Source: Haliclona indistincta (lineage: Eukaryota > Porifera > Demospongiae > Haplosclerida > Chalinidae). From it: 64,000 nucleotides of DNA. Under the pieces are notes generated by a model. The model worked only from the letters and a program-made list of their open reading frames with translations. It was not told the origin of the DNA and made no database searches. The position numbers and the translations under genes were made by a program. The DNA lies in assembly GCA_964017065.1 (NCBI GenBank), contig OZ024789.1:5894191-5958190 (forward strand). Direction: 5' to 3'. This document shows positions 1 to 64,000 of this stretch, in pieces; the stretch's first letter is position 1, and each line of letters begins with the position of its first letter.

Positions 1-1385
1 AGAACATGTGCTGAGCTACAACAGATTGTGATCGATCGATCGCAGCATCGCACCAGCACTTCACCTAGGCCTATCTATACATGTTAGCTGTCAGTGCAGC
101 AATTGCTATGCTTGTCAATGCTATTTTCAGCTATTTTGTGTTTCTCATTTGTCTACAAGGATGTTTGAACTACATTTGTTGTAGAGAAGCGGAGCTGACG
201 GTGTAACCTGTCTTTACCATGCTGGTGTTAACCTTCAGCGTTTGGTAGAACTTTCCATGGCTGCTACTGTAGCAGAGCAAGTTGCAAGGCTGTGTGCACC
301 CGTATATTACTTCCAGATGATGTCATTATTAATAGTCTATGAATATTAATCAGTATCGAGCGTAACGATATACCGCTTATTACGATAGAATTACTCAAAA
401 TCAAAGACCCACGCTATAACCGATATGTACTGTTTGGCATGTTTTTTTTTGTGCAAAATTTGGTCACTCTTATGAGACAGTACATTATTACTTCGCTATC
501 TCATTATGTGCTCCTGGTTGCAAATTAAATTAGGTTGCATGGTCACAAATCAAATGAGGCCGGTAACAGAACAACCGAGAGCACTGTTTGCAAAGAAAAT
601 GAGATCGGTTGTACTACATGAGGTCGATCGTACAGCTACATGAGGTCGGTCATTCTACACAAGGTTGATTGTACAGCCTACCTTAGATCGATCATACTAC
701 ATTAGTAGTACAGTCATTTTATAGTTTGACCTCTGACAAATTGCAACACAAAAGTTTACAACATTTTTTGATAGAGTGAGACATGGTCTACAACATATCA
801 AAAGTCTCGAAGAATCTCACTGGGGGAAATACAAGAAATTAGCATTAATTTTTTGTTATCTCATGAATAATTAATGAGTTGTTACACTTTCTATTTAATA
901 ATTAGTCACAACACAAAGGTTTATGAATGTTTTTGGTGTTGATAGTAATTGTCTACAACATGCTACTAGACCTCGAGAAGTCTCATTAGGGCCGGAAAGT
1001 GGCAGAATTTAGCATTTTGTTGACTTATGAATAATTAATTAGTTACCTCAATTGTAGTGCACAGTATGAATCAAACATAAGGTTTTTGATATTAATTTTT
1101 ATTACAAAAGTACTTTTATAACTTATTCTTTCTTACTCTTTGTAAGCCAGGAACTGTTGTGCAAGACGCTAACTACAGTATTTTGAGTTATTTAACATTG
1201 TATACCAATTCGGTAACTGCATGTTAGACTACAAAATCAGTCTAGTAGCAACTAAAGCACAATAGCAGTACCACAGTGCATTATAGCTAGAGCACAAAGA
1301 GTAGCAAAATTACGACACAAAGTTAGTCTTAGAGTATAGTGCACATACAAGCCAAACTGTTACTGTTGTAGAATACAAGTAAAAG
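1..1385. other. AT-rich non-coding DNA left of the minisatellite
   Basis: I see no exon supported by homology here. At 540-700 there are several imperfect copies of a roughly 25-base motif of the form ATGAGGTCGGTC plus a short tail. The same motif recurs at 5140-5180, 6890-6960, 17310-17410, 31920-32030 and 56100-56215, all of them inside or next to intron 3 of the KRD genes. That suggests this stretch is still intron or 5' flank of KRD1. Otherwise nothing is recognised. Confidence 0.5.
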
Positions 1386-2170
1386 CTAGAGGGCAGTCTT
1401 AGAGGGTATAGTAGCTAGAGGGCAGTCTTAGAGTGGTATAGTAGCTAGGAGGCAGTCTTATAGAGTAGTACAGTAGCTAGAAGGCAGTCTTAGAGTGGTA
1501 CAGTAGCTAGGAGGCAGGCTTAGAGTGGTATAGTTGCTAGGAGGCAGTCTTAGAGTGGTACAGTAGCTAGGAGGCAGTCTAGAGTGGTGCAGTAGCTAGG
1601 AGGCAGTCTTAGAGTGGTACAGTAGCTAGAGGGCAGTCTTAGAGTGGTATACAGTAGCTAGAGGGCAATCTTAGAGTGGTACAGTAGCTATAGAGGGCAG
1701 TCTTAGAGTGGTACAGTAGTATAAAAGCAGTCTTAGAGTCGCATAGTAGTATAACAGCAGTCTCAGAGTGGTATAGTGGTATAAAGGCTGTCTTAGAGTG
1801 GCATAGTAGTATAACAGCAATCTCAGAGTGATATAGCAGTACAGCAACAGTCTCAGAGTGTTATAGCAGTATATAGGCAGTCTCAGAGTGTTATAGCAGT
1901 ATAACAGCAGTCTCAGAGTGGTATAGCAGTATAACAACAGTCTCAGAGTGGTATAGCAGTATAAAGGCAGTCTCAGAGTGGTATAGCAGTATAAAGGCAG
2001 TCTCAGAGTGCATGGTATAGCAGTATATAGGCAGTCTCAGTGGTATAGCAGTATAAAGGCAGTCTTGAAGTGCTATAAGCAGGCTTAGAGTGGTATTGCA
2101 GTATAACTAGCAGTCTTAGAGTGCTATAGTATTATAAATTTAAAGTGCTATAGTAGTATAAAAACAGTCT
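1386..2170. repeat. Minisatellite, about 30-bp monomer
   Basis: About 25 head-to-tail copies of a 30-base unit run without spacers. The core is GGCAGTCTTAGAGTGGTA followed by CAGTAGCTAG. The left half carries the variant GTAGCTAGGAG, and from about 1715 the right half carries the variant AGTATAACAGC with TCTCAGAG instead of TCTTAGAG. The array therefore consists of two homogenised blocks. The 88-residue antisense frame across it is an artefact of the repeat. Confidence 0.9.
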
Positions 2171-2628
2171 TGTCTTAGCTATAATAATCGTAGTAGTTGT
2201 GTGACTTAAGAGAATGATAAATAGCTTATTCAGCATAATCCTTTACACATGCAAATACAATGTAGCAGTGTAGCAAAATAATGTTGAGTCCATTTTGTCC
2301 ACTGTTCTGGGATACAGCACTAAATGTTTCACAATGAGCTAGGTTACTTCTAAGTGTATGCTAAAAGTTATTTTTATCAAAGTATCTATATCTACAGCAG
2401 GACTGTAGGAGGCATTGATGGCTGTGCATCAGGTGGCTCAGAATTTTAGATTGCCGTTATTATACAAGTGCAATACAAATAACCATGATTATTATAGTTA
2501 TTGGCTTTAGATCTGTGTGGCTATAGTGTACAATGTCTATAATGCTGTTTATAATTATTTCATGTTAGATATAGAGCAGCTATGATCCTCTTCTATAGCT
2601 CTAAAGCTTTTTCACATGATAATATTAG

Positions 2629-2790
2629 GGAGGCACGGTAGTGACTCCCTATGTAGGGATGAACGAGAAAAGAAGATGGCGGCTACATACAATGTATTAG
2701 CGTTCAAACGCTGATATTTCGCCTGGTGATGAATTTTATACGTCCAAAGACACTTAGATCTGCTCTCTGGCGTTGCCCCATCTTACAGTA
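2629..2790 (+). repeat. Inverted-repeat element end, family also at 6365-6533
   Basis: This block begins near TTAGGGAGGCACGGTAGTG and contains AAGATGGCGGCTAC and GTCCAAAGACACT. It matches the reverse complement of 6533-6365 over roughly 165 bases with moderate divergence. A third, shorter piece of the same block, in reverse orientation, is at about 24668-24706. The order of sub-blocks suggests a dispersed non-autonomous element that exists here in two orientations, not one 3.9-kb transposon, because the right-hand copy is flanked by uninterrupted intron sequence on both sides. Confidence 0.6.
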
Positions 2791-3009
2791 GCAAGGAGAT
2801 TGCTCGAAATTGTTACTAAAGTGACGAACCTGGAAACGGTGAAAATCGACTTTCGTCATCTTCGTTTTCTTTCTTTCTTTCCACTTGCCTAGCGCCTTTA
2901 CGCGAGCAGTGTCAAGACCAAAACACCCACGAACAGTCGTGAAATTCTCCTGGCATGTGCCTTTTGAACTTACTTTTTAGCGAAACGACGATATACATTT
3001 GACGAGCTC

Positions 3010-3265
3010 ACGATCACGAACAGTTGTCAGCTAAGTGTTTGACGCCATTATTGTGATTACGTAATACGCACGTGACCAAACACACATGTAGAGTATCGCC
3101 GTATGGAGAGCGCATATTGGCGTCTGGAGTCTTCGAAGAACAACTCACAGAGTAAGGTCGTGTAGTATCACCGTTCTGCTGCTTGCCAGATAGTATCACA
3201 GCCATCCAGAAAATTCTAAACCAGAGTGGGCGGGGCTCGTATGCTGTGCATCCAGGCTGCAGCAT
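3010..3265 (-). pseudogene. Decayed copy of the promoter/first exon of the small death-domain gene
   Basis: The reverse complement of this block aligns with 23040-23215. They share TTCTTCGAAGACT, GGCGATACTC, TGCGTATT and then ACAATAATGGCGTC, which in the copy at 23205 is the start codon region of the small membrane death-domain gene. Here the frame stops after five codons and no transmembrane or death-domain exon follows. It is best read as a broken duplicate of the 5' end of that gene carried in repetitive DNA. The match is by eye only. Confidence 0.45.
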
Positions 3266-3447
3266 ACATGAATGCGTGAGCTAGTTTCAGTATTTAGGAG
3301 CTACAAGTTAAAAAGCAATTATCAAGAAAAGCAAACCAAATCAATGATGGAAACAAAAAAGAGATACTTTATCTTGCCGAATTCGAACTGCACCAAAAAT
3401 TTGAAACTCACTGTAAAAGAAAAAAGGACACAAACAAGAAATAAAAA

Positions 3448-3801
3448 GATTTCTAACGAAATCAAAAGGATGTAGGGATAAAGAAATCTGCTACTGGTCC
3501 ACAATGTAAACCAACAAGGAGCAAGCATGGAATGGTAACACGATTGACTTGCTAACAGACCATAGATCCCTACATCAGTGGCTGACTACAGCAGTTCTGC
3601 TAGTTGCTGTTGACTGACACCTGACATGCATTGGTTAGTTTATAGTATAGTCAAAATGTTATGTACAGCCACTGATGTAGGGATCTATGGTCTGTTAGCA
3701 AGTCAATCGTGTTACCATTCCATGCTTGCTCCTTGTTGGTTTACATTGTGGACCAGTAGCAGATTTCTTTATCCCTACATCCTTTTGATTTCGTTAGAAA
3801 T
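3448..3801. repeat. Foldback element with ~137-bp inverted arms
   Basis: The arm at 3448-3584 (ATTTCTAACGAAATCAAAAG ... CATCAGTGGCTG) is an almost perfect reverse complement of 3666-3801, with a spacer of about 81 bases. A divergent single arm of the same family starts at about 6145. Frames inside the arms are repeat artefacts. Confidence 0.85.
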
Positions 3802-3811
3802 ATATATAGGT

Positions 3812-4860
3812 TAGACGATGGATTCGAGGTGTCTACGGGATTTGGATTTAGATCACCTCGGAAACCGATGTTTTAGACGTCCCGAGCGCGTAGCGCGAAG
3901 GCGTCTATTTCGGTTTCCAAGGTGAGCTAAATCTCGTAGGCACCGAGAATCTATCGTCTGAGGTGTTTAGACCATACCTGCGCTTAAGCAAACGAAGCGC
4001 TCGAGGTAGTAGAGAGCCCAGAGAAGTTCCCAGAGTCAAGCGAAAGCCCTTTTTCAAACGATGGCAGTATAAACTCGCGTGCGTTTATCGACGACGCCAT
4101 CTTGTTGTGGTTATTAATGACGTCGTTAATTAAAGGTGGTCTAAGTAAACTCAGCGGTGGTCTAAGTGAAATCAGCGGTGGTCTACTTGATTTAGTATAC
4201 CTCTGGCTGACCAATCAAATTGCAGAATTACATTGAAGTATGGTCTAAATATAGGTTATACCATGAAAAGGAGGGCAATACGGGATTTAAATCACCGCGG
4301 AAACCGATAGTATAGACGACCCGAGCGTGAAGCGCGAGGGCGTCTATTTCGGTTTCCAAGGTGATTTTAATCCCGTATTGCCCGACTGTTTCATGGTATA
4401 AGGTATTTATACCATACTGCGCTCTCAGGTAAGCTTCCCAAGACTACCAAGCACTGAAACAAGCCCTCTACTGTTGCGAGAAGCCAGTAGTGTCGCCGTT
4501 TTCATCATCGAGCGACGATCGTGTAAGAGCGCGTCGTTTGAATTCATAAGTTAGTGACGACGCTTTAGTTTACTATCTTCCAGCCGTGTAGAAGCACTAC
4601 TTTGGGTCTCACTAGAAGCGCTTAAGCATGGAGAAGCTAACTACGAAGTGTAAGTGCGTGAATCAAATCCTTTTCCAAGCTACGACAGTATAACTGTTTT
4701 GTTCACAACGGGTCCATTCTGCGGTGTGATAAGTGAAATTGGAGGTGTAATAAGTGAACTGGGAGGTGTAATAAGTGAAATAAATCACCTCGTTTTGAGC
4801 AATCTGATTGGTCAGAAACATTGAAGTATGGTATAAAGTAACTTAGTCACAATGAAATAT
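3812..4860. repeat. Two related hairpin-containing repeat elements with 21-bp tandem repeats
   Basis: Two similar modules lie in tandem. The first (3812-4250) has an imperfect palindrome at 3836-3960 whose centre reads CCCGAGCGCGTAGCGCGA, followed at 4130-4195 by three tandem copies of GGTGGTCTAAGT plus a variable tail. The second (4255-4860) has a palindrome at 4273-4383 with centre CCGAGCGTGAAGCGCGAGGG, followed at 4732-4792 by three copies of GGAGGTGTAATAAGTGAA. Same architecture, diverged sequence. No coding potential is recognised. Confidence 0.65.
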
Positions 4861-5180
4861 GTGAATACACTTTTGACTATGATTATGTAATGCAGCATTC
4901 AAGAAGTTTGTTAAACATCATTTTGGTTAATAAATTTTGAAAATCAAGATTATAATGAGATGGGCTAATTAAAAATTACAAATAATGCTATTTTTAGTAT
5001 TTCCCCTCATAGGATTCATTGAGACTTTTAGTATGTTATAGAGCAAGCAATTCCGTACTAGAAAAACATAAAATCATTTGTGTTGCAATTAGTCCTAGGT
5101 TTGACCCTTTTTGGGCTTAAAATGGCTGTACTATAGGTCGATTGTATACAACTGCATGAGGTTAGTTATTCTACACGAGG

Positions 5181-5516
5181 CCATAGGTGCTAACTTTTCC
5201 CGGAACAGATCAGGGATCATTGAAGGATTACATATTATTTTTAATTATTCATTGTTATTATATCATGCCATTAATTTTGATCAATTTTGATTAGCTTCGT
5301 TCGGTAAGGCGTGGATGTTCTGGTAATGTGTTGTAGATCAAAGCAAGAGTGCTGAATACTGCCTGGCTTACTGATCGTGAGTTCAAAATAGCCTGAAATC
5401 AATATTAAATAGGAATCAGATGAATTATTCTTGTTTCTGGGACTATAGTAACTTCCGTGCAGGACACAGTTAAAAATCCGTGACTGTCCCGGATATTTTG
5501 GGACGCTGGCACCTAT
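5181..5516. mobile_element. Probable MITE with short inverted ends
   Basis: The ends read ATAGGTGCTAACTTTTCCC at the left and GGGACGCTGGCACCTAT at the right, which are inverted. No transposase frame is present. A sequence related to the right end occurs in intron 3 of KRD3 (about 30915-30955) and KRD4 (about 55150-55195), so the insertion may predate the duplications. Boundaries are approximate. Confidence 0.45.
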
Positions 5517-6122
5517 GCATGGTCGATACGTGCATGATGTCTATCAGGCAGTCAGGCATATGGGTGAGCACAATATTCCGAAGTGATTTTGGGAATAATG
5601 AGCTGGTGCTGGAATAGAATAATTTAAAGAATTTTCAAAGCCACACCACAGAGTAATTCATAATTCAAAATTTTATGTAATACAAGACTAAAGGAGTGTA
5701 TTCTGATAGACAGTACAGTGCATTACACGTAGAAACATCAATGCTCTTCCAGTACAATGGTCACCAAGCTACAAATACAAGAACTGTGTTGCTGTATTCT
5801 GTCAGTTATGATCATAAAAAGTTTCATTTTGAGTGAGAATTCTGGGCCAGATGCATGAGAATAATGGGTGAAAATGATGGGAAGTTCCGGAAAGAATAAG
5901 AGGCAGAGTTTGAGGAATAACATGCTCACCCCTATAGCTACATGTAGTCGGGCGTCGGCACAAGAAAAGACAGAGTATGTTGGACCATCTATTTAGTACA
6001 CACCAAAGTGCATTTTGGCAGCAAATCCTGACTGATCGTGAGGTGGAGAGTCTGAATTACAGAACGCATTGATTGGAATATGCCAAAAAGTACTCAAGTT
6101 ACTCCAGCTGTTCTTGAGCTAT

Positions 6123-6533
6123 AATTATAATTTATTTAAAAAGATTTCTGACGAAATCAAAAGGATGTAGAGATGACGAAATCTAGCTACCTCTGGTCCA
6201 CATTGTAAACCAACAAGGAACTAGCATGGAATGGTAACACGATTGACTGGATAATAAACCATGCATCCCTCATCAGTGGCTGCTTTACTGGCTATAGGCC
6301 AGGAATGCTGGTGTTGACTGAGAGTCCATAACATGGGCAGCCACTGATGTAGGGATTCAAGGTTTATTATCCAGGATGGGGCAATGCCAAAGAGCTGATT
6401 ATATCAGTGTCTTTGGACGTACATTTTCAGCACCAGGGGAATATCAGCGTGTGAACGCTATTACATTGTATTGTAGCCGCCATCTTGTTTTCCCTTCATC
6501 CCTACATAGGGACGCACTACTGTGCATTCCTAA
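6123..6533. mobile_element. ~0.4-kb insertion in KRD1 upstream intron
   Basis: Flanking sequence on the left (ending near TTCTTGAGCTATAAT) and on the right (starting TTTTGGACGACCTCTG) is contiguous in KRD3 intron 3 (about 31605) and KRD4 intron 3 (about 55685). About 400 bases are therefore extra here. The insert contains a foldback-family arm (about 6145-6290) and the reverse complement of block 2629-2790. Confidence 0.7.
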
Positions 6534-7314
6534 TTTTGGACGACCTCTGTGACCACTTGTCAATAGAAGAGCAAACCCACAACCAGTATCTAATCCCTTA
6601 CTAGTTGCTTCGAGAAGTTTATTTGTGGAATACAGAAGCATCATTCGAAAAAGTAGACCAACATGATACACGAGACAATCCAGTTTTTCTTGCACCTTTC
6701 CTTCTTCATATTGAGCAATTAGCTGGAGTACTTTTAGGCATATTCCAAATGGTGCATTCTGTAATTCAGACTCTCCACCTTGGGATTGGTCAGGATTTGT
6801 TGCCATAATACACTTTGGTGCGTAATAAATAGAACTAATGGTCCAACACACCCAGTTTTTTCCTATGCCGACACCTGATTGCCTAATAGACCTCAGGTAG
6901 GCTGTACGATCGACCTCGTGTAGAATGTCCAATCTCATGTAGCTGTATGATCGACCTCATGCATTATTATTCTTGGTGGTCTGCAGCACAGAGGCTCTCC
7001 ACAGTGATTGCTTAGACCAGGAGTATACAATCGATCAAAGTGCATATCTGAAAGGTGCAATATCTTGTTGGTTGGTGATCCATCCTATTGTAGATCAGTT
7101 ACATTTTTGTATTTTAGGAGATGTTTTAAATAACATCTCCTATAATTAGCATATTGTGTATAAGAAGCAACATAGTACACTGTTGTACACTGTACTAAAA
7201 GAAACAACATTGCTGTGATTCTTAGCATCATGGAGACTAAGTGTGTATCAATCAGTAAATTAACGAAGTAAATAAAGTAAGTGCAGCCAGTGAAGTAATT
7301 ATACATTAACAATA

Positions 7315-7573
7315 TGTGAGCGGATTTGAGAAAAGGGGTCACTTCGCGCATGTAATTTTCGAACGCATGCATGTTTTCAACTTGCTGCCATTCATCCAAA
7401 TTTGGTACCATGGCTCTAAAATTTGATATACAGCAAGCAGAATGTTCAAATATTATGCAGAAAAAATTGCATTAAGTTTCAGTAATGTTTGACTGAGTAG
7501 CAGCCATTTGAAAACAGGCGTGCGTTCAAAAATTACATGCTCGAAGTGACCCCTTTTCTCAAATCCGCTCACA
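7315..7573. mobile_element. MITE with ~50-bp inverted ends and TA flanks
   Basis: The left end TGTGAGCGGATTTGAGAAAA is the exact inverse of the right end TTTTCTCAAATCCGCTCACA, and the match continues imperfectly for about 50 bases. TA dinucleotides flank both sides, as for Tc1/mariner-type elements. There is no coding capacity. Confidence 0.8.
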
Positions 7574-10500
7574 TATGCTGTACATACACCGCCAGCTAAG
7601 TGCAGTTATATTAATAATTAGTTATAATTAGTCAACCCATGGTGGAAGCTGATCTGCATGGTCTTCAAACAAGCAGTGCACACTCAAGAACATAGGATGT
7701 AGTCAAGTGTGTGTTACCATGAGATAAGTGGAACCTTTATGGCTGCCTGACAGTCTCAATAATAGAAATAAAACTGTAATCGTAGAATGACAACGAACAT
7801 TTAGTTTTATTGTCCTCTACTGTACATACAAATAGCAGCATATTGTGTACAGTGTAATCACATACACTGTTGCTAACACATCATGTTATGTGCTGTGAGC
7901 ATGTCTGTTATAAAATGATAGCCCAGGATGAGTCTGCTCTTCTTCTTACCAGCACTGGACCAGGATCAACAAACCTATCAACCAATCGGTGGAATGGCCT
8001 AAGAGGAGGTGTCATCATGCTACCACATGTGTGAGTGGTCCACTACTAGTGATTGTGGGAGGGGATAGTTTGCGGCGTATTAGCAGTGACTGTTGGATTG
8101 GTGACCTCACTACAAACCAGTGGAAGAAGGTATATAGTGTTTGTATCTTAGACACTTTCAAGATTGGTTTGATATTGTATACATTCTTCAGCTATCCCTC
8201 CCTGACTCTGTGACTAAACGAAGCTATCATTCACTTTCTGCTCTACAACTATCACCACACAGTGTGTTATTGGTAATATTTGGTGGACAGAGATCGCATT
8301 ATTCTAATAGTGTATCCCACACTGCCCTCATTGAATTGAGTGAGTACTATATCAATGTATAGTCCATGCAGTACAGCAGCTATAGTGACAGACACTGGGC
8401 AGTGGTACAGGTGTACTGCTGACATAACAGCTGTTTTCTCCCATGCAGTCCTGCAGAAAGATGACGGGCAGTGGGTGGTGGGTAGGATATTAGAGGGAGC
8501 AGCCTTGGAAGACATGAGAGTGTACCAGCAGATGTACCGGGAGATGATACAATACAATGGTCAGTTCAAATTATTTATTGACACGTGTTATGTAAAGCAA
8601 TTTTTATGCTTTTTCAGATGCCAAGGCGTCACTGGGAGTAACAGTCATCATGAATATCACCAACATTGGTACCCAGGGCTATCCCGGCACAGGAAAAACA
8701 TCAATTCTTCACCTCGCCATGGGGAAAGAGCCAGCCCCTCAAAGGAACAGTACCGGCTGTATTGATCCACCCTCTCGCTACATGCTGATCAATAGTGAAG
8801 CTGATTCCTGCAGTGCAGCACAAGTGGAGTGGGAGAATGTCACTACAGACAAGATGTTTGAAATGGTTTGTGGAGCAGTAAAGAAGACCATTGAGGAAAG
8901 TCCATTGGACAAGGCTCTGGTCCATTCAGACAAGCCTGCAGTAGCAGCGCTACCAGTAGCAATGGACACTAGCTCACTTGCTGCAAACGACACTGCTGCA
9001 GAGTATGACCCAACTCCTGTTGGCAATGAACTGGTCCCTCCTATACAACTACCACCAGCAGCAGTAGCAGGCAGTGCTAATCAGATACCAGCAGCAGCTG
9101 AGCCTTCTCTTGATCCTTATTCTCCAGTGGCTAACGTTGGCTTTACTTGGTTTCCTGATCTGCTCAAAGAACTGTACAGCAGCAGAAGTTCTGGTGTAAT
9201 CTTCAACTCCCACTGGATGATGGTGACTGATTGTGGTGGCCAACCACCATTTCTGGATGCAGCCGCTCTTTTCCTTCGAAACAGCTGTCTTCAAATCTTT
9301 CCTCTCAAACTCAACGAGCCCTTGAGCAAAATAGCAGAGTTTTCTTATTTCTTTAGTGGCAAGTCTGCCAACTGTGAGCAATTTGATGTATTGTTGAGAA
9401 ATCAACAGATAATGGAGACTCTAGCCAAGTCTACAGCTTCTATTCAGCCACCATTCACACCGTCAGCAACTGAGTGTCCAAAGGGAGCTAAATTCACAAT
9501 CGTGGGCACATTTGAAGACGAGGCACACCATTGCAGTGAAACAGTAGCAGAGAAAGAGACGATTCTCAAACAAGTCCTCGAACCGTACAAAGCATTCCGA
9601 GTGCAGCTGGGTAGCAAGGTGATCCTGCCTATCAATGCCGTCGCCATGGACACCGAGACCAAGAAGGAGCGGACAGAGTCAGCAAAGAAACTTCGACGAC
9701 TATTGAAAAAGGCAAATGTGACAATGAAAGTAGAGGTAAAGCTGCGCTGGTTTGGGTTTCTCCTGAGCATGCTGACTATAGCTGAGAAGGATGGTAAAGC
9801 CATACTCCCACTTAGTGAGTGCTATAGACTCGGAGACTCTCTTGAGATGGACAAATCAGAGACCATGAAAGCAATCCAGTTTTTCCACGATATCAGCCTC
9901 ATCATGCATTTTGATACTCCGAAGCTCAGAGACTCTGTCATCATCGACACCAAACCAGTGCTCAACAAACTCTCTCGACTAATTACTCTCTCGTTTCTGG
10001 ATGAAGATTTCCTTGCTGAGCACTACGAGGACATTGTTCTTCCTGACGGAGCCAAGGAACTACTCCAGCACCACGGGGCGCTTCACCCGTTCCACACTAG
10101 AGTCATGTGTTGAGTTCTCTTTGTCCATTCCATTGCAATTCTTTGTAGACATTTTAGAGCACGTAAAGATAGTGGCTGCGATTGACCAAACATCAGAGTA
10201 TTTTATGCCTTGCGCTCTACCCTATGCTACTGAAATGCCTGACTCCTCCCACCCATGGGTGATTAGACTGAGAGTAAGACGAGGGGTCGACAAAGAGTAT
10301 GTTCCTATCCCAGTGGGTTATCTACCAGCCATTCTAGTCTTCCTTCTCACTAGGTTCTCGGATTGCTTTTCTTTAAATCGACACCAGAGGCAATATCGAA
10401 ATAAGATCGAGTTGGATTATGGTCCTGGAGGAGTGGTCTGTTTAGTGGAGCGCCATCTTCAACTGGAGGTGCACTATTCTTGCTGTGACCGACTTCAGCA

Positions 10501-11075
10501 AGAGTGCATGAATATTCGAAATCACGTTTTGGAGTCGATTCGTTTGACAGAAGAAAAGCTCCACATCAGAGAAGGTGCCATCACCAAGGTGGACTCTTTC
10601 CTATGCTCCTGTGGTGAGGGCAGCAGGGCCCAGCACATCTGTGCCTACAACCCTGAGACACAGATTGTGGAATGTGAGAAGACAAGAGAAGTGTTTGTAT
10701 TGGAAGCTCATCATCAGCTGTGGCTAGGTGTGTTGTGATGTAGTCTCTGATGATACATGTGATAATTGTATTGATGTAGGAGCAGCAATGGAGAGCACTG
10801 CACACTCTATTCACTTCAGTGACGACACCAGTGACAGTCATGAGCTACTACCACTAGCAGCAGTAGCAGAAGGTGAGCACTGTATACTGGTGTGGCTAGG
10901 TCAACCTCAGCTGGTATTATGTGGTATAATGATAATACAGAGAGTGTGTGATCATGATCAGCTTGTGATGATGGATAGTGACTAGTAAACAGTGTTTACA
11001 CTAGTAGTCATGTATCATTAGCTACTGTATTACCATATATGGTGGTAAACATGTACTATGATGTGTTTGTATGTA

Positions 11076-11657
11076 CAGTGAAACCTGTCTTAGCGACCAC
11101 TTGCATAGAGCGACCACCTCTCTCCAGCGTCCACGACTAAATTCCCCGGCCAACAGCTATAGAAAAGCACCTAGAGCCAACATGTCTACAGCGACCACCT
11201 GCCTAATGTGGACAACGACCGCACGTACCAGCATGCAGTGTACAAAACTACACTGTCGATTACGGCCAGTAGGCGTGGCAATTAGGCGTGGTTACTGATT
11301 ACTGGCGCGAACAGTTACGATCAGTTGCTGTTGACTCGACATTGCTAAGCTAAGAAGTATTTCTATAAACAAACTTTAATGGACTCCGAGGACTTTTTCA
11401 CTAATGTATGCTGACTTAATAATTATCGAAACCAGCCTGAATATCAGTCAATTCATTGTAATTTATTTTAGCTGTCAAGAGTTTTCTGTTAGCTACATTT
11501 GTTGAATTGATTGCACATTATAAATGCATGAATCCTGTCTAATGAGGTCACATTCGGTAGTGGTCGCTCTTCACAGGTAACTGCCTACAGAGTCCACCTG
11601 TCTATTGCAGCCTGTAAAAATTGGCCCATAGGTGGTCGCTTTAGACAGGTTTCACTG
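11076..11657. mobile_element. Tc1/mariner-like MITE in KRD1 intron 8, TA target duplication
   Basis: The ends CAGTGAAACCTGTCTTAGCG and CGCTTTAGACAGGTTTCACTG are inverted repeats. The element is flanked by TA on both sides. The same intron in KRD2, KRD3 and KRD4 reads GTATGTACTACCACTATC with a single TA, which is the empty site. At 582 bp it has no transposase frame. Confidence 0.9.
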
Positions 11658-12290
11658 TACTACCACTATCTCTTACTATACTAACAGTGGTTTATCACAA
11701 CAGCTCTCTCATGTCATAGTTTGTATTCTAGTGTTGCTCCATTATTGCTGGTCATGTGAGTCATATCTTTAGTGTTCTATCAGCTAGTCATGAGATGTGT
11801 TGAATCAGTTGTGTTAGTGACTGTGTTGTTACTGTCAGTACTGATGGTATTATACCAGTAGCTACTACAGTATCTGATGGACACACACCATCTCATGATC
11901 ATGGTAACACTATACCTGCTACTGCTGTCAATATGGCTCATTGTGTCTCTTGTGTGTAGGTAGTGACACTCCCACTCTACTCAAGCTGAAGACAATGAAA
12001 GGAGCTGATGGTAAACCACTGAAGATAGTTCAAAAGATTGCTGCTCATGACTACACAACATTTGGTATGTGTCTCCTACAAGATGAGAACGGAGAAGAAG
12101 TTGATCTCATTGAGAAGGACCATATCGTCAAAGGTGCTGAGAGTGTTACGAAGGAAATTCTCAAGAAATGGCTGACAAGTGATGCATCTAATCGTACATA
12201 TCAACACTTGATAGAGTGTCTCAAAGATGCTGATCTGGGTGCACTTGCTGAGCTCATTGCACAAAGGTAAGCTACCAACAAACAGAATTC

Positions 12291-12945
<655 letters not shown>

Positions 12946-12964
12946 CCATCTCTTTCTCAGATAA

Positions 12965-13804
12965 GCTGTTCAGTGTCAGATCACTTCATTGTTTACCAGG
13001 CTCGGGACTGTTAGCAGTACTGATGTGTGAATCAAGACACATGTACAATATAACTGTTCTCTATGCAACTCTTGCAGTCACCACTTTTTGTTGTATTATT
13101 CAAATTCATCAATTTGATTATTATTGTGTAGTTAGTTGGTGTAAGTTCTTACTCCTCACAGTAACAACAATTCCCGCGTATTTTTCATAATGACAATGTA
13201 TTCCAATTAACTCTCACCCGGACACGCCTATCCAGCATGGTATACGTAGCACTAGCTAATCGTTCTCTATCTCTCTACTACTGTACTCTACTATCTACCA
13301 CAAGGACAGATACATATCCTTCTTCACTAGCTAAATGTTCTCTCAAGGCGGGTTTAGCGGCACAGCAGCAGCCTCACGAGAACTCTAAGTCTTGGTGGCA
13401 GGAGGGAAGCAGCTAGTGCATGCTAGATCAGTCTCGTTTGACCTACGTACTGTAGTTTGTAGCCTCTGTGTTGCCTTCTCTGCTGAAACACTACCTCAGA
13501 CAATCAACTAGCTAGACACCAGATTCATCACAGTATCATCAGGTACGCTTGCCTCTCTTTCTGTCTGATTCTCAGCTGTTTTTCATTCTCTTATTCAATG
13601 CTGTGTTCTTATTCCTTGTTCAATCCAATCCTTGTGTGTTGTTCTAACATTGTTCATAAGTGTATTCAAAACATCCTTTAATTTGCTTGCCTGATTTTCA
13701 GTCGGAACTTAGTATTTTGATATGTTCTTGTCTCAATTACTGTGTGTCAGTCTCACCGACTCATTTCATACTTGTTCTGACTATCTTTTGTTTTCTTTGC
13801 TCAG
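12965..13804 (+). other. Spacer after KRD1, conserved in each unit
   Basis: This is the 3' untranslated region and intergenic spacer shared by all units (also 24708-25449, 35978-36390, 49150-50007, 60272-60920). It holds a conserved block that looks like a non-coding exon, ending CAGTATCATCAG before GTACGC at about 13540, which is a good donor. Further on, GATTTTCAG at about 13700 resembles an acceptor. No protein is recognised. It may be UTP20-like intron sequence or the leader of an unannotated transcript. Confidence 0.4.
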
Positions 13805-15009
13805 AGCCGTGGTTGCAATTTTAGACTCATTCCATTTCAAAGTAACAGAAGAGCATCAAGACAGTGAACCACCAGCTGAGCAACAAGAGGAGGAAGAAGA
13901 CAATACAATGGAGCTGACTACCTCAGAGGATCCACTCCACTATACTCAACACCATCCTACCTGGTCTGGAGTCAAGTCTTACTAAAGAGGTACTAACTAT
14001 AGAATCTCAATTTAGTACTTGTACTATAGCAGCCGTTGAAACCTAGTTTTCGACTTCTAGCTAGTGTGCCTTTTCATATGTGAACCAAAGTTAAAAATAC
14101 TGAACTATTATTAATTAATGATGTGTGATCTGTTTGTGGTCAGAGTACAAGTTTACTCATCAAGAGGCAGAGGTGAATGAAGAGGCTAGTGTTTATAGTG
14201 TTTGTTTTTAGTGGTCACGTATCATTATGTACTGTATTACCATATATGGTTGGTAAACATGTAGTATGTGTATGTATGTACTACCACTATTTTCTTGTGT
14301 AGTTGATATAACATTCTTGCATAACTGTCTCATGACTTAATGTGTAGGTATGTACTACATGTTGTAATTGTGGATATGTACTACAACTGTACTAACAGTG
14401 GTTTATCACAAATGTCATGCTGGTGTTGCTCCATTCCTAATATCCATTATGCATTGCATTGTATTGCATAATGGAAGTCAGAGTAACAAGTTTACTCACA
14501 ACAATGCAGAGGTGAATGAAGAGGCTGAGATGCTGAGGGTACCAGTTGCTAAGGCAATGACTAAGCTCCTCCTCGTGAGTCCTTCCTCCATGATGCCTAT
14601 CTATCAGGGTGAGTGAAGGATTTTGTGATTGTGTGACAGTGTGATGGTGTGTAGGTCATTTTTTAAGGTGTGTAATAAGCTCAAGAATTGTAGTCGTGAT
14701 GTGAGAGCTGTTGCTAGGGACACACTGTTCAAGACAGCTCACTCTCTGGGCCCACACTATCTGCAGTTGACTGTGAAAGAGCTGAGGAAATCTTTAACAA
14801 GAGGATATCAGGTGAGAGAGATAGTCAAATTTTGCAATTTAATAAAAAAAATTATTAGCTTCATCTACTGGCATACACTATCCATCACTTGCTGCCCCCA
14901 TTCTGAAACCACTGAGGAGACTTGGACTCAAGCCTAGCTAGACCCCATCATCCAGGTATTTTCATGACATTCTTTTTTTTATTGTCTGCTTTATCTCCCT
15001 CCCTCACAT

Positions 15010-15061
<52 letters not shown>

Positions 15062-15580
15062 TCTCTCTCAGGATCTCTCTCTCTCCCCCTAGCCTCGTAT
15101 CCAGTCCCTGTAAGAAGGGGCCTGGTACAGACTGTCTACGCACGCACGCTTATTAACAATTTGAATTGGCAATAAAAATGTGATAACGTGGGCGATATGA
15201 TTGGGGCAGGGAGACATAACATCACGAGATTTTGTACTTGCAAATTGCTTTTCAGGAAGCTCTTACACTAATTCCTTGACGTTTGCGAGTGTGAAAAAGC
15301 GCGCTAGCAAAGAATGCAATGCTTGCTGAATGCCTATGATCGCGTCAAACAATTAGGACTAGCGTTATACGGATGTGTAACGAGAATATCCAATTGCCCA
15401 AGAAAAGTGGGGTAAATGGAGCATGTGCATGCAGACAGTCTGTACCAGGCTCTTTTCTAAAAGAGCCTGGGAATGAGGCTATCTCTCCTCTAACTCTCTG
15501 TTGCCTTCTCTACTAGAACCATGCAGTCAAAGAGGCATGTCTGTTGTTGCTGTCAGGACTAACAGTGATCCATTAATCAT
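13805..15580 (+). pseudogene. UTP20-like 3' fragment, piece 1 (degenerate)
   Basis: Exon-like blocks match UTP20, the large HEAT-repeat protein of the U3 snoRNP / 90S pre-ribosome. 13805-13985 encodes ILDSFHFKV (UTP20 has a similar ILDxFHF motif), and 14655-14811 encodes VRAVARDTLF, HSLGPHYLQLTVKEL and SLTRGYQ before a good donor. The exon between them is present twice (fragment at about 14144-14190, fuller copy at about 14480-14600), separated by DNA resembling KRD intron 8. The fuller copy has an indel relative to pieces 2 and 3 that shifts its frame. The next exon (about 14859-14955) stops after HLLAYTIHHLL. The rest is lost, and a transposon occupies 15090-15481. UTP20 is about 2,700 residues in other animals, so this is a small relic. 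Confidence 0.75.
15090..15481. mobile_element. MITE of the AGCCTCGT family
   Basis: The ends TAGCCTCGTATCCAG and CTGGGAATGAGGCTA are inverted repeats, and an inner inverted pair is GGCCTGGTACAGACTGTC / GACAGTCTGTACCAGGCTC. It is flanked by CT-rich sequence in which a 9-base duplication is blurred. It belongs with 28709-29340 and 45195-46102, which have clean 9-base duplications. It lies between a decayed UTP20 piece and the KRD2 promoter region. Confidence 0.8.
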
Positions 15581-15869
15581 AAAATGTTTCAACGTATTTA
15601 TCAGCAAAAATTAATAATAGACTAACAATTATGATGTGATGATCAGTCAATTGATCGAGTTGATTGTGATGGTTTGGTACTGAGTGTTCCAACAGAGACC
15701 GCACTGTCAGCTGATAGTAGGTGGAGCTCATCTAGTAATGAGATTCACAGCATTAATGAATTTATTTTAACACTATATGCCGTGAGTGCATGAGTGGTCG
15801 TCCTAGCTTTCTTCTCTGATCTTGATCGTGGTCTTTACATGTTGATACTATGTGTCTACCTCTTGAGAT

Positions 15870-18800
15870 ATGGCAGATCCTCAGCGTGAGTCACAACTTA
15901 GCCGTGTTTAATTTGTCTAGATACCAACTGTTAGCTAGTTTCTTACTCCTCATGCACAGTGAACGACAGGTACGAGCCTGATGCTCGTGCTGGACACCAA
16001 ACCATTCGTGTTGGTAGTAACGTGTACATGTGGGCTGGAGATGTGGACGGTATGCCAAAGGTACACGACAGTCAAGAAAAGAGACAGTTTATATCCTGTG
16101 TGGAGGTATTCCACTCTGAGAGAGGAGACTGGACACGTCAGCCAACAAGTGGAGCTCCTCCACTGGGAGTGTATGGATATGGCTGTACTGCAGTGGGTGA
16201 TGCACTCCACTTCTTTGGTGGATGGTGTACTCATGATCACTGCTATCATAACAGCATTCACTCATTGAGCACATCGTCCCTTCACTGGGTGGAGTTATCA
16301 CCCACCACATCAGAGGGTGGGGCACCGATGAGAAAGAGTGACTGTGGTACAGTAGCATTTAAGGATGGAGAGGAGGACATCTTGTACATAGTAGCAGGGT
16401 TTGGTCCTACTCCATCATATCATCAGCCTGGAGCACTGTATAAAGCTTTATCTAGTGATCGTGTCTTCTGCAATGAGCAGCACATGTTCTCACTGAGTAC
16501 AAGTGAGTGATACTGTACATACATGTACTATAAGTGTTGCAACAGTTTACTAATGTATGTAGAGATAGTGCTTGTGTACTAGCTCAGTTTGTCTATCATT
16601 ATTATCACTATGATAGTAAAAGCATGAGTAATACAAATGTATATTGTACATGTACATTGTACCATTGAGTGGTATTATACCAGTAGTAGTGAAAGATGAT
16701 GTCATCACCTCCTGCAGGAGAGTGGAGCTCACCAAACATTACTGGACAGCCTCCTCCTCCATTGTTCCATTTCACACTTACTCCAGTGAGTGAGAGAAAA
16801 GCTGCACTGTTTGGTGGTTTGAGTGCATCAGGAGCCAGTCATGACCTGTTGATAGTTGAGCTGAGTAGAGATACTGTGGTGAGTGTTATGAGGATTGTGT
16901 GATAGTGTGGGTTATACATTGATCAATGGTTAGACCAACACAAAACACTATTCTTCTGTATACAGTAGAGGACAATACAAGATTAACATGCATATCGTTG
17001 TCGTTCTACAACAGTCATGCGTATTTCTAATAGAGTGAACTGTGAATGCTTCGTAATTTTTAACATCGTTATAATGCTAGTCATATGATTGAGCAAGTAC
17101 GCTCCCTGGTACGCCTCGTGTCTGTGTTAGACAATCGTAACACCAAGTGTACGTTTAATGACTGACTCTGGTTTACTGACTCTGTTGAGCACTAGACAAG
17201 CGTCGTCTATCGCTAAACTAAACTGTTCACCTGAACTATGGTCGCGCCTTTCCATAAAGAGAGGAAATTATATACACCTATATCGACTGGTGCATGGACC
17301 TTTCTATGTAGAATGACCGACCTAATGTAATATGACCGATCACATTCGCTTTACAAGCAGTTTTCTCGGTCATCTGTTACCGGCCTCATTTGATTTGTGA
17401 CCGACCTCATAAATTATTTGTGCAGTTGCATAAGAGCGACTGAATTTTGACACAAACAACACGCCATAGAAATAAAACTGTATAAATATGCAATCGTTTT
17501 ACAATCATTGAACTACAACGAATTAACATTTAGTTTTTAATGTCTTCTATGGTACATACAAATAGCAGCATATTGTGTACAGTGTAATCACATACACTAT
17601 TGCTAACACATCATGTTATGTGCTGTGAGCATGTCTGTTATAAAGCGATAGCCCAGGATGAGTCTGCTCTTCCTCTTACCAGCACTGGACCATGATCAAC
17701 AAACCTATCGACCGATCAGTGGAATGGCCTAAGGGGAGATGGAGTCATGCTACCACATGTGTGAGTGGTCCACTACTAGTGATAGTGGGTGGGGTCAGTG
17801 GGGGTAGTACTATTAGTGACTGTTGGATTGGTGACCTCACTACAAACCAGTGGAAGAAGGTATAGTGTTTGTATCTTAGACACTTTCAAGATTGGTTTGA
17901 TATTGTATACATTCTTGCAGCTATCCCTCCCTGACTCTGTGACTAAACGATGCTACCACTCTCTTTCTGCTCTACAACTATCACCACACAGTGTGTTACT
18001 GGTAATATTTGGTGGACGGAAATCACTAATTGATTCTGATAATCTATCCCACACTGCCCTCATTGAATTGAGTGAGTACTATCAATGTATTGTCCATGCA
18101 GTATAGCAGCTATAGTGAGAGACACTGGGCAGTGGTACAGGTGTACTGCTGACATAACAGCTGTTTTCTCCCATGCAGTCCTGCAGGAAGATGGCAGGCA
18201 GTGGGTGGTGGGTAGGATATTAGAGGGAGCAGCCTTGGAAGACAAGAGAGTGTACCAGCAGATGTACCGGGAGATGATACAATACAATGGTCAGTTCAAA
18301 TTTTTTATCTACACAAGTTGTGTAAAGCGATTTTTATGCTTTTTCAGATGCCAAGGCGTCACTGGGAGTAACAGTCATCATGAATATCACCAACATTGGT
18401 ACCCAGGGCTATCCCGGCACAGGAAAAACATCAATTCTCGACCTTGCCATGGGGAAAGAGCCAGCCCCTCAAAGGAACAGTACCGGCTGTATTGATCCAC
18501 CCTCTCGCTACATGCTGATCAATAGTGAAGCTGATTCCAGTGCAGCACAAGTGGAGTGGGAGAACGTCACTATAGACAAGATGTTTGAAATGGTTTGTGG
18601 AGCAGTAAAGAAGACCATTGAGGAAAGTCCATTGGACAAGGCTCTTGTCCATTCAGACAAGCCTGCAGTAGCAGCACTACCAGTAGCAATAGACACTAGC
18701 TCACTTGCTGCAGATTATGACCCAACTCCTGTTGGCAATGAACTGGACCCTCTTACACCAGCTGCAGCAGTAGCAGGCGGTGCTAATCAGATACCAGCAG

Positions 18801-21800
18801 CAGCTGAGCCTTCTCTTCATCCTTTTTCTCCAGTGGCTAACGTTGGCTTTACTTGGTTTCCTGATCTGCTCAAGGAACTGTACAGCAGCAGAAGTTCTGG
18901 TGTAATCTTCAACTCCCACTGGATGATGGTGACTGATTGTGGTGGCCAACCACCATTTCTGGATGTAGCCGCTCTTTTCCTTCGAAACAGCTGTCTTCAA
19001 ATCTTTCCTCTCAAACTCAACGAGTCCTTGAGCAAAATAGCAGAGTTTTCTTATTTCTTTAGTGGCAAGTCTGCCAAGTGTGATCAATTTGATGTAGTGT
19101 TGAGCAATCAACAGATAATGGAGACTCTAGCCAAGTCTACAGCTTCTATTCAGCCGCCATACACACCGTCAGCAACTGAGTGTCCAAAGGGAGCTAAATT
19201 CACAATCGTGGGCACATTTGAAGACGAGGCACACCATTGCAGTGAAACAGTAGCAGAGAAAGAGACGATTCTCAAACAAGTCCTCGAACCGTACAAAGCA
19301 TTCCGAGTGCAGCTGGGTAGCAAGGTGATCCTGCCTATCAATGCCGTCGCCATGGACACCGAGACCAAGAAGGAGCGGACAGAGTCAGCAAAGAAACTTC
19401 GACGACTATTGAAAAAGGCAAATGTGACAATGAAAGTAGAGGTAAAGCTGCGCTGGTTTGGGTTTCTCCTGAGCATGCTGACTATAGCTGAGAAGGATGG
19501 TAAAGCCATACTCACACTTAGTGAGTGCTATAGACTCGGAGACTCTCTTGAGATGGACAAATCAGAGACCATGAAAGCAATCCAGTTTTTCCACGATATC
19601 AGCCTCATCATGCATTTTGATACTCCGAAGCTCAGAGACTCTGTTGTCATCGACACCAAACCAGTGCTCAACAAGTTCTCTCGACTAATCACTCTCTCGT
19701 TTCTGGATGAAGATTTCCTTGCCGAGCACTACGAGGACATTGTCCTTCCTGACGGAGTCAAGGAACTACTCCAGCACCACGGGCGCTTCACCCGGTCCAC
19801 ACTAGAGTCATGTGTTGAATTCTCTGAGTCCATTCCGTTGCAATTCTTTGTGGACATTCTAGAGCACGTAAAGATTGTGGCTGCGATTGACCAAACATCA
19901 GAGTATTTTATGCCTTGCGCTCTACCCTATGCTACTGAAATGCCTGACTCCTCCCACCCATGGGTGATTAGACTGAGAGTAAAACGAGAAGTTAAAGAAG
20001 ATTATGTTCCTATCCCAGTGGGTTATCTACCAGCCATTCTAGTCTTCCTTCTCACTAGGTTCTCTGGTCGCTTCTTCTTATTTGAAAGCCAACGACAATA
20101 TCGAAATGTGATCAAGTTGTGTTACAAGCCTGGAGGTGTGGTCTGTTTAGTGGAGCGCCATCTTCAACTGGAGGTACACTTTTCTTGCTGTGACCGACTT
20201 CAGCAAGAGTGCACGAACATTCGAAATCACGTTTTGGAATCGATTCGTATGACAGAAGAAAAGCTCCACATCAGAGAAGGTGCCATCACCAAGGTGGACT
20301 CTTTCCTATGCTCCTGCGGTGAGGGCGGCAGGGCCCAGCACATCTGTGCCTACAACCCTGAGACACAGATTGTGGAATGTGAGAAGACAAGAGAAGTGTT
20401 TGTATTGGAAGCTCATCATCAGCTGTGGCTAGGTGTGTTGTGATGTAGTCTCTGATGATACATGTGATAATTGTATTGATGTAGGAGCAGCAATGGAGAG
20501 CACTGCACACTCTATTCACTGCAGTGACGACACCAGTGACAGTCATGAGCCACCACCACTAGCGGCAGCAGAAGGTGAGCACTGTATACTGGTGTGGCTA
20601 TAGGTGAACCTCAGCTGGTATTATGTGGTATCATGATAATACAGAGAGTGGGTGATCATGATCAGCTTGTGATGATGGATAGTGACTAGTAAACAGTGTT
20701 TACACTAGTAGTCATGTATCATTATGCCTCGGTGGGCGGAACCACGAAGCATACATGTACAGTAGTTCGTCGGTTTGTCATTCATTATGCCTCGGTGGGC
20801 GGAGCCACGAGGCATACTGTAATCGCGTTGTCTGTCGTTCTGTCGTTCAGTCTGTCTGTTACACCATTTTTGCGGCGCACGCTGAACGGTGAGCTCTGAA
20901 ACTTGCAATGCAGGTATAACTCGACATTATCTCGGTTGTGTATTAGCGAAAGTTCGATGCAAAGCTTTGTTCTAGAGTTATGGCGCGGTTTGTTCACCTA
21001 TAGATGGCTTTGCTGACGATCAGGACTTCTCAGAAAAAAAACTACTCACAGCAGACTGCCTAGTAGCTTGTAGGTTAAATTTATACTACATGATGGCAGC
21101 GCAGATCCGTAGAAACTGCGCGAGGAAGCTACTTGTAACCAGAACCCGGCAGGTTACTGCCATTCAATGCATAGGCACGCCCAGTTAATTAAAATAATAT
21201 TAATAATAATTCTCAGCACTGTTTGGCTTCTGATTGCATAACTACAAAGTTTGCTATATTGCTTCTGCTCGTGCTATATTCGAATGCTGGCAGCTGAATA
21301 TGAATATTACTCTGTTATAGCATTACATGCTCAAATTTTAACATCCACCGAGGCATAACCAGCGCCAACGGTGCATTTTTCATTCTGTCCGCAGGCAGAA
21401 CTCCGCGTCGGCTGAAAACTATTCGCTGATACTTGCAATACATGTTCAACTCGGTGTTGCCTCGGAATTGAATTGATAGACTTTTGGTTTCAAAGCTTCG
21501 TTACCTTGAATGGCATTGCTGGACTCGCTCAGCATTGTGGGACTTCGCTGAAGATAAAGCTGTCTACTATAGTCTTCTTCACAGCTTGTAAGACAATTCT
21601 TTACTCAAGGTAGTACAGTGAGTGCTGAGAAATCAATCGTGCTATCGCTACGCAGCGCCAGCTCCAGCAAGCTAGCAACCAGCGCTTACATGCTGTGTTG
21701 ATTATAGGCACGCCCAACTGAATTCCATGTGGTTAGCACTGCTAGGCTTCTGATTGCATAGTTGCAACCCACTAGCTTATTCTGCAAACAGTGCTGTATT

Positions 21801-22674
21801 GCAGCTTGTAACGTTTCAGCGCTCTTCAGCTTTAATTTTATCATACAGGAATTGCATTGCATAACTATTATACTGCATTGTGATTGCTGTACAGCAAGGT
21901 ATAACAGCTGCAGTTTGTTGCTATGTATGTTTTACTGTCGGTTGTCCCTCTGTGTGCTCCACCAAGGCATCAGCACCTTTGGTGCCTAGTTAGGTACTGT
22001 ATTACCATATGGTTGGTAAACATGTAATGTGTTTGTATGTACTACCACTATCTCTTACTATACCGTGGAGTAACAGTGGTTCATCACAACAGCTCTCTCA
22101 TGTCATAGTTTGTATTCTAGTGTTGCTCCATTATTGCTGGTCATGTGAGTCATATCTTTAGTGTTCTATCAGCTAGTCATGAGATGTGTTGAATCAGTTG
22201 TGTTAGTGACTGTGTTGTTACTGTCAGTAATGATGGTATTATACCAGTAGCTACTACAGTATCTGATGGACACACACCATCTCATGATCATGGTAACACT
22301 ATACCTGCTACTGCTGTCAATATGGCTCATGGTGTCTCATGTGTGTAGGTAGTGACACTCCCACTCTACTCAAGCTGAAGACAATGAAAGGAGCTGATGG
22401 TAAACCGCTGAAGATAGTTCAAAAGCCTATTCCTGTTCATGACTACACAACATTCGGTATGTGTCTCCTATGCACCTCGTATAATATAATGCATAGTAAC
22501 ATGGAGCATAATTGTCATTTCTGCCATCATGCAGTCAAGTACTTCAACAAAGCTTTGATGCAATTTCTTCGATGCAATCAAAAAGCTTGTCAAACTAAAT
22601 TTTTGAGTGTATGCGTGAAATTAACTCGGCAAGTGAAGCTGATATCTAAAAAGGATCTGCCGGTCTGTAGATAA
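15870..22674 (+). CDS. KRD2: Kelch-Roc-COR protein with interrupted death domain
   Basis: Exons: 15870-15885, 15960-16502, 16718-16878, 17683-17859, 17921-18071, 18179-18289, 18348-20432, 20485-20574, 22349-22674. Phases are consistent throughout (1, 1, 0, 0, 1, 1, 1, 1). The start is ATG at 15870 (MADPQ, then a splice to LNDRYEPDAR). Six Kelch blades are followed by the P-loop GYPGTGKT, DCGGQP, VGTFED and the COR-like block. Exon 7 is open for 695 codons. The ninth exon starts like the other copies, then departs after 22470 into unrelated sequence and stops at 22672-22674, so the death-domain helices and the usual last intron and stop exon are missing. A region after COR (KREVKEDY, FFLFESQRQY) differs strongly from the other copies. 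Intron 8 carries a 1.27-kb transposon. The product may be truncated, or spliced at the GTATGT at 22457-22462 into the downstream transmembrane/death-domain exons, which have matching phase. Confidence 0.75.
20725..21989. mobile_element. 1.27-kb transposon in KRD2 intron 8, TTA target duplication
   Basis: KRD1 and KRD3 are contiguous here (ATGTATCATTAGCTACTG and ATGTATTATTAGGTACTG), whereas KRD2 has this block between two TTA trinucleotides. The left part contains two direct copies of TATGCCTCGGTGGGCGGA (20724 and 20787), and the right end reads CACCTTTGGTGCCTAG. A TTA duplication is what PIF/Harbinger-type elements make. No transposase is recognised, so it is non-autonomous or dead. Confidence 0.8.
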
Positions 22675-24707
22675 CTAAGCTGTCTAGCTGCATGCCAAGT
22701 CTATATAGTCGTGCTACAGAGTGCCCACAAATGAGACTTTCGAATTGTTAGTCGACGAAGCTGCTAGTTGCTTCGTGCACTTCGTAACGCACTATGGTAG
22801 CGTGTCTAGCCACCGTTTTGCAAAACACAAAGTGCGGTTTTTGTTCTTACTGGATATGCGATGCTTTGTTCAGCCAAACCAACACACGCGATTGTTTCTT
22901 TCAAGCAAAAACTTCTCAGGGGTCTCTATTGCCTCGAGCACTTCATTTGCTTAAAGTGATGGGTAACAGTTGTGCCCACGCAAATCTATAGTACTTAATG
23001 AAAATAATTACCTATTCGGCGGTTATTATAATTATCTGCCAAACGCAGAATGGTGATCCTACACGAGCTTTCCGTTCTTCGAAGACTTCAGCAAATATGT
23101 GTTCTCCGTGATCCATACAGCGCGGCGATACTCAAGCTAGTGCTTGGTCAGTGGTCACGTATGCTAGCCACTGCTTGGTCCTTGCGTATTGCACAATCAC
23201 AATAATGGCGTCTTACGAACAGCTTGTCATTGTTGGTAAAATGGCTTTCTGACTTTGAGAGTGAGCACCTAGAATTAATTTATGTATGCTAGGTTTCATG
23301 CAGACAAATACAGAATTTCCTCTCTATTTGAGGAAAATTAACATAGAGGAAATGTTTTTACAGGTAGTCTTTTTAAAGTCAAAAACTGCACAATTTAAAT
23401 AACGATGCTACTGCATAGTTCCACAAATTAAAATCTCTTTAGAAAATACCCACTATATTCGTCTTTCCCACCCGTAACAAAATTCGAGTATGAAACACAG
23501 CATTTTGTGCAATAGCTTTCACATACTGTGTGAAATGGGAATATGCATTTCTTCTGTATCTAAACGGATGTATAATAATTATTAATTTTATTATCATTTT
23601 TTGTTGATCTATTTGTAGGAAGTTTTGTTGAGTTAATCCATTTCAAAACTATTGTTATCTTAATTATGTGTTCTTCAGCTGTTCTTGCTGTGCTAGTAAG
23701 TGTCATCATTGCTATAGTCCTGGCATTCCTGGGCTCGTCACATGATTCCCAACATGGTAAGCACATGACTTTACACAATATGCTGTTCACTGCACTATTA
23801 CTATACTACAAGCAGCCACACATCCTACTCAACCCTCCTCTGGCTCTATCGTTCAGCAAATCACTTCAGAAAAGGCTCTTATTGATGAGTTTCCTGTATC
23901 ACACATCACTGAACCACTTACTCTGTGTAGTTGTTTGAACAATGATGATCTTTACATCAACTGTAAACAAATAGTTAGTGACCATCACATGCAGTCAAAG
24001 ACAGCCACCATGAAGATACTGGGCATGTGGATCAACCAGTCACCAAAACTAACATGGAAAGATGTGGTGGATACTCTGTTCTGCTATCGTCTAGTAAACA
24101 AAGCTGTGCCACTAGCAGAGAGACATGGAGTAGACTGGAGACCTATTCATGACAAGAGCAGAAAAAACTAATGACTATAATTATTATGTTCATTTTACAT
24201 TGATTTTTATAATTATAGTTCATATTAAAATTTTTTGTCTCGATCTGTGGTAACTGTTGTTTGAAGTGTGGCTCGTTTTTACATCTAGCTGCTCTCTTGA
24301 TGAGCAAACATGTACATCCAATGGCTGGCAAGACCTCGTAATAGAGGAGGTCATGGTACTAGAGCATGCAGCATTTTGCAGCAAATAATGTTCCATGAGC
24401 AGTGGCTGAGAGAAGGGATATGTATTGTTAGTAACTTGATTCCACTGAGTAAACAACAGCTGCAGTGGACTGGACGTACAATGACATATGAATATATAGG
24501 TACACTCAAAAATAATTATTTGAAACATATAATTGTAGTAATACAATTATCCATCCATGTTGCAAGAGACTATTGTACTCTTGTGTTTGTACGTAACGTG
24601 TTATATTATTTTGTGGTACTTATATATCTTGCATATTGCTAGTCAGGACTGCCTATGAACGCCAGAAAGCAGATCTAAGTGTCTTTGGACGTATAAAATT
24701 CATCACT
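22471..24707 (+). other. Insertion/replacement block in the KRD2 3' end
   Basis: Homology with KRD1 and KRD4 stops after CTCCTA at 22470 and resumes at about 24708 (ATAACT ... CAACTATTGCAGTCACC), within the spacer that follows the stop exon in other copies. The missing part is the second half of the death-domain exon, the last intron and the stop exon. The block contains the small transmembrane death-domain gene (23205-24171), and its right edge (24668-24706) is a piece of the repeat family seen at 2629-2790. A repeat-mediated rearrangement or transposition that carried a gene is likely. Confidence 0.75.
23205..24171 (+). CDS. Small membrane-anchored death-domain protein (136 aa, 3 exons)
   Basis: Proposed exons 23205-23235, 23679-23756 and 23870-24171 have GT-AG borders (G|GTAAAA, TTCTTCAG|C, G|GTAAGC, CACTTCAG|A), both introns are phase 1, and the total of 411 bases is 137 codons with the stop. 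The start is MASYEQLVIV. Exon 2 is one hydrophobic segment (AVLAVLVSVIIAIVLAFLG), a single-pass signal-anchor or type III helix. Exon 3 carries a death-fold signature: ILGMWINQS, TWKDVVDTL and then PLAERHGV, the usual W..(8-12)..TW..L...L......LAE spacing of death domains. It sits in the block that destroyed the KRD2 death domain. A decayed relative of its promoter and start is at 3010-3265 (minus). An alternative is that exons 2-3 are spliced onto KRD2. The function is unknown; coupling a membrane location to death-domain partners is an inference. Confidence 0.6.
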
Positions 24708-25449
24708 ATAACTCTTGTTCATGCAACTATTGCAGTCACCACTTTTGTTGTATTATTAAAATTCATCATTATTGAGTAGTTAGTTGGTGTATAAAGTTCT
24801 TAATCCTCACAGCAATCAGCAATTCCCGCGCATTTTTCATAATGGGAACTTGTTCCAATTATAGCCTATCCAGACACGCCTATCCAGCAAGGTAGCACTA
24901 GCTAAATCGTTCTCTATCTCTCTACTACTGTACTCTACTATCTACCACAAGGACAGATACATATCCTTCTTCACTATTATGATCTCTCAAGGCGGGTTTA
25001 GCGTCACAGCAACAGCCTCACGAGAACTCTAAGTCTTGGTGTCAGGAGGGAAGCAGTGCATGCAGGAACAATCTCGGCGTTTGAACTAACTATACGTACT
25101 GTAGTTTGTAGCCTCTGTGTTTCCTTCTCTGCTAAAACACTACCTCAGACAATCAACTAGACACGAGATTCGTCACAGTATCATCAGGTACGCTTGGCTC
25201 TCTTTCTGTCTGATTCTCAGCTGTTTTTCATTCTCTTATTCAATGCTGTGTTCTTATTCCTTGTTCAATCCAATCCTTGTGTGTTGTTCTAACATTGTTC
25301 ATAAGTGTATTCAAAACATCCTTTAATTTGCTTGCCTGATTTTCAGTCGTAACTTAGTGTTTTGATATGTTCTTGTCTCAATTACTGTGTGTCAGTCTCA
25401 CTGACTCATTTCATACTTGTTCTGACTATCTTTTGTTTTCTTTGCTCAG
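24708..25449 (+). other. Spacer between KRD2 and UTP20 piece 2
   Basis: This is the same conserved spacer as 12965-13804, including the CATCAG|GTACGC donor-like site at about 25187 and GATTTTCAG at about 25345. No coding sequence is recognised. Confidence 0.4.
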
Positions 25450-26387
25450 AGCCGTGGTTGCTATTTTAGACTCGTTCCATTTCAAAGTAACAGAAGAGCA
25501 TCAAGACAGTGAACCACCAGCTGAGCAACAAGAGAAGGAAGAAGACAATACAATGGAGCTGACTACCTCAGAGGATCCACTCCACTATACTCAACACCAT
25601 CCTACCTGGTCTGGAATCAAGTCTTACTAAAGAGGTACTAACTATAGAATCTCAATTTAGTACTTGTACTATAGCAGCCGTTGAAACCTAGTTTTCGACT
25701 TCTAGCTAGTGTGCCTTTTCATATGTGAACCAAAGTGAAAAATACTGAACTATTATTAATGATGTGTGATCTGTTTGTAGTCAGAGTACAAGTTTACTCA
25801 TCACAAGGCTGCAGAGGTGAATGAAGAGGCTGAGATGCTGAGGGTACTAGTTGCTATGGTACTAGTGACTAAGCTCCTCCTCACTCTACCTGAGTCCTCT
25901 CTCCATGATGCCTATCTACCAGTGTAAGTGAGTATGTGACAGTGTGTATATGTAATGGTGTATTTATGTGATGGTGTGCATGAGTGTGACAGTGTGATGG
26001 TGTGTGTGTGTAGGTTGTTGTTGAAGGTGTGTAAGACGCTCAAGAATGGTAGTCGTGATGTGAGAGCTGTTGCTAGAGACACACTGCTGAAGATGGCTCA
26101 CTCTCTGGGCCCACGCTATCTGCAGTTGACTGTGAAAGAGCTAAAGGAATCTTGAACAAGAGACTATCAGGTGAGAGAGATAGTCAATCTTTGTAGAAAA
26201 AATTTAACAGTCAAAGTTTTATGAATAATATTTATTTTTTCTTAGCTTCATGTACTTGCGTACACTATCCATGAATTGCTGGAGGAACTCAGCCTCATTC
26301 TAAAACCAGAAGACTTGGACTCAAGCCTAGATCTTTTCATCCAGGTATTGTCATGTCATGTATCTTTGATCGACACTTCTTTCCCTC

Positions 26388-26865
26388 AATCTCTCCCTCT
26401 CTTGATCCCTCTCCCTCCTTCCCTCCCTCTCTCTCCCTTCCTCTCTGCCTCCCTCCCTCTTCCTCTCCCTCTCCCTCTCTCCCCTGCATGCCCTCCCTCC
26501 CCCTCCCTCTCCCTCCACTCCCTCTCCCTCCCTCCCTCCCTCCCCCTCCCTCTCCCTCCCTTCCACTCCCTCCCTCTCCCTCCCTCCCTCTCCCTCCCTC
26601 CCTCCCTCTCCAGCTCCCTCCACCTTCACTCGCTCCCACTCTCTCCCATTCCTCCCTTTCCAGCTCCCTCCACCTTCACTCGCTCCCTCTCTCTCTCCCC
26701 TTCCTCCCTCCCTCCCTCACTCACTCACTCACTCCCTTACTCCCTTTCTTAAGCCAGGAGACTTAGACTCAACCCTAGACCTCTTTATCCAGGTATTGTC
26801 ATGACATGTATCTTTCATCGTCAGTTCTCTCCCCCTCTCTCCCTTCCTCTCTGCCTCCCTCTCTC

Positions 26866-26900
<35 letters not shown>

Positions 26901-26962
26901 CGTCCCTCCCTTCTTTCCTTCCTTCCTCCCTCACTCACTCATTCACTCACTTACTCACTCAC

Positions 26963-26996
<34 letters not shown>
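26388..26996. repeat. CCCT/CTCA low-complexity tract
   Basis: Polypyrimidine CCCT and CTCC repeats grade into CTCA and CT runs inside the UTP20 piece 2 introns. They are interrupted at about 26752-26825 by a duplicated bit of exon and donor (GACTTAGACTCAACCCTAGA). The frames of Pro/Ser/Leu and of Gly/Arg/Glu are artefacts. Confidence 0.9.
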
Positions 26997-26997
<1 letters not shown>

Positions 26998-27523
26998 CGC
27001 AGAGGCTCCTTCATCGTAATGCTGGCTATCTCTTTGTTTCTCTGGTTACTCAAATGATCAATGATTCTTCACCATATTGTCGGCAAATGGCAGCAGAGTC
27101 TATCAAGGCGCTACTACAGAGAGTGAGTCACTATCATGTGATGAGGTGTTGAAGTGTGTTATGTGACTCTAGGTTTGGTAAAGAGAAGAGGAATGAGATT
27201 GCTATCATGATAGAGGACTGGTTTATTCATAATAATGTGAGTTTGTGTAGCATGCAGTCGTTGGGAGGAGCCATGTGGTATAATGTGTGTGTCTGGATGT
27301 GGTGGTTCAACTGTTGCTCCTGTAGTCACCTAACAAACAAGTGAGCTATGTTAGAGCTGCAAGTGATACCATATTGTTCCTGTCCACCCATCTGTGTCTG
27401 TAAAACAGGTACCTCGTTTTGTAATGTGTACTACTAGCTAGCTGTCTATCAACTGTACATTACAACTGTACTTAGAACTTTGGGTGCAGTGAGGCACATT
27501 TGCCCCACGGGCTTATAGAAATA

Positions 27524-27676
27524 CAGCGGTTTTATTACACCTTGCAACAACCACAAAAGCGTAAAGCGTCATCCGTGCCTTATTTGGAAGGTTTATTACA
27601 TTGCGTGATTTAGATTGAACACGGTTTACGCTCTACGGTTGACGCTTTTAGATTGCAAGAAGTAGTGAAACCGCTG
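27524..27676. mobile_element. 153-bp MITE with TA target duplication
   Basis: The ends CAGCGGTTTTATTACACCTT and AAGAAGTAGTGAAACCGCTG are imperfect inverted repeats, flanked by TA. The paralogous position in piece 3 (about 52515) reads ATAGAAATAACGACTG with one TA and no insert, which gives the empty site. Confidence 0.88.
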
Positions 27677-28499
27677 TAACGACTGTGCTATAGGTTGGTC
27701 CATATAGCACCAGCTCACAGCAGCTGCTCAATTAGTGCACTGTGGGTGCCCATGGTGTACGTGTGACCCGGACTTGAGGCAATGAAATATTTTGCTTTTT
27801 GCTAGTAGTGTCTAGTGACGAACCTTGGAAGCCACTAAAACAAAGCACTGATAGTTGTAGAATAGTGATGTTTTTTTAACCCGTAACGCAGATGTATTTG
27901 AAATTCCTCGATGACACTCTTTTCTTCTTCTGTTCAGACGTTGCCATAGTGATGGGTGAGCAGGGACTAGGTGAATGGGTGAGCAAGATGTTGCCACCTC
28001 TGTACAAGGAACTCAGTGCAGCAGGTGATGTGATGAGCAGGTAAGAGACTGCTGATGGTGCATCTGTGGATGATATGTAACTGTAGTGGAAGGCCTGGGT
28101 ACGAGGCTAGATCTAGCTTGTAATATCTGTTGCTGTCAGGACCAAGAGAAGAACAGCACTTCAGGTATACACTACTGATAAAATTAATCTTTAAGTGCTC
28201 AAAAATTAAAATTAACAAATTTAATTTATCATAATAATTTATTAGTGAACTATTAAAATTTTTCTTTCTCTTCAAGTGAATAGTACTGCATTAACAATAC
28301 TTTACCAGTGAAGTCACTAGTGGCTCCTCATTCTTCTCAACTCTCCTCACTGCAGGCAGTCACTGATCCAGAGAGAAGCGTGAGATGCAAGCATCGTAAA
28401 CACTTGCTAAAGTGGGAAGCTAGGATAAGGAAAAGTGTTTGTAAACCAGCTGCTCAGGCTCACTATAGTCCATTCTTAGTGAAGAGAGTCAAACAATAA

Positions 28500-28708
28500 T
28501 AGTGTGTTAGTGTGATCATCTGATGATATGATGTGAAGATCAGTCAATTGATCGAGTTGATTGTGATGGTTTGGTACTGAGTGTTCCAACAGAGACTGCA
28601 CTGTCAGCTGATAGTAGGTAGAGCTCAACTAGTAATGAGATTCACAACATTAATGAATTTAGTTTAGCTCCACCCATTCCTGTGGGATTCTTCACGTATC
28701 CTTTCTTC
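28500..28708 (+). promoter_or_regulatory. KRD3 upstream region (distal part)
   Basis: Conserved before KRD2 (15640-15770), KRD3 and KRD4 (53356-53560): GATCAGTCAATTGATCGAGT, ACTGTCAGCTGATAGTAGG and TAATGAGATTCACA are shared. It begins directly after the UTP20-like stop codon, so the KRD promoter lies in this short gap of about 290 bases in KRD4. The promoter function is inferred from position and conservation. Confidence 0.5.
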
Positions 28709-29340
28709 TCAGCCTCGTACCCAGGCTTTATTAAAAATAAGAGCCTGGTCGATACTGCACACGCATGCGCTTAATTATGGCAGAATTTGCAATTATTTGA
28801 GTGGGTGGATGGTGGGCGTAACCATTGAATGACGTTTACTGATAGCCTGTTTGCAGCAAAGACGTCAAAATAAGATGGCGCGCACCAAAGACCGAGCTGC
28901 AGTAGAGTCAAGTGACTCAAGTCTACAGGATTATCGGCGCCATATCACACTGCTGTGTCGTTTGTGCCATGTACGAGCCACGCGCGCCATCGCTGTGCAT
29001 AGTAAATCCAGTTATTAGCAAACTTACCGACGTATATCGTCACGAATCAGCAGTCTGTTAGAAACAACTGTTACAGATGTCAACCTGACTAACACAATTG
29101 CTATAAGTAGGAGAAGAGGCTGGTGCTCTGGAAATACCTGCCTTAGATCTGGGGCTAGCATTCAGCTATTAGCACACACCGGAAACTCGACGTCATTGAG
29201 CGTATACATAACACAAACATGAACAAAAATATCACAGAGTCTTGGAAAAGCAAGAAATTAAACGCATGCGCAGACAGTGTCGACCAGGCGCGCTCTTTTT
29301 TCCGCCCCGGCCCCCTCAAAAGAGCCTGGGTACGAGGCTA
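28709..29340. mobile_element. AGCCTCGT-family MITE in the KRD3 promoter, 9-bp target duplication
   Basis: The ends AGCCTCGTACCCAGGCT and AGCCTGGGTACGAGGCT are inverted repeats, with longer sub-terminal inverted similarity. CCTTTCTTC is present on both sides (28700-28708 and 29341-29349). The KRD4 promoter at 53559-53567 has CCTTTCTTC once, followed directly by TCTGATATATA. The right edge lies 89 bases before the KRD3 ATG and about ten bases before the TATA-like GATATATACC. Confidence 0.92.
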
Positions 29341-29350
29341 CCTTTCTTCT

Positions 29351-29362
29351 CTGATATATACC
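29351..29362 (+). promoter_or_regulatory. TATA-like element of KRD3
   Basis: CTGATATATACC lies about 75 bases before the ATG. KRD4 has the same element (GATATATATACC at 53570-53581). KRD2 lacks it: its sequence jumps from TTCTTCTCTGA to TCTTGATC at about 15817. The role is inferred. Confidence 0.4.
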
Positions 29363-29429
29363 CTGTCTGATCTTGATCTTGATTGTGGTCGCTGTTATAT
29401 GCTGATACTGTGTAACTACCTCTTGAGAT

Positions 29430-32400
29430 ATGGCGACTCCTCAGCGTGAGTAGGCGTGTTTGTCTTGAGCCTGATCCGCGTAGTGAACACCAAACCATTC
29501 GTGTTGGTAGTAACGTGTACATGTGGCCTGGATGGGTGGACGGTATGCCAAAGGTACACGACAGTCAAGAAAAGAGACGGTTTCTATCCTGTGTGGAGGT
29601 GTTCCACTCTGGGAGAGGAGACTGGACACGTCAGCCAACAAGTGGAGCTCCTCCACTGGGAGTGTATAGATATGGCTGTACTGCAGTGGGTGATGCACTC
29701 CACTTCTTTGGTGGTTACTGTAACCATGATGACTGCTATCATAACAGTATTCACTCATTGAGCACATCATCCCTTCACTGGGTGGAGTTATCACCCACCA
29801 CATCGGAGGGTGGGGCACCGATGAGAAAGAGTGACTGTGGTACAGTAGCATTTAAGGATGGAGAGGAGAACATCTTGTACATAGTAGCAGGGTATGGTCC
29901 TACTCCATCATATTCATATCGTCAGCCTGGAGCACAGTATGAAGCATTTGCTAGTGATCATGTCTCCTGCAATGAGCAGCACATGTTCTCACTGAGTACA
30001 AGTGAGTGATACTGTACATACATGTACTATAAGTGTTCGAACAGTTTACTAATGTATGTAGAGATATAGTGATTGTGTACTAGCTCAGTTTGTCTATCAT
30101 TATTATCACTATGATAGTAAAAGCATGAGTAATACAAATGTATATTGTACATGTACGTTGTACCATTGAGTGGTATTATACCAGTAGTAGTGAAAGATGA
30201 TGTCATCACCTCCTGCAGGAGAGTGGAGCTCACCAAACATTACTGGACAGCCTCCTCCTCCATTGTCCGATTTCACACTTACTCCAGTGGGTGAGAGAAA
30301 AGCTGCACTGTTTGGTGGGAGTGGATTAGGAGCCTACAGTGATGACCTGTTGATAGTTGAGCTGAGTAGAGATACTGTGGTGAGTGTTATGAGGATTGTG
30401 TGATAGTGTGGGTTATACATTGATCAATGGTTAGACCAACACAAAACACTATTCTATATACTGTATACAGTAGAGGACAATAAAAATTAACGTATCGTTG
30501 TCGTTCTACAATAGTCATGCGTATTTCTAATAGTGTGAACTGTGAATTATTCGTAACGGTAGATGAAACCTGGTAATAATGCTAGTCATACGATTGAGCA
30601 AGTACGCTCCCTGGTACACTGTGTCTGTGTTAGATTATTGTGACACCAATTAGAGTACGTTTACTATGGAAGATACAGCTAAGTGTGCATGGGCTCCGTT
30701 GAGCACTAGACAAGTGCCGTCTATCGCTAAAACCGAATAATTCACAATGGATGATGTGTTGTAGATCAAAGCAGGAGCTAGTGCTGAGTACTGGCTTACC
30801 GAGTTCAAAATAGCCTGAATTCAAAAGTAAATAGAAAATGAGATGAATTATTCTTGTTTCTGGGACAGTAGCAACCTCCGTCCGGGACGCAGGACACAGA
30901 CAGAAAATCTGTGACTGTCCTAGATGTTTCCGGACAGTTGACACCTTTACAAGGTCGGGCGTAGGAGTGAGCTCAATATTTCGGAATAATTTTGGGAAAT
31001 TTAAGAAGAACTTTCAAAGCCTCACCCCAAAATAAATCATAATTCAAAATTTTATAGGAGATTTAGTGCCCAATGGCATTAAATCTTGCCTGTAACACTT
31101 GTGGGATTGGTCGCTAAGCAGCTGCACTGATATTTTAGGGAAAATTAGTGCTAGGTAGCACTAAATGTGTCCTACAATAATATGAAGGGGTATTACAGTG
31201 GTGGTCACTAAATTTTCCCTACACCACTTGGGGAAGAATTAATGCTCTTGCATTAAATCTTCCCTATAATACCTGGGGAAGATTCAGTGAACGGATATAG
31301 TGTATCATCCCACAATCGATAATTTTTGGCCCAATGCATGAGAGTAATAGGTGAGAAATTCCGGAAAGAATAATAGGCAGAGTTTGAAGAATAATGTGCT
31401 CAACCCTAGCTATAGTTGGGGGTTGGCACAAGAAAAGACTGGGCGTGTTGGACCATGCCTTTAGTTCTATTTAGTACACATTCACCAAAGTGCATTATGG
31501 CAACAAATCCTGACCGATCACGAGGTAAAGAGTCTGATTTACAGAATGCATTGATTGGAATATGCGAAAAAGTACTCGAGGTACTCTAGCTGTTCTTGAG
31601 CTATAGTATATTTTGGACGACCTCTGTGACCACTTGTCAATGGAAGAGCAAACCCACAACCAGCATCAGGAAGTTTGTTAAGATCCTCTAGCAAAGGTAA
31701 TCCCTTACTTATAGTCTAGTTCTTTGATTAGCTGGAGTACTTTTTGGAATAATTATTCCAATCAATGTATTCTGTAATTCAGACTCTCCACCTCACGATC
31801 TGTCAGGATTTGCTGCCATAATGCACTTTGATGCATGTGTACTAAATAGAACTAAAGACATGGTCCGACAAGCCCAGTCTTGTCTTGTGCTGACACCCAA
31901 CTGCCTAATAGACCTCAATTAGGATGCACGATCGACCTCGTGTAGTATGATCGATCTCATTTGGTTTGCAAACAGTCTCGGTCGTTCTGTTACCGGCCTC
32001 ATTTGATTTGCAACCGACCTCATAAATTATTTGTGCTGTCTCATAAGAGCAATCGAATTTTGACACTAACTACACACCATGGTATGAGAACTGTAAATAT
32101 GCAATCGATTTGCAATCATAGAACGACAACGAACATTTGTCTTCTACTGTACATACAAATAGCAGCATATTGTGTACAGTGTAATCACATACACTATTGC
32201 TAACACATCATGTTATGTGCTGTGAGCATGTCTGTTATAAAGTGATAGCCCAGGATGAGTCTGCTCTTCCTCTTACCAGCACTGGACCGGGATCAACAAA
32301 CCTATCAACCGATCAGTAGAATGGCCTGAGAGGAGAGATAGTCATGCTACCACATGTGTGAATGGTCCACTACTAGTGATAGTGGGAGGAGACAGTGGGT

Positions 32401-35400
32401 TCAGTACTATCAGTAACTGTTGGATTGGTGACCTCACTACAAACCAGTGGAAGAAGGTATAGTGTTTGTATCTTAGACACTTTCAAGATTGATTTGCAAT
32501 CTTCAGCTATCCCTCCCTGACTCTGTGACTGAACGATACTATCACTCACTTTCTGCTCTACAACTATCACCACACAGTGTGTTACTGGTAATATTTGGTG
32601 GACGGAGATCATTTGGTTCTGATAATCTATCCCACACTGCCCTCATTGAATTGAGTGAGTACTATCAATGTATTGTCCTTGCAGTACAGCAGCTATAGTG
32701 ACAGACACTGGGCAGTGGTACAGGTGTACTGCTGACATAACAGCTCCTTTCTCGCATGTAGTTCTGCAGGAAGATGGCGGGCAGTGGGTGGTGGGTAGGA
32801 TATTAGAGGGAGCAGCCTTGGAAGACAAGAGAGTGTACCTGCAGATGTACCGGGAGATGATACAATACAATGGTCAGTTCAAACAATTTATTTACACGTG
32901 TTATGTAAAGCAATTTTTATGCTTTTTCAGATGCCAAGGCGTCACTGGGAGTAACAGTCATCATGAATATCACCAACATTGGTACCCAGGGCTATCCCGG
33001 CACAGGAAAAACATCAATTCTCGACCTCGCCATGGGGAAAGAGCCAGCCCCTCAAAGGAACAGTACCGGCTGTATTGATCCACCCTCTCGCTACATGCTG
33101 ATCAATAGTGAAGCTGATTCCAGTGCAGCACAAGTGGAATGGGAGAACGTCACTACAGACAAGATGTTTGAAATAGTTTGTGGAGCAGTAAAGAAGACCA
33201 TTGAGGAAAGTCCATTGGACAAGTCTCCGGTCCATTCAGACAAGCCTGCAGTAGCAGCACTACCAGTAGCAATAGACACTAGCTCACTTGCTGCAAACGA
33301 CACTGCTGTAGAGTATGACCCAACTCCTGTTGGCAATGAACTGGTCCCTCCTACACCACCACCAGCAGCAGCAGTAGCAGGCAGTGCTAATCAGATACCA
33401 GCAGCAGCTGAGCCTTCTCTTGATCCTTATTCTCCAGTGGCTAACGTTGGCTTTACTTGGTTTCCTGATCTGCTCAAAGAACTGTACAACAGCAGAAGTT
33501 CTGGTGTAATCTTCAACTCCCACTGGATGATGGTGACTGATTGTGGTGGCCAACCACCATTTCTGGATGCAGCCGCTCTTTTCCTTCGTAACAGCTGTCT
33601 TCAAATCTTTCCTCTCAAACTCAACGAGTCCTTGAGCAAAATAGCAGAGTTTTCTTACTTCTTTAGTGGCAAGTCAGCCAACTGTGATCAATTTGATGTA
33701 GTGTTGAACAATCAACAAATAATGGAGACTCTAGCCAAGTCTACAGCTTCTATTCAGCCGCCATACACACCGTCAGCAACTGAGTGTCCAAAGGGAGCTA
33801 AATTCACAATCGTGGGCACATTTGAAGACGAGGCACACCATTGCAGTGAAACAGTAGCAGAGAAAGAGACGATTCTCAAACAAGTCCTCGAACCGTACAA
33901 AGCATTCCGAGTGCAGCTGGGTAGCAAGGTGATCCTGCCTATCAATGCCGTCGCCATGGACACCGAGACCAAGAAGGAGCGGACAGAGTCAGCAAAGAAA
34001 CTTCGACGACTATTGAAAAAGGCAAATGTGACAATGAAAGTAGAGGTAAAGCTGCGCTGGTTTGGGTTTCTCCTGAGCATGCTGACTATAGCTGAGAAGG
34101 ATGGTAAAGCCATACTCACACTTAGTGAGTGCTATAGACTCGGAGACTCTCTTGAGATGGACAAATCGGAGACCATGAAAGCAATCCAGTTTTTCCACGA
34201 TATCAGCCTCATCATGCATTTTGATACTCCGAAGCTCAGAGACTCTGTCATCATCGACACCAAACCAGTGCTCAACAAGCTCTCTCGACTAATCACTCTC
34301 TCGTTTCTGGATGAAGATTTCCTTGCCGAGCACTACGAGGACATTGTTCTTCCTGACGGAGCCAAGGAACTACTCCAGCACCACGGGCGCTTCACCCGGT
34401 CCACACTAGAATCATGTGTTGAGTTCTCTGTGTCCATTCCATCGCAATTTTTTGTCGACATTCTAGAGCACGCAAAGATAGTGGCTGCGATTTACAAAAC
34501 ATCAGAATACTTTATGCCTTGCGCTCTACCCTATGCTACTGAAATGCCTGACTCCTCCCATCCATGGGTGATTAGACTGAGAGTAAGACGAGGGGTCGAC
34601 AAAGAGTATGTTCCTATCCCAGTGGGTTATCTACCAGCCATTCTAGTCTTCCTTCTCACTATGTTCTCGGATCGCTTTTCTTTAAATCGACACCAGAGGC
34701 AATATCGAAATAAGATCGAGTTGGATTATGGTCCTGGAGGAGTGGTCTGTTTAGTGGAGCGCCATCTTCAACTGGAGGTACACTATTCTTGCTGTGACCG
34801 ACTTCAGCAAGAGTGCATGAACATTCGAAATCATGTTTTGGAGTCGATTCGTATGACAGAAGAAAAGCTCCACATCAGAGAAGGTGCCATCACCAAGGTG
34901 GACTCTTTCCTATGCTCCTGTGGTGAGGACAGCAGGGCCCAGCACATCTGTGCCTACATCCCTGAGACACAGATTGTGGAATGTGAGGAGACAAGAGAAG
35001 TGTTTGTATTGGAAGCTCATCATCAGCTGTGGCTAGGTGTGTTGTGATGTAGTCTCTGATGATACATGTGATAATTGTATTGATGTAGGAGCAGCAATGG
35101 AGAGCACTGCACACTCTATTCACTGCAGTGACGACACCAGTGACAGTCATGAGCTACCACCACTAGCAGCAGTAGCAGAAGGTGAGCACTGTATACTGGT
35201 GTGGCTATATAGGTCAACCTCAGCTAGTATTATGTGGTATCATGATAATACAGAGAGTGTGTGATCATGATCAGCTTGTGATGATGGATAGTGACTAGTA
35301 AACAGTGTTTACACTAGTAGTCATGTATTATTAGGTACTGTATTACCATATATGGTTGGTAAACATGTAATGTGTTTGTATGTACTACCACTATCTCTTA

Positions 35401-35977
35401 CTATACTAACAGTGGTTTATCACAACAGCTCTCTCATGTCATAGTTTGTATTCTAGTGTTGCTCCATTACTCAGAAACTTTTATTGTACATTGTATTGTA
35501 TCGCATGCTTGATAGTAGTATATCTCTCAGTTAGGTATTAGTGACTGTGTGTCAGTGGTTCAGTGTTAGATCATCTTGTGTGACTATAATACCATCTTGT
35601 GTGTGTAGGTGCCACACCCACACTACTGGATCTTATGGCAATGAAGGGAGCTGATGGTGAACCACTGAGAATCATTGAAACTATTGCTGCTGGTAACTAC
35701 AAGATGTTTGGAATGTATCTCCTACGAGACAAGAATGGAACAATGGTTGATCTTATCGAGAAGGACCATATCATCAGAGGTGCTGCGAGTGTCACACAAG
35801 CTATCCTCCAGAAATGGCTTACAAGTGATGCACCTACTCATACATGTACGTATCAACACTTGATAGAGTGTCTCAGACAGTCTGAACTGGGTGCACTTGC
35901 TGAGCTCATTGAAAACACAACACAGAGGTATGATACCATCACTCACTCACTCACTCGTTCATCTCTTTCTCAGATAA
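29430..35977 (+). CDS. KRD3: Kelch-Roc-COR-death-domain protein with damaged start
   Basis: Exons: 29430-30001 (exon 1, intron 1 and exon 2 fused), 30219-30379, 32280-32456, 32507-32654, 32762-32872, 32931-35036, 35089-35181, 35609-35927, 35974-35977. Everything from blade 1 to the stop is open and in phase, and exon 7 has 702 codons. The 5' end is rearranged: the rest of intron 1, its acceptor and the first codons of exon 2 are deleted, so ATG at 29430 runs into TAG after seven codons. The first usable in-frame ATG is in the VGSNVYMW segment (about 29520), which would remove the first strand of blade 1. The death domain (IIRGAASVTQAILQKW ... LRQSELGALAELIENTTQR) is the most divergent of the set. 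The stop TAA is formed across the last splice (AG|ATAA). A transposon sits in the promoter. Confidence 0.8.
31060..31290. repeat. Short repeats in KRD3 intron 3
   Basis: Several imperfect, partly inverted copies of a motif like GGGAAGATTTAATG / CATTAAATCTTCCC occur within 230 bases. They are found only in KRD3 and not at the matching position of KRD4. This may be a small satellite or a degenerate MITE. Confidence 0.45.
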
Positions 35978-36389
35978 AGCTGTTCAGTGTCAGATCACTT
36001 CATTGTATACCAGCGGGACTGTTAGCAGTACTGATGTGTGATAACTGTTGTCCATGCAACTGAGCCAGTCACCGCTTTTATTGTATTATTCAAATTCATC
36101 AATTTGATTATTATTGTGTAGTTAGTTGGTGTAAGTTCATATACTCCTCACAGCAATCTAGTTCAACAACAATTACCACGCATTTTTCGTAATGTCAATG
36201 TTAGCCGAGTCTCACCTATCCAGCATGGTACAGCTATTCATTCTCCATCTCCCTACTATTACTATACTCTAATATCTACCACAAGGACATACAGATACAT
36301 ATCCTTCTTCACAATATATATGATCTCTCAAGGCGGGTATAGTAGCACGTACAGCAGCTAGCTAGCTCATGCATATGAGAACTCCAAGT

Positions 36390-36935
36390 CTTTTTTTTTC
36401 AATTCAATTCAATTTGAGTTTTACAGAACAGAGGTAAAGTGAGAACTAAAGATGCAAAGAGCAGAAAGAGTGAGGCAGTTCTGAGGGGATCTAGTAATAA
36501 TAGCTATTAAAACCCCAAAAAGCTAGCAGGAAAATTTAACGCTAACAGGTACATTGTAGATGGCTACACTTGAAGCAATGACAAATAACATGGAAGGAAC
36601 AGGGCAGAGAAGGGTCAAATTGTGATAAAAATAGACCATAAATTTGCTGTTTGATAGAAAAAGAGAGGAATAAGTCAATAGCTAGGGGGAAGAAAGTTCC
36701 AAATGCGGATCAACCTGCAAAGTAGGAATGATATGTGAAGAAGTGGAGCTAAACTCGTGTACTAGTTTGGCAGCTGAACCGGATCTGGTAGAAGAAGAGG
36801 AGAATGAGAATTATGAGATGAATTCTTTGACAGCAAATTAAGCTAGAGTCAGGAAACTTGAGGCACCTGACAAAAGAATAAGACAAGGAACATTTCATAT
36901 AGGAACATATAGCTCATTTAAATTTTGTACTCTCT
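36390..36935 (-). mobile_element. Probable retroposed insertion with T-run and CAATT tail
   Basis: KRD4 and KRD3 spacers align on either side (GAGAACT at the left, TTTAAATTTTGTA at the right), but KRD3 has an extra block of roughly 0.5 kb beginning with a T-run and three CAATT repeats. On the minus strand this ends in an (AATTG)n plus A-rich tail, as many LINE or SINE copies do. No reverse transcriptase is recognised. Boundaries are approximate. Confidence 0.45.
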
Positions 36936-37717
36936 GTATGTGTTGCCTCTTCTGCTGAAACACAATCAACTAGACACGAGATTCATCACAGTATCGTCAG
37001 GTACGCTTGCCTCTCTTAACTTTCTGTCTACGAGTCTCTTTTGTTGTTAGTTGGTATAGTTCTATAATTATTATGAACATTGTATTATTGTAACAACTAT
37101 TTATTTTATTTTTCCTACACCTTAGTGCTACTGCTTATTATCACTTTAATAATATTAATATTGTGTTATAACCTTGTCCAAAAGATTGTACCCACTTTAT
37201 TATTGTGATTTTGACCATTAATAATAATTTTTACTGAAAAAAGAAAAACATTCACTCGTCTAATCTACAATGTAAGCAGTGCAACGATCAATTTTAGTCA
37301 AGTATAACACAGTTGACTGTAACCCTAGTAACTAAAATGTAACACGACTACGTACAAAGCACAATAGACCAAAACAGCAAATCATGTCTATTGTGCTCCT
37401 TTCAATTCACTGCCGATCTTGTAAGCAGCTGCTTTGTTCCAGTCAAACTTTGTACGAGTGATGGGCAACTGGCGACGAAGTGCCTTGAATGTGGTCTGAC
37501 TCATTGTCTTGTAGTTCTCACCAAGAGCACTCTGCAAACAAAACAAGAGAATAGTCATACAAACACTCTCTTTACAAAATATCTACCGTATAGCAGAAAT
37601 TTCTTAGAGCATTTCGCGAATAATCGCTATTGCCCTATCTTTGTCAACAAAAAACAAGACATTCTATTTCTTATCAAGCCTTTTGGGGTTAAAAAGTTTA
37701 GAGAAAAAAACTTTCTA

Positions 37718-37780
37718 CTTAACTGGGATTCGAACTCAGACTCTCCAAGAAGTCTACGATGTTAGACCATCACACGCCTT
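37718..37780 (-). repeat. tRNA-like / SINE-head sequence
   Basis: Read on the minus strand there is a box-A-like GATGGTCTAACATCG and a box-B-like GAGTTCGAATCCCAG about 35 bases apart, with a T-arm-like stem CTGAG/CCCAG. I could not make a clean cloverleaf, so a tRNA-derived SINE or tRNA relic is more likely than a tRNA gene. The duplicate in copy B is at about 63465-63530 with one box-B change. Confidence 0.35.
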
Positions 37781-37802
37781 ATCACGCGCCCACCATGTTT
37801 TA

Positions 37803-38012
37803 CCTTAAAACCAGTATTACTAGCGACCACTTAATTTTAGCGTTTTGCGATTAAAGACATTTAGTGTATACTAGCTGTTATTTAATGAGATTCATGCTCA
37901 TTAACAGTCACAATTACTGCGAAACCACAGCTATGTAGAATGAATCTCATTTATGACCTCACTTGCTAAAAACGCTAAAATTAGTGGTCATTAATGATAC
38001 TGGTTTTAAAGG
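37803..38012. mobile_element. MITE in CAPZA intron, TA flanks (older than the duplication)
   Basis: The ends CCTTAAAACCAGTATTACTA and TGATACTGGTTTTAAAGG are inverted repeats, with TA on each side. The same element is at the matching place of CAPZA copy B (about 63550-63800), so it inserted before the CAPZA 3' end was duplicated. Confidence 0.8.
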
Positions 38013-38880
38013 TAGTATGTTCCTAAATTATTTTAGACCAGGCCTTTAATCGAGACTGGGTTCTATTCAAAGAGGTACCTGATATTCATTCTCTCCCTTT
38101 TCAATTGCTTTCACGATTGCCTTAGCAGTGCCGTCTTCATCCTGCAAAGGAACAGAGCAATAAACATCGTACACGAACCAAACCAGTACTAACCGATGAC
38201 TTGAATGAGTCAGTGATATCCTTGTGTGAAGACAGTTGAACATTACCATCTTCATAGTAGTGTACCTGTAGTACAGTAGCAAAAGGAACGATGATTTAGA
38301 TAGCACAATAACTTGAGAATAAGAACTGGTTTGTACAGGCATGGTAAATAACTTAAGATCACACACATTCGCAATCGCATTTCAAATCACAAATTGAGGT
38401 AGTAGTAAAATTGCATACAACACAAACACGAATTGTTACTACAGTAGCTAGTGTCTGGTCACCTGAGCATTGACGACTGCCTTTAGCTCTCCAGATCCTC
38501 CAGGTGAGAACACTGCCTCCCATTGTGACCGCCAGCGACCATTCCTACACAACACACACACACACAACACAGAAAGTGACACACCCACACAACAACACAG
38601 AAAGTGACACACCCACACAACACAGAAAGTGACACACCCACACAACACAGAAAGTGACACACCCACAACACAGAGTAACATAGCAACACACACTATTACA
38701 CTATGTACAAATACAATGTCATGTGACTCACCAGAAATTTCTGGGGTTATATTTGTGGTCTTCTATACACACTACCAACTTGATCTTGCTTCCCTCAGTA
38801 CTACCATACACCTGTATCATGATGACACAGCTCATAAGAACAGTTCAGGTCACTCAAATACAAGTACAAATGCATAGGTA

Positions 38881-39066
38881 CCGTATAGCAGGAAGTTTCG
38901 TTGTAGAAAATTTTAGCGAATTTCGCAAATTACAGACTATTCGCAAAATTTTATCCGCGAATGTCTTGTTTTAGTTGACAAAGATAGGGCAATAGCACTG
39001 ATTCGCAAAAATATTATTTGTGAAATGCTCTATCACGCGCATTTGCGAAAATTACCCGCTATACAG
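38881..39066. mobile_element. CCGTATAGCGGG-family MITE, copy 1
   Basis: The ends CCGTATAGCAGGAAGTTTCG and TTACCCGCTATACAG are inverted repeats flanked by TA. The same family is at 39971-40155, and a single end is at about 37587 and 63330. There is no coding capacity. Confidence 0.8.
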
Positions 39067-39355
39067 TATAAGGTATAATTATATTACACATGTATATGTG
39101 ACTAAGAATGAGAAAATTAAATTTAAGAATTTAATGGACAAAATTTAATACGTGCAGACATCAGGACCCTTGGGAGTCGGGATAGTGTCCTACAGTAATT
39201 GGGCTGATTAGAAAGGTGATGTGGGTTGCTTAAGGTGGCGGTGCAAGGACTTAATATTCAAATTATTCATAGTTACATGGTTATGTTGTTGTGGTTGAAT
39301 AACTATTTATAAACAAACCGATCTCCCATAAGAGTATGGCAGAAATAATACACGG

Positions 39356-39642
39356 ATGGTTTGTACACGTTTTCTCGACTTCTGAGCAAGAGATCGACGC
39401 GCTGTAAACGCAGTGCTATTCAGTAGCATCTTGCGCACAAACGTACAGAGCGAATTTTCGTAATAGTGCTTACTTTTTTTACAGCGTAGTTTTTTCTAGT
39501 GCACGAACGCTGCTTTGCTACCTTCGCGAACGAATATCGACAAATCGCTCTGTACGTTTCTGCGCAAGATGGTACTGAATAGTACTGCGTTTACAGCGCG
39601 TCGATCTCTAGCTCAGAAGTCGAGAAAACGTGTACAAACCAT
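39356..39642. mobile_element. Foldback element with ~110-bp inverted arms
   Basis: The left arm starts ATGGTTTGTACACGTTTTCT and the right arm ends AGAAAACGTGTACAAACCAT. The arms pair over about 110 bases, including TGCGCA and the GCGCTGTAAACGCAG / CTGCGTTTACAGCGC segments. It lies in a CAPZA intron. Confidence 0.85.
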
Positions 39643-39970
39643 GTAGCAGAAGCGAGGTCTTTTGTGCGTACCCGAGAGCGTCACCAGCTCGCCATAGTTG
39701 CACGGCAGGTAGTGTTAGACTTGGTCTAATCAATAAAAGCACTTTTGTGCATATATGCTAAGCAGAAAACAAGATGCAGCACATCAAAGTCCCCCATAAA
39801 ATCATGCACCGCCCCCTTAACAAAGAATTCAGGATCACATGTAGTGTACACATTAAAGGGGCGTCCTCATTTTAGGAATGTCGGGATTCCACTGCAATAA
39901 TTCTTACCCTATGGACTACGATACCGCAGAAGAAGCCTTCAAATCTTCAAAAACAGTAGGTTGACAAATA

Positions 39971-40155
39971 CCGTATAGCGGGAAATTTCGTGGGAGAAGA
40001 AATTTTCGTGAATGCACGAGATAGAGCACTTCACAAATAACATTTTTGCGAATTACCTCTATTGCCATATCTTTGTCAACAAAAAAATCAAGACATTCGC
40101 GGATAATATTTCTACAAATAGCCTGTAATTTTCGAAAAATTTTCCCGCTATACGG
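39971..40155. mobile_element. CCGTATAGCGGG-family MITE, copy 2
   Basis: The ends CCGTATAGCGGGAAATTTCG and AAATTTTCCCGCTATACGG are inverted repeats flanked by TA. It is the better preserved copy of the family and lies about 45 bases from the CAPZA exon at 40200. Confidence 0.85.
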
Positions 40156-41784
40156 TACTTTACATGTACAATAGACTAGTAGTATATGTTCTAACTCACA
40201 GTAGCAATACCAGCAGGGTAGTGACCCTTGATGTAGCCTGCTACTGCCTTATCCAATGCAGCACGATATGGCTCAGCTTTGCTGTCTGTGTGAGCTGGCT
40301 CTATATCACCTGCTTCCTACAGACGAGACAGGACAGAGAAATGTGAAATGACAATGTCACACCCAACATACACTCGTTATGTGAGGAAAAATAAACATTT
40401 TTATTTCAACAGAGTGTCTTGCATACATTAATACATACAACAGCATGAAACACGGAATTCCCATTGTAAGTGAAGGAAAAGAATGACTTCAACAAGGCCG
40501 ACTCCCAACATTGGAGTTGGAAATTTAAGTAAAAACTATGAATGTGTGAATGAATTTGTCATCTGAGTCATAATTATTTTCAATCTAGTTGTACATGTCA
40601 AATTTGATGGTTCAGATGTAAGGTAACAAAAACGCGTGGGCAACGACGACACAATTCACAAGTTAGGATGACACAACTCGCGGGTCTGACGCAAGCAAGT
40701 GTTACCCTACGTCTGAGCTGTACTGTATGATTGTATATTGTGTCCAGTATGACTCCTCACCTTCCTCAGATGATCGTATTTGAATTGTCTAGGTACTTTG
40801 AACCATCCAGTTTGCCGTGACGTGTTATGAGAACCTGCGTATGAAATAAAAGCACAGCATAAAACGCTCGTATCACACACATGACTACTATTGAGATTAG
40901 CACCATAGCTCTAGTCTTGCAAGCAGTACTAACTAACAAGAAGAGGCATAATATGAAATTTGTCAGTTTTACTGAAATACAATTTCTCTTAAAGAATGAA
41001 TGCTTATTTTTCAAGAGGTTAATGTCAGGAAATTTACTCTCAGAATTTAAGAAATTCCATGACCAGGACTAGAACCCAGACTAACCACTCAGCAAGATAC
41101 ATGTACAACAGTTTTACCACTTCCCTTTCCACATTGCATTGCTCGCTTACATTGTATTGCCTGGCATTTATTAGAATCGATGCATAAAAGAGGAAATATG
41201 GTATTACTATTAGGCAATCTGATAATTTCTCAAATTTACCAGAGAGCATGGGTCCAGAAAGCAAAAAGGAAGTGACAAATTCAATAATACCAATATCCTG
41301 GCACAGTTATCTATTTAGTTGTACGGTAATGAAAAATAACAATGAGAAGGTTTACTCAATGACCACAGTGTAGTCAATATCCTAAAATGGTTACACAGTG
41401 TGTTTACCTGGTCTCGATCCACCTTTGCTGGAGTGAACTGGTCCATGTTGTACTCACTAAAATGCACTACAGACAAGAATAAAACAAACGTTTATAGAGA
41501 GAGAGAATACCAACACACATTAATACCATAATCTAGCAATCTGAGGGGCAGTGGAGAATACACACAATGAACCACATTGTAAACTTTGCTCAAGCATAAA
41601 AACAACACGTTTCATGAATCAAAATGGACCAAAATGCAAATTTTATCACACACACACACACGCACTCATCCCATTAGTACTACAGATGTATACAGTGACT
41701 AAATTCAAAGTTTTGGTTTCTAGTGGAGGAATAAATACTCGAGTTACAACACTGTGTACAAAGTTACGTCACACACATGTGCAC

Positions 41785-42074
<290 letters not shown>

Positions 42075-42724
42075 TCACACATACACACACGCATTAATTC
42101 TGCAAGAAAAGCTTGTATACTAGAATCTTCATGGTGTCTTCTTCAGGGTGGTGTCACATTACTATGCAGGCATGCAAAGTTATAATAAGCTCCTAATCTC
42201 TACACATGCCATAAGAATGAGCTGTGATAATTGATACTGTACTAGAATGTGGTACTGTGTGTGGTTGCTGATGGTAACAAACAGACTACTGTATGGCTCC
42301 GCCCATCGAGGGTAACTATGACAACGTACCTTGATGCTCCCTCCTTTAACAGCCGGTCATTGCCCAGTAATACACGAACATCTGAGAAGAAATTTACCAC
42401 AAATTACATAAACAATTGAGAACAGTTGGTATGTTTAGCTAATGCTGGAATGCTGTGAGACTGTGGATGTAAGTTGTAGTTTACAAGAAAAAATGGGTAA
42501 AAAATTTTCGAAAAATTCTTTTATTTTATGTATTACTAGACCAAAGTGTAACACGCCGTAAGTTGGGTAGTTAGAGGAGGAATGTCCCTACTCCTCCTTC
42601 AGAGGTTGTTTATCACACCACATGACACCACACAACATGACACACACTTGTCAAACACACGCGTGCATGTTCTTACCGTTAAAAACTTCATTAAACTCTC
42701 CGGGAGGAGCATTCTTGATGAAAC

Positions 42725-44774
42725 CTGAAACAATTCTTATCTATAGACGAAGAAAATAGATAAAATTTTATCAGGCAAGCAAGCTTAGTGCTGTAAAAAG
42801 AGTTCTCTAGAGATCACATTGACAAAAGTACACTAAATCTGGAGACCAGTGAAGCAGTAAATTTGTCCAGATTAATGAGGTGACTCATTTCATTCAAATG
42901 CCTGCATCAAAGCATGTCCAGTTCGAGCCAAGGTTCAAATTACTGAACATTACTTTATGTGTAGTGATGGTTTGGGTTACTAATACTAAAACTCTTTTAG
43001 CTTGAGGAAACCTATTTAGGCATATCATACTAAAACAAAAATTATAAAGCTTTCGAACTCCATCGAAACTACGGTGGAACCTCTCTAATGCGGACACCAT
43101 CGGGACCAACAAAAAGTGTCCATTATAGAGAGGGTGTCCTCTGGTCAGGGGTTTATTATACATTATGTGGGTTATATTTGGGATTCAGTAAGTGTCCATT
43201 ACAGAGGGAAGAGGGGTGTCCTCTAAGAGGGGTTCCACTGTTATTACTAAACAAAAACAAAATCTCCATACTAAGGCAACAAGCTCTCCTTTCTATTGTA
43301 TTCAGCTCAACTGGTGCCATAAAAATGATTCATTACGAGCCATCAATAACTTGTGGATGTATGTTTCTAAGCCTTTGCTAGCAAAATCAATCGATAGACA
43401 TACTGTAGTATGAGCAGGTATTTCACTAAAGATGGTACAAGCAGGTACCATCCATCTTTAATAAAACTAACCAAAACATTTTGAGACATCTTGTTACTAT
43501 AACAACTAAACTAAAAGAAAATTTGAAAGCTGCACAGTTTCTACTAATACTGAAATTCAAACTTGTTACTAAAACAAAACTGTTAATTTTATGTGGTTAC
43601 CCTAAACAAGCACATAAATACATATTGTAGGTCACCACACGTAACATTTAGTATCATTTTGATTATGAACTAAGCACTGTTTATCAGTGCTGATTTGGGT
43701 AGTCCGCCAGCAGAGTTGCTAGGGTTAACAGTGCTCTTTCACTTTTTAAATCAGATACACGATGAATACACCTCACTGTGGGCAATATAGACACATACAC
43801 GCATTTCAATGTTACTTTAATCAGACAGGAACTAGTAATAAGAAACACTGAGCATGTGTGTACTTTCATAGTGGGCTCTGTATACAAACTGGTCTATAAA
43901 AGGTTATAGTATACAACCATCAACACTAGCTCTTAGGAAGAGATCACCAGAGTATTACAATACACCAACTGTTGTTGTAAATCACTGAGTTATCAACAAC
44001 ACTTCTAAAGGCTGTGTTGCATCTTCTCTTTGCGTTGTCTCATTACAAGTTTACAACCAGAAATTACTAACTAAGTAAAAACGTATGATGTTATGAAGTG
44101 TCTTTAATACTCGAAATGCTTTCTGAACACAATGAGAGGAGACCAAAACTGCTTATAGCATTTGTAAGGCAGATGCAATCATTTCACATGGAAAGGAGAA
44201 AAGTGAAAATGACCACTGACTGAAAATGTTCAAATTTAAGAAGGGCATTAAATAGGATACCTACTAGACATGTGCCGAAATGTGTACAATTTTAGTGTTG
44301 ATCGAAGTTGGGCGCAACAAAAGCTCTCTACGTCTACAGTTATCGAATGACCCATAAGCCGGAGCTTTTCGAGATCGAACCACCACCATGGTGAAACCTG
44401 TACTCCTATACACTGTTACCCGTTGGATTGTTTGGGGATAAGTTACTGAAGACATGACTAAAGGTCAGAGTGAAGCACTGAGGGGTCTATCAAAGAACAC
44501 CACATCACCAAATCGAAACACAGATTGGAGCTCAACTAAGATCTAATCTTCTATGTAGCTTAACTCTTACATGACAAGTTACTCAGATGAAATCAAGTAT
44601 GATCATAATATTTAAAGCTATGCACATATGAACCAAAAGGAAGCAGATTGGAGCAACACACATTCTTAAATTAAGCAGCATGATGTGGGGTCAACCATGA
44701 GTACAAGCAGTGACAAGACTAGTCTTAGCTTATCGACAGAGAACTACGACGAGGCTGTGCTAGTCACTGAGTCA
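42725..44774 (-). other. CAPZA 5' intron or upstream region
   Basis: No exon is recognised over about 2 kb. A mariner-like MITE lies at 43072-43240. Elsewhere there is AT-rich sequence without homology I can name. The first CAPZA coding exon, expected to end one base into a codon before FIKNAPPGEF, should lie in or beyond this stretch. Confidence 0.4.
43072..43240. mobile_element. Mariner-like MITE
   Basis: The ends CGGTGGAACCTCTCTAATGC and CTCTAAGAGGGGTTCCACTG are inverted repeats, with repeated internal AGTGTCCATTA. The end motif (GGAACCTCTCTAATGCGGACAC) resembles that of the 11076-11657 element in style but is a different family. Confidence 0.7.
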
Positions 44775-45054
44775 ACACATTGCGTTGCCCACTTACATAT
44801 ATTGTAGTTCATACCTGGCATTTATTAGAATCGATGCATAAAAGAGGAAATACGGTATTACTATTAGGCAATCTGATAATTTCTCAAATTTACCAGAGTG
44901 CATGGGTCCAGAAAGCAAGTGACAAATTCAATAATACCAATATCCGGGCACAGTTATCTATTTAGTTGTAGGGTAATGAAAAATAACAATGAGACGGTTT
45001 ACTCAATGACCACAGTGTAGTCAATATCCTAAAATGGCTACACAGTGTGTTTAC

Positions 45055-45112
45055 CTGGTCTCGATCCACTCGATCCACCTTTGCTGGAGTGAACTGGTCC
45101 ATGTTGTACTCA
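45055..45112 (-). pseudogene. Duplicated CAPZA exon
   Basis: It encodes EYNMDQFTPAKVDRVDRDQ with intact acceptor and donor (CTGTAG|T, CAG|GTAAAC). Relative to the original exon at 41408-41456 it has a 9-base tandem duplication (VDR repeated), so phase is kept. Out of order in the gene, it is probably a relic. Confidence 0.8.
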
Positions 45113-45394
45113 CTACAGACAAGAATAAAACAAACATTTATAGAGAGAGAGAATACCAACACACATTAATACCATAATCTAGCAATCTGAAGGGTAGCCT
45201 CGTCCCCAGGCCAATTTCTTAGGAAATTAGGCCTGGTAACAACGGACTCGCGCATGCGCCAATTTTTCCGCGAGAAATACGTACATGACGCACGTAATGG
45301 GCGGGGCCTATCGTTAACTCGTCATCGCAATCAGCTGTTAGACCAACTATGGTAGACCAACTACGTACTTGGTCTACCATTAAAGCAATCAAGG

Positions 45395-45560
45395 GTGTAA
45401 GTATTAGTTATTGCCCTCACGCGAGGGCATTAACCGACATTAATGACCGCGGGAAAGTCGGTTGCCCGAGTTACGGTCGAGGGCGCAGCCCGAGACTGTA
45501 CGAGGCAACCGACTTTCCCGAGGTCATTAATGTCGGTTAATGCCCGAGTTGTGTAGGGCA
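45395..45560. repeat. Long imperfect hairpin inside the transposon
   Basis: The arms TTGCCCTCACGCGAGGGCAT ... TTAACCGACATTAATGACC and GGTCATTAATGTCGGTTAAT pair across about 70 bases per side, with a GC-rich centre (GAGGGCGCAGCCCGAG). The layout matches the hairpins at 3836-3960 and 4273-4383: long stem, centre rich in CCGAGxGC. Confidence 0.8.
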
Positions 45561-45725
45561 ATAAATGATTTATTACATAGTTCATCACTGTGAGCGCAAT
45601 AACATAGCGAATTTTTCAAACTCGCAAAGACGCAACGGTCTGTTGCTATAGAAGACGCTACGCGCGGTCAATAACCTACATTAATGCCCTCGAATAGAGC
45701 AATCTGATTGGTGAATGATGACGTA

Positions 45726-45956
45726 CTATGTAATAATAACTAAAACAGCACTGACATCAGTTAAAGCTAGCTTATAGTCAAAAACGAACGGTAAGGTGTG
45801 GAAACACAGGCTCTTGCCAAAACCTGTCGGTAGCCAAACAAAAACGTCCCTTCCATTGTAAACCGCGTTGATAGCTGTGCGTTGCTCCGGCTTCAGAACT
45901 AGATCTGGCGTCCCTAACTTCTGCAGCGCGTAAGTAAGCCATAACGGTGGAACGAG
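45726..45956 (-). pseudogene. RecQ-like helicase N-terminal fragment captured in the transposon
   Basis: The minus-strand frame reads LKPEQRTAINAVYNGRDVFV, then LPTGFGKSLCFHTLPFVFDY, ending at TAG 45726-45728. This is the motif 0 and motif I (Walker A, PTGFGKS) region of RecQ-family DNA helicases. No other helicase motif follows, so it is a fragment. It may be a captured host exon, as in Pack-MULEs, or a remnant of a helicase once encoded by the element. Confidence 0.75.
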
Positions 45957-46239
45957 TCGGCAGTACAGTATACTGATTATGACGTTAGACTGTCACGGAT
46001 ATAACACAATAATAATACGGTTTCCCAAATATTTGGGAAAAATTAGCGCATGCGCGAGCCGTTGTTACCAGGCTGTCTTTTAGCAGCCTGGGGACGAGGC
46101 TATCTGAAGGGCAGTAGAGAATACACACAATGAACCACATTATAAACTTTGCTAAAGCATAAAGACAACACGTTTCATGAATCAAAATGGACCAAAATCA
46201 CGCACGCACGGCAATAAACAAATACTCATATCTTATAGT

Positions 46240-46870
46240 TAGGTTGCTTAGTGCAGTTTTTTCATGATTATTGTTACCGGGCGGATAAAAGCGCCAAATT
46301 TTGCATGAGGATTCCTCAGGATCTACTTAACCCATTAATTGCTGAATTATTTCGTCCAAATTTTGACCTGCTCTAAACTGGTAGTTTGTCTTGCAAATAT
46401 CTCCATGATCCCGTACCCTATAAAGAAAAATTCACTTGGCCTCTTCAAAAGACCTCAGCCTAAAGCTATTTAAAAGGCAGGCAAGAAAATCAAAGTGCTT
46501 CAAAATAACGTGGCACTATTTGGTCAGTTATATATCTCAATGCAAAGTTGTAATGCTGACTTGAAAGAATTTTTCTAATGAAGTTCAATCATTCCCACCC
46601 TCTCTCTCTGACTTTGGCAAGCTTCATTCTCCAAATACGAAGTGAAGTGTCTTGAAGAACCTGAGGAATTAAAATGTTAAAATGTTAATTAAGGGTCAAC
46701 AATAATATTTATTAAAAGTCGGACGACAGCGGCCATTTTGTTTTTTTCACACCTACAAAAAAATTTTGGGTGGCTCCCCCTCCGATGATAATTAGTATAG
46801 CCTTAGTAATCCTCATGCTAAATTTGGGGCTTTTATCCACCCGGTAACAATAATTCCACTAAGCCACCTG
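46240..46870. mobile_element. MITE with inverted ends
   Basis: The left side (GGTTGCTTAGTGCAG ... TTGTTACCGGGCGGATAAAA) is the inverse of the right side (TTTTATCCACCCGGTAACAA ... CCACTAAGCCACC). The interior has no recognised protein. Confidence 0.7.
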
Positions 46871-48954
46871 ACTATTAGTGTTACCTTGCCATTCCAGTGC
46901 ATTTATACGTAGTATTGTAAGCTGAGAAAATATTACAGCAATCCCAGTTTGACAGCCTCTTAAAAAAACAGCTATACACTGCAAAAATACCTTGCATGAA
47001 GGCAATAATAATAGTTAAACCATAGTATGAATAATTCTCTTTTATGTAACGAACGTTAATGAGGGCTATAAATCGTGTACAGCCCGCACGCGTTTCAAGA
47101 TGGCCGCCGCGTTCGAGAATCCACAAACAAACGGCGCTCGGGCTGCCCTGTGGTCTTCCTGCGACGCAAGGTAGCCAGCTAGACGTTAGGCAAGCAGCGC
47201 ACTATGGTTTAAAGTAGTTATATACCTCACAGTCGGTGTTTAAGCATTTAAAGCCCTTGGGCTACGCCCGCGGGCTTTAAATGCTTAAACACCTCCTGAT
47301 CGGTATATAACTAGTATATTAGTACATTACTCTTGTACCTTGATTGATGAGAGACTTGACCAAGTGTGAAAACATGTTGCTAATCTATACAACAGTAGTG
47401 TCGTTATTAACATGGCATGCATCTAATAAAGCTACTCTCACCTGAGTGATAAATCTGAGAAAGAGTGGATGCTAATATCAGGCAAAGGTATTTATAGACG
47501 CTAATGAGATCAGTAAATGACAGTATAATCAGTAGACTCTGTCTTCAGTAATATCCGGCTAGCTAGCTCTTTCATTATCTCTCAGCTGAGCATGTAAACA
47601 TTCTTGAGAGATTCTATATAGATATTCATACAGATCAATCACAGTAATAACACTACCTTGATGAGTTGCCTAGTGTCTACATCGATCGTATCCACAACCT
47701 GGATCATCAAATTTGATCCTGTAAAATTGATGCATACACGGAAGCATTATGCACTGGTGTTCACAATAAATTTACAGCTAGCACTTGCACAAGAGCCTGT
47801 GATATACATTATCACGCTTTACAGGTTGATACTTTCAGAGGTCACGTGCATCTGGCGCACGTGCGCAGTCTACGACCACATGGTCTACAAACCAGCCGTT
47901 TGTGAGGCGAACCATGGCTGGCAAGGAGACCAAGCAGACTAATCAACCCATTTTCAACTCCCGAGGCACGTTTCGGTGGTTTTTGAGCTATTCAAACTTG
48001 ATACAAACCTAATAATCATGCACGGCGTGCACACCACCATTACGAGTCCGGCACTCAACAAATACACTGCCAGTTTACAATACGTTGAGCGTGCACACTA
48101 ACCATGATTCTTGTAGTTCACGAGCGCTTAGCCAGCCTGGAAATGGTAGTCATGTTCAGCCGCCATTTTTCGTCCTAGTCTCGCGGGGCCCGACGGATTT
48201 CGCGCCGTTCAAGAGATCCGTCGAGCCCCGCGAGACTATTTTCCGTCCTTGAAACTGCACTATCGCTAATCAATGCGGAATCAGTACTGAAACTAATCGA
48301 GCATGATGCATACTGTTGCCTGATACAAGCATGTATCAGGCACGTAGTGAGTTTCAACACTGTATCAGTAATCACTTCTTAATGAGATAAGCTTACCGCA
48401 AGCTACAGTACTGTATATATCAATATTGCTATCGAGGAGCAGGTATCAGGAAAAAATTAACAACACTGATTCAATAATTATTGGATATTTTTGGTTGCGT
48501 ACTGGTGAGGTTGACACACAACTCTCACCCCTTCCTATTTTTCTCTCTGGAAGGTAGATCATTTCTATGATCTTTTTTGCCCAGTGGGAGTCATGTCACT
48601 TCCCGTGGAATATCCAGATATACCACAGGAAGTCACATGATTTCCTGTGGAATAGGAAATCATGTGACTACCTGTGGTATATCTGAAATATACTACTGGC
48701 GGTGCCTTTGGATATAAGGCTTCCTATGGTACAATGCAAGTTATAATTACGTCTGTATGTCATTTTGTTTGTCTTATCTTCTCTCGTAGCTAACTCACAT
48801 TATTTTATTCAGTTTTGTTGTGTTATTGTTCAATTCTATTATACTATTGCTAGTGTGTCTAACACTGTGCTACTATCTCTCTTACTGTGTTGATATGCAT
48901 TATAGTATCATTGACTAATTTCCCGTTCATTTTAACAATCTTTAATTTGCCTAG
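46871..48954. other. Intergenic region with palindromes, no gene recognised
   Basis: It contains a near-perfect hairpin at 47236-47292, a palindrome at 48172-48246 (AGTCTCGCGGGGCCCGACGG against its inverse) and another at about 48600-48690 (GAAGTCACATGATTTCCTGT against its inverse). CpG-rich stretches at 47095-47170 (an ATG in good context, MAAAFENPQTNG, then a donor-like CAAG|GTAGCC) and 47830-47950 (MAGKETKQTNQ) could be first exons of unplaced genes, but there is no further support. Confidence 0.4.
47236..47292. repeat. Perfect 21-bp-stem hairpin
   Basis: GTGTTTAAGCATTTAAAGCC(C) pairs exactly with the inverse arm at 47272-47292. The 15-base loop itself contains GGGCTACGCCC. The surrounding 100 bases extend the palindrome imperfectly (TATATAC / GTATATA). 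Confidence 0.85.
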
Positions 48955-49280
48955 GGCCGCGGTTGCTATTTTAGACTCATTCCATTTCAAAGTAACAGAA
49001 GAGCATCAAGACAGTGAACCACCAGCTGAGCACGGTCAATGCATGATGAGTTCTATCTTTGCTAGCATGCTACCTCAGAGGATCCATTAGTGTCATTTGA
49101 CTTTTGCTAAGAGATACAACTCACTCACTCACTACAACTCACTCTCTCTTTCTCAGATAAATCTATTCAGTTCAGATCACTTCTGTATACCAGCGGGACT
49201 GTTAGCAGTACTGATGTGTGGACCAAGACACATCATAACTGTTGTCCATGCAACTATTGCAGTCACCACTTTTTGTTGAA
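48955..49280 (+). pseudogene. Deletion remnant: UTP20-like exon joined to a KRD 3' end
   Basis: 48955-49089 is the UTP20-like exon (AAVAILDSFHFKVTEEHQD) and diverges after PPAEH. From about 49115 the sequence is the end of a KRD gene: CTCA repeats, TTTCTCAG acceptor, ATAA stop exon at 49157, then 3' flank (ACCAGCGGGACTGTTAGCAG). An entire UTP20-KRD unit that should lie between them is missing. Confidence 0.8.
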
Positions 49281-50913
49281 TTATTCAAAGTCATCAATTT
49301 GATTATTATTGTGTAGTTAGTTGGTGTAAGTTCATACTCCTCACAGCAATCTAGTTCAACAACAATTCCCGCGCATTTTTCATAATGTCAAAGTATTCCA
49401 ATTAGCTCTCATCCAGACACGCCTATCCAGCATGCTGGCTAATCGTTCTCCATCTCTTTACTACCGTACCTGCAGTACTACTGTACTCTACTATCTACCA
49501 CAAGGACAGATACATATCCTTCTTCACTATAATATGCATGATCTCTCAAGGCGGGTTTAGCGGCACAGCAGTAGCCTCACGAGAACTCTAAGTCTTGGTG
49601 TCAGGAGGGCGGAAGCAGTGCATGCTAGATCAGTCTCGTTTGAACTACGTATACTGTAGTTTGTAGCCTCTGTGTTGCCTTCTCTCCTGAAACACTACCT
49701 CAGACAATCAACTAGACACGAGATTCGTCACAGTATCATCAGGTACGCGCTTGCCTCTTTCTGTCTCAATGATTCTCAGCTGTTTTTCATTCTCTTATTC
49801 AATGCTGTGTTCTTATTCCTTGTTCAATTCAATCCTTGTGTGTTGTTCTAACATTGTTCATAAGTGTATTCAAAACATCCTTTAATTTGCTTGCCTGATT
49901 TTCAGTCGTAACTTAGTATTTTGATATGTTCTTGTCTCAATTACTGTGTGTCAGTCTCACTGACTCATTTCATACTTGTTCTGACTATCTTTTATTTCCT
50001 TTCTCAGAGCCGTGGTTGCTATTTTAGACTCATTCCATTTCAAAGTAACAGAAGAGCATCAAGACAGTGAACCACCAGCTGAGCAACAAGAGGAGGAAGA
50101 AGACAATACAATGGAGCTGACTACCTCAGAGGATCCACTCCACTATACTCAACACCATCCTACCTGGTCTGGAGTCAAGTCTTACTAAAGAGGTACTAAC
50201 TATAGAATCTCAATTTAGTACTTGTACTATAGCAGCCGTTGAAACCTAGTTTTCGACTTCTAGCTAGTGTGCCTTTTCATATGTGAACCAAAGTGAAAAA
50301 TACTGAACTATTATTAATGATGTGTGATCTGTTTGTAGTCAGAGTACAAGTTTACTCATCACAAGGCTGCAGAGGTGAATGAAGAGGCTGAGATGCTGAG
50401 GGTACTAGTTGCTATGGTACTAGTGACTAAGCTCCTCCTCACTCTACCTGAGTCCTCTCTCCATGATGCCTATCTACCAGTGTAAGTGAGTATGTGACAG
50501 TGTGTATATGTGATGGTGTATTTATGTGATGGTGTGCATGAGTGTGACAGTGTGATGGTGTGTGTGTGTGTAGGTTGTTGTTGAAGGTGTGTAAGACGCT
50601 CAAGAATCGTAGTCGTGATGTGAGAGCTGTTGCTAGAGACACACTGCTGAAGATGGCTCACTCTCTGGGCTCACGCTATCTGCAGTTGACTGTGAAGGAG
50701 CTAAAGGAATCTTGAACAAGAGGCTATCAGGTGAGAGAGATAGTCAATCTTTGTAGAAACAATTAAGCAGTCAAGTTTTATGAATTTGAAATTTTATTTT
50801 TCTTAGCTTCATGTATACTGGCGTACACTATCCATAACTTGCTGGAGAGACTCAGCCCGATTCTAAAACCAGCCTAGCTAGACTTCATCGTCCAGGTATT
50901 GTTATGACGTGTA

Positions 50914-50914
<1 letters not shown>

Positions 50915-50996
<82 letters not shown>
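50915..50996. repeat. (CT)n microsatellite
   Basis: About 80 bases of uninterrupted CT directly in front of the acceptor of the 50997 UTP20-like exon. Confidence 0.95.
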
Positions 50997-50997
<1 letters not shown>

Positions 50998-51198
50998 ATG
51001 TTGGATGATGTGTTTGGTACACCAGCTGAAGAGAGGGAAGCAGCAGTGTTTGAGGTTCCTGAGAGCTGCTCTCCACGAAGCTTGAACTCATTTGAGCTAC
51101 TGGCTCGTTTTTTCTCACCCTAGCTCTCTTTGCCTTCTCTACTACAACCAGTCAAAGAGGTCTCTACAACCAGTCAAAGAGGTGTGCTTGTGTGTGTC

Positions 51199-51985
51199 TG
51201 TCATTCTCTTTCCCTCCTCTCCCTCCTCCCTTCCTCTCCTCCCTCCCTCTTCCCTCTCCCTCCCTCCCTCTCTCTCCTCCCTTTCTCTCCCTCCCTCTCT
51301 CTCCGTCCCTCCCCCTCCCTCCCTCCTCCTCCCTCTTCCTCGATCCCACCCTGTGAGTCAGTGATAAATTCATTGACACTAGTCTTCACTAAATTTCCTG
51401 AGGTGACTATAGTAACGAATGCCATATGATCCATTTCTCTCTCTCTCCCTCGATCAGTGTTCTCTCTAGGCTTTTTTCTGGTGGTGCTGCACCACTTGGT
51501 TGTTACATTGCACCACTTGGTCTTCACAATTTTTACTGCAATCCCAGTGATGATTATCAGATTTTGGTAATTTTGTCTGATCAAGAGCAATAATGGTTGA
51601 TTTATACCAACTGGTTTGACCTCCAAACCACAGCACATGTAGATGTTAATGATATTCACATTCAGTGAATTGACACTACGTAATTTTGTTTGGTTTGCAC
51701 CACTTGGTTATCAAATCCTAGCGAGAACACTGCCCTCGATCCCTTCATCCCTCTCCCTTCCTCCCTCCCTTCCTCCCTCCCTTCCTCCCTCTCCCTCCCT
51801 CCCTCTCCCTCCATCTCCCTACCTCGCTCTCTCCCTCCCTCCCTCTCCCTCCCTCCCTCCCTCTCCCTTCATCTCCCTACCTCCCTCTTTCCCTCCTTCT
51901 CTCCCCTTCCCTCCTCTCTCCTTATCTCCCTCCCTCCCTCCATCTCCCTCCCTCCCTCCCACTCCCTCCCTCCCTCCCACTCTCT
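51199..51985. repeat. CCCT low-complexity tracts flanking a MITE
   Basis: CTCC/CCCT polypyrimidine at 51199-51347 and 51738-51985. The Pro/Ser/Leu frames and the Arg/Glu/Gly antisense frames are artefacts. Confidence 0.9.
51455..51732. mobile_element. hAT-like MITE with 8-bp target duplication
   Basis: The ends CAGTGTTCTCTCTAGG and CCTAGCGAGAACACTG are inverted. CCCTCGAT is duplicated on both sides (51447-51454, 51733-51740). The CAG start plus an 8-base duplication fits the hAT superfamily. Internally GCACCACTTGG recurs four times. No coding capacity. Confidence 0.9.
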
Positions 51986-53569
51986 CTCTACCGCAGAGGC
52001 TCCTTCATCATAATGCTGGCTATCTCTTTGTTCCTCTGGCTACTCAAATGATCAATGATTCTTCACCATATTGTCGGCAAATGGCAGCAGAGTCTATCAA
52101 GGCGCTACTACAGAGAGTGAGTCACCATCATGTGATGAGGTGTTGAAGTGTGTTATGTGACTCTAGGTTGGTAAAGAGAAGAGGAATGAGATTGCTATCA
52201 TGATAGAGGACTGGTTTATTCATGATAATGTGAGTTTGTGTAGCATGCAGTCGTTGGGAGGAGCCATGTGGTATAATGTGTGTGTCTGGATGTGGTGGTT
52301 CAACTGTAGCTTATAGTCACCTAACAAACAAGTGAGCTATGTTAGAGCTGCAAGATGATACCATATTGTTCCTGCCCACCCATCTGTGTCTGTAAAAAAG
52401 GTACCTCGTTTTGTAATGTGTACTACTAGCTAGCTGTCTATCAACTGTACATTACAACTGTATGTAGAACTTTGGGTGCAGTGAGGCACATTTGCCATGC
52501 ACAGGCTTATAGAAATAACGACTGTGCTATAGGTTGGTCCATATAGCACCAGCTCACAGCAGCTGCTCAACTAGTGCACTGTGGGTGCCCATGGTGTACG
52601 TGTGACCCGGACTTGAGGCAATGAAATATTTTGCTTTTTTGCTAGTAGTGTCTATAGTGACGAACCTTGGAAGCCACTAAAACAAAGCACTGATAGTTGT
52701 AGAATAGTGATGTTTTTAACCCGTAACGCAGATGTATTGAAATTCCTGGATCACTCTTTTCTTCTTCTGTTCAGACGTTGCCATAGCGATGGGTGAGCAG
52801 GGACTAGGTGAATGGGTGAGCAAGATGTTGCCACCTCTGTACAAGGAACTCAGTGCAGCAGGTGATGTGATGAGCAGGTAAGAGACTGCTGATGGTGCAT
52901 CTGTGGGTGATATGTAACTGTAGTGGAAGGCCTGGGTACGAGGCTAGATCTAGCTTGTAATATCTGTTGCTGTCAGGACCAAGAGAAGAACAGCACTTCA
53001 GGTATACGCTACTGCTAAAATTAATTTTTAACTGCTCAAAAATTAAAATTAACAATATTATTTTAATTTATCATACAAATTTTTCATAATTATTTTATTA
53101 GTGAACTATTAAAATTTTTATTTCTCTTCAAGTGAATAGTACTGATCTAACAATACTTTACCAGTGAAGTCACTAGTGGCTCCTCATTCTTCTCAACTCT
53201 CCTCACTGCAGGCAGTCACTGATCCAGAGAGAAGCGTGAGATTCAAGCATCGTAAACACTTGCTAAAGTGGGAAGCTAGGAAGAGGAAAAGTGTTTGTAA
53301 ACCAGCTGCTCAGGCTCACTATAGTCCATTCTTAGTGAAGAGAGTCAAACAATAATAGTGTGTTAGTGTGATCATCTGATGATATGATGTGATGATCAGT
53401 CAATTGATCGAGTTGATTGTGATGGTTTGGTACTGAGTGTTCCAACAGAGACTGCACTGTCAGCTGATAGTAGGTGGAGCTCATCTAGTAATGAGATTCA
53501 CAACATTAATGAATTTAGTTTAGCTCCACCCCTGATTCCTGTGGGATTCTTCACGTATCCTTTCTTCTC

Positions 53570-53581
53570 TGATATATATAC
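53570..53581 (+). promoter_or_regulatory. TATA-like element of KRD4
   Basis: GATATATATACC lies about 70-80 bases before the KRD4 ATG at 53649, in the 290-base gap after the UTP20-like stop. It is shared with KRD3 and absent from KRD2. The function is inferred from position. Confidence 0.4.
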
Positions 53582-53648
53582 CCTGTCTGATCTTGATCTA
53601 GTAGTAGTCGCCGTTATATGCTGATACTGTGTGACTACCTCTTGAGAT

Positions 53649-56600
53649 ATGGCGACTCCTCAGTGTGAGTAGGCGTGTTTTGACTAGATACCAATTGTTA
53701 GCTAATTTCTTACTCCTCACAGCGAACGACAGGTACGAGCCTGATGCTCGTGATGAACACCAAACCATTCGTGTTGGTAGTAACGTGTATATGTGGGCTG
53801 GAATGGTGGACGGTATGCCAGAGGTACACGACAGTCAAGAAAAGCGACGGTTTATATCCTGTGTGGAGGTGTTCCACTCTGAGAGAGGAGACTGGACACG
53901 TCAGCCAACAAGTGGAGCTCCTCCACTGGGAGTGCGTGGATATGGCTGTACTGCAGTGGGTGATGCACTCCACTTCTTTGGTGGATGGTGTAACCATGGT
54001 TACTGCTTTCATAACAGTATTCACTCATTGAGCACATCGTCCCTTCACTGGGTGGAGTTATCACCCACCACATCAGAGGGTGGGGCACCGATGAAAAGGA
54101 GTTCCTGTGGTACAGTAGCATTTAAGGATGGAGAGGAGGACATCTTGTACATAGTAGCAGGGTTTGGTCCTACTCCATCATATCATCAGCCTGGAGCACA
54201 GTATAAAGCATTATATAGTGATCATGGCCTCTGCAATGAGCAGCACATGTTCTCACTGAGTACAAGTGAGTGATACTGTACATACATGTACTATAAGTGT
54301 TGGAACAGTTTACTAATGTATGTAGAGATAGTGCGTACGTACTAACTCAGTTTGTCTATCATTATTATCACTATGATAGTAAAAGCATGAGTAATACAAA
54401 TGTATATTGTACATGTACGTTGTACCATTGAGTGGTATTATACCAGTAGTAGTGAGAGATGATGTCATCACCTCCTGCAGGAGAGTGGAGCTCACCAAAC
54501 ATTACTGGACAGCCTCCTCCTCCATTGTCTCATTTCACACTTACTCCAGTGGGTGAGAGAAAAGCTGCACTGTTTGGTGGTTTGAGTGGATTTGGAGCCT
54601 ACAGTGATGACCTGTTGATAGTTGAGCTGAGTAGAGATACTGTGGTGAGTGTTATGAGGATTGTGTGATAGTGTGGGTTATACATTGATCAATGGTTAGA
54701 CCAACACAAAACACTATTCTACTGTATACAGTAGAGGAAAATAAAAAGTTAACGTATTATTGTCGTTATACAATATTTCTGATAGTGTGAACTGTGAATT
54801 CTTCGTAACAGTATATGAAACCTGTTATTAACGCTAGTCATACGATTGAGCAAGTACGCTCCCTGGTACACCTCATGTCTGTGTTAGACGATTGTGACAA
54901 CAAGAGTACGTTTACAATGGAAGATACAGCTAATTGTGGGCTCCGTTGAGCACTAGACAAGCGTTGTCTATCGCTAAAACCGAATAGTTCACAATGGATA
55001 ATGTGTTGTAGATCAAAGCAGGAGCGCTGAGTACTGGCTTACTGAGTTCAAAATAGCCTGAATTCAAAAGTAAATAGAAAATCAGGTGAAGTATTCTTGT
55101 TTCTGGGACAGCAGCAACCTCCGTCCGGGACGCGGGACACAGCCAGAAAATGTGTGACTGTCCTGGATGTTTTGGGACGGTTGACACCTATGCAAGGTCG
55201 AGCGTAGGGGTGAGCTCAATATTCCAAAATCCTGACCCCAAAGTAAATCAAAATTCAAAATTTTTTGTGGTACAAGTATTCTGATAGACAGTACAGTGCA
55301 TTACACATAGAAACATCAATGCCCTTCCAGTACAATGGTCACCATGCAAGCTACAAATACAAGAACTGTGTTGCTGTATTGTGTCAGTTATGATCATAAA
55401 AGCTTTCTTTTTGAGAATAATAGCGATAATTTTGGGCCCAATGCATGGGTGGGAAGTTCTGGAAAGAATAATAGGCAGAGTATGAAGAATAATGTGCTCA
55501 ACCCTAGCTATAGTCGGGCGTTAGCACAAGAAACGACCGGGCGTGTTGGACCATGCCATTTAGTACACACCAAAGTGCATTATGGCAACAAATCCTGACC
55601 GATCGCGAGGTAAAGAGTCTGATTTACAGAATGCATTGATTGGAATATGCCAAAAAGCACTCGAGGTACTCTAGCTGTTCTTGAGCTATAATATTTTGGA
55701 CGACCTCTGTGACCACTTGTCAATGGAAGAGCAAACCCACAACCAGCATCAGGAAGTTTGTTAAGATCCTCTAGCAAAGGTAATCCATTACTAGTTGCTT
55801 CGAAAAGTAATTCAGAAGCATCATTTGAAAAGTACATGTAGACCAACATGATACGTACAAGGCAATCCAGTTTTTCTGGCTCCTTTCCTTCTTCATTTTG
55901 AGTAATTAGCTGGAGTATATACTTTTTGGAATAATTTTTCGAATCGATGCATTCTGTAATTCAGACTCTCCACCTCACGATCGGTCAGGATTTGCTGCCA
56001 TAATGCACTTTGCTGTGTACTAAATAGAACTAAAGGCATGGTCCAACAAGCCCAGTCTTTTCTTGTGCTGACACCCAACTGCCTAATAGACTTCAATTAG
56101 GATGCACGATCGACCTCGTGTAGTATGATCGATCTCATTTGGTTTGCAAACAGTCTCGGTCGTTCTGTTACCAGCCTCATTTGATTTGCAACCGACCTCA
56201 TAAATTATTTGTGCAATCTCATAAGAGCAACCGATTTTTGACCCTAACTACACGCCATGGTATGAGAACTGTAAATATGCAATCGATTTGCAATCATAGA
56301 AACGACAATGAACGTTTAGTTTTATTGTCCTCTACTGTACATACAAATAGCAGCATATTGTGTACAGTGTAATCACATACACTATTGCTAACACATCATG
56401 TTATGTGCTGTGAGCATGTCTGTTATAAAGTGATAGCCCAGGATGAGTCTGCATGCTCTTCCTCTTACCAGCACTGGACCAGGATCAACAAACCTATCAA
56501 CCGATCTGTGGAATGGCCTGAGAGGAGGTTTTATCATGCTACCACATGTGTGAGTGGTCCACTACTAGTGATAGTGGGAGGGTATGGTGATGAGGGTACT

Positions 56601-59600
56601 ATCAGTGAATGTTGGATTGGTGACCTCACTACAAACCAGTGGAAGAAGGTATAGTGTTTGTATCTTAGACACTTTCAAGATTGGTTTGATATTGTATACA
56701 TTCTTCAGCTATCCCTCCCTGACTCTGTGACTGAACGATACTATCACTCACTTTCTGCTCTACAACTATCACCACACAGTGTGTTACTGGTAATATTTGG
56801 TGGACGGAGACCACTTCTTTCTGATAGTCTATCCCACACTGCCCTCATTGAATTGAGTGAGTACTATCAATGTATTGTCCATGCAGTACAGCAGCTATAG
56901 TGACAGACACTGGGCAGTGGTACAGGTGTACTGCTGACATAACAGCTCCTTTCTCCCATGCAGTCCTGCAGGAAGATGGCGGGCAGTGGGTGGTGGGTAG
57001 GATATTAGAGGGAGCAGCCTTGGAAGACAAGAGAGTGTACCAGCAGATGTACCGGGAGATGATACAATACAATGGTCAGTTCAATTTACACGTGTTATGT
57101 AAATCAATTTTTCTGCTTTTCCAGATGCCAAGGCGTCACTGGGAGTAACAGTCATCATGAATATCACCAACATTGGTACCCAGGGCTATCCCGGCACAGG
57201 AAAAACATCAATTCTCGACCTCGCCATGGGGAAAGAGCCAGCCCCTCAAAGGAACAGTACCGGCTGTATTGATCCACCCTCTCGCTACATGCTGATCAAT
57301 AGTGAAGCTGATTCCAGTGCAACACAAGTGGAGTGGGAGAACGTCACTACAGACAAGATGTTTGAAATGGTTTGTGGAGCAGTAAAGAAGACCATTGAGG
57401 AAAGTCCATTGGACATGGCTCTGGTCCATTCAGACAAGCCTGCAGTAGCAGCACTACCAGTAGCAATAGACACTAGCTCACTTGCTGCAAACGACACTGC
57501 TGCAGAGTATGACCCAACTCCTGCTGGCAATGAACTGGTCCCTCCTACACCACCACCAGCAGCAGCAGTAGCAGGCAGTGCTAATCAGATACCAGCAGCA
57601 GCTGAGCCTTCTCTTGATCCTTATTCTCCAGTGGCTAACGTTGGCTTTACTTGGTTTCCTGATCTGCTCAAAGAACTGTACAGCAGCAGAAGTTCTGGTG
57701 TAATCTTCAACTCCCACTGGATGATGGTGACTGATTGTGGTGGCCAACCACCATTTCTGGATGCAGCCGCTCTTTTTCTTCGAAACAGCTGTCTTCAAAT
57801 CTTTCCTCTCAAACTCAACGAGTCCTTGAGCAAGATAGCAGTGTTTTCTTATTTCTTTAGTGGCAAGTCTGCCAACTGTGAGCAATTTGATGTAGTGTTG
57901 AGCAATCAACAGATAATGGAGACTCTAGCCAAGTCTACAGCTTCTATTCAGCCGCCATTCACACCGTCAGCAACTGAGTGTCCAAAGGGAGCTAAATTCA
58001 CAATCGTGGGCACATTTGAAGACGAGGCACACCATTGCAGTGAAACAGTAGCAGAGAAAGAGACAATTCTCAAACAAGTCCTCGAACCGTACAAAGCATT
58101 CCGAGTGCAGCTGGGTAGCAAGGTGATCATGCCTATCAATGCTGTCGCCATGGACACCGAGACCAAAAAGGAGCGAACAGAGTCATCAAAGAAACTTCGA
58201 CGACTATTTAAAAAGGCAAATGTGACAATGAAAGTAGAGGTAAAGCTACGCTGGTTTGGGTTTCTCCTGAGCATGCTGACTATAGCTGAGAAGGATGGTA
58301 AAGCCATACTCACACTTAGTGAGTGCTATAGACTCGGAGACTCTCTTGAGATGGACGAATCAGAGACCATGAAAGCAATCCAGTTTTTCCACGACATCAG
58401 CCTCATCATGCATTTTGATACTCCGAAGCTCAGAGACTCTGTCATCATCGACACCAAACCAGTGCTCAACAAGCTCACTCGACTAACCACTCTCTCATTT
58501 CTGGATGAAGATTTCCTTGCCGAGCACTACGAGGACATTGTCCTTCCTGACAGAGCCAAGGAACTACTCCAGCACCACGGGCGCTTCACCCGGTCCACAC
58601 TAGAGTCATGTGTTGAGTTCTCCGAGTCCATTCCATTGCAATTCTTTGTGGACATTCTAGAGCACGTAAAGATAGTGGCTGCAATTGACCAAACATCAGA
58701 ATACTTTATGCCCTGCGCTCTACCCTATACTACTGAAATGCCTGACTCCTCCCACCCATGGGTGATTAGACTGAGAGTAAGACGAGGGGTCGACAAAGAG
58801 TATGTTCCTATTCCAGTGGGTTATCTACCAGCCATTCTAGTCTTCCTTCTTACTATGTTCCCGGATCACTTTTCTTTAAATCGACACCAGAGGCAATATC
58901 GAAATAAGATCGAGTTGGATTATGGTCCTGGAGGAGTGGTCTGTTTAGTGGAGCGCCATCTTCAACTGGAAGTACACTATTCTTGCAGCAGCATCAAGAA
59001 GCTTCGTAAGGAGTGCAAAATCATTCGAAATAATATTTTTAAGTCGATACGTTTGACAGAAGAAAAGCTCCACATCAGAGAAGGTGCCATCACCAAGGTG
59101 GACTCTTTCCTATGCTCCTGTGGTGAGGGCAGCAGGGCCCAGCACATCTGTGCCTACAACCCTGAGACACAGATTGTGGAATGTGAGGAGACAAGAGAAG
59201 TGTTTGTATTGGAAGCTCATCATCAGCTGTGGCTAGGTGTGTTGTGATGTAGTACGTCTCTGATGATACATGTGATAATTGTATTGATGTAGGAGCAGCA
59301 ATGGAGAGCACTGCACACTCTATTCACTGCAGTGACGACACCAGTGACAGTCATGAGCTACCACCACTAGCAGCAGTAGCAGAAGGTGAGCACTGTATAC
59401 TGGTGTGGCTAGGTCAACCTCAGCTGGTATTATGTGGTATCATGATAATACAGAGAGTGTGTGATCATGATCAGCTTGTGATGATGGATAGTGACTAGTA
59501 AACAGTGTTTACACTAGTAGTCATGTGGTACTGTATTACCATATATGGTTGGTAAACATGTAATGTGTTTGTATGTACTACCACTATCTCTTACTATACT

Positions 59601-60271
59601 AACAGTGGTTTATCACAACAGCTCTCTCATGTCATAGTTTGTATTCTAGTGTTGCTCCTGGTCATGTGAGTCATATCTTTAGTGTTCTATCAGCTAATCA
59701 TGAGATGTGTTGAATCAGTTGTGTTAGTGACTGTGTTGTTACTGTCAGTACTGATGGTATTATACCAGTAGCTACTACAGAATATGATGGACACACACCA
59801 TCTCATGATCATGGTAACACTATACCTGCTACTGCTGTCAATATGGCTCATGGTGTCTCATGTGTGTAGGTAGTGACACTCCCACTCTACTCAAGCTGAA
59901 GACAATGAAAGGAGCTGATGGTAAACCACTGAAGATAGTTCAAAAGATTGCTGCTCATGACTACACAACATTCGGTATGTTTCTCCTACAAGATGAGAAT
60001 GGAGAAGAGGTTGATCTCATTGAGAAGGACCATATCAACAAAGGTGCTGTGAGTGTTACGAAGGAAATTCTCAAGAAATGGCTGACAAGTGATGCACCTA
60101 CTCGTACATATCAACACTTGATAGAGTGTCTCAGACAGTCTGAACTGGGTGCACTTGCTGAGCTCATTGAAAACACAACACAGAGGTATGATACCATCAC
60201 TCACTCACTCACTACCCACTCGCTATAATCACTCACTCACTCTCTCACTTGTTCATCTCTTTCTCAGATAA
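53649..60271 (+). CDS. KRD4: intact six-Kelch / Roc GTPase / COR / death-domain protein, 1,227 aa
   Basis: Exons: 53649-53664, 53723-54265, 54481-54644, 56472-56648, 56709-56856, 56964-57074, 57125-59236, 59293-59385, 59870-60185, 60268-60271. All have GT-AG borders and matching phases, total 1,228 codons. Six Kelch blades have their G-G (or A-G) pairs at about residues 31, 92, 151, 219, 277 and 331. The GTPase region has P-loop GYPGTGKT (407-414), DCGGQP (590) and VGTFED (681-686), separated by an Ala/Pro-rich linker. The COR-like block (FFHDISLIMHF, RDSVIIDTKPVLNKL) is at about 807-837. The death domain covers about 1122-1226 (ILKKWLTSD, RTYQHLIECL, LGALAELIE). Roc-COR plus death domain recalls DAPK1; kelch-bearing Roco proteins are known in amoebae. 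The expected role is a GTP-switched signalling protein with a propeller sensor and death-fold output. No signal peptide or membrane segment is seen, so it is probably cytosolic. The stop is created across the last splice (AG|ATAA). Confidence 0.88.
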
Positions 60272-60925
60272 AGCTGTTCAGTGTCAGATCACTTCATTGT
60301 ATACCAGCGGGACTGTTAGCAGTACTGATGTGTGAATCAAGACACATGTACAATATAACTGTTTTCCATGCAACTATTGCAGTCACCACTTTTTGTTGTA
60401 TTATTCAATTTCATCAATTTGATTGTTATTGTGAAAGTTAGTTGGTGTAAGTTCATACTCCTCACAGCAATCTAGTTCAACAACAATTCCAGCGCATTTT
60501 TCGTAAAGGCAATGTTAGCCTAGTCTCACCCGGACACGCCTATCCAGCATGGTAGCACTAGCTAATCATTCTCCATCTCTCTACTACTGTACTCTATACT
60601 ATCTACCACAAGGACAGATACATATCCTTCTTCACTATATGATCTCTCAAGGCGGGTTTAGCGGCACAGCAGATAGCTCATGCATATGAGAACTTTATAA
60701 AGTTTTGGTGTCAGGAGGGATTGAAGCAGCATGTAATTCAGGATCAGTCTTGTTTGAACTACGTACATCGTCTGTAGCTATATAGCTTGTTTAAATTTTG
60801 TACCCTCTGTATATGTGTTGCCTTCTCTGCTGAAACACTACCTCAGACAATCAACTAGACACGAGATTCATCACAGTATCATCAGGTACGCTTGCCTCCC
60901 TGAAGTTTTCTGTCTGCGAGTCTTA
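60272..60925 (+). other. 3' flank and spacer after KRD4
   Basis: This is the conserved unit spacer with the CATCAG|GTACGC donor-like site at about 60885. It is followed, as in KRD3, by CAPZA 3' flanking sequence and not by a UTP20 piece. Confidence 0.45.
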
Positions 60926-62790
60926 TTTTTGACTTTTTGTTGTTGTTGTTAGCATACATCTTATTTTTGTTGTTGTTAGCATGAATCTTATTTTTGTTGT
61001 TGTTAGCATACATCTTATTTTTGTTGTTGTTAACATGCATCTTATTTTTGTTGTTAGCAAGCATCTTATTTTTGTTGTTGTTAGCAAGCATCTTATTTTT
61101 GTTGTTGTTAGCATGCATCTTATTTTTGTTGTTGTTAGCATGCACCTTATTTTTGTTGGTGTTAGCATGCATCTCATTTTTGTTGTTGTTGTTAGCATGC
61201 ATCTCATTTTTGTTGTTCTTGTTAGCATGCATCTCATTTTTGTTGTTCTTGTTAGCATGCATCTTATTTTTGTTCAGTGTTGCTGTTAGCATACATCTTA
61301 TTTTTGTTGTTGTTAGCATGCACCTTATTTTTGTTGTTGTTAGCATGCATCTTATTTTTGTTCAGTGTTGCTGTTAGCATGCATCTTATTTTTGTTGTTA
61401 GCAAGCATCTTATTTTTGTTGTTGTTAGCAAGCATCTTATTTTTGTTGTTGTTAACATGCATCTTATTTTTGTTGTTGTTAGCATGCATCTTATTTTTGT
61501 TGGTGTTAGCATGCATCTCATTTTTGTTGTTGTTGTTAACATGCATCTTATTTTTGTTGTTGTTAGCATGCATCTTATTTTTGTTCAGTGTTGCTGTTAG
61601 CATGCATCTTATTTTTGTTGTTAGCAAGCATCTTATTTTTGTTGTTGTTAGCAAGCATCTTATTTTTGTTGTTGTTAACATGCATCTTATTTTTGTGGTT
61701 GTTAGCATGCATCTTATTTTTGTTGGTGTTAGCATGCATCTCATTTTTGTTGTTGTTGTTAACATGCATCTTATTTTTGTTGTTGTTAGCATGCATCTTA
61801 TTTTTGTTCAGTGTTGCTGTTAGCATACATCTTATTTTTGTTGTTGTTAGCATGCACCTTATTTTTGTTGTTGTTAGCATGCATCTTATTTTTGTTCAGT
61901 GTTGCTGTTAGCATGCATCTTATTTTTGTTGTTAGCAAGCATCTTATTTTTGTTGTTGTTAGCAAGCATCTTATTTTTGTTGTTGTTAACATGCATCTTA
62001 TTTTTGTTGTTGTTAGCATGCATCTTATTTTTGTTGGTGTTAGCATGCATCTCATTTTTGTTGTTGTTGTTAACATGCATCTTATTTTTGTTGTTGTTAG
62101 CATGCATCTTATTTTTGTTCAGTGTTGCTGTTAGCATGCATCTTATTTTTGTTGTTAGCAAGCATCTTATTTTTGTTGTTGTTAGCAAGCATCTTATTTT
62201 TGTTGTTGTTAACATGCATCTTATTTTTGTTGTTGTTAGCATGCATCTTATTTTTGTTCAGTGTTGCTGTTAGCATGCATCTTATTTTTGTTGTTAGCAA
62301 GCATCTTATTTTTGTTGTTGTTAGCAAGCATCTTATTTTTGTTGTTGTTAACATGCATCTTATTTTTGTTGTTGTTAGCATGCATCTTATTTTTGTTCAC
62401 TGTTGTTGTTAGCATACATCTTATTTTTGTTGTTGTTAACATGCATCTTATTTTTGTTGTTAGCATGCATCTTATTTTTGTTGTTGTTAGCATGCATCTT
62501 ATTTTTGTTCAGTGTTGTTGTTAGCATGCATCTTATTTTTGTTGTTGTTAGCATACATCTTATTTTTGTTGTTGTTAACATGCATCTTATTTTTGTTGTT
62601 GTTAGCATGCATCTTATTTTTGTTCAGTGTTGTTGTTAGCATGCATCTTATTTTTGTTGTTGTTAGCATGCACCTTATTTTTGTTGTTGTTAGCATGCAT
62701 CTTATTTTTGTTGTTGTTGTTAGCATGCATCTTATTTTTGTTGTTGTTGTTAGCATGCATCTTAATTTTGTTGTTGCATCTTATTTTCTC
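60926..62790. repeat. 1.86-kb minisatellite with higher-order structure
   Basis: Some 65 copies of a 27-28-base unit, GCATGCATCTTATTTTTGTT plus GTTGTTA, run without spacers. A variant unit containing TTCAGTGTTGCTG (or close forms) occurs at about 61273, 61361, 61584, 61807, 61895, 62118, 62257, 62396, 62508 and 62623. The spacing 88-223-223-88-223 shows amplification of multi-unit blocks. The matching place after KRD3 (about 37040) has only a single TTTTGTTGTTAG. Frames rich in Asn/Lys/Met or Leu/Phe are repeat artefacts. Confidence 0.95.
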
Positions 62791-63134
62791 TTTCTATGCA
62801 ATATTTTTCTTTCCTTTTTTGTAGTTCTATGTTATAAATATTGTAACTATTATTTATTTTATTTTTTCCTACACCTGATTACTATCACTTTAATAATATT
62901 TATTATAGTTTTGTGTTTTAACCTTGTCCAAAGGATTGTATCCGTGAGACATACCTTTGACAATTAATAATAATTTTTACTGAAAAAAAGAAAAACATTC
63001 ACTCGTCTAATCTACAATGTAAGCAGTGCAACGATCAATTTTAGTCAAGTATAACACAGTTGACTGTAACCCTAGTAACTAAAATGTAACACGACTACGT
63101 ACAAAGCACAATAGACCAAAACAGCAAATCATGT

Positions 63135-64000
63135 CTATTGTGCTCCTTTCAATTCACTGCCGATCTTGTAAGCAGCTGCTTTGTTCCAGTCAAACTTTGT
63201 ACGAGTGATGGGCAACTGGCGACGAAGTGCCTTGAATGTGGTCTGACTCATTGTCTTGTAGTTCTCACCAAGAGCACTCTGCAAACAAAACAAGAGAATT
63301 GTCATACAAGCACTCTCTTTACAAATATCTACTGTATAGCAGAAAATTTTCTTAGAGCATTTCACGAATAATAGCTATTGCCCTATCTTTGTCAACAAAA
63401 AACAAGACATTCTATTTCTTATCAAGCCTTTTGGGGTTAAAAAGTTTAGAGAAAAAACTTTCTACTTATCTGGCATTCGAACTCAGACTCTCTAAGAAGT
63501 CTACGATGTTAGACCATCACACGCCTTATCACGCACCTACCATGTTATACCTTAAAACCAGTATTACTAGCGACCACTTAACTTAGCGTTTTGTGATTAA
63601 AGACATTTAGTGTGTACTTTTAGTTTTAGCTGTTATTTAATGAGATTCATGCTCATTAACAGTCATTATTACTGCGAAACCACAGCTATGTAGAATGAAT
63701 CTCATTACAATTAAATTTTGGTGGATCTAAATTTAGCGTTTATGACCTCACTTTCTAAAAATGCTAAATTAGTGGTTACTAATAATACTGGTATTAAGGT
63801 TCCTAATATATTTTAGACCAGGCCTTTAATCGAGACTGGGTTCTATTCAAAGAGGTACCTGATATTCATTCTCTCCCTTTTCAATTGCTTTCACGATTGC
63901 CTTAGCAGTGCCGTCTTCATCCTGCAAAGGAATAGAGCAATAAACATCGTACACGAACCAAACCAGTACTAACCGATGACTTGAATGAGTCAGTGATATC
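63135..64000 (-). CDS. CAPZA: F-actin capping protein alpha subunit, copy B (3' end, runs off window)
   Basis: Exons on the minus strand: 63974 to the window edge (partial, ...DITDSFKSS), 63859-63921 ([21 protein letters not shown]) and 63135-63278 ([20 protein letters not shown] ... stop at 63135-63137). Coding sequence is essentially identical to copy A, and the introns carry the same old MITE and tRNA-like sequence. The C-terminal exon includes the alpha-subunit tentacle region that binds the actin barbed end. It lies tail-to-tail with KRD4 across the minisatellite. Whether the upstream exons are intact is not visible. This may be the functional gene, given the frameshift in copy A. Confidence 0.85.
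63550..63800. mobile_element. MITE in CAPZA copy B intron (orthologous insertion to 37803-38012)
   Basis: The ends CCTTAAAACCAGTATTACTA and AATACTGGTATTAAGG are inverted. It has about 40 bases more interior than copy A, including ACAATTAAATTTTGGTGGAT. It inserted before duplication and has diverged since. Confidence 0.7.

Follow-up and report, generated by a model that had tools for sequence, protein, structure and literature searches.

The window examined here, a 64-kb stretch of Haliclona indistincta DNA with a GC content of 0.33–0.47, carries four copies of a gene in which exons for a Kelch domain are followed on the forward strand by a putative Roc-COR exon. The interval 53723..56856 spans the four Kelch exons of the fourth copy. 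Exon 1 (53724..54265, +) encodes blades 1–3 and is supported by a Pfam match (PF24681, E = 2.3e-15), the exon alignment and an AlphaFold2 model; exon 2 (54480..54644, +; blade 4), exon 3 (56469..56648, +; blade 5, with an approximate 5′ edge) and exon 4 (56709..56856, +; blade 6) were placed by the exon alignment. Upstream lies a predicted short first coding exon (53649..53664, +; MATPQ..) directly followed by a GTGAGT donor. In 19 of 23 copies a comparable ATG-plus-donor stretch lies 5′ of exon 1, and in 16 of these it has the ATGGC...CAG form seen in copy 4. The short first exon of copy 4 encodes no signal peptide, so the Kelch protein would be expected to be cytosolic.

The conserved switch part of copy 4 lies in the Roc-COR exon (57125..59247, +), where the P-loop GYPGTGKTS and a DCGGQP motif were recognized by eye and COR-A (PF16095) is matched with E = 7.2e-6, below the Pfam cut-off. 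A Roc domain gave no Pfam match in this window copy, and among the 120 database homologues listed (of 204), 115 have a precomputed PF16095 assignment. A frame 3′ of the Roc-COR exon (59860..60228, +) matches the Death domain (PF00531, E = 4e-8). Neither NACHT nor NB-ARC was matched when the Kelch, Roc-COR and Death exons of this copy were scanned with Pfam, and no BTB match was obtained in the exons scanned.

The other copies were located by tblastn. Copies 2 (15962..20440, +) and 3 (29467..35044, +) contain Kelch exons 1–4 and Roc-COR, the exon-1 start of copy 3 lacking the acceptor present in copy 4. Copy 1 (7950..10735, +) is represented within the window by Kelch exons 3 and 4 only (blades 5–6) and by Roc-COR, whose match shifts frame near 10076; an exon-1 match lies 1.4–1.9 kb upstream of the window. 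The Kelch exons are free of stop codons in all 24 genes extracted, 21 of which have all four exons.

The Kelch domain scores 124.6 bits against PF24681 (cut-off 50), with Kelch_1, 2, 3, 4 and 6 also above cut-off, and the alignment contains six GG-like positions, equivalent to six blades. A Kelch propeller fold is supported by Pfam as well as by structure. The AlphaFold2 model covers blades 1–3 (exon 1) and was built from an alignment of 80 database proteins (of the 120 listed); this half-propeller has a mean pLDDT of 73.9, with strand D of blade 2 unresolved. An intronless copy considered for a whole-propeller model was rejected, as by our own reading the 377-codon frame on C10 reads through introns and lacks blade 6.

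Variable loops of the propeller

The preliminary description held that differences among paralogues concentrate in the loop following the diglycine of each blade. Codon columns were counted at 345 of 379 positions, comprising 77 ligand-face columns (the nine residues after GG and the four before strand A in each of the six blades), 259 other columns and nine columns in the late part of the blade 3 loop. The observation is confirmed, more strongly than had been proposed, and the clustering exceeds chance: pN and pS were 0.251 and 0.177 in the ligand-face segments versus 0.042 and 0.105 in the other columns. None of 344 circular shifts of the labels equalled the non-synonymous excess, and one of 344 equalled the smaller synonymous excess. 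The blade 3 B–C loop carries a second variable stretch late in the loop, which differs in length between copies (pN 0.367, pS 0.245). The loop strings originally quoted can be read in the translated window copies, save that 'ERDSH' is actually ERRDSH. The D–A clusters reported before blades 5 and 6 are real but incomplete, since D–A positions vary before all six blades.

Diversifying selection on the loop codons

Selection was analysed in 22–23 paralogues per Kelch exon, chiefly those nearest to the window copy, and the counts leave out loci L001–L010; a codon was regarded as selected when dN > dS had a posterior above 0.9. The 33 selected codons (of 346) comprise 32 of 87 ligand-face codons, none of 52 opposite-face loop codons and one of the 207 others, which adjoins a loop segment. 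A model with dN ≤ dS was rejected (2dlnL = 148.4), and 60 null simulations, run without recombination, reached at most 11.2. The diversifying selection that had been suggested for these loops is therefore supported, with dN/dS above 1 at 33 codons.

In copy 4 (all on the + strand) the selected codons fall at the following positions. The D–A loop before blade 1 (53743..53757) contains selected codons at 53743, just outside the ligand-face segment, 53752 and 53755, and the blade 1 B–C loop (53803..53805) one directly after AG. One precedes blade 2 (53935..53937), whose B–C loop (53986..54003) has three, at 53986, 53998 and 54001. The D–A loop before blade 3 (54100..54105) contains two, the second aligned with Lys147 of KLHDC2, and the late blade 3 B–C loop (54214..54231), of variable length between copies, has selected codons at 54214, 54217, 54223 and 54229. 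A single codon before blade 4 (54531..54533) is followed by seven in its B–C loop (54582..54602), the first and last aligned with KLHDC2 Arg236 and Arg241. The two codons before blade 5 (56529..56534) align with KLHDC2 Ser269 and Trp270, and the blade 5 B–C loop (56583..56597) contains selected codons at 56583, 56589, 56592 and 56595. Finally, one selected codon lies before blade 6 (56739..56741) and four in its B–C loop (56805..56825), at 56805, 56814, 56817 and 56823.

Although the D–A segments, like those of the opposite face, were defined after the alignment had been viewed, the same sites recur in a separate gene group of about 60% identity. Its 31 exon-1 copies, all without a stop codon, gave 2dlnL = 143.3; 19 of their 20 selected sites fall inside the loop segments, and 13 of the 14 exon-1 sites of the first group are selected again (Fisher p = 5e-14).

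If constraint were simply relaxed, exposed loops would drift neutrally between conserved strands, as might be read from the variable sites being loops, some of unequal length. We find this scarcely credible, as the rates exceed neutrality (beta > alpha at the 33 codons; fitted alpha 1.27 and beta 3.63 in loops versus 0.97 and 0.47 in the rest), loop pN (0.21–0.33) is higher than the intron distances (0.095, 0.104, 0.124 and 0.043), and the opposite-face loops, with pN 0.045 over 52 codons, are as conserved as the strands. The Roc-COR exon is likewise conserved (pN 0.037, pS 0.082; 15 copies).

A local mutation process, such as targeted hypermutation or a diversity-generating mechanism, would raise synonymous change in the loops as well, and loop pS is indeed the higher, if only mildly; equal clustering of synonymous changes was not observed. 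Third bases at selected codons differ in 0.231 of pairs (elsewhere 0.082), and codon pairs for the same amino acid differ more often in loops than in the rest for sixfold codons (0.154 versus 0.087) and for Ile (0.279, from 201 loop pairs, versus 0.029), with fourfold codons at 0.110 versus 0.086. Against this, twofold pairs differ equally (0.053 versus 0.057), 0.511 and 0.525 of pairs differ at positions 1 and 2 of the selected codons, and many sites hold their third base constant, though its identity (T, C, G or A) changes from site to site, so that no single base is the target. Such a process therefore appears very improbable as the cause of the loop variability. The fixed third bases had prompted consideration of a diversity-generating retroelement, which was rejected since they include A, C, G and T. 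Given that synonymous change is somewhat raised in the loops, some of the loop divergence may be of greater age or may have accumulated faster locally.

The exon trees are star-like and, by eye, differ from one another, which suggests exchange between copies and raises the question of whether gene conversion has homogenized the frame and wrong trees have inflated dN/dS. Tree-free pairwise counts concur with the codon model, however, and a star tree yields 41 selected sites (39 in loop segments) and seven local trees yield 33 (32 in loop segments). Old loops spared by conversion should also have accumulated synonymous change beyond the mild rise found, and we consider an artefact of this kind highly unlikely.

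Diversifying selection remains our preferred explanation, with the binding specificity of the pocket as its presumed target. The pockets are all distinct (21 of 21), differing at a mean of 24.6 and a minimum of 16 of the 33 sites. Three C8 copies are too alike (loops pN 0.047, pS 0.036; rest pN 0.021, pS 0.099). Between the 120 listed database exon-1 proteins and 63 found here, seven are identical over at least 150 residues, two more are at least 95% alike and 110 are below 95%; in the two pairs at or above 95%, selected sites account for three of seven differences in one and, by our own reading, none of five in the other, numbers insufficient for an allele test.

The presumed ligand face and KLHDC2

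The loops had been assigned to the ligand face of a Keap1-type propeller. Their position on one face is borne out both by the lack of selected codons in the opposite-face loops and by the exon-1 model, in which the selected sites fall in the stretches linking strand D to A or strand B to C. The nearest solved relative by sequence across the whole domain is, however, KLHDC2; Keap1 is absent from 13 sequence matches in solved structures, among which LZTR1 is present at E = 1e-5. Five of seven published KLHDC2 pocket residues align with selected codons (p = 1e-4). Of the remaining two, Tyr163 corresponds to a site selected in the second group only and Trp191 lies two residues from a selected codon.

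KLHDC2, KLHDC3 and KLHDC10 are C-degron receptors that serve as substrate receptors of cullin ligases. In a comparison limited to the positions aligned with the KLHDC2 anchor, their conserved R/F-S-R carboxylate anchor is absent here. Instead, the anchor positions belong to the hypervariable sites and differ among the copies: R, L, Y, W, F, Q or G stands at Arg236, Ser269 is never Ser and Arg241 is never Arg. The sponge genes further differ from these receptors in their many copies and their Roc-COR, kinase or ZU5 parts, and from Keap1, KLHL and LZTR1 propellers in that the exons scanned gave no BTB match.

A candidate repertoire of Kelch sensors

Matches to exon 1 lie in at least 150 places. 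Downstream of the same type of Kelch there is Roc-COR, a protein kinase or, at one locus, a ZU5 match (the stretch after ZU5 at that locus, L052, gave no match in a Pfam scan), the order and strand being the same for these different downstream domains. We propose, with a probability of roughly 0.7, that these genes form a germline-encoded repertoire of Kelch sensors, cytosolic in location, whose pockets are diversified and whose signalling ends are interchangeable, most likely for non-self recognition. The N-terminal six-bladed propeller would act as the sensor, its B–C and D–A loops lining one ligand-binding face. Purifying selection would hold the propeller frame and some 33 pocket codons would be repeatedly replaced under diversifying selection, giving each of the many copies a pocket of its own. 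A single transcript in the window copies would join this sensor to a GTPase switch (Roc-COR) and a Death domain, and in other copies a like sensor precedes a kinase or ZU5 part. Ligand binding could then flip the switch or kinase and lead to a signalling or cell-death response. Foreign molecules appear the likeliest ligands, and by analogy non-self recognition is probably the reason for the repertoire.

The repertoire and its diversifying selection might be real and the ligands be the animal's own variable molecules rather than microbial ones, as in self marking, allorecognition or an arms race with selfish genes. Any fast-changing partner would yield the same pattern, and an apparently cytosolic protein with a Death domain downstream would suit such a role; at least 150 exon-1 places seem, nevertheless, a large number for a self-marking system, and we regard own-molecule ligands as unlikely, though deserving serious attention.

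In ROCO proteins such as those of the LRRK and MFHAS1 types, the sensors consist of leucine-rich or ankyrin repeats. The window copy resembles these proteins in having a P-loop stretch followed by a putative COR (COR-A being below cut-off) and then a Death domain frame, and differs from them in that the sensor is a hypervariable Kelch propeller. Known receptor repertoires vary leucine-rich, WD40, immunoglobulin or lectin parts. Searches of one open-licence library yielded no example of a repertoire that has exchangeable signalling ends and a Kelch pocket as its variable part. Large families, a variable sensor, a conserved switch and a Death-type end are shared with NLR and related repertoires of plants, sponges and fungi; expanded NLRs have been reported in a sponge (PMC6208332), as have TRADD-N expansions that feature WD40 propellers of high variability together with Death-like domains (PMC8195603). 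In contrast to NLRs, the switch here is Roc-COR or a kinase, no NACHT or NB-ARC being matched in the exons tested, and the variability resides in the codons of a Kelch pocket.

More tentatively, and at somewhat less than even odds, the genes could represent an undescribed class of innate receptor with at least 150 loci, in which short motifs or the ends of peptides are read by the Kelch pocket, the carboxylate-anchor positions of KLHDC2 have turned hypervariable and the outputs (Roc-COR-Death, coiled coil plus kinase, ZU5) are interchangeable. If so, it would provide a modular alternative to NLRs with a specificity set by about 33 codons. The selected sites are so sharply defined that the specificity of a cytosolic sensor repertoire becomes testable at these codons.

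Gene layout and sampling of the Kelch family

The window (C7:5894191–5958190) belongs to a genome comprising 144 Mb on 46 contigs, and its four Kelch gene copies all lie on the + strand. In copy 4, the reference, blades 1–3 are encoded by Kelch exon 1 (53724–54265), blade 4 by exon 2 (54480–54644), blade 5 by exon 3 (about 56469–56648) and blade 6 by exon 4 (56709–56856), followed by a linker exon, a probable Roc-COR exon (57125–59247) and a Death domain frame (59860–60228), 3′ of which lies a long tandem array with units of about 27 bases (60866–62776). About 75 bases 5′ of Kelch exon 1 there is a putative short first exon with a GT donor after its final CAG. Such an ATG-plus-donor stretch occurs in 19 of the 23 copies, sharing one form in 16, and gives a predicted protein without a signal peptide. 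The exon-1 start of copy 3 (29431–29470) lacks an acceptor of the copy-4 type; this makes its first four aligned codons unreliable and raises the possibility of an altered or broken 5′ end. The Roc-COR match of copy 1 (8617–10735) is split into two pieces lying in different frames, with a switch near 10076, and copy 1 may thus be broken.

At least 150 genomic matches exist for each of exons 1 and 3 (150 scored from 191 and 170 candidates, respectively). Close relatives of copy 4 (the first group) were sampled as the window copies plus the 20 loci from elsewhere with the best-matching exon 1, drawn from about 40 on the same contig (C7) with 74–90% identity to copy 4; this choice biases the sample toward copies near the window copy. 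Extraction yielded 24 genes, a duplicate seen again within another locus being left out, with exon 1 present in 23, exons 2, 3 and 4 in 22 each and all four in 21. No stop codons were found in the Kelch exons of these 24 genes.

Diversification of the putative ligand face

The preliminary description had placed paralogue differences just past the GG of each blade and suggested diversifying selection there. Its definition was adopted for the B-C windows (nine residues past GG in each of the six blades). The D-A windows (the four residues ahead of strand A in every blade) and a further nine residues late in the blade 3 B-C loop, tallied separately, were set after viewing the alignment and the variable-column list and are hence not blind. 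Pairwise non-synonymous and synonymous differences (pN and pS) were 0.251 and 0.177 in the B-C and D-A windows (77 columns; ratio 1.42, bootstrap 1.12–1.84) versus 0.042 and 0.105 in the remaining 259 columns (ratio 0.40). The late blade 3 part gave 0.367 and 0.245 (9 columns), and the blade 1 B-C window taken singly had a ratio of 0.69. The clustering is borne out, as none of 344 circular label shifts matched the non-synonymous excess of the loops.

The alternative that synonymous changes are equally clustered in the loops is not borne out. Synonymous change is likewise somewhat raised there, its excess being matched by one of the 344 shifts, but not to the extent of the non-synonymous excess. 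For codon pairs encoding the same amino acid, the differing fraction in loops versus the rest was 0.053 versus 0.057 (twofold), 0.110 versus 0.086 (fourfold), 0.154 versus 0.087 (sixfold) and 0.279 versus 0.029 (Ile; 201 loop pairs).

Site-wise rates were fitted with our own FUBAR-like grid model, not the published program (MG94 × HKY on IQ-TREE exon trees). The non-synonymous rate exceeded the synonymous rate (posterior >0.9) at 33 of 346 codons: the B-C and D-A windows held 28 (of 78 codons), the late blade 3 part four (of nine) and all other positions one (of 259), which adjoins the D-A window ahead of blade 1. The expected loop dN/dS above 1 was thus recovered at individual sites, 32 of the 33 falling within loop windows. 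Free mixtures fitted better than those holding the non-synonymous rate at or below the synonymous rate (2ΔlnL 148.4). In 60 recombination-free simulations from the latter fit, the statistic averaged 3.8 and never exceeded 11.2, and no more than six sites were called. A star tree returned 41 selected sites (39 within windows) and seven local trees 33 (32 within windows). Bases 1, 2 and 3 differed in 0.511, 0.525 and 0.231 of pairs at selected codons and in 0.054, 0.033 and 0.082 at the remaining codons. Asp, Arg, Tyr and Ser made up 12.7, 11.1, 8.6 and 13.8% of residues at selected sites versus 3.6, 3.8, 2.0 and 11.0% elsewhere, and selected sites were poorer in Lys, Val, Thr and Pro. All 21 pockets were distinct, and five of the seven published pocket residues of KLHDC2, the nearest solved relative in whole-domain sequence, align with selected codons.

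The selected sites keep to one face, as had been anticipated: the A-B and C-D loops opposite (52 codons) had pN 0.045, pS 0.085 and no selected codon. The Roc-COR exon gave pN 0.037 and pS 0.082 (15 copies), with pN slightly above pS in two of 12 segments, and the linker exon 0.043 and 0.050 (14 copies). One proline- and alanine-rich Roc-COR stretch (57484–57664, columns 120–180) had pN 0.049 versus pS 0.041. Intron distances were 0.095 (14 copies), 0.104 (22), 0.124 (16) and, for an intron of about 41 bases, 0.043 (20). In the 15 Roc-COR copies loop pN was 0.208, 0.243, 0.334 and 0.309 for Kelch exons 1–4; loop replacement outpaces the introns (0.208–0.334 versus 0.043–0.124).

Recurrence in diverged copies

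A second, more diverged group lies on C7 beyond 8.8 Mb, where 31 of 56 exon-1 matches, 57–63% identical to copy 4, were analysed (32 retrieved, one incomplete copy excluded); none of the 31 contained a stop. Selection was assigned to 20 of 181 codons, 19 of them among the 48 window codons (2ΔlnL 143.3). Thirteen of the 14 first-group exon-1 sites recurred (Fisher p = 5 × 10−14), and non-synonymous rates correlated between the groups (Spearman 0.66). Five copies from contig C3 had pN 0.200 and pS 0.125 in loops and 0.067 and 0.149 in the rest; three from C8 were uninformative. Column entropy was calculated across 120 database exon-1 proteins, those listed out of 368. The top 15 columns were all in windows, as were 23 of the top 40, and the mean was 1.61 in windows versus 0.79 elsewhere.

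Downstream partners and a possible sensor repertoire

Of 21 full Kelch copies, 16 lie 5′ of a window-type Roc-COR exon (15 whole, one cut by the locus end), four (L016, L021, L023 and L025) 5′ of a coiled-coil and kinase frame and one 5′ of a different Roc-like GTPase frame (L027:7409–9610; PF08477, E = 1.6 × 10−4, below cut-off). Pfam was run on this frame and on the L023 kinase (PF00069, E = 2 × 10−34), the other three kinases coming from the kinase match search. Agreement in order and strand leads us to infer that Kelch and downstream part form one transcript; a coiled coil and kinase in place of Roc-COR indicates exchangeable outputs. With pairing limited to co-oriented kinase matches at most 12 kb 3′ of an exon 1 and not separated from it by another exon 1, and with the best 79 of 100 kinase matches considered, a kinase followed at least 51 of 150 exon-1 places (median 2.6 kb), none of the 56 second-group places and at least 15 of the 46 other C7 places.

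The conserved frame, the diversification of a single face, the distinct pocket of every copy, the recurrence in the second group and the exchangeable outputs are consistent with a repertoire of germline sensors. Recognition of non-self molecules would be its simplest role, possibly under pressure from microbes. Published repertoires include an expanded NLR set in a sponge (PMC6208332) and, in Amphimedon, large TRADD-N/Death expansions (PMC8195603); a search of open-licence papers found no hypervariable Kelch family.

Two second-group loci were read further, and in one, L052, a downstream ZU5 match lies just above cut-off (21.5 versus 21 bits) and a long frame between exons appears reverse transcriptase-like by eye. 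In a database protein 64% identical to the Roc-COR query (P0064), COR-A is joined to a NACHT match (PF05729), which may point to a broader swapping of switch parts.
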